IMG/VR virus record: IMGVR_UViG_3300017917_000720
Location: 1 to 28,283 of that record
Length of the DNA: 28,283 nt
DNA from: a virus
Strand: one strand, 5' to 3'
Shown: positions 1-28,283 of the stretch, in pieces
How positions within the stretch are numbered: position 1 is the stretch's first letter
Layout of the letters: every line of letters begins with the position of its first letter
The notes under the pieces: generated by a model
The model's database searches: none
The model's input: only the letters and a program-made list of their open reading frames with translations
What the model was told of the DNA's origin: nothing
Made by a program: the position numbers and the translations under genes

Positions 1-188
1 GCACCCCCATTACCAAAAGCCATTTGATAAATTTCTCCAATTCCTCTATTGGATAATGTGTTTGCTAGAGCCTCGCTCATATTTTCATAGTTGATGGCAT
101 TCTTTTTGTCTAGAAAAACCTCTAAACTCTTAGGGTCGTATATTTTTAAGAAACCCTCAACTTTATATTGTACGTTAATAATGGACAT
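1..188 (-). CDS. Partial CDS, N-terminus of unrecognised phage protein (probably virion-associated)
   Basis: The minus-strand frame opens at an ATG (186-188) and stays open to the window edge, giving 62 residues that begin MSIINVQYKVEGFLKIYDP and continue with NAINYENMSEAL and YQMAFGNGG. A strong Shine-Dalgarno (AGGGGAG, 197-203) lies 8 nt before the ATG, and the upstream small gene stops only 3 nt before it. Both support the start. The pattern K-I-[FY]-D-P followed by a K-[KR] pair, then an 'NYENMSEAL' helix and a 'FGNGG' turn, resembles conserved structural genes I associate with marine T4-like phages, but I cannot name the function. Its N-terminal motif also occurs in the small protein just upstream. 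The C-terminal part lies outside the window. The gene is very likely real; its role is inferred only from the baseplate-cluster context. Confidence 0.8.
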   Translation of the reverse strand, partial: MSIINVQYKVEGFLKIYDPKSLEVFLDKKNAINYENMSEALANTLSNRGIGEIYQMAFGNGG

Positions 189-191
189 TTA

Positions 192-350
192 TCAGTCTCC
201 CCTCTTTTGCACCAATACTTGCTTAGTGTTAGGGTCAAAAATTTTAATATGAGAGGAGAAATAAACACCTGAATTTTCATTTGGCTTCTTTTCAGAAGTT
301 GATTTTTGCGGTGTTACTTTCGCTGGCTCTTTCATAGATTTATTTATCAT
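192..350 (-). CDS. Small 52-residue protein carrying a KIFDP motif
   Basis: This 52-residue frame runs from an ATG at 348-350 to TGA at 192-194. Its start codon abuts the TAA of the giant gene (351-353), so translation is probably coupled. The first ~27 residues are charged, Lys/Pro/Ser-rich and probably disordered. The last ~22 (from about residue 31, FSSHIKIFDP, then QVLVQKRGD) form a likely pair of beta strands. That segment aligns with the start of the next gene (FLKIYDPKSLEVFLDKKNA), sharing K-I-aromatic-D-P and the later V and K. A second in-frame ATG at 333-335 could be the true start and would give 47 residues; neither has a strong Shine-Dalgarno. No family is recognised with certainty. 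Inference: a free-standing copy of the N-terminal module of its neighbour. Confidence 0.72.
   Translation of the reverse strand: MINKSMKEPAKVTPQKSTSEKKPNENSGVYFSSHIKIFDPNTKQVLVQKRGD
197..203 (-). promoter_or_regulatory. Shine-Dalgarno for the gene at 188
   Basis: AGGGGAG on the minus strand lies 8 nt before the ATG at 188, inside the last codons of the upstream small gene. It fixes the start of the partial gene. Confidence 0.7.
341..348 (-). promoter_or_regulatory. Possible T4-type late promoter octamer (GATAAATA)
   Basis: GATAAATA on the minus strand differs by one base from the T4 late consensus TATAAATA. It overlaps the start codon of the small gene, so a transcript from it would begin near the internal ATG at 335. 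The motif is short in AT-rich DNA. The reason to note it is that the same octamer recurs at the junction before gene 6. Confidence 0.3.
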
Positions 351-3300
351 TTAGGTTATATCCGTTTTCAAGAATATTGCAGGGTACGTGTCTGCGATCT
401 GTAATGGATCACCCTCTGTTGGGTTATATGTACCAGGAATTGGGTTCCAAGTAATTCCATAATCTGCTACGCTCATTCTATTAGCAGCTAATAGTCCATA
501 TACTGTGCTGTATTTTGCATGTACTGGTTGTACCCCTGTGCCATTAGCCCCTCTGCTACCAATAGTCAATGTATTTTCTTCAAGGTCAGCACCTACAATG
601 CGTATTTGTTCGCCATTGATTAATATTGTGTTACCTTCGATTGTAGTAATTTGCAACACATCTCCCTCTTCAATGTTGATTGGCTTAGACTTAATCTTAA
701 GTGTTGGAGCAGTATTTTCAATTATTACTTGATATTGTCCTGGACTTAATAATAATGACTTAGTTTGGTTGTAAACTGTTACGTTTAAGATATCATTTTT
801 ATGTGCGTTTAATCCAACATAAATGTAACCATCAATTGCTGCCGGTACTGTATTTGTTTGTTCAATTACATTTGTTAAGTGTGTAATATCTTTTACATAA
901 ATCTTAGTTTCATATCTATCTAGTTCTTCTGTTAACCAAGTTCTTGCTTGACTGTTTACACGATAGACATAGCCTTCGCCTCTGCTGCTGACAAAATTGA
1001 TATATCTTTCTTCAGCAGGAGTTTCTGCTGGCGTCATACTTGTAATAATAACTGCATCCCCAGCCTCAATTGTAGCAAGTATACCAACTTCATTGTAGGC
1101 ATACAATCTTAATTTTGAACTTGGTACTCTGTAACCATTTACAGTTACCCATAAACGATCAACATTATCTTGTTGCCATTGTGTTACACCTATTAATCCT
1201 GAAGCGTCGGTCAATTCAAATACTTCACCACCGCGTTCTAATGAAACAGTAATTTCATTTAGGCTGTGTGCTATGCCAGTTCCGTCACCTGTGTTTGTAC
1301 CATTCGCAACAAATGTGTTGTACAAGTTTACACCATATATCGTTGTTGATGCAACAGTTTGTAGTTTGCTTAATGCATAAGTTCCTTCTTGACCTGATCC
1401 AGTAATTACGTAATCAATTACTGTACCAGCAGAAATTCCTGCACCTGATATTTGTTGTCCTACTTGTAGGAATCCTGATGTTACTGCTGTTACAGTTAAA
1501 ATTGCAGCAGACTTAACTTCGCCTGTTTCGCGCTCAATATAAGTGCCTGGTGTGATACTACCTGTAAATTCTGAATCTGCTGTGGCACCTACTGCTAACC
1601 AATCTGTTGAGCCTAGATAATGAATAGAATATTCATAACCATCTTTTAGTTTTGTTGCACTAGTTTCAGGGGCAACATCACGCAAGAAATATTGTGTGCC
1701 ATAAGTCAATCCACCCATTAAATTGTCGCCAATTTGCGCAGCATATTGACTAAAGTAAACTGGAGTATTAGCAATCAAGTTGTATGTGCTTGCCACTGTG
1801 ATTCTATCTGTAACTGAATCTGTTAATGAGGCATTCGTATCAATGATAATAAATTGTCCCTGTTTCCAAGCATATCCACCACTGATATAAGATGATACGC
1901 CAATAACAGGATTATTATCTGGTGCATTGTATGCAGGATCGTATGGGGTTTCATAAATTCCAAATGTATAATCGTCTATAACATGTACATAGAATACTTT
2001 GCCATTTAATTGAGTAGAACCTAGAATACCATCTAATCTTACTTCTTCATTTGTTACCAACAAGTTTGGTACGCCAGTAGTAATTGTTGTAGTTTCGTTA
2101 CCTGCAACAATGCCCTTGATTGTGCCTGAGAAGTTTGAAAGAGTAACTATATCACCATTGACATTTTCAACTACAATTGTATTGTTTAGAGTATCAATTG
2201 CATTGACAAAATATACTTCTCCTATTGTATCTAAATTACCATAGTTGGCTTGTAATGCAACACCATCGCCTGAGCCTGTTGCACTCGCAGTAAATAATCC
2301 ACCTACTTCAGGAGTGCCAACATAACCAATAGCGTTCCAATTTGTATCTCCGAGTTCTTCAATTCTATACAAAGTACCAACAATTAATTGGCCTACAGTG
2401 ATTCTATTACACTTGAATTCTATAGGATTTCCTACAAGTATACCTGAAACACTTTCACATTGAATTTCATTATTACTTGAATAAGTTTCTGTTACAGTCA
2501 CTACTGTAGGTAATACTATTCCAGTATTAATATATGTGATGTTTGCAACATTAACGCTAAAAGTCAACGCTGGCATTGCGCCAGTGTCATAAGTAAATGT
2601 TATTGGATTGCCGCCTGGTGTTTCACTTATAACAAAATCAGTGCTGTTAAGTATTTCTGTAACAAAGTATTTTCTATTAGAACTTACTCCATTTAACAAT
2701 GGAGCCTCAAACACTAAAGGTTGTCCAACAGTTAATTCAGTTGTAGAATATGGTGATTGCAATGTCATCCAATTTAACAATGTGTCGTAACCTACAGTAT
2801 CATATGGCAACTCATCAAATGTTTCTTCTAAATGATTTGTGCTTTCAACAATAATTGTTGTGCTTGGTATGCCTGATGCTGCCCATTCTGTTGTGAAATA
2901 CTGTGTATCAGTATTATTATATGTTGTGACTGCTACTGTATTTCCTGTAGGTGCTACATTAAAGCCAAGCGCATTTGTCTCAGGATATATAGTATAACTT
3001 CCAATATCTACACGTAAACCATCTACTTCTACAACAGCATTTTCCGGATTTAATTGACCAGCAAAGTTGTCAAGATAATAAGTTGATCCTGACAATTCAA
3101 ATACTTGTGTCTCTGGTAATGTGTAACCCAATGGTGATGGTTGTAATTCACCAAAGAATGAATATGCTACATAATCAACATCAGTTAAATGTTGCGCTAA
3201 TAGCATTTGTGCATTTATACCATCCTGTGCAATTGTTACTGCATAGTCATTAGTAATAAATTGTGCTGTACCATAACCATTACTTAATACTAATGGATTG

Positions 3301-6300
3301 CCTGGATTTGCCGGATCTTCAAGTGTAAATTCATTTGGATCGACAAAGTATAGTACTGTATATTCATAATGTGGTATAATCTCTGGACAGAAAGTTGCAA
3401 TTGCATTATCAAATGTTATACTATCGCCTACAACTATACCTGTTAGTGTATTTGACACTACTGTATTTGTAGTTGCCTTTGTTCTGTAAGTGTAGAATGT
3501 TACACCATGCGTTAAACGATTACCATTCTTCATTACGATAGGATCAGTCCAAAACAGGCCATTACCAATTGTTATAACAACTCCCATTTGTCCTGACGCA
3601 TCAGTTAAAGTAAACGTTGGTCCTGGAGTACCATTAGTTATTGAAGTTGTGATTGATATGCTATTTGTACCTGTGCTAATTGTTTTGACATAATATATTG
3701 CTTCAGCAGTAATGCCACCAAATACATCTCCGCTAAATGATATTGGCATGCCTACTACAAAGTTTGTAACATCGTCTACTCCAATTAATTGAGTGACAGA
3801 ATTTGTACTTCTTGCGATAGTTTCGATTGGTGTAAAGTATGGGCGTACAATACCATTACCTTGTTCTATACCTGCTGAGTAGTTAACTGGCAAGAAGATT
3901 TCGTCAAATCCACCTGTATCGACATTGCTTACATATGGTGCAAGTTCAGTACTTGATTGTACTAATTGTAGACCATTGCCTACGTTGTAAATGTCTACAC
4001 GTAGTTTGTCGCTTGGACCATAACTTAATGGAGTGTCCAGAATAATTAATTGATTTACCCAATCTACTGTATAGTCAAGGTCTTTATAAATTGTTCTGCT
4101 TACGCCAGTGTTTGCATCAATAATTGATACTGATACTTGAGCAGGAACTTCAACTAGGCGCTGTCTAGTTGTTTCGTTATAATTAAATCTATAAATTACC
4201 TGTATTTCGGATATTGGTGACAATTCTTGTGAAACTACACCATATCCGTTGTGTGAATATTGTTCTATTGGCCAGTTACTGCCTGGGCGTGTATTGACAG
4301 TTAATTGTATGCTATCTGTTACAGTACCTGGAACTAGTTCTTCTGGACCATAGCCTTGTAGGAATGGTCCGCCATCAACTGTATAATCAGGAGCAGCCGT
4401 TAGGAATACTTGATGGTTTGTCCAAGTAACTCCATCGTCGCTCTTGATAATTGTATTATTATCGCCTACAGCAATGTACTGTCCAATATTGGATGCGTAG
4501 TTTACAGCGTTTAGATTTTCTTCAGTACCACTTACACTTTCTGTCCAAGTTATGCCATCACTGCTTGTTAATATAGTACCTTCATCGCCCACTGTTACAA
4601 GCAATGAAGCACCGTATGTTATATCATTTAATGTTGCAGGTCTTGGATACTTGTACATGAAGCATGGAAGTGTTGGCAAGCCTGAATAATTTAATACAAT
4701 TAGGTTATCTAATTCGTCGCTTAATGTAAGGTTACTACCAGATAATGTACGTATTTTATAAGTTGTGCTTGAACTTAATACATCAAAACTTTCAGTAAAT
4801 CTTACAAGGTCGCCTACAGTAAATCCAATCAAACTCTTGACTGAAAGTTGATTGCCACTTGATGTACCTGTGACTTCTGTTTCGTTTAAACCAATCCAAG
4901 TTTGAGCATCTGAACTTCTGTAAATAACACCATCGGTACCTACAGCATACAAGTATGTGCCGTCATTTGATAGTGATTTGAAGCCTTGGTTAGTCGTACT
5001 ACCTAAATTATCCCAACTTACTTGAGTCCATTCAGATCCGTCTGTGCTATATAAAATGACTGCTGTAGAAATATAATCACCATTTACTAAACGAACACCC
5101 TGACCTACAGTAACAAATCCAGTAAATCCAGGAATGTCAGTTGATATAACATCATATAGTGTGACTTGATTTACATCGTCAAAATAATATACTGTTGACC
5201 AATTGTAAGTATCATTACTTGCAACAATCTTATCGCCTACTGCTACATAAACATCATTTAAATATGCTACACTTTGTAATCTGCAAGGAGGTATACTTAC
5301 AACAATGCCTACTCCTTTAGGAGTAATATCCCAGGCATTATATGTTCCTGTTCCTGTTGTAGTTGAAATATTAACAGTCATTAAACCTGTGTTAATATCA
5401 TAATCAACAACAGTACCTGACATGCTATGTGATAAGTCATGACTAATAACAATTTCTTGATTAATATCCCAGGCTAAACCTGTTCCAACTGTCAATAACT
5501 TATTACCAATACCTATACCCAATGTTGAAATACTTGATGTAGAATAACTGTCTAATCCATTTGTTGCCCAAGTAATGGCATCGTCACTTCTCATTAATGG
5601 CGTTGCCACATTATCACTTGTCATCAAATAAACATCATTGATTAATGTTAAATCTGTTAGATTGATTGGTTGTTGAGTAATCTTTCCTACGTTCCAGCGA
5701 TTTTGAGTTAAATTTGAAACTAGTGCTGAATACTTAGGCAAGTTTGCTGGCAATGTATATTTGGTATTGTTATACAATACCGCAGAAAAATCTATATTCT
5801 TTTGTTCAAATGGTTGATCAGTAATTATTGTATCAACTGGCAAGATGCTATTAGGTTCGAATGGTTGACCTAAGTAAGTTGTGTTAGGATATTCTAATCC
5901 TGTAAACAATTGTGGTAGATCAAGTCCAGGCATAGTGCTAGTTGGTTCATAATAGCCTACAGCACGATCAAGAGCATTTAGTTCTTGTGATCCTGATGGT
6001 ATTTCTTCCCACTTGCCAAATATAAACTCTTTGTCATTATTAGAAATAACGCATCTGTATACCTTAGGAGGTACAGCAGGATTAGTTCTATATCTAACAA
6101 CACTTGCTTGGAAAGTAAATGGCTCAGGTAGCATCATGAAGCCACCCGGTTTAGCCATTGTCATATTTCCAGTATATGGGGGAACAGGACTATATGATAT
6201 ACCGCCCGGTGTATCTGTAATCTTAACAGAAGTTGAACTTGGTACATCATATATGTAATATGTTTGTGCTAATGTTACACCACCAAACACTTCACCTGTA

Positions 6301-9300
6301 AATATTACAGCATCGCCTTCAGCGAATCCACTACTATCTCCCACAGTCCATTCTTCAGTACCAGGATTTGCTGAAGTGACATTTGTTGTTGTAAAGCCAG
6401 CGAATGGGAAATCTAAACCGCTGACAGGAACTGTTTGCAATGGATCATTATACAATTCAAATGTATCAATTCCAGTTACTTTAACATAATAATTCTTCTG
6501 TTTTAGCGGAACATTACCAGTTACAATTACATTTGTAATGTTTCCTAATAATCCTACGCTATCTACCGTTATAATACAATTGTTAGTTGGTGTTGTGCCG
6601 CCTAAATTTGCACCTAAAACAACAAATTGATTTCCTACTGTAAAGCCCTCACCGCCATCTACAACCTTAACTGAATAACCACCTAATATTGATTGAATTA
6701 AGAATGATGGAGGATTTGTATCGAACTTAGTTTTCTGTGTTAATTTTGCTGGACCATTGCTTGTAGTCAATGATAATGCTGAACCACCCAAAGTATCTGT
6801 TACAGTTAGATAATCAGGACCTGCACCATACGTTAAGCCTGCATCATCGCCTATTTCTACTGCTATACCACCTGGATAGTTTGTTATTTCAAATTGGCTA
6901 TATGGCGCTGAACCACTTAATTTTACGTAATATTTTTGACCTAATATAATATTACCTAAACCTGCACCACTGAACACAATGGGCATGCTGTCGTATAAAT
7001 CATATGTTTCATTACAATGTATTATAGTTGAACTATCACTATACTGGCAAGTAATTGAAATAGTACCTTCGCTTTCTACATAATAAGTTTCTAATGTTGG
7101 GAATAGTGGGTTCAATCCACCTATGGTTGTGTTAATAGTAAATGGCATATTAACATAAACATCTGATAATGTGCTTGTTGTTTCTTGCAATACTAACTTA
7201 TTACTTCCAGTCAAACTCTTAACAACATTTCTTTCAACAAGATTTGTTAACAAAGTGGGTGTTACAGGGCCGTAAATTTCGCCTGTTTGATAGCATGTAA
7301 ATATTTGACCGTCGACTTGTCCTGGACTTACAGGCAAACCAATAGTCATTGTAGCATTGCCGGTCGCTGTTGTTAATTGTACAACATTGGATTGATCAAT
7401 AACTCTAGCCTTTGTGCCGTTTAATGTAGTTGCAGTGCCGGATCCAGTGCCGACACCTGTGGCAACAAATTGTATTCCAACAATGTTACCAATAGCACCT
7501 ATTAGGGTAAAATCAGTTGTTCCTAATGATTCAATTGTGTAAGATTCACCAATTACAAATGAACCTGCATTTACACTTGAACTTGAAGTTGCAGGAACCG
7601 TTGTTAACGCAAATTCATCGTAACCGTTATATGATGTTGTCAAAACAACTGTATCATAAGTTTTATCTACTGCTTTAACATAGTAAACAACGCCTTCTAA
7701 TATGTTACCAAAATCAGTTACGCTTGATCCTAATATTTGCATATTTTGAAATATCAGAGGTGTATTGACTGAAATACCTTGGACTGTATTTAATGTAGCA
7801 ATGTTTCCTACACTATTAGTTGCTAACAATGTAAACTGTAATGGTTCCGGAGTTTCACTTATTGTAAATGTTTGTGAATCGATAACTGTAGTTACGTAGT
7901 AATTTTCATTTTCTCTGATTCCACCAAATACATTTGCAGTGAATGTAACAGGAGCACCTATATACAATTGTGCTGTGCCTCCTGTGCCTAAAGCATTTAG
8001 CGGAATAGTAAATGCATTGTTTGTGCTGCTACTTGCTGTGACAGTTCTAATCCCTTGATAAATCGTAGTTATTTCAGCAACATTGGTAACATGACCAGTA
8101 TAGCAGTATACTGGCGAGCCAACTACTGTTAAGTTAGTACTAAATGTTATGCTTGATCCGTCAACTGTAGCAGAAATTTTAAATTCTGTATCGCTAACTA
8201 TTTCAGAAACATAATATGTTTGATTACTTACTAATCCAGTAATAGTTATTGGACCATTAAACTTAATTGGCATGTTCTTAAAGAAGCCAATTGTTGATCC
8301 TGATGTTGTTTCACTTACAGGTGCAGATAATTTTAATGTAATTGTATCGTTAGTGAAGTTATCGACAAAACGCTCAAATGATGACCAGTGTGTCGATGCA
8401 TTATTTTCTACGTTGACGATTGGGAACACAAAACCTTGGGCACTTGCAAGTACGTTATTGATGCTAGGCTGTGTGTCATCTAATAATAATGACCAACTTG
8501 CAACGCTTTGACTTGCATAGTCGCCAGCAAAGAAACTACCATAGAATGAATCTGATTTCCAATCAGTAACTTTACTATAGTAAGAATTTCTATCAAACTT
8601 GAATCTTACAATGTTTTCTCTTACAGGCTGACTGGATGTTACTGCACTTGCCTTTGCACCCAACCATAGTTGATTTTTCGTGCTTGGGCCAGAAACAGTG
8701 AATGGGACACGATTTTGGTCGGCATAAGCATCGTCATATGTTGTGTAAAGAGCAATAGTTGGGGCAGGAATATTTTCAATTAATCTAATATAATACCATT
8801 GTCCTTCTTGTAGGAAATTGATTGGTGTTCCCGAACCATTATGATAACGTATTAAATTTCCTGTTTGTACAGTGAAGCCTGTTAATTGAATAGTATGTAA
8901 TTCACTATCAACTGCTGTGCTATCAAAATTAATTTTTACTGATGGTTCTATAATAATTTCTGGTAGTGCTTGATAACCTAAACCAGGATCAAGCACGTTA
9001 ATGGCTGTAACTCTATCTAAACTCATTACTGCTTCAAGCACAGCAGGTCTTTTTGGAGGGTCGTATTTTTCTAAATCAATATAAGCAGTAACTTTTGGAG
9101 GATTAAAATACTGACTACCTGTTTCTAAAAGTAGTACTTGTGGAAGATCCATATAAATTTTAGCATTTGGCAAGTGTGATATTGCTGTCGTACCGTCTAG
9201 TCCTCTGACCAAATTCAACAACAAGTTTAATGCACGGTCTATGCCACTATATGTAATAATTTCTTCGCCAATCTTAATAGTACCATTTACTGGGAAACCA

Positions 9301-12300
9301 CTTGAATTCTTAACTACAGCAAATTTCACAAATCCTGCAGGCAAGTAATCTGCTAATTCAGTCATTAAGTAATCATTTTGACCAGTTAAACTTAATCCAT
9401 AGTTATCGAACCAATTTACATATTGGCCTTCTTGCCAAATGTCAGAAGATGGCAAGTATTGATTTTGTTGATTTTTCTGGATACCACCATATACCAACTC
9501 AGGGGATTCAAATGAATCTGTATTTTTATTATAAGTTGCTGGTAAATCAAAGTCTGTTAAGTCACCTTCATACACATCTGTGCCAGTGTAATTTAAAATG
9601 AATTCTTTAATTACTACGTGATATGGTTTAACTTCGTTTAGATACCCAGATAAAAACTCATTGCTGTCAGTTCTAAATTTTTCTGTTGGTAACAACTCAC
9701 GTACTTTATGTTTTACATCAAGCAAACTTGTCTTTGTTAACCATGGCAGATAATTTTGACTTTCATTTGTTTCACTTGTAATATACTCAAACATCAAAAT
9801 TAAGGACTTATTGCGGTGTATTAACAATTCTTCTATAAAGATTTGCTCGTTTAATGCACGAATAATCCAATAAGTTTCTTGGCTTGGGAAATAATCAAAT
9901 GAATCTGTGGCAAAGAAATTGCCATCAAAACCAAATTTTCCTGTGCCGTAATTATATAAACCGCTATTAATTTCGTATGTACCTTTGAAGATACCTATAC
10001 GAACCCAATCACTAAAAGTTTTACCTGCACTATCTGTTAATTGTTGATATTGATAAGTTTCTATATAACCACTGCCACCGTTCTTTACTCTAACGATAGT
10101 ACCTTCATTTACCGAAAGTTTTGCAAGATCGCTATAAATTTCTACTTGATATGCTGGTTTAGTATTATTATCAAAACCAGTTGCCCACCAATCAACTTGG
10201 GTGATAAAGTTTGCAACATCATAGTTTGTACCACTCTTTGTTAAGAATGTTGCGCTTGGACGCATCTCAACAATAGGATATTGTTTCATCACAGCATTAG
10301 CATATTGTATATAATTTTCTAGTGCCTTGAATCTGTTGTAGAAGAAACTCTGTCTTGGGCGAGCTAATACACCACTTTGTACTGCTAACGGTAGAAACGG
10401 ATTAGGTACAACATTGCCGTTTCCTTCTTCGTCTACGCCTGCAAAACTATCTAACAATCTATCATACAAACCTGCTGGTTCTTTTAATGTTGTAGTATTA
10501 GGAATACCAGGCAAGAAATCATCAGCAAAATCTGCACGAATTAGTGTGAATTCTTGATGCGGTAATGATTCACCTGTAGTTGTACTATATCCAATTTGTA
10601 ATATACTGTCGTTTGCGTTTATGTAGTAACCGCAGTTAACTAAACCAAAAGTATTTGGAAGTAATGGTTGCATGTAAGCAATACCACTTGCTTGTGGGTT
10701 AGCGATATAATATTCCATTACTGTATCAGATAATGTCTTGCCTATCTGTGAGTTTACTGTATTAGTATTGCGTACCCAAAAGTAATACAATGGTTGTACA
10801 ATGTTAGTTTGATTTACATAACTCTGAACATTGTATAAGTTTACATCTTTTACTGTACCGGGACCAGTGTATGCAGATGGCGGGCTAGTGCTTTCTACCC
10901 AAGTATAGATTGCAGGATCGCTTCCAGGGAATAAAGTAGCCCAGTAATTTGAATTATATACTGGATCGTTTTGATGATAGTTTATATAACGTATGTTTGA
11001 AGTATCAAACCACATTGTGCCAATTTTTGTTTTGCCCCATGTTACAGCACTATCTATTGTAAAGCCATTGTTATAACTTGCAGGATCAATGTTAGATACA
11101 ACGTCAATATTTTGTCTTACACTACCAAATATTTTACCTTGTAGCGGGTCGATGTAATCAAGATTAATAAGTGTATTGTTTGTTTGTGCGCTAAAGATTT
11201 GCATATTGTTGATTCTATTAATATCAACAATTGCGCTACTCTGTCTATAAACACTCCAATCTTGTACGCCAACTAAGTTATCATAGGCGATGACCTGTCC
11301 ATCGACTGTATCAGGTCTATAGTGTGGTGCTCCTATTACAACCTTATTGTCACTGAAATCTAATGCTTCGCCGTATCGTGGTTGATTACCGTAAGTAATA
11401 TCTCTAGCATTTACACTTTGAGCATATACATATGCGCCACAATTTGATAATGATTCATTATAATTGCTCAAATAATCAAACATATAAACTGCGCCAGCGT
11501 TAGGGAATGTATCTACCCAACGTGTTGCATTGTTGTCAAAGATTGTATCATTATCTTGATTTTCATCGTCAATAAAATCAAAAGTTGTTGCGCTGAAACG
11601 TGTTGCTGATGGTGCGCTAGCAACAAAACTATTATCTTCATTAAATTTGACAACTGTGCCAAATTGAGTTTGTGTACCAACATGTGGGCAAGTAATTAAT
11701 TGTGTCTGTGTATAAATTTCAAATCCTAATTGTGATAATGTCTCCTTATCTGTGACACTAATAACCAACTGTTGATTCAAGTTGGCAATGTCAGGATTGT
11801 TTATACCTATAATTAAATTACCGTCTGTAACAGTGCCAGTTCCTAAACCTGTTTGCAGGGCAGTTAATGTTGAACCAACGCTATATGATATGCTTGTTGT
11901 TCCAGCAATATAATTCCATTCTTCTTGTGTTGTAGTTCCTAAAGTTAAAATTCTATATGATTTATTATATTCTAATGTAGAAACACTGTAAGTTACAGGG
12001 CTTGCAACAACATTTGTAATTTTTGCAGCATTAATTGTTTCTGCTACTGTTTCAGCTAAACCTGCAATTTTTACTAGATAACCATTTATTAATAAATTTC
12101 TGTAGTAACTTGCTGTTCCTGTACCTGATCCTGATGTTGCGGCAACAAACACTGATCCTACTTGATATGAACCACCTGTTGTTCCTGCAACTGCATCCCA
12201 ATCTGTATCTCCTAAACTTACAATTGTATAAGTTTCTCCAAGTACAAAACTTCCTGCATTTACTACAGGTTGTGTTACATTAGTAGGAGTTACGCTGGTA

Positions 12301-15300
12301 ATCTGTCCATATTTTTCAGCAGCATTTGTGAAACGATGCACTGCGCCTTCATAATTGAAACTGTCAAGTTCGTATGGCGCGCCAACAATTATTTCATTAG
12401 CATATGTGTTAGTATCTACACTTGTACCAAAATTTACACCAGTACGAGGTGTATTTTCTGTGTTAAGAATTTGTTTTTCAACAAACTGGCATGTACCAAC
12501 GCTAATTATGTCTCCTACATTTAATGGTGTAGAGTAAACAAAGGCAGTACCTATGACTGAGTAATTATTATCTTGTACTAAAACACCATTTACAGTTACA
12601 TCTAAAGGACTCATTTGCAACGTTGCATAAGTGTTTGTTATACCTGCTTTTGCCACAAGTGTTTCTTCTGTATTGGTATTGCGTGTTGTCTTAATTGTAA
12701 TAGTGTTAGTGAGTGTATCTACACTTGCAACATAATATGTTTGATAAGGATTAATTCCAGTGCCAGTTAAACCTGCTGTTGTTTTACTTGAAAATACTAC
12801 TGGTTTGTCCTCAGCAAAATAAGATACGTCTGATAATTGAATTGCGTTATTGGCATAAACATCAGTGACATTTACCCCATATGTGTATGGTGCGGATGCC
12901 ATTTGGAAATATTGAATATTATCGACCGTAGTGAAAGGGGCCTCATAATTTTGAACTATTCTGTCAAACACATACGCTTGACCCCAATTTTCTACTGAAC
13001 CGCTATAATCATAGTTTGGAGCACCTACTACAACTGTTTCACTGTAATAATCTGTTGCAATAGATGCACCAAAGTTATCACCTAATGAAAGCCCCGTGCC
13101 AGTAATTGCGTTTACATATTCATAAGATATTTGTTTTGCTGTACCACTACCACTGCCTGCACCTGTTGCAATAAACTTAATACCAATCTTATTTTCTACT
13201 GCACCAATAGCAGTAAAGTCTGTTGGGTCAGCATAGACTGTGCCTGTGCCTGTAATTGTATCTGTTGCAGTAAAGATAGTGCCTGGTTTGTTACTAGTTG
13301 CCCCAATCAATGTAAAGTTTGTAGTACCTTGATAGGCAATTTCATAAGTATTTCCAGCGACAATTTCTGTCGCATTTATTAAAGTTCCTAATGAAGTAAT
13401 TTCGTAAACTTGATTAGTATTAAAGTACCCTGCATCATAGGCAATATTTTGTTTCTTAAAGATATAAACATAATTGATTTCTGATGCAGAAATATACAGC
13501 CAGTTATCATCATCGCTTAATGCTATTGATGTCCCCCAGTTTGTAACTCCTATCGGTGCTGATATTTCCCAAATTGGTAGCAATGCATTTGTAACATTGG
13601 TATCATTCCAAGTGTAAATTACAACCTTAGAATTTGTTGTAGGTTGTGAAATTACAAATGTATTGTTGTTGTGTGCGATTGATGTACCAAAACTAGTATC
13701 GCCGGTTAGTGTTTCGAATAATTCTAATTTATTATCAACAGTGTCATAACGATACACTTCACCTAATGTGGCGTCACCAACTAGATAACCTATGTTTTTG
13801 TTATAGGCTACGCTTGTACCATAATTTTCTGAATATGCTTTTGAACTAAACTTATCATTAAATGCAGAATCATATTGATAATTTAATGACTTACGGTATA
13901 CTGCCCAACCACCATCATCATTTTCATCTACCCATACAGTATTCTTAGTGAATTCACTTGACAATAATGGTAGTGTTGGTATGTCTGATGGTTTGTCTAC
14001 TCGCTGACTTACAAACTTTAAGCAAGTGCCTTGACCTGTAATATTAACAGCATTTGTTGTTATAAATGTTACTGTAATTTGTTTTGGATTTACTATATCA
14101 GCAACAGTATAATAACCATTTACGCTTGCGTTAAAATTGATAATGGCTATCAAATCATATTGTGATAAATTGTGTACTCCATTAAATGTTATAGTTGCAG
14201 TACCATTTAAATTACTACGCAAATTTATAACATTAACAGGTGGAGTAGAATAGTTGTAATCTTCATTTAATATGTCAGGAGTATACACATTCCACTTGGC
14301 GAGATAGTTCGCAATCCAAACATAATCACGAACATAAAATTGTTCAATAGGTACGATATTACCAGCTTTATTCACAGCATTTGGTAGTTGTGAATAATAA
14401 TAGGCTGACATTTTTACGTCATTATAATTTACGTAACCTGCGTCTGGATAAACTGTGCTTGGTTCATAACTTGTAGTATACAGAACATTAGGATCAGTAA
14501 TAGGTGTTGAATAATTAAACAATTTATTCAAAGGAATATATTGCTGTATTCCCGGAGTATGAACTCCGTTCGTTAATGAAACTGTGGCGGGGTTGCCAGT
14601 TAGTTTGCTTTCTTGTAAACGCATCTCAATGAAGTTGTCGTTGAGTACCCCACCAAACTTACCGGATAGTATACCCCAATTTTCATAAGTTTCATATTCA
14701 ATGCCGCCTTGTGGTAAATTTGCGCCTTTGAATGCGTTGACTGCGTTTTTAGTACCTTTATTCTTTATTAAGTTTCTATAGACATTAACTTGTGTTACAT
14801 CAGACAAATCTGCTGCCTGCATGTAATCACGGGGTCTATACCCAATCAGACCAAAACTCAATAGATCAGCGTCAGATTCAAGATTGGTTTGATTGATATT
14901 ATAGTACAACGTACTTTCATAACTGCGTGTGCTGCTGTTTGGCAGCAAGCCTTTTGAAATTTCATTATAATCAGTAATAATCCAATCTTTTTCTTGGAAC
15001 GCTAATGCAGGTTGAATAATCTTTAATGCAGTCCAATACTTGTTCTTAAACTTGACAATTTGCCCCTTAGTATAACGTACATTTTTTGACCATTCTTGAA
15101 TGTTGTCTTGGTTATAAATGAACCCTGACGCAAACATCGTGCCGTTCCATTCAGCAGTTTTACTGCCTACAACATAAACACGATTTTGACGTAAGCCAGT
15201 AATTAAGTTATACAATATATCATTAAATTCTGTAACGTTATCAAACACTATGCCATGTTCAATATTTGAAATGTTAAATTGACCATAACTAATTGTATCA

Positions 15301-18300
15301 CCTTCATTTAATGGTGATACACTAAACTTAGTTTCTTCACGCAATATTGCAAGATCATTCAATGGTATAGGGAATAAATTTTGATTTAGTACAAAATTTT
15401 GTTTTTGTAATGTCAATGGTTGTACAATTGAACTTTCTCTATCAATTAGTAATGTTATTGCTGCAGGATTTAAGTTTATAGTGCTTGATACTTCCCAGCC
15501 TGATTGTGCCCAGTATAGAAACTCAGATATCATGGCTGTCCAGTCAACAGTAATTCCATTAATTACAGTGTCCCATTTAGCGCCTACTTTTTCAGTCCAA
15601 GCACCGTAGCTGCTTAAGAATTGGCATACATCTTGGACACTATAAAATTGTGTGCCGTAAGGAATGACTTCTTCATTATCGCTATAATCTACTGCCACCT
15701 TTACTGTTATTTGATCTACAGTGATAGTTTTAAATGCGCCGCCGTAAACAGGTCTTAATACTGTAAAGTACGCATTTTTCTGGCTATTACCATAAACTTT
15801 ATATCCTTCATCAGTAATTTGTATAATCACTGAAGTGTAAATCAGTTTATCAAATGGTTGATTTTCATATAACAATACCTGATAACTTGCATCAGGAATT
15901 AATAGTGATGTGTTAGTCGCTGCCGGTGTTGCTTTTTCGACAAAGAATTTTAGCATAGTTTTATCACTAAAACCAGCAAGACGATATACTAATCTTACAT
16001 CAAGATTATACAATAATGATTCCATGTTTGCGGTTGCATCAATACCTTGTTGTTTTTGAAAATCAACTATCCAGTTTATGAATGAGGTCTTTGGTGTGCC
16101 GTTTCCGTAAATTTTAACGTTATCCAATATCAAATGTTCACGATCATTTACAAGATATTGATTAAATGTCTCATTATAACGATAATTGTCAAGGTCTATA
16201 CAAAGGTTAAAGAACTTAGCAGGGTTCATTAATGCATAGATTCTGATATAGTCAAATGGCCAAGTTGAACTACGACGATATGATAACTCAGTTGGTCCCA
16301 TGTCGCCAACCTGCCAATCACGTTGGAATATATTTGCATTATAATTACCTACAACTGAGAACCAAGGTTCAGTTAGTGTACCTGCCTCATTCACAGGTAA
16401 TACACTTAAAAATTTTGCAAACTCATCATCGTACTCAGCAGTACCTTTTTCCTTATCCGTACGTGTAATACTTGTGTTTACGTAGCCCGCACCATTATTG
16501 TAAATATAACCGTCAAAAATATCTTGCCATAAAATTAAGTTGTTTATAGTATATGGGGCAGCACCATAACGTTCTTCCCACCAATTTGGCTCGTTTGCGA
16601 AACCTAACATTTGCCATGGTGTGCTATTTGGTGTTGTAGTATCAAAATAATATTGATACAATCCGCGCCAATAACCTTGTTGAATTACTGAATTATTAAA
16701 TCTACTTTGGCTATTGCTCCAGTTATATGTCCATGGGTTAGATTTGTTATAAACTTGAAGTTTAAAATCAACACGATTTTGTCCAACCCAATCTAAAAAT
16801 TGACTACTGTATATTTCTAACCACTGATCATAATTAAAATCAGTTTTTCTAAATGCGCTAGGCATAAAGTCAAATGAATTAATAGGACTGACAAGACCTT
16901 CAAGTTTTAGATTGTTATAAATTCTTTTCTCAAATTCAAGTAAAGCCTGATCTCTAAAATCTTCTAACGCACCTGTAATAAAATCATAGTTGCCATATAA
17001 TTTGTTATATGACCCATCATGACCTACTATGAAATAAGTTGGTATAGTATAATTGCTGTCTAGTACAACTGATGGAATAGTGGCCGGATACATACCCAAC
17101 TTAGTTGGTGTATTTGGAACATAACTTCCGTAAGTTTGATTGTACTCATTGATAGTAACAGTGTCATTTACTTGCAAATCTTTAGTAATTTCTAAAGTTG
17201 GGCTAGTTGCACTTATAATATAATCAACGCCCTTTATCAATTGAATAGTTTGAGTTATGTTACCTATTTTTCTAGTTAGATATACTAAAACTCCATAATA
17301 ATTTGCAGTAGAATAATCATATGTTCTGCTCAATGGGAAATAACTTGTATCGACAAAGTTTTTAAATGTATAAGTGTTAGTAGCATATGGTGCCTTACTT
17401 GGCAGCATGTCTGACCAAAAGAAACTTTGTTCTTGACTTTTTGAAGTAGTAATTAAATCAAGAGCATTATTCAAAATTTCTGACGGATTATATTGTTGCA
17501 AATATTCTGAATTATTAACAGTATCAACAAGTAAGGTTTTATATTTTACGTATTCACGACTGTTAAACAATAGCGCATCAAATACGCCGTTACTTTCAAT
17601 GCGGTTAAACGCTCCAACTGCTGCTAAACTTGCACTGTTCTGAATAATCTTATCGCCCCATGGTACAAGATTACCTAAGTCACGATAGTTGTTTGCGCCA
17701 AATAATGTGCCTGTAAAGTTTGGATTATTATAGAAAATACTTGTGTATTGTCGGCGAATATCACCAACGTTTGTTTTAGTTAAATTTTCGTTGAATGGAT
17801 TATTGTTTAAATTAATTGGTATTGAATAATATCCTACATCGCTTACTTCATCGCTAAGTAGCGAAACTTCAATCTTTGTATCAATCAAACTATCAATATT
17901 TTCAACGGGTATAGTTACAGTTGTGCTACCATTAAATTTACCCTGATTCAAATTTGGATCTGTAGTAGTTACAGTATAAGAATCTTTTGACAATGGTTTG
18001 TTATTGACAGCAACTTGTATTACTGGCCATGAATTTTCTTGCTGAGTGTTTACTTTTACATCGCATGTGAAACTATATTTTGCAAGACCAAACGCTGTCC
18101 CCTTTTCATGTGAGGTCGCTACTGTTCCATCAACGCCTCTAGTAATTCCAGTAAACAAGTATTGTATTTGACCTGTCTCTAATACAACTGATTGTCTACC
18201 TGTATAATGAATAATTTCATTATTGATTAACAAATATCCAGAGTTATAGAAACCTTGTACTGTGTCAACTTTAATATCTTTAACTGAAGTTCTATCCAAA

Positions 18301-21300
18301 CTTTCTTGCAAAGCAGCGATTGGATAATTATGCGTATAGTCGAACTCAAAGAGTTGATATTGAACGCTAGGCGCAACTGCTGTTTGCCAGCCTAGCAATT
18401 TGTTGTTATCTTCTCTTGTATAGTAATTGTAAACATAACCAGTACTTACATTAAGTGTAATTGGTTGTTTTGTAGTATTATCTACGTAATTAAAAGTGGC
18501 ACTATTAAATGACACATCGAAACTTATATCGCCGGTATTTGAAAGAGAACTGTATGCTAGTGGGAATCCCAAAACAGAATCATCTGTTCCCGAACCTAAT
18601 TCATACGCAAATAATTTATTTCCAGCAAAGTCACTGCCTTGATATATTATTTTATTACTAAAACTTATTCCATTTTTGTCGAATATATCAAACAATGGAG
18701 GTTGATTTACATCTGTTTTTTGTTGTCCCTTTACCCATAAGGAACCATCAAACCAAAAAGTTTTTCCAGTATTAAAATTGCCGCGCAGTATAACTGTTTG
18801 ATCGTTTTCGTAAATATTACCATCACTAGTTTCAGTTAGTGTTATAACTGGATTTCCACCTACTGTATAACTTTCTATTGTTACAGTATAAATTTTGTCT
18901 CTTACACTTGCTTCTTGGTCTACAGCGAAAATAACCTTTGCGCCGTTAAAGAGTGCATAATTGTCATTATTGATGTCATTTGCAATAAATGATCGGTTAG
19001 TGCCGTAAGTTGCAGGTATAGCATCTTCCCAATATACAGTTATTGTTAAAGTATTAATACCTTCAATACTTAAGATTCTTGCGTCACTAGGAAGAATTGG
19101 TTCCAATCCTGACACTGTATAATCTGGAATATCGCTGATGTATTGACCAATTTGGAATGAGCCAGAAATAGGAACATTATCTGAACTAGAACTAAACACA
19201 TCTGCTGTAGGTATTGTTATGGTAGTATATGTTAAAGGATTGCCTGTGCCTGTACCTGAGTCAGTGGCTACGACTTTAACTTGGTCACCTACACTATAAG
19301 TTTCCCCAACTGTACCTGCTACATAATTCCAGTCGGTGGATCCCAATGATGCAATCTCATAAGTTTGACCGATTAGAAAACTATTACTTGAGATACCTGT
19401 AACTAAATTAATTGTGCCTGTATATCTTGTATAAACTTCAACATCTGGATAATATACAGGTTGACCATTAACCATACTGAAAGCATCAGTAGTTCTGTAA
19501 TCTATAAAGTCAACTGAACTTTTTCCATATGTTCCTTGATTAAACAATTTTAAGTTTGGATAAAATTCAATAATTGGTCTGTAGGCTTTATTTTCTTCAG
19601 AGGCATACTCTGTTAAAATATTTGAATTGTAATTATATTCTGCTGTTGCCTTAATTACATCTATATGGAACCAACGATTACTACGTGACCAAGGATTTTT
19701 ACTTAAACTGTTTCTTGCAATAGTAATATAATCTTTAGTTTCAGGTAAATTATCCGCTGCATCAAAATTTGTAGTATCAAAAGGTAAACTATCGTAAGGA
19801 ATAGGTTGACTTACTGTATAATTTTCTGGTGTGTTTAAATCTCTTACATCAATTAACTCAATTGCTGTGCCAACACCCTGTACATAATATTCTGACTGTG
19901 CATACTTTTCAGGGAATATATCACCACTAAATGATACTTTTAATCCGTTAGTAAAGTTTACTATTTGACCATTAGGTATAGCAATGCTATAATTTTTCTT
20001 CCCTAAAATTGTGTATATGTCGAGTGTGTTAGTACTATTATTTTCGATAATTCGCAATGACCCAACTTTATTTGGATTGCTACTATCTTGATAATATAAT
20101 TTGTCTAATGATGCAGTAATGTAAGGTACTTTTGAAATTGTACCAGAATTAGTTTGTTTGTAGAACGGTATATTAATATACTGTGTTCCGTATTGTGGCA
20201 CGATTCTTTCATTAGTTGGAATTAAAGAATACGGTACCAAACGTAAAATAGGATTAGTAATATCATCAGTATTTTCTACATAGGTTATTTTATAAAAATA
20301 ATTGTTAACAGAACTATAAAAACCTTCTTCGTATAATCCTTCATTAATATTGGCTGTCATTGTTCCTGATGCGGTTGTTAACGCAACTTCCGGGCCACCA
20401 ATACTCAATGAAACTGTGAACTGTGTTGGACCTAAAATATCTTTTACATAGTAAATTACATCTGTTAATGCACCGTTATATTGATTAATGTTGCCAAATA
20501 CTGTACCAGTAAATGTAACAACATTATTTACCTGCAAATTACTTGTGCTTGCTACAGTTAGTGCATTAATACCAGAAGTAGTGTTGGTAACTGTTAATGT
20601 TAATGGCGGTACATTTAAATTAAAATCTACATCATTTATATTAGTGTCATAAGGACTGCCATTGTAATATACGCTAGTATAAGCAAGTTCGCCTGTCTCT
20701 CCAGTATTATAAAATAGTACAGTGAGTCCTTCTAATTCTGTAACACCATCAATATTTTGTACATCGTTTAATAATTGACCATTTATATTTTTAAAAGGTA
20801 TGGTTGACACGACATCTACAGTGTTGTTACCTGTTTTAATATCTTCGTTTTGTGCATCGGCCGCTGGAACTGTAAATGTAATTACGCCATTTGTAGCACC
20901 GTTATTATAAACGCCATTTTCTTCGCCTAATCTTACACTAAAGTTGGGCTGTGTTGGAGATACTCCATCAACACCAGGTTCACCCTGAATCCAAAATTGA
21001 CTGTCTTGATTTACGATAAAACGATATGTGCCGCCGCGCAATAATGTTAGTGTAGGATTTATACCACCGACAGATGTTTCTGCTGCTCTAATAAAATAGT
21101 CATTTGGTTCATCTGTGACGATATAATCTGTTGTAGTGTATACATTTGAAGTGCTAATCTCTACGGCTGGCAAGCCATCTTTTAACCAATAATACTGATT
21201 AAAATTAATAATTTGGTCGAGACTTACGAAAGAATCCCAACTGTAAAATTGACTTGTAAATAATTTATTATTATCAGAAACTAGTGCGCCTTCATTGGTA

Positions 21301-21590
21301 AGTGCATCTAGCATACCAGGATAACTGATAAAGTCCTTGGCAGTCATTTCGTCAGGCTTAGTAAATACAACACCAGGATCTAACTGATAATCTTTACGTG
21401 TCTTAGTTGGTTCTACAACATATTTTTCGTTAGCGTTAACACCATAACCAAAACGACTGCCAACATAGCCTTGCATCTTTGTAGAAACAGGTGGATTAAC
21501 CAACTGGTCTAATGTTGCACTAAGGAATTGGCTATTTGTTGGGGTCTGAAATACTTCAGGTAAAAATTCTAATGTTCTAATTCTTGCCAT
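351..21590 (-). CDS. Giant 7079-residue mosaic baseplate/virion protein at the gp7 position
   Basis: One uninterrupted frame of 7079 codons starts at ATG 21588-21590, 1 nt after the gp6-like stop, with AGGA 4 nt upstream. Its location directly after gene 6 is that of T4 gene 7 (wedge initiator, 1032 residues), making this about seven times longer. Visible parts: a conserved-looking N-terminus (LEFLPEVFQT; FNQYYWLKDGLP near 130); a Trp/Tyr-rich scaffold with PWQMLGF, NWWEERYG and APYT near 1658-1682; seven FG-GAP-like blades (2590-3438); FFYNRFKALENYIQYANAV near 3750 and FLSGYLNEVKPYHVV near 3980; a dense run of 'FGGI-YYV' modules (about 4430-5150); six Asp-box blades (5318-5729); and a module-rich C-terminus ending in an RG-NGT-H module (6987-7032). 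Virtually all of it predicts as beta-rich, with no signal peptide and no evident catalytic site. Expected mass is about 770 kDa. It is probably a baseplate wedge component with surface-exposed binding domains. The gp7 assignment rests on synteny and general resemblance, not on a search. Confidence 0.85.
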   Translation of the reverse strand: MARIRTLEFLPEVFQTPTNSQFLSATLDQLVNPPVSTKMQGYVGSRFGYGVNANEKYVVEPTKTRKDYQLDPGVVFTKPDEMTAKDFISYPGMLDALTNEGALVSDNNKLFTSQFYSWDSFVSLDQIINFNQYYWLKDGLPAVEISTSNVYTTTDYIVTDEPNDYFIRAAETSVGGINPTLTLLRGGTYRFIVNQDSQFWIQGEPGVDGVSPTQPNFSVRLGEENGVYNNGATNGVITFTVPAADAQNEDIKTGNNTVDVVSTIPFKNINGQLLNDVQNIDGVTELEGLTVLFYNTGETGELAYTSVYYNGSPYDTNINDVDFNLNVPPLTLTVTNTTSGINALTVASTSNLQVNNVVTFTGTVFGNINQYNGALTDVIYYVKDILGPTQFTVSLSIGGPEVALTTASGTMTANINEGLYEEGFYSSVNNYFYKITYVENTDDITNPILRLVPYSLIPTNERIVPQYGTQYINIPFYKQTNSGTISKVPYITASLDKLYYQDSSNPNKVGSLRIIENNSTNTLDIYTILGKKNYSIAIPNGQIVNFTNGLKVSFSGDIFPEKYAQSEYYVQGVGTAIELIDVRDLNTPENYTVSQPIPYDSLPFDTTNFDAADNLPETKDYITIARNSLSKNPWSRSNRWFHIDVIKATAEYNYNSNILTEYASEENKAYRPIIEFYPNLKLFNQGTYGKSSVDFIDYRTTDAFSMVNGQPVYYPDVEVYTRYTGTINLVTGISSNSFLIGQTYEIASLGSTDWNYVAGTVGETYSVGDQVKVVATDSGTGTGNPLTYTTITIPTADVFSSSSDNVPISGSFQIGQYISDIPDYTVSGLEPILPSDARILSIEGINTLTITVYWEDAIPATYGTNRSFIANDINNDNYALFNGAKVIFAVDQEASVRDKIYTVTIESYTVGGNPVITLTETSDGNIYENDQTVILRGNFNTGKTFWFDGSLWVKGQQKTDVNQPPLFDIFDKNGISFSNKIIYQGSDFAGNKLFAYELGSGTDDSVLGFPLAYSSLSNTGDISFDVSFNSATFNYVDNTTKQPITLNVSTGYVYNYYTREDNNKLLGWQTAVAPSVQYQLFEFDYTHNYPIAALQESLDRTSVKDIKVDTVQGFYNSGYLLINNEIIHYTGRQSVVLETGQIQYLFTGITRGVDGTVATSHEKGTAFGLAKYSFTCDVKVNTQQENSWPVIQVAVNNKPLSKDSYTVTTTDPNLNQGKFNGSTTVTIPVENIDSLIDTKIEVSLLSDEVSDVGYYSIPINLNNNPFNENLTKTNVGDIRRQYTSIFYNNPNFTGTLFGANNYRDLGNLVPWGDKIIQNSASLAAVGAFNRIESNGVFDALLFNSREYVKYKTLLVDTVNNSEYLQQYNPSEILNNALDLITTSKSQEQSFFWSDMLPSKAPYATNTYTFKNFVDTSYFPLSRTYDYSTANYYGVLVYLTRKIGNITQTIQLIKGVDYIISATSPTLEITKDLQVNDTVTINEYNQTYGSYVPNTPTKLGMYPATIPSVVLDSNYTIPTYFIVGHDGSYNKLYGNYDFITGALEDFRDQALLEFEKRIYNNLKLEGLVSPINSFDFMPSAFRKTDFNYDQWLEIYSSQFLDWVGQNRVDFKLQVYNKSNPWTYNWSNSQSRFNNSVIQQGYWRGLYQYYFDTTTPNSTPWQMLGFANEPNWWEERYGAAPYTINNLILWQDIFDGYIYNNGAGYVNTSITRTDKEKGTAEYDDEFAKFLSVLPVNEAGTLTEPWFSVVGNYNANIFQRDWQVGDMGPTELSYRRSSTWPFDYIRIYALMNPAKFFNLCIDLDNYRYNETFNQYLVNDREHLILDNVKIYGNGTPKTSFINWIVDFQKQQGIDATANMESLLYNLDVRLVYRLAGFSDKTMLKFFVEKATPAATNTSLLIPDASYQVLLYENQPFDKLIYTSVIIQITDEGYKVYGNSQKNAYFTVLRPVYGGAFKTITVDQITVKVAVDYSDNEEVIPYGTQFYSVQDVCQFLSSYGAWTEKVGAKWDTVINGITVDWTAMISEFLYWAQSGWEVSSTINLNPAAITLLIDRESSIVQPLTLQKQNFVLNQNLFPIPLNDLAILREETKFSVSPLNEGDTISYGQFNISNIEHGIVFDNVTEFNDILYNLITGLRQNRVYVVGSKTAEWNGTMFASGFIYNQDNIQEWSKNVRYTKGQIVKFKNKYWTALKIIQPALAFQEKDWIITDYNEISKGLLPNSSTRSYESTLYYNINQTNLESDADLLSFGLIGYRPRDYMQAADLSDVTQVNVYRNLIKNKGTKNAVNAFKGANLPQGGIEYETYENWGILSGKFGGVLNDNFIEMRLQESKLTGNPATVSLTNGVHTPGIQQYIPLNKLFNYSTPITDPNVLYTTSYEPSTVYPDAGYVNYNDVKMSAYYYSQLPNAVNKAGNIVPIEQFYVRDYVWIANYLAKWNVYTPDILNEDYNYSTPPVNVINLRSNLNGTATITFNGVHNLSQYDLIAIINFNASVNGYYTVADIVNPKQITVTFITTNAVNITGQGTCLKFVSQRVDKPSDIPTLPLLSSEFTKNTVWVDENDDGGWAVYRKSLNYQYDSAFNDKFSSKAYSENYGTSVAYNKNIGYLVGDATLGEVYRYDTVDNKLELFETLTGDTSFGTSIAHNNNTFVISQPTTNSKVVIYTWNDTNVTNALLPIWEISAPIGVTNWGTSIALSDDDNWLYISASEINYVYIFKKQNIAYDAGYFNTNQVYEITSLGTLINATEIVAGNTYEIAYQGTTNFTLIGATSNKPGTIFTATDTITGTGTVYADPTDFTAIGAVENKIGIKFIATGAGSGSGTAKQISYEYVNAITGTGLSLGDNFGASIATDYYSETVVVGAPNYDYSGSVENWGQAYVFDRIVQNYEAPFTTVDNIQYFQMASAPYTYGVNVTDVYANNAIQLSDVSYFAEDKPVVFSSKTTAGLTGTGINPYQTYYVASVDTLTNTITIKTTRNTNTEETLVAKAGITNTYATLQMSPLDVTVNGVLVQDNNYSVIGTAFVYSTPLNVGDIISVGTCQFVEKQILNTENTPRTGVNFGTSVDTNTYANEIIVGAPYELDSFNYEGAVHRFTNAAEKYGQITSVTPTNVTQPVVNAGSFVLGETYTIVSLGDTDWDAVAGTTGGSYQVGSVFVAATSGSGTGTASYYRNLLINGYLVKIAGLAETVAETINAAKITNVVASPVTYSVSTLEYNKSYRILTLGTTTQEEWNYIAGTTSISYSVGSTLTALQTGLGTGTVTDGNLIIGINNPDIANLNQQLVISVTDKETLSQLGFEIYTQTQLITCPHVGTQTQFGTVVKFNEDNSFVASAPSATRFSATTFDFIDDENQDNDTIFDNNATRWVDTFPNAGAVYMFDYLSNYNESLSNCGAYVYAQSVNARDITYGNQPRYGEALDFSDNKVVIGAPHYRPDTVDGQVIAYDNLVGVQDWSVYRQSSAIVDINRINNMQIFSAQTNNTLINLDYIDPLQGKIFGSVRQNIDVVSNIDPASYNNGFTIDSAVTWGKTKIGTMWFDTSNIRYINYHQNDPVYNSNYWATLFPGSDPAIYTWVESTSPPSAYTGPGTVKDVNLYNVQSYVNQTNIVQPLYYFWVRNTNTVNSQIGKTLSDTVMEYYIANPQASGIAYMQPLLPNTFGLVNCGYYINANDSILQIGYSTTTGESLPHQEFTLIRADFADDFLPGIPNTTTLKEPAGLYDRLLDSFAGVDEEGNGNVVPNPFLPLAVQSGVLARPRQSFFYNRFKALENYIQYANAVMKQYPIVEMRPSATFLTKSGTNYDVANFITQVDWWATGFDNNTKPAYQVEIYSDLAKLSVNEGTIVRVKNGGSGYIETYQYQQLTDSAGKTFSDWVRIGIFKGTYEINSGLYNYGTGKFGFDGNFFATDSFDYFPSQETYWIIRALNEQIFIEELLIHRNKSLILMFEYITSETNESQNYLPWLTKTSLLDVKHKVRELLPTEKFRTDSNEFLSGYLNEVKPYHVVIKEFILNYTGTDVYEGDLTDFDLPATYNKNTDSFESPELVYGGIQKNQQNQYLPSSDIWQEGQYVNWFDNYGLSLTGQNDYLMTELADYLPAGFVKFAVVKNSSGFPVNGTIKIGEEIITYSGIDRALNLLLNLVRGLDGTTAISHLPNAKIYMDLPQVLLLETGSQYFNPPKVTAYIDLEKYDPPKRPAVLEAVMSLDRVTAINVLDPGLGYQALPEIIIEPSVKINFDSTAVDSELHTIQLTGFTVQTGNLIRYHNGSGTPINFLQEGQWYYIRLIENIPAPTIALYTTYDDAYADQNRVPFTVSGPSTKNQLWLGAKASAVTSSQPVRENIVRFKFDRNSYYSKVTDWKSDSFYGSFFAGDYASQSVASWSLLLDDTQPSINNVLASAQGFVFPIVNVENNASTHWSSFERFVDNFTNDTITLKLSAPVSETTSGSTIGFFKNMPIKFNGPITITGLVSNQTYYVSEIVSDTEFKISATVDGSSITFSTNLTVVGSPVYCYTGHVTNVAEITTIYQGIRTVTASSSTNNAFTIPLNALGTGGTAQLYIGAPVTFTANVFGGIRENENYYVTTVIDSQTFTISETPEPLQFTLLATNSVGNIATLNTVQGISVNTPLIFQNMQILGSSVTDFGNILEGVVYYVKAVDKTYDTVVLTTSYNGYDEFALTTVPATSSSSVNAGSFVIGESYTIESLGTTDFTLIGAIGNIVGIQFVATGVGTGSGTATTLNGTKARVIDQSNVVQLTTATGNATMTIGLPVSPGQVDGQIFTCYQTGEIYGPVTPTLLTNLVERNVVKSLTGSNKLVLQETTSTLSDVYVNMPFTINTTIGGLNPLFPTLETYYVESEGTISITCQYSDSSTIIHCNETYDLYDSMPIVFSGAGLGNIILGQKYYVKLSGSAPYSQFEITNYPGGIAVEIGDDAGLTYGAGPDYLTVTDTLGGSALSLTTSNGPAKLTQKTKFDTNPPSFLIQSILGGYSVKVVDGGEGFTVGNQFVVLGANLGGTTPTNNCIITVDSVGLLGNITNVIVTGNVPLKQKNYYVKVTGIDTFELYNDPLQTVPVSGLDFPFAGFTTTNVTSANPGTEEWTVGDSSGFAEGDAVIFTGEVFGGVTLAQTYYIYDVPSSTSVKITDTPGGISYSPVPPYTGNMTMAKPGGFMMLPEPFTFQASVVRYRTNPAVPPKVYRCVISNNDKEFIFGKWEEIPSGSQELNALDRAVGYYEPTSTMPGLDLPQLFTGLEYPNTTYLGQPFEPNSILPVDTIITDQPFEQKNIDFSAVLYNNTKYTLPANLPKYSALVSNLTQNRWNVGKITQQPINLTDLTLINDVYLMTSDNVATPLMRSDDAITWATNGLDSYSTSSISTLGIGIGNKLLTVGTGLAWDINQEIVISHDLSHSMSGTVVDYDINTGLMTVNISTTTGTGTYNAWDITPKGVGIVVSIPPCRLQSVAYLNDVYVAVGDKIVASNDTYNWSTVYYFDDVNQVTLYDVISTDIPGFTGFVTVGQGVRLVNGDYISTAVILYSTDGSEWTQVSWDNLGSTTNQGFKSLSNDGTYLYAVGTDGVIYRSSDAQTWIGLNETEVTGTSSGNQLSVKSLIGFTVGDLVRFTESFDVLSSSTTYKIRTLSGSNLTLSDELDNLIVLNYSGLPTLPCFMYKYPRPATLNDITYGASLLVTVGDEGTILTSSDGITWTESVSGTEENLNAVNYASNIGQYIAVGDNNTIIKSDDGVTWTNHQVFLTAAPDYTVDGGPFLQGYGPEELVPGTVTDSIQLTVNTRPGSNWPIEQYSHNGYGVVSQELSPISEIQVIYRFNYNETTRQRLVEVPAQVSVSIIDANTGVSRTIYKDLDYTVDWVNQLIILDTPLSYGPSDKLRVDIYNVGNGLQLVQSSTELAPYVSNVDTGGFDEIFLPVNYSAGIEQGNGIVRPYFTPIETIARSTNSVTQLIGVDDVTNFVVGMPISFSGDVFGGITAEAIYYVKTISTGTNSISITTSITNGTPGPTFTLTDASGQMGVVITIGNGLFWTDPIVMKNGNRLTHGVTFYTYRTKATTNTVVSNTLTGIVVGDSITFDNAIATFCPEIIPHYEYTVLYFVDPNEFTLEDPANPGNPLVLSNGYGTAQFITNDYAVTIAQDGINAQMLLAQHLTDVDYVAYSFFGELQPSPLGYTLPETQVFELSGSTYYLDNFAGQLNPENAVVEVDGLRVDIGSYTIYPETNALGFNVAPTGNTVAVTTYNNTDTQYFTTEWAASGIPSTTIIVESTNHLEETFDELPYDTVGYDTLLNWMTLQSPYSTTELTVGQPLVFEAPLLNGVSSNRKYFVTEILNSTDFVISETPGGNPITFTYDTGAMPALTFSVNVANITYINTGIVLPTVVTVTETYSSNNEIQCESVSGILVGNPIEFKCNRITVGQLIVGTLYRIEELGDTNWNAIGYVGTPEVGGLFTASATGSGDGVALQANYGNLDTIGEVYFVNAIDTLNNTIVVENVNGDIVTLSNFSGTIKGIVAGNETTTITTGVPNLLVTNEEVRLDGILGSTQLNGKVFYVHVIDDYTFGIYETPYDPAYNAPDNNPVIGVSSYISGGYAWKQGQFIIIDTNASLTDSVTDRITVASTYNLIANTPVYFSQYAAQIGDNLMGGLTYGTQYFLRDVAPETSATKLKDGYEYSIHYLGSTDWLAVGATADSEFTGSITPGTYIERETGEVKSAAILTVTAVTSGFLQVGQQISGAGISAGTVIDYVITGSGQEGTYALSKLQTVASTTIYGVNLYNTFVANGTNTGDGTGIAHSLNEITVSLERGGEVFELTDASGLIGVTQWQQDNVDRLWVTVNGYRVPSSKLRLYAYNEVGILATIEAGDAVIITSMTPAETPAEERYINFVSSRGEGYVYRVNSQARTWLTEELDRYETKIYVKDITHLTNVIEQTNTVPAAIDGYIYVGLNAHKNDILNVTVYNQTKSLLLSPGQYQVIIENTAPTLKIKSKPINIEEGDVLQITTIEGNTILINGEQIRIVGADLEENTLTIGSRGANGTGVQPVHAKYSTVYGLLAANRMSVADYGITWNPIPGTYNPTEGDPLQIADTYPAIFLKTDIT
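495..632 (-). repeat. RG-DGT-H module, copy 3 (residues 6987-7032 of the giant protein)
   Basis: The C-terminal copy reads ILINGEQIRIVG, then TIGSRGANGTGV, then H. It shares the order E-x-I, G, RG-x-x-GT and a downstream His with copies at residues 1118-1168 and 4103-4146. This is a small beta module; its function is unknown to me. Confidence 0.65.
1269..1649 (-). repeat. SLGTTDF module, interrupted copy (residues 6648-6774)
   Basis: The N-terminal half (GYEYSIHYLGSTDWLAVGA) and the C-terminal half (FVANGTNTGDGTGIA) of one module are separated by about 80 residues that include the QVGQQISGAGI module. Confidence 0.7.
1332..1502 (-). repeat. Innermost QVGQxISGxGIxAGT module (residues 6697-6753)
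   Basis: These 57 residues read ILTVTAVTSGFLQVGQQISG, then AGTVIDYVITGSG, then GTYALS and VASTTIYG. I recognise this pattern as a module found in many unrelated phage structural proteins. It is the only copy in the window and sits within a split SLGTTDF module. Confidence 0.65.
2256..2387 (-). repeat. SLGTTDF module, copy nested in an FGGI-YYV module (residues 6402-6445)
   Basis: LIVGTLYRIEELGDTNWNAI followed by GGLFTASATGSGDGVA. Flanking halves of an outer module are visible: VGNPIEFKCN on the N-terminal side, and YGNLDTIGEVYFVNAID with VTLSNFSGTI on the C-terminal side. Confidence 0.65.
3579..3764 (-). repeat. FGGI-YYV module, representative copy (residues 5943-6004)
   Basis: Shows the full pattern: VGMPISFSGDVFGGI, then IYYVK, an 'SISITTSI' strand, and FTLTDASGQMG. 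Other copies, by approximate residue: 348-413, 2910-3000, 4433, 4538, 4600, 4807, 4860, 5082, 6045, 6283, 6380 (split), 6500 and 6591 (split). Each is about 60-65 residues and predicted all-beta. Confidence 0.6.
4404..5639 (-). other. Asp-box (BNR-like) beta-propeller region (residues 5318-5729)
   Basis: Six Asp-box motifs (S-x-D-x-G-x-T-W type) occur: RSDDAITWA, ASNDTYNWS, YSTDGSEWT, RSSDAQTWI, TSSDGITWT and KSDDGVTWT, at about residues 5330, 5457, 5512, 5557, 5672 and 5715. Each is preceded by a strand such as YVAVGD, YAVGTDG or VTVGDEG. Asp-boxes mark turns of sialidase-like and related beta-propellers that often bind glycans. The spacing is uneven: other modules are inserted after box 1 (about 70 residues) and after box 4 (about 60 residues). 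No sialidase active site is evident, so a binding or structural role is more likely than catalysis. Confidence 0.7.
6150..8300 (-). repeat. Dense cluster of FGGI-YYV modules (about residues 4430-5147)
   Basis: At least six copies occur in a row. Examples are NMPIKFNG with TYYVSEI, GAPVTFTANVFGGI with NYYVTTV, SMPIVFSGAGLGNI with KYYVK, and GDAVIFTGEVFGGV with TYYIYDV. They are diverged from one another, and an SLGTTDF module (7431-7562) lies within the run. This looks like a beads-on-a-string stretch of small beta domains. Confidence 0.6.
7431..7562 (-). repeat. SLGTTDF module, copy at residues 4677-4720
   Basis: SFVIGESYTIESLGTTDFTL, then GIQFVATGVGTGSGTA. This is the cleanest example of the family. 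It interrupts the end of an FGGI-YYV module: 'EFALTT' lies before it, and 'VVQLTTATGNATMTI' after it. Confidence 0.7.
9153..9284 (-). repeat. RG-DGT-H module, copy 2 (residues 4103-4146)
   Basis: GTIKIGEEIITYSGI, then NLVRGLDGTTAISH and AKIY. It matches copy 1 in E-I-I-x-Y-x-G, RG-x-DGT and the His. Confidence 0.65.
11829..11984 (-). repeat. SLGTTDF module, copy at residues 3203-3254
   Basis: VSTLEYNKSYRILTLGTTTQ, EEWNYIAG and ALQTGLGTGTV. It is a diverged copy with a small insertion in the TTDW segment. It lies between propeller blades 5 and 6. Confidence 0.6.
12111..12251 (-). repeat. SLGTTDF module, copy at residues 3114-3160
   Basis: SFVLGETYTIVSLGDTDWDA, then FVAATSGSGTGTA. The preceding residues VNAG are shared with the copy at 4677, and the DNA around this boundary is also similar, suggesting a common mobile unit. 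It lies between blades 5 and 6. Confidence 0.7.
13137..13431 (-). repeat. SLGTTDF module interrupted by a copy of its own family (outer residues about 2721-2818)
   Basis: The outer module is split into NTNQVYEITSLGT (from about residue 2724) and PTDFTAIGAVENKIGIKFIA with TGAGSGSGTA. Joined, these give one normal module. Between them (13233-13370, residues 2741-2786) is a full second copy, EIVAGNTYEIAYQGTTNFTL ... FTATDTITGTGTV. The whole block is inserted between propeller blades 3 and 4. Confidence 0.75.
18087..18239 (-). repeat. RG-DGT-H module, copy 1 (residues 1118-1168)
   Basis: GYLLINNEIIHYTGRQ, then GITRGVDGTVATSHEKGTAF. This copy best defines the family: E-I-I-x-Y-x-G, then [TL]-x-RG-x-DGT, then H-x-x-G. 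Confidence 0.65.
19242..19382 (-). repeat. SLGTTDF module, copy at residues 737-783
   Basis: SFLIGQTYEIASLGSTDWNY, then VKVVATDSGTGTG. This is the first copy in the protein and lies in the otherwise largely non-repetitive N-terminal scaffold. Confidence 0.7.
20349..20540 (-). repeat. FGGI-YYV module, first copy (about residues 351-414)
   Basis: VNNVVTFTGTVFGNI, then VIYYVKDI, FTVSLSIGG and LTTASGTMTANI. It is an isolated copy far from the main cluster. Confidence 0.55.
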
Positions 21591-21591
21591 T

Positions 21592-24500
21592 TTATCCTGC
21601 TCTTAATTCGTTTGGTGTTAGTGCTGCAATTACGACAATATCATTGGCTGTGGCCGCATTTACAAAAATTTCATATGGTTGGCATTTAATTTCATATAGA
21701 TCACCGAACGTTTCATTTGGATCATTTGGAACTAATACTGCTGAACTTATGAAATCTCCGCACTCACTATGTAAATATGCGGCAAGTTCGCTAAAGTAGA
21801 ATGTATCACCAAAATTCCAATTTTGGATGTTAAAATAATTATTCATTGCTGTTAACACGGCGCTACGAATTTCACTATTACTTGCTGTAGTTGTTGATGT
21901 TTTAATAACCTTAATTGTACCTTGCAATGCTTGAGCAGCCTTAGGTCCAAATAATGGCTTAAACACTACACTATTTAACACCATGCTATCACTCAACATT
22001 TTGTAATTTTGTAATTGTGTATAGTCAGTGTTTAGTTCGGTCATAGTTGGACGTTCTGGTTCTGGAACTGTGCCTGTTGTGTCCTGAATATAATTTTGAT
22101 ATTGAGTATAATAAGCCTGTGTTACCAAATATACGTCAATAATATTTGTTGTGGCAGGATCAATGCGTGTTGTGTTATTACTATTATGAGTATATTTGTA
22201 TGTTAAGCCTTGGCGACCATACATCATACTGTAGCGTGGGTTGCCATCTGCCAATTTAGATTCAATTACAATATAAGAAGGAGTGGTTACCCCAGACTCT
22301 TGAATTGTTGTATAAAATTTATTCATCGCATAAGCAAAGAAAACTTGTCCCAATACATAATCATATTTTGCTACTTCAATTTCATCTTTTGTTGCATATG
22401 TATAAACAATATCTGATGTAGGCAATAATTGTTGTCTTGTCAAGTTTAAAGCATCTACGATAGTTTCAAAGAAAACATATTTTCCTGTATTGCTTGCACC
22501 TACTGTTACGCCAGTAATGTCATTAAAGAAGTCTGGATTAGTTATTAACACACCATTGTTATCTGTAGTTGGACTTACTTTAACTTCAAAATCATTTATA
22601 TAACCGTCACTTTCAACAGTTTGTCCAACAATGTTTATTTCATAATTTTTTGCTAATGGTAAAGAACTATTTGGGAGTGTGTTTAAACTTAAAATGTTAA
22701 CGTTATCGTGTAATACTTTACCAGTGTATGGGTCGTACACTAGTTCATTTAATGGGTAAGTAAAGCGCACATCGCTTACACTGCCAAAGTAATATTCAAT
22801 AGATTTAAAGTAAACATCATATGTATTTGTGCCTGGTTGAGCAACAAACTTTACAAAGTATGGTTCGTATGTTACAGGTTTAATTATCCAACGATCGGCG
22901 TCTATCTTAATAGAATTGTCAAATACAAGTGTAAAACTTTCATTAAGTTCTATTCTTTGTCTTGCAGATAGTAAAACATCGCGTGGAAGGTCGTTGCTAA
23001 ACGCAGGTATTATTTGTGCTACAACTGCGCCTGTTGGTACATAACCATTTAATTGAATTGGTCCAGTGCCATTAGGCAACTTTCCTAAACCATTATTACT
23101 ACCATCACCTGTAACACTTAATACAGTTACCCAATAGTATGTAATGTCGCTGGTTGTTGGCACGCCTGATATTAGTCTATAATTATTATCAAAATAATAA
23201 CCATTTGGTGCTGTAATTTTAAGCATTGCGCCTTTGGTTAAATATTTTAGATTTGTTGAACTTGTAACACCTACTGCTAATGGAACGTTGTTAGGTAATT
23301 CGTAATTATAAACATATCCATTTATTGAATTGGCATCTACAACTGCTGTTTGCCAGTAAACTGTTCCATCACCACTCGCTGCATTTAAACTATATCTAGG
23401 ATAAAATGAAGTATAATATTGATAAGATTGTACACTACCAAGTTGATTTGGAACATCCGTAGTTAAGTAACGAATGATATCGCTTACGTTATCCCATACA
23501 AAAAGTTGATGTTGTTCTAGTGGCTCTTGGCTTGGTGGATTTCTTAAATACCATAGACCACCATCGTTGCCCAAACTTAATACACTTGAGTATTTGCCTG
23601 TTGGATCGAGCAAATCTAAATTCTTTGATACACCAATTGAACTACGATTGATGGCTTTTGATTTTATAATTGAACTGTATAATGTATATGGGAAGTTATT
23701 GTAATCTTCACCATTAACCATACGATTCTGTGTATAATAACGTGTTGGGGCACGTTGTTTAATACTTGCTAAATTTTCGCGTGCCTGTGCATTTGAAACT
23801 GGTTCGGTCAATTGCAAGCCAAATGTAATTGTTTCTTGGCGACCTACTCTGCTGATATATGCTATTGAAATAGTTAAACCCTGCATTTCGCTAGGATCAA
23901 TCGTATATGTCAATGCGTTACCTGCACGAACATATGCGCGGAACGTACCAATTGGAATTTTACTGAATACGCCATCACCAAATACATAAGTAACTTGATC
24001 ATTGTAACGTGACGATACGCTGAATATGCTACGCTGTGAACTTTCTGTTTGTAGGTATGCGTCGGCATAAACATCATCTACCTTTTTCCATTCAAATGTT
24101 GTTTGGTTATTATCGTTATATTGATATAACCAAGTATCGGTATTATTAATTCCTTCTATGTCAATGTTAACTGTTTGATTTGAAATTTGTTCTTGCAACA
24201 CAAAATCGTAATTCTGTAATGTTCCTTGCTTAAAGTAAAAGAAGAAACCTGTATTAGGACTACCAAATCCTAATTTGTCATTTCTGTATAACATGTTAAG
24301 ACGTTGACTTGGTGCAGGTGATATTTCATAAACGTTATCACTGTCAACGGCTGTAACACTTACGATTTCAAAATTCATACTAATATTGTCAATTGTACTA
24401 TTAAAAGGAACAACAGGTAGTGTGTTAGGTGGAATTGATATTCCATATTCGCTAGTTGTCACTCCTAGTATTTCACTTACGTTACCTGGACGTCCTACAC

Positions 24501-25005
24501 GTTGTGAGTTGATTAGTGCGGCGTTAATGATTGTGTTGAACTGTTCTAACCAATTTGGATTAGCAGGGTCATTCCATAATATAGGAAGATTACTTAAATT
24601 TTGACCATTTAAATCAGTGATACTTTGAGTTGTGCTTACACTATTAACCTTTAAATAACCCTGACCTGCAAGATTACGTTTTGGTGTATAACTTACTAAG
24701 TTTGCTAATTTTACAACGCTATCACGACGTTCTGCTGTGTCGATAAAGTTTTCACGGGCGTTTAAATCATTACGATAGGCCAGACCTTGACCCATGAATG
24801 CCATTACATCAAGCAAAGCAATAAATTCTGAACTTTCTGTATAATCGTTAAAAGTTTCTGGATAATAAGTACGCAAATAATCTATAAAACTCTTACGTAG
24901 TGTCTCATAATCGTAACTACGGAAGTCGGCTTGGCGGAAAGTTTGATAGATTGTACGCCAATCATTTACGCCAAATAATGATGTTTGTTTGCTACTATTA
25001 GCCAT
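21592..25005 (-). CDS. 6: Baseplate wedge protein, gp6-like
   Basis: This 1137-residue protein has the hallmark N-terminus of T4-type gp6 (baseplate wedge, Baseplate_J-like family): YPETFNDYTESSEFIALLDV at 49-68, then AYRNDLNARENFIDTAERR at 77-94 and SVVKLANLVSYTPKR at 96-110. FGDGVFSKIPIGTFRAYVR lies near 345, and APTRYYTQNRMVNGEDY near 420. The C-terminal domain (about 1010-1137) contains GTIKVIKTSTTTASNSEIRS and NWNFGDTFYFSELAAYLH. In T4, gp6 dimers join wedges into the inner baseplate ring. This form is much longer than T4 gp6 (660 residues), with the extra length mainly in the middle. The start is the ATG at 25003-25005, 54 nt after gene 25, with a weak AGAGA about 6 nt upstream. The giant gene follows after 1 nt. 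Confidence 0.93.
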   Translation of the reverse strand: MANSSKQTSLFGVNDWRTIYQTFRQADFRSYDYETLRKSFIDYLRTYYPETFNDYTESSEFIALLDVMAFMGQGLAYRNDLNARENFIDTAERRDSVVKLANLVSYTPKRNLAGQGYLKVNSVSTTQSITDLNGQNLSNLPILWNDPANPNWLEQFNTIINAALINSQRVGRPGNVSEILGVTTSEYGISIPPNTLPVVPFNSTIDNISMNFEIVSVTAVDSDNVYEISPAPSQRLNMLYRNDKLGFGSPNTGFFFYFKQGTLQNYDFVLQEQISNQTVNIDIEGINNTDTWLYQYNDNNQTTFEWKKVDDVYADAYLQTESSQRSIFSVSSRYNDQVTYVFGDGVFSKIPIGTFRAYVRAGNALTYTIDPSEMQGLTISIAYISRVGRQETITFGLQLTEPVSNAQARENLASIKQRAPTRYYTQNRMVNGEDYNNFPYTLYSSIIKSKAINRSSIGVSKNLDLLDPTGKYSSVLSLGNDGGLWYLRNPPSQEPLEQHQLFVWDNVSDIIRYLTTDVPNQLGSVQSYQYYTSFYPRYSLNAASGDGTVYWQTAVVDANSINGYVYNYELPNNVPLAVGVTSSTNLKYLTKGAMLKITAPNGYYFDNNYRLISGVPTTSDITYYWVTVLSVTGDGSNNGLGKLPNGTGPIQLNGYVPTGAVVAQIIPAFSNDLPRDVLLSARQRIELNESFTLVFDNSIKIDADRWIIKPVTYEPYFVKFVAQPGTNTYDVYFKSIEYYFGSVSDVRFTYPLNELVYDPYTGKVLHDNVNILSLNTLPNSSLPLAKNYEINIVGQTVESDGYINDFEVKVSPTTDNNGVLITNPDFFNDITGVTVGASNTGKYVFFETIVDALNLTRQQLLPTSDIVYTYATKDEIEVAKYDYVLGQVFFAYAMNKFYTTIQESGVTTPSYIVIESKLADGNPRYSMMYGRQGLTYKYTHNSNNTTRIDPATTNIIDVYLVTQAYYTQYQNYIQDTTGTVPEPERPTMTELNTDYTQLQNYKMLSDSMVLNSVVFKPLFGPKAAQALQGTIKVIKTSTTTASNSEIRSAVLTAMNNYFNIQNWNFGDTFYFSELAAYLHSECGDFISSAVLVPNDPNETFGDLYEIKCQPYEIFVNAATANDIVVIAALTPNELRAG
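21595..21598 (-). promoter_or_regulatory. Short Shine-Dalgarno for the giant gene
   Basis: AGGA lies 4 nt before the ATG at 21590, within the last codons of gene 6. It supports the start and translational coupling; the spacing is on the short side. Confidence 0.5.
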
Positions 25006-25023
25006 GTCTGGTCTCTTTTAATA

Positions 25024-25031
25024 TATTTATC
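25024..25031 (-). promoter_or_regulatory. Possible T4-type late promoter octamer (GATAAATA) before gene 6
   Basis: GATAAATA on the minus strand, 18 nt before the gene 6 start and immediately after the hairpin at 25032-25049. It is one mismatch from TATAAATA. The position in one of only two intergenic gaps longer than 10 nt supports it. Confidence 0.45.
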
Positions 25032-25049
25032 ATACGGTAAAAACCGTAT
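25032..25049. other. Perfect 7-bp inverted repeat between genes 25 and 6
   Basis: ATACGGT, a 4-nt loop, then ACCGTAT. The hairpin lies about 10 nt downstream of the gene 25 stop. In the minus direction no T-run follows it. In the plus direction it is followed by TTTTT, but no plus-strand gene ends here. It may be an mRNA processing or stability element rather than a terminator. Confidence 0.5.
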
Positions 25050-25059
25050 TTTTAAGAAA

Positions 25060-25509
25060 TTACGCTATGCCCGCGCTACCTGTTTTACTATTAAAAAAGA
25101 CGTTTAATACTTGCGCTTGATTGAATGGACTTATTGATATCTGTGTTTCTATTAGCATTCCGTTATCTTGGGGAAATATCTTTATATAACCAACTGTAAT
25201 TCTTGGATCCATTGTACAAACTCTGCGTACTTCTTGTACAATCGCTTCTTGTGTATCTGTTGTGCTTGGTTCAAAAATAAATTGCCAAATTTTCGTGCCA
25301 TATTGAGGTTGCCCTACTTTTTGTCCTTGCGGAATGTTAAATGCGTTTAATAAATCACGCACCACTAATTGTTCATCTGTTAATCTATAGCGTCTACCGC
25401 TGATGACAGGGTTGTTTATAGTACCCGGAGCACCATTTTTCCCGGGAGGAGGGTTAGTAGTTTTTGGTAAATTTGCACCTATTGTGCTAAATCCTATATA
25501 GTTTGGCAT
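25060..25509 (-). CDS. 25: Baseplate wedge protein, gp25-like
   Basis: This 149-residue protein matches the GPW/gp25 family in length (T4 gp25 is 132) and motifs: RDLLNAFNIPQGQ at 51-63, PQYGTKIWQFIFEP at 68-81, and IVQEVRRVCTMDPRITVGYI at 90-109, followed by two C-terminal strands. gp25 is a small wedge component that contacts gp6 and helps sheath assembly; type VI secretion TssE is a relative. The family's E-P-R core motif appears here as D-P-R (101-103). The Pro/Gly-rich N-terminus (about 15-35) is probably flexible. The ATG at 25507-25509 has no Shine-Dalgarno; only an AT-rich stretch with TATAAATA lies just upstream. Gene 6 follows after 54 nt, as in T4. Confidence 0.93.
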   Translation of the reverse strand: MPNYIGFSTIGANLPKTTNPPPGKNGAPGTINNPVISGRRYRLTDEQLVVRDLLNAFNIPQGQKVGQPQYGTKIWQFIFEPSTTDTQEAIVQEVRRVCTMDPRITVGYIKIFPQDNGMLIETQISISPFNQAQVLNVFFNSKTGSAGIA

Positions 25510-25516
25510 ATAATTT

Positions 25517-25524
25517 TATTTATA
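25517..25524 (-). promoter_or_regulatory. T4-type late promoter octamer (TATAAATA) before gene 25
   Basis: A perfect TATAAATA on the minus strand lies in the 17-nt gap between the 651-residue protein gene and gene 25, ending 7 nt before the ATG. In T4, transcription starts a few nt after this octamer, so the message would be almost leaderless. The sequence match is exact; its use is inferred. Confidence 0.5.
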
Positions 25525-25526
25525 TA

Positions 25527-27482
25527 TTATCCTAGCTTCAATTGTAGGTCTTGTGCTTCTTTTATCTTACCAGACCATTCAGCATAGGCCGCATCATATT
25601 CACTTTGTAAACTTTGTATAGCAGGATCTCCTTGAGTCAGTGAAGTTTTTGCCTTATCAAGTTTCTCTGCAATTTGTTTACGTTTTTTGTTTAACTTTGT
25701 TACCTCATCGACTGCATCAAAATACTTCTTTTGTAACTCAAGACGCTTTTTCTGTGCATCTTCATAAGTGCTGACAGTTTCTTCACTTACCTCACCCAAT
25801 GGTCTTGGTGGTGGAATATCTGGATCTCCCAACAAACTAGAAGTTTGCGCTGTAAGTTCTTCACGGTTATTTGTATTCAATGCAATGACGGGCATTTTAA
25901 TTGCGCTACCGCCACCTGGACCTAGTGCATTAATTTGTGCTTCTAGTTGTGCCGCTGCGCCTGCCGGCAACCCTGATTTAGCCAATGCTGCTGCCGCATC
26001 TAATGCAGGTAGTTTTATGTTATTCAATTGTGATGTTGCTTTATCAACAATAGTTGCTTTTAATTTACCAAACGCATCTTTTAATCCCCCAAGTTTACTT
26101 GCGGCCCCACCTAATGTTTTACTCAAAGCACCAGTCACTGCACTTAATGGGTTTTTTGAATTGTTCAATAATGCGCCTGCAGCCCCTGCGCCACCTGGTA
26201 AGTTTGTTAATCCGCTTGCCAACGCTGATACAGAACCAACTACTGTATTAACAGCACCACCCTTAAGTGTGTTTGCCACACCTGTGACACTGCCAAACGC
26301 TGATGTAATATCTTTTCCAGTAGTTCCTGTAACTGTATTAACTGCTGTAGCAACATTTAAAATTTTTGTTGCAGTACCACCGGTTGCATTATCTAATACA
26401 TTGTTAACTGCACCGCTTACTGCTCCTGAAACCGCCCCCGATACCGCATTTTGTAGATTACCATTTGAACCTGCTAGACCTGATATTGCTCCAAGTACTG
26501 CGCCACCCTTTGCGTTTGGTGATAATGTTGCGGCAACACCTGCAACTTGTCCTAAAGTGCCTAATACATTTGTAGAGCCAGAGTTTGGATTTAAAGTTTT
26601 TTGTGCTGCTGATTGAAAATCTGCGGCTGCTCCACCGGCTGCACCTGCTAAATTTTTACCTAATGCGGCTGCTCCACCTGATAAACTATTTTGTAAACCT
26701 GATCCAAGTTTCTTAGCATCATTTAGTAATGTAGTACCTTTGCCTAACAAGCCACTCGCAGCATTAGTTGGGGCTCCTGGAACAGTTGATGCCTCTGCGG
26801 CAGCAGCCTCTGCTGCTTTTTTGGCTTCTTCTGCAACATTAACTGGCACACCTGCAGGCAATTTAGGGAATGCATTTTTAATTTTAGCAAATGTTGCGGC
26901 TGCAACACCTTTTACTGCATCAGCAACTTGTGCTAATCCCTTTAGTGCGGCTGCGCCACCTAATGCTTTTTTAAGTGAACCTAACCCTGAATTGACACCA
27001 TCTGCTATACCACCTGCAATATTACCACTGCCAATTGCACCCATAACCTTACTTTGTACGCTACCTAAAGCAGAGCCCAATGCTCCGTCAACACTCGACA
27101 TGCCAGGTATTGTGCTTGCAGCATTTTTTACTGCATCAATAGTAGGACCTAAGCCTTGTGTCGCAGCTGCTTTAACTACGCCAGCAATTTGACTTACGTT
27201 TTCTTTTCCGCTTATTACACCTGCATTTTGTAATGCTTGTTGACTATTTTGCATTACTGTTTGCATAGCATCTGCCTGTGCTTGAGGATTGGCGCAAAAA
27301 GCCTCAAGATTTTCTGCACCTTGTTTTCCAGTGAAAATGTTTGGTGGCAGTGCTTCTGCTAGTGAATAACCTGTATTAATTAATGAAGATACCAACGCTG
27401 ATGTACCAGGTTTTATAATACCAGCCTGCTCCATTTGTTGTGGAGTCATAGCATATTGTCCAATCACTACAGCTGCGACCAT
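25527..27482 (-). CDS. Ala/Gly-rich putative virion protein with C-terminal coiled coil
   Basis: This 651-residue protein lies between the hub and gp25 genes. The start overlaps the upstream stop (TAATG) and has a near-perfect Shine-Dalgarno. Residues 1-125 are a helical, Gln/Ala-containing region (YAMTPQQMEQAGIIKPGTS; FCANPQAQADAMQ). The middle (about 125-480) is Ala/Gly-rich low complexity with short degenerate repeats, including a 4-residue period near 346-360 (AVSGAVSGAVSGAV). A motif MPVIALNTNNREELTAQ and LLGDPDIPPPRP follow, then a heptad-like Lys/Glu-rich coiled coil (about 566-651; KKRLELQKKYFDAVDEVTKL). I do not recognise the family with confidence. Position and composition suggest a hub- or tail-tube-associated protein, conceivably one delivered or unfolded during puncture. 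Confidence 0.85.
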   Translation of the reverse strand: MVAAVVIGQYAMTPQQMEQAGIIKPGTSALVSSLINTGYSLAEALPPNIFTGKQGAENLEAFCANPQAQADAMQTVMQNSQQALQNAGVISGKENVSQIAGVVKAAATQGLGPTIDAVKNAASTIPGMSSVDGALGSALGSVQSKVMGAIGSGNIAGGIADGVNSGLGSLKKALGGAAALKGLAQVADAVKGVAAATFAKIKNAFPKLPAGVPVNVAEEAKKAAEAAAAEASTVPGAPTNAASGLLGKGTTLLNDAKKLGSGLQNSLSGGAAALGKNLAGAAGGAAADFQSAAQKTLNPNSGSTNVLGTLGQVAGVAATLSPNAKGGAVLGAISGLAGSNGNLQNAVSGAVSGAVSGAVNNVLDNATGGTATKILNVATAVNTVTGTTGKDITSAFGSVTGVANTLKGGAVNTVVGSVSALASGLTNLPGGAGAAGALLNNSKNPLSAVTGALSKTLGGAASKLGGLKDAFGKLKATIVDKATSQLNNIKLPALDAAAALAKSGLPAGAAAQLEAQINALGPGGGSAIKMPVIALNTNNREELTAQTSSLLGDPDIPPPRPLGEVSEETVSTYEDAQKKRLELQKKYFDAVDEVTKLNKKRKQIAEKLDKAKTSLTQGDPAIQSLQSEYDAAYAEWSGKIKEAQDLQLKLG

Positions 27483-28283
27483 TATGGTCCTCCTGTAGTT
27501 TTAATAATGCCGGCACCCTGTGCTGCTGCGGCTGCTGTTAATGGATTCTTCGAAGTATCTTGAGCCACTGAACCTAGAATTGCAGGCGTGCCTACTTTAC
27601 CTATGCTACCACTGACTCCTGAAGTTGTTGGTTGAACAGCACTACTACTTGGCGCTAGTGTTCCACTTTCAGGCACCGAACCTGCGGCTACATTGTTAAC
27701 ACTTTGTACAGCGTCCGATGGTGCATCTGGGAAGTTTGCGCTAGCACCCAAATCAATTTGTACGTCTACGCCTTGGTTAGCATTAGCCCATGGTGCGTGA
27801 GCAGGCGCTCTTGATGCAATTGTGTTTAATTTGCCGGGAGCAGCCATAAATCCTTTTTCTTTATCGTATAGTGTATCTGTTTGTGGATAAACAGTTTGTT
27901 CTTCTACAGATTCGGGTGTTGTTGCAGGATCACCACTATTTAAATTTACCTTAGTACCATTTACAAATGCTTCTGCACCTGCAACCATACTTGCTTGTCC
28001 ACCTGCTGACACAGCATATGCTCCTCCAATTAATGAGGTGAGTTTGCCTGCTATGTTTTCTGCATAGTCTTTTAAAACTTTTAGTTTGTAAGCACCATCA
28101 CTTTGTACACTAATATCACCCTCTGCTCTTAAATTTAAGTTTCGTTTTGCGTGAATATTAACGTCACGGTCGGCATGTAGATTGATATCACCTTGTGTTC
28201 TTACGTTAAAACTATTTGTACTATAAATGTCTACAGTGCCTTCTTTGCCTAACTCAATATAACTTTGACCATTTGCGTGAATA
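27482..28283 (-). CDS. 5: Baseplate hub / central spike protein, gp5-like, C-terminal part (5' end outside window)
   Basis: The frame ends at TAA 27482-27484 and is open to the right window edge, giving 266 visible residues. From 28261 to 28094 there are seven consecutive 8-residue units with hydrophobics at positions 2 and 4: YIELGKEG, TVDIYSTN, SFNVRTQG, DINLHADR, DVNIHAKR, NLNLRAEG and DISVQSDG. This matches the triple-stranded beta-helix needle of T4 gp5 and VgrG-type spikes. Next come a short helical segment (VLKDYAENIAGKLTSLIGGA), an Ala/Gly/Ser/Pro-rich tail and a RAPAHAPW motif like those near the C-terminus of gp5 relatives. A GTG at 28012 could be taken as a start, but the coherent beta-helix upstream in the same frame argues strongly against it. 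The lysozyme and OB-fold domains, if present, lie beyond the window. Confidence 0.85.
   Translation of the reverse strand, partial: IHANGQSYIELGKEGTVDIYSTNSFNVRTQGDINLHADRDVNIHAKRNLNLRAEGDISVQSDGAYKLKVLKDYAENIAGKLTSLIGGAYAVSAGGQASMVAGAEAFVNGTKVNLNSGDPATTPESVEEQTVYPQTDTLYDKEKGFMAAPGKLNTIASRAPAHAPWANANQGVDVQIDLGASANFPDAPSDAVQSVNNVAAGSVPESGTLAPSSSAVQPTTSGVSGSIGKVGTPAILGSVAQDTSKNPLTAAAAAQGAGIIKTTGGP
27489..27494 (-). promoter_or_regulatory. Strong Shine-Dalgarno for the 651-residue protein gene
   Basis: AGGAGG on the minus strand lies 6 nt before the ATG at 27482, inside the final codons of the hub gene. It is the best ribosome binding site in the window and fixes the start. Confidence 0.75.
28094..28261 (-). 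repeat. Seven octapeptide repeats of the spike beta-helix
   Basis: Seven in-frame 24-nt units encode the pattern x-[IVLF]-x-[LIV]-x-x-x-[GRN]. At least part of an eighth (IHANGQS) precedes them at the window edge. Variation among units is at the amino-acid level; the DNA units are not identical. Confidence 0.75.

Follow-up and report, generated by a model that had tools for sequence, protein, structure and literature searches.

The window analysed here, a 28,283-nucleotide stretch of an uncultured phage (IMG/VR record IMGVR_UViG_3300017917_000720), encodes a giant virion structural protein of 7,079 aa in a single ORF that is open throughout (positions 351-21590, minus strand) and lies directly 3' of a gp6-like baseplate wedge gene. 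This protein, which carries all of the modules described below, matches phrog_10938 ('virion structural protein') at 6.5e-185. Its nearest cultured relatives belong to jumbo phages, among them PA5oct, Atu_ph07 and Rak2-like phages, with tblastn matches to PA5oct and Atu_ph07. The same gene order is found in Pseudomonas phage PA5oct (gp354-gp355), the baseplate wedge gene being immediately upstream in both PA5oct and Atu_ph07, and both homology and gene order place the protein among the Rak2/PA5oct-type giant structural proteins beside gp6. The PA5oct equivalent (gp355) comprises 3,857 aa, follows a gp6-like gene, and its product has been found in virions by ESI-MS/MS. As part of the nested-insertion explanation set out below, which we consider probable as a whole, the host of the modules is read as a virion protein located near the baseplate in a myovirus of the jumbo type. 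In other parts of the protein, 'SDDGVTWTN...YIAVGD' repeats (residues about 5430-5750; window about 4300-5300, minus strand) resemble a BNR/propeller region and lie near a weak DUF6242 match, while residues 2166-2189 (15024-15095, minus strand) give a weak match to the carbohydrate-binding module CBM_5_12. One record annotates a PA5oct-type relative as a chitin-binding type-3 protein.

Three module families in the giant protein

At window positions 1185-1820 (minus strand; residues 6591-6802), the preliminary description had identified an FGGI-YYV module split by an SLGTTDF module, which is itself split by a QVGQxISGxGI module; we refer to these as OUTER, MIDDLE and INNER. Profiles placed INNER in MIDDLE in OUTER exactly as described, such that OUTER (~80 aa) is split by MIDDLE (47 aa) and MIDDLE by INNER (~64-77 aa). 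The extent given for the segment was essentially right, if slightly short, since OUTER begins near residue 6585 (window position 1838). All parts of the nest are on the minus strand. The N-terminal part of OUTER (residues 6585-6643; 1662-1838) scores 53.3-58.9 bits over columns 1-60 of a profile made only from orthologues, and is joined to the C-terminal part (residues 6779-6800; 1191-1256) by excising residues 6644-6778. This whole insert of 135 aa (1257-1661) consists of MIDDLE, INNER and short linkers. MIDDLE, marked by LGTTDF, comprises an N-terminal part (residues about 6645-6672; 1575-1658) and a C-terminal part (residues 6755-6775; 1266-1328), the latter delimited by its profile after excision and by MAFFT.

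INNER (FTGSI...LTVTAV...QVGQxISGxGI...GTY...QTVASTTI) occupies residues 6676-6752 (1335-1565), beginning with the conserved FTGSI at residues 6676-6680, and was recognised by its own profile and by phrog_21413 (1.2e-10). Between FTGSI and LTVTAV, the target carries residues TPGTYIERETGEV (6681-6693; 1512-1550) that the family consensus lacks; these 13-14 extra residues lie where other members show a tight hairpin, a loop in which MIDDLE modules seem to sit at another locus (L045). Upstream of the nest in the protein, a module resembling OUTER (residues about 6511-6573; 1872-2060, minus strand) matches Pfam E1_FCCH (PF16190) by sequence at 5.6e-07, just above the curated cut-off (30 versus 29.5 bits), whereas OUTER copies alone reach no Pfam model, E1_FCCH included.

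Two further nests were found in the same protein, again on the minus strand. In the second, a MIDDLE module (residues 2720-2736 and 2790-2818; 13137-13433) is interrupted at GT^TDF by a second MIDDLE unit (residues 2737-2789; 13224-13382), and the outer copy scores 73.8 bits after excision. Five orthologues (L013, L028, L037, L038 and L070) have the exact empty site, with residue 2736 joined directly to 2790. In the third, an OUTER module (residues about 6366-6491; 2118-2495) is split by MIDDLE at residues 6398-6446 and rises from 20.7 to 35.0 bits after excision, with a gain of 13.6 bits in the survey described below. MIDDLE units also occur at residues 3109-3163 (12102-12266, minus strand), between ordinary protein segments and with an empty site in L009, L028 and L037, and at residues 733-786 (19233-19394, minus strand), with an empty site in L036, L049 and L053. 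The three MIDDLE units with clean empty sites (2737-2789, 3109-3163 and 733-786) are 53, 55 and 54 aa long. When compared with the top row of their alignment, MIDDLE copies in the giant protein show 36-59% identity, and the best preserved (residues 4674-4720; 7431-7571, minus strand; 72.8 bits) was used for structure prediction.

Relatives of these modules are abundant in viral contigs, with at least 459 for MIDDLE and at least 457 for INNER. Among 50,697 records of cultured phages, MIDDLE was found in two or three and INNER in at most one, both counts being lowered by low-complexity filtering, and bacterial genomes yielded five. The edges of MIDDLE modules are sharp; the conservation seen in this comparison is overstated, as pattern seeding prefers conserved copies. 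Across 29 carrier proteins that were scanned for named matches, nearly all of these matches are to virion functions, and the carriers include tail sheath, tail fibre, tail spike, head closure, major head, amidase and internal virion proteins. The suggestion that each family is already known as a stand-alone phage module was partly right: INNER gives partial matches to two PHROG profiles, but no Pfam, NCBIfam or PHROG model matches MIDDLE.

Excision tests, predicted structure and relatives

Three profiles were constructed, none of which included the window protein. The MIDDLE profile (47 columns) drew on IMG/VR loci and the OUTER profile (83 columns) on orthologues that share the site; the INNER profile has 64 columns. 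The target's own INNER found no relatives when used as a query, and INNER relatives were fetched with a family-like probe that served only as bait; the INNER profile contains only sequences fetched from other contigs, with the probe itself left out. This profile matched residues 6694-6752 at 4e-16 (56.7 bits). Excision of residues 6673-6754 raised the MIDDLE score from 20.9 bits (profile columns 2-29) to 38.3 bits (1-46), and excision of residues 6644-6778 raised the OUTER score from 58.9 bits (columns 1-60) to 84.7 bits (1-81 of 83), in agreement with the earlier claim that removal of each insert restores the next host. Profile boundaries and excision scores together place MIDDLE wholly within OUTER and INNER wholly within MIDDLE. 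MAFFT, given no hints, broke the MIDDLE family alignment around INNER; the alignment of orthologues with an intact OUTER likewise opened up to take in the whole insert, bar a few residues.

A chance control was provided by a survey of 203 loci. Every module copy that the profiles detected was cut out, allowing a few residues of leeway, and the flanks were joined and scored anew. The host was repaired by at least 12 bits in 12 of the 371 module excisions, compared with none of 370 random excisions of equal lengths from the same proteins. The repaired cases comprise MIDDLE in OUTER, MIDDLE in MIDDLE, INNER in INNER and OUTER in OUTER, and multi-level nests such as those of the target, L108 and L003 were left out of the 12. 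The three-level nested domain insertion in this giant virion protein is real.

AlphaFold2 predicted MIDDLE alone (62 residues, 39 sequences) with a mean pLDDT of 85 (85.3 for the best preserved copy) as a small arrangement of strands with two short helical turns. No PDB match to MIDDLE was found by fold (Foldseek) or by sequence, while the same predicted fold recurs within predicted structures of unrelated phage proteins (TMq 0.77-0.87). MIDDLE takes inserts at GT^TDF, GAxx^N and ATG^VGSG, in each case between predicted secondary-structure elements. The model of MIDDLE containing INNER is of low confidence overall (pLDDT 55), and in it the MIDDLE secondary structure is kept on both sides of the insert. 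The low score says nothing against INNER because the run gave INNER no alignment. The structural check proposed in the preliminary description, which asked whether three separate domains close, was answered in part: MIDDLE on its own is predicted to fold well, and its elements persist around INNER in a low-confidence model.

Orthologues were collected with the C-terminal 277 aa as a query, which yielded about 20 IMG/VR contigs with giant proteins, and relatives also entered through single-module searches. A query with all 579 C-terminal aa had no matches among viral contigs or cultured phages, because 8-mer seeding and divergence hide relatives from it. An uninterrupted OUTER, without the 135-aa insert, is present at the target site in 11 orthologues (L096, L097, L099, L100, L102, L104, L105, L106, L109, L110 and L111), and four lineages have no OUTER there (L101, L107, L112 and L113). 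L117 also lacks OUTER at the site by its sequence but was labelled OUTER by default in the tree, so the label counts are off by one. Orthologues without OUTER form one branch (support 89/81) of a tree with a poorly resolved base, so that the tree does not say whether OUTER was gained or lost.

Partly filled sites were also found. In L103, OUTER contains MIDDLE at another loop, whereas L108 has MIDDLE at the same loop as the target (YFVLEVAP^ versus YFLRDVAP^ in the target) and no INNER. Relatives that lack one or both inserts, which the preliminary description had asked for, were thereby found, most clearly in the form of the 11 intact OUTER modules. Of the two outcomes that it named as refuting, a predicted single fold across the segment and a lack of close relatives with the empty site, neither was observed. 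L108 is the weaker case, since its restored MIDDLE is degenerate and scores only 16.6 bits. The MIDDLE insertions of L108 and the target likely share common descent. Deeper or parallel nests occur in L108, L033, L103, L104 and L090. MIDDLE in L108 (ORF residues about 316-475; locus 733-1644, plus strand) holds two further MIDDLE modules at different loops, a branched form of nesting, and L003 (ORF residues 21-160; locus from 2268, plus strand) has an apparent three-level nest of MIDDLE in MIDDLE in MIDDLE. A reverse nest was observed in L045 and L110, where MIDDLE modules apparently separate the ATFTGQI and LTITAV parts of an INNER module (L045 ORF residues about 495-672).

Origin and order of the insertions

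MIDDLE copies in unrelated flanks average 66% amino-acid identity, while their fourfold-degenerate sites are 34% identical and saturated, also between copies within one contig. At the DNA level the copies are no more alike than their protein demands. This low identity indicates that the copies are old and have been maintained by selection acting on the protein. On account of the saturation, a recently active DNA element was rejected as the source of MIDDLE. Inspection of six insertion junctions by eye, all of them old, revealed no conserved DNA motif, target duplication or terminal repeat, and an all-against-all DNA comparison for recent insertions found no recent MIDDLE case. Between contigs whose flanking DNA is 75-93% identical, INNER-, OUTER- and FCCH-like modules have been gained or lost in frame, with ragged insert ends where these are visible.

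The most recent event seen distinguishes L201 from L194 near position 2470, where flanks are 92-93% identical and L201 has an extra in-frame module of 270 bp; the module is located within an insert by which an INNER module seems to be interrupted. In L156, compared with L190 near position 3371 (flanks 84% and 77% identical), an OUTER-like module takes the place of the FTGSI hairpin in INNER. An FCCH-like module of about 75 aa is present or absent in frame between L081 and L029 near position 1995, with about 79% flanking DNA identity.

The best explanation, which we hold to be likely, is a true three-level nested insertion, in which small, autonomously folding, beta-rich modules have entered loops in frame. 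It is extremely improbable that the segment is one long divergent fold whose likeness to three families is a coincidence of beta-rich, glycine- and threonine-rich low-complexity sequence: all three families are indeed rich in Gly, Thr and Ser, and MAFFT stacks them on each other when OUTER, MIDDLE and INNER are mixed in one alignment, but the independent profiles reach 38-85 bits after excision, a repair that no random excision reproduced, and in orthologues the modules run on without a break at these points. An ancestral nested state, from which relatives have since lost modules, would fit the single branch without OUTER as one OUTER loss. This is nevertheless unlikely, as the losses would have to be codon-exact and parallel, given the five orthologues that lack exactly 2737-2789 and the three that lack each of the 3109-3163 and 733-786 units, and as the PA5oct giant protein and the 4,208 aa examined of the Atu_ph07 protein match none of the OUTER, MIDDLE and INNER profiles. 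The order of events is less tightly constrained. The preliminary description took the nest to record successive insertions in order, but the nest alone gives no order, and together with the poorly resolved base of the tree this leaves a modest chance that INNER entered MIDDLE elsewhere and that the composite then entered OUTER in one step. L108, with MIDDLE at the same OUTER loop and no INNER, is most simply explained if MIDDLE came first, so that the simplest reading is that OUTER was probably followed by MIDDLE and then by INNER.

How the modules move is a separate question. The sharp edges of the modules, the 53-55 aa unit lengths at three empty sites of the giant gene, repeated self-insertion at GT^TDF in P0001 and L033, and hundreds of copies in unrelated genes are all features expected if MIDDLE were a dedicated protein-coding mobile element akin to Rickettsia palindromic elements, its DNA being moved by an enzyme of its own or by one acting in trans. 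Such an element is very unlikely in light of the saturated synonymous sites, which extend to copies in one contig, the lack of an evident DNA motif or target duplication at six junctions, and the ragged ends of the most recent insertion/deletion pair. The proposal that environmental tailed phages share a pool of tiny interchangeable beta-modules, for the most part missed by present family libraries, that nest recursively by a specific in-frame mobility mechanism, such that virion proteins expand like nested parentheses with an insertion order that can be read from the nest, is rather unlikely as a whole. On the favoured explanation of nested in-frame insertion, small beta-rich modules would instead be inserted into surface loops of modules already in place, having travelled between co-infecting phage genomes by rare illegitimate or short-homology recombination with no dedicated transposition system. 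Surviving insertions would be those in which a module with adjacent N and C termini landed in a loop, such that the host could still close. On the virion, the modules would likely form exposed spacers or an adhesive decoration, a role suggested by their virion context and by analogy with phage Ig-like domains.

Relation to known systems and consequences for phage proteins

Phage Ig-like domains, reportedly described by Fraser and colleagues in 2006, are said to be small beta domains that occur in many unrelated virion proteins and are probably exposed on the particle. This promiscuous occurrence in virion proteins also holds for MIDDLE, but the modules described here are about half the size and are placed inside proteins and within each other, and none matches an Ig-fold family (I-set, BIG_2 or FN3). 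Rickettsia palindromic elements are DNA-conserved mobile elements that insert in frame in protein-coding genes. The phage modules share this in-frame insertion inside genes, but their conservation is at the protein level and their synonymous sites are saturated.

Nested A-B-C-B-A insertions have been published for proteins, as has a six-level case within the same family in cyanobacterial RNA polymerase (PMC13114784). A parallel in recursion is offered by the nested HABAS and hybrid-motif insertions in the beta' subunit of that polymerase (PMC13114784, PMC11515920). Both systems feature the recursive insertion of small beta-modules, with members of a family inserted into members of the same family, to as many as six levels in the polymerase. 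In contrast, the phage modules occur in environmental virion proteins, in many unrelated genes, and vary in presence and absence among relatives. The Russian-doll arrangement noted in the preliminary description thus has precedents among proteins generally (PMC13114784). Promiscuous small domains and continuing shuffling of fragments have been documented for phage proteins, and in-gene domain exchange is concentrated in virion and receptor-binding proteins, according to Smug et al. 2023 (PMC10684548), which also cites the 2006 work of Fraser and colleagues; that study describes exchange and gain or loss of domains, and its text does not use the word 'nested'. The novelty of the present case lies in tiny modules, most of them without a name, that are used recursively in the virion proteins of environmental phages, where relatives keep intermediate states.

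Nested insertion offers a stepwise growth route for very large phage proteins, as illustrated by the 3,857-aa protein of PA5oct, which has none of these modules, and the 7,079-aa protein described here. Virion proteins are probably often mis-segmented at present: MIDDLE is abundant in environmental viruses, yet invisible to Pfam, NCBIfam and PHROGs. Nested modules also mislead aligners and structure predictors. MIDDLE itself would be a good natural scaffold for the study of domain insertion, because three of its loops demonstrably accept whole domains.
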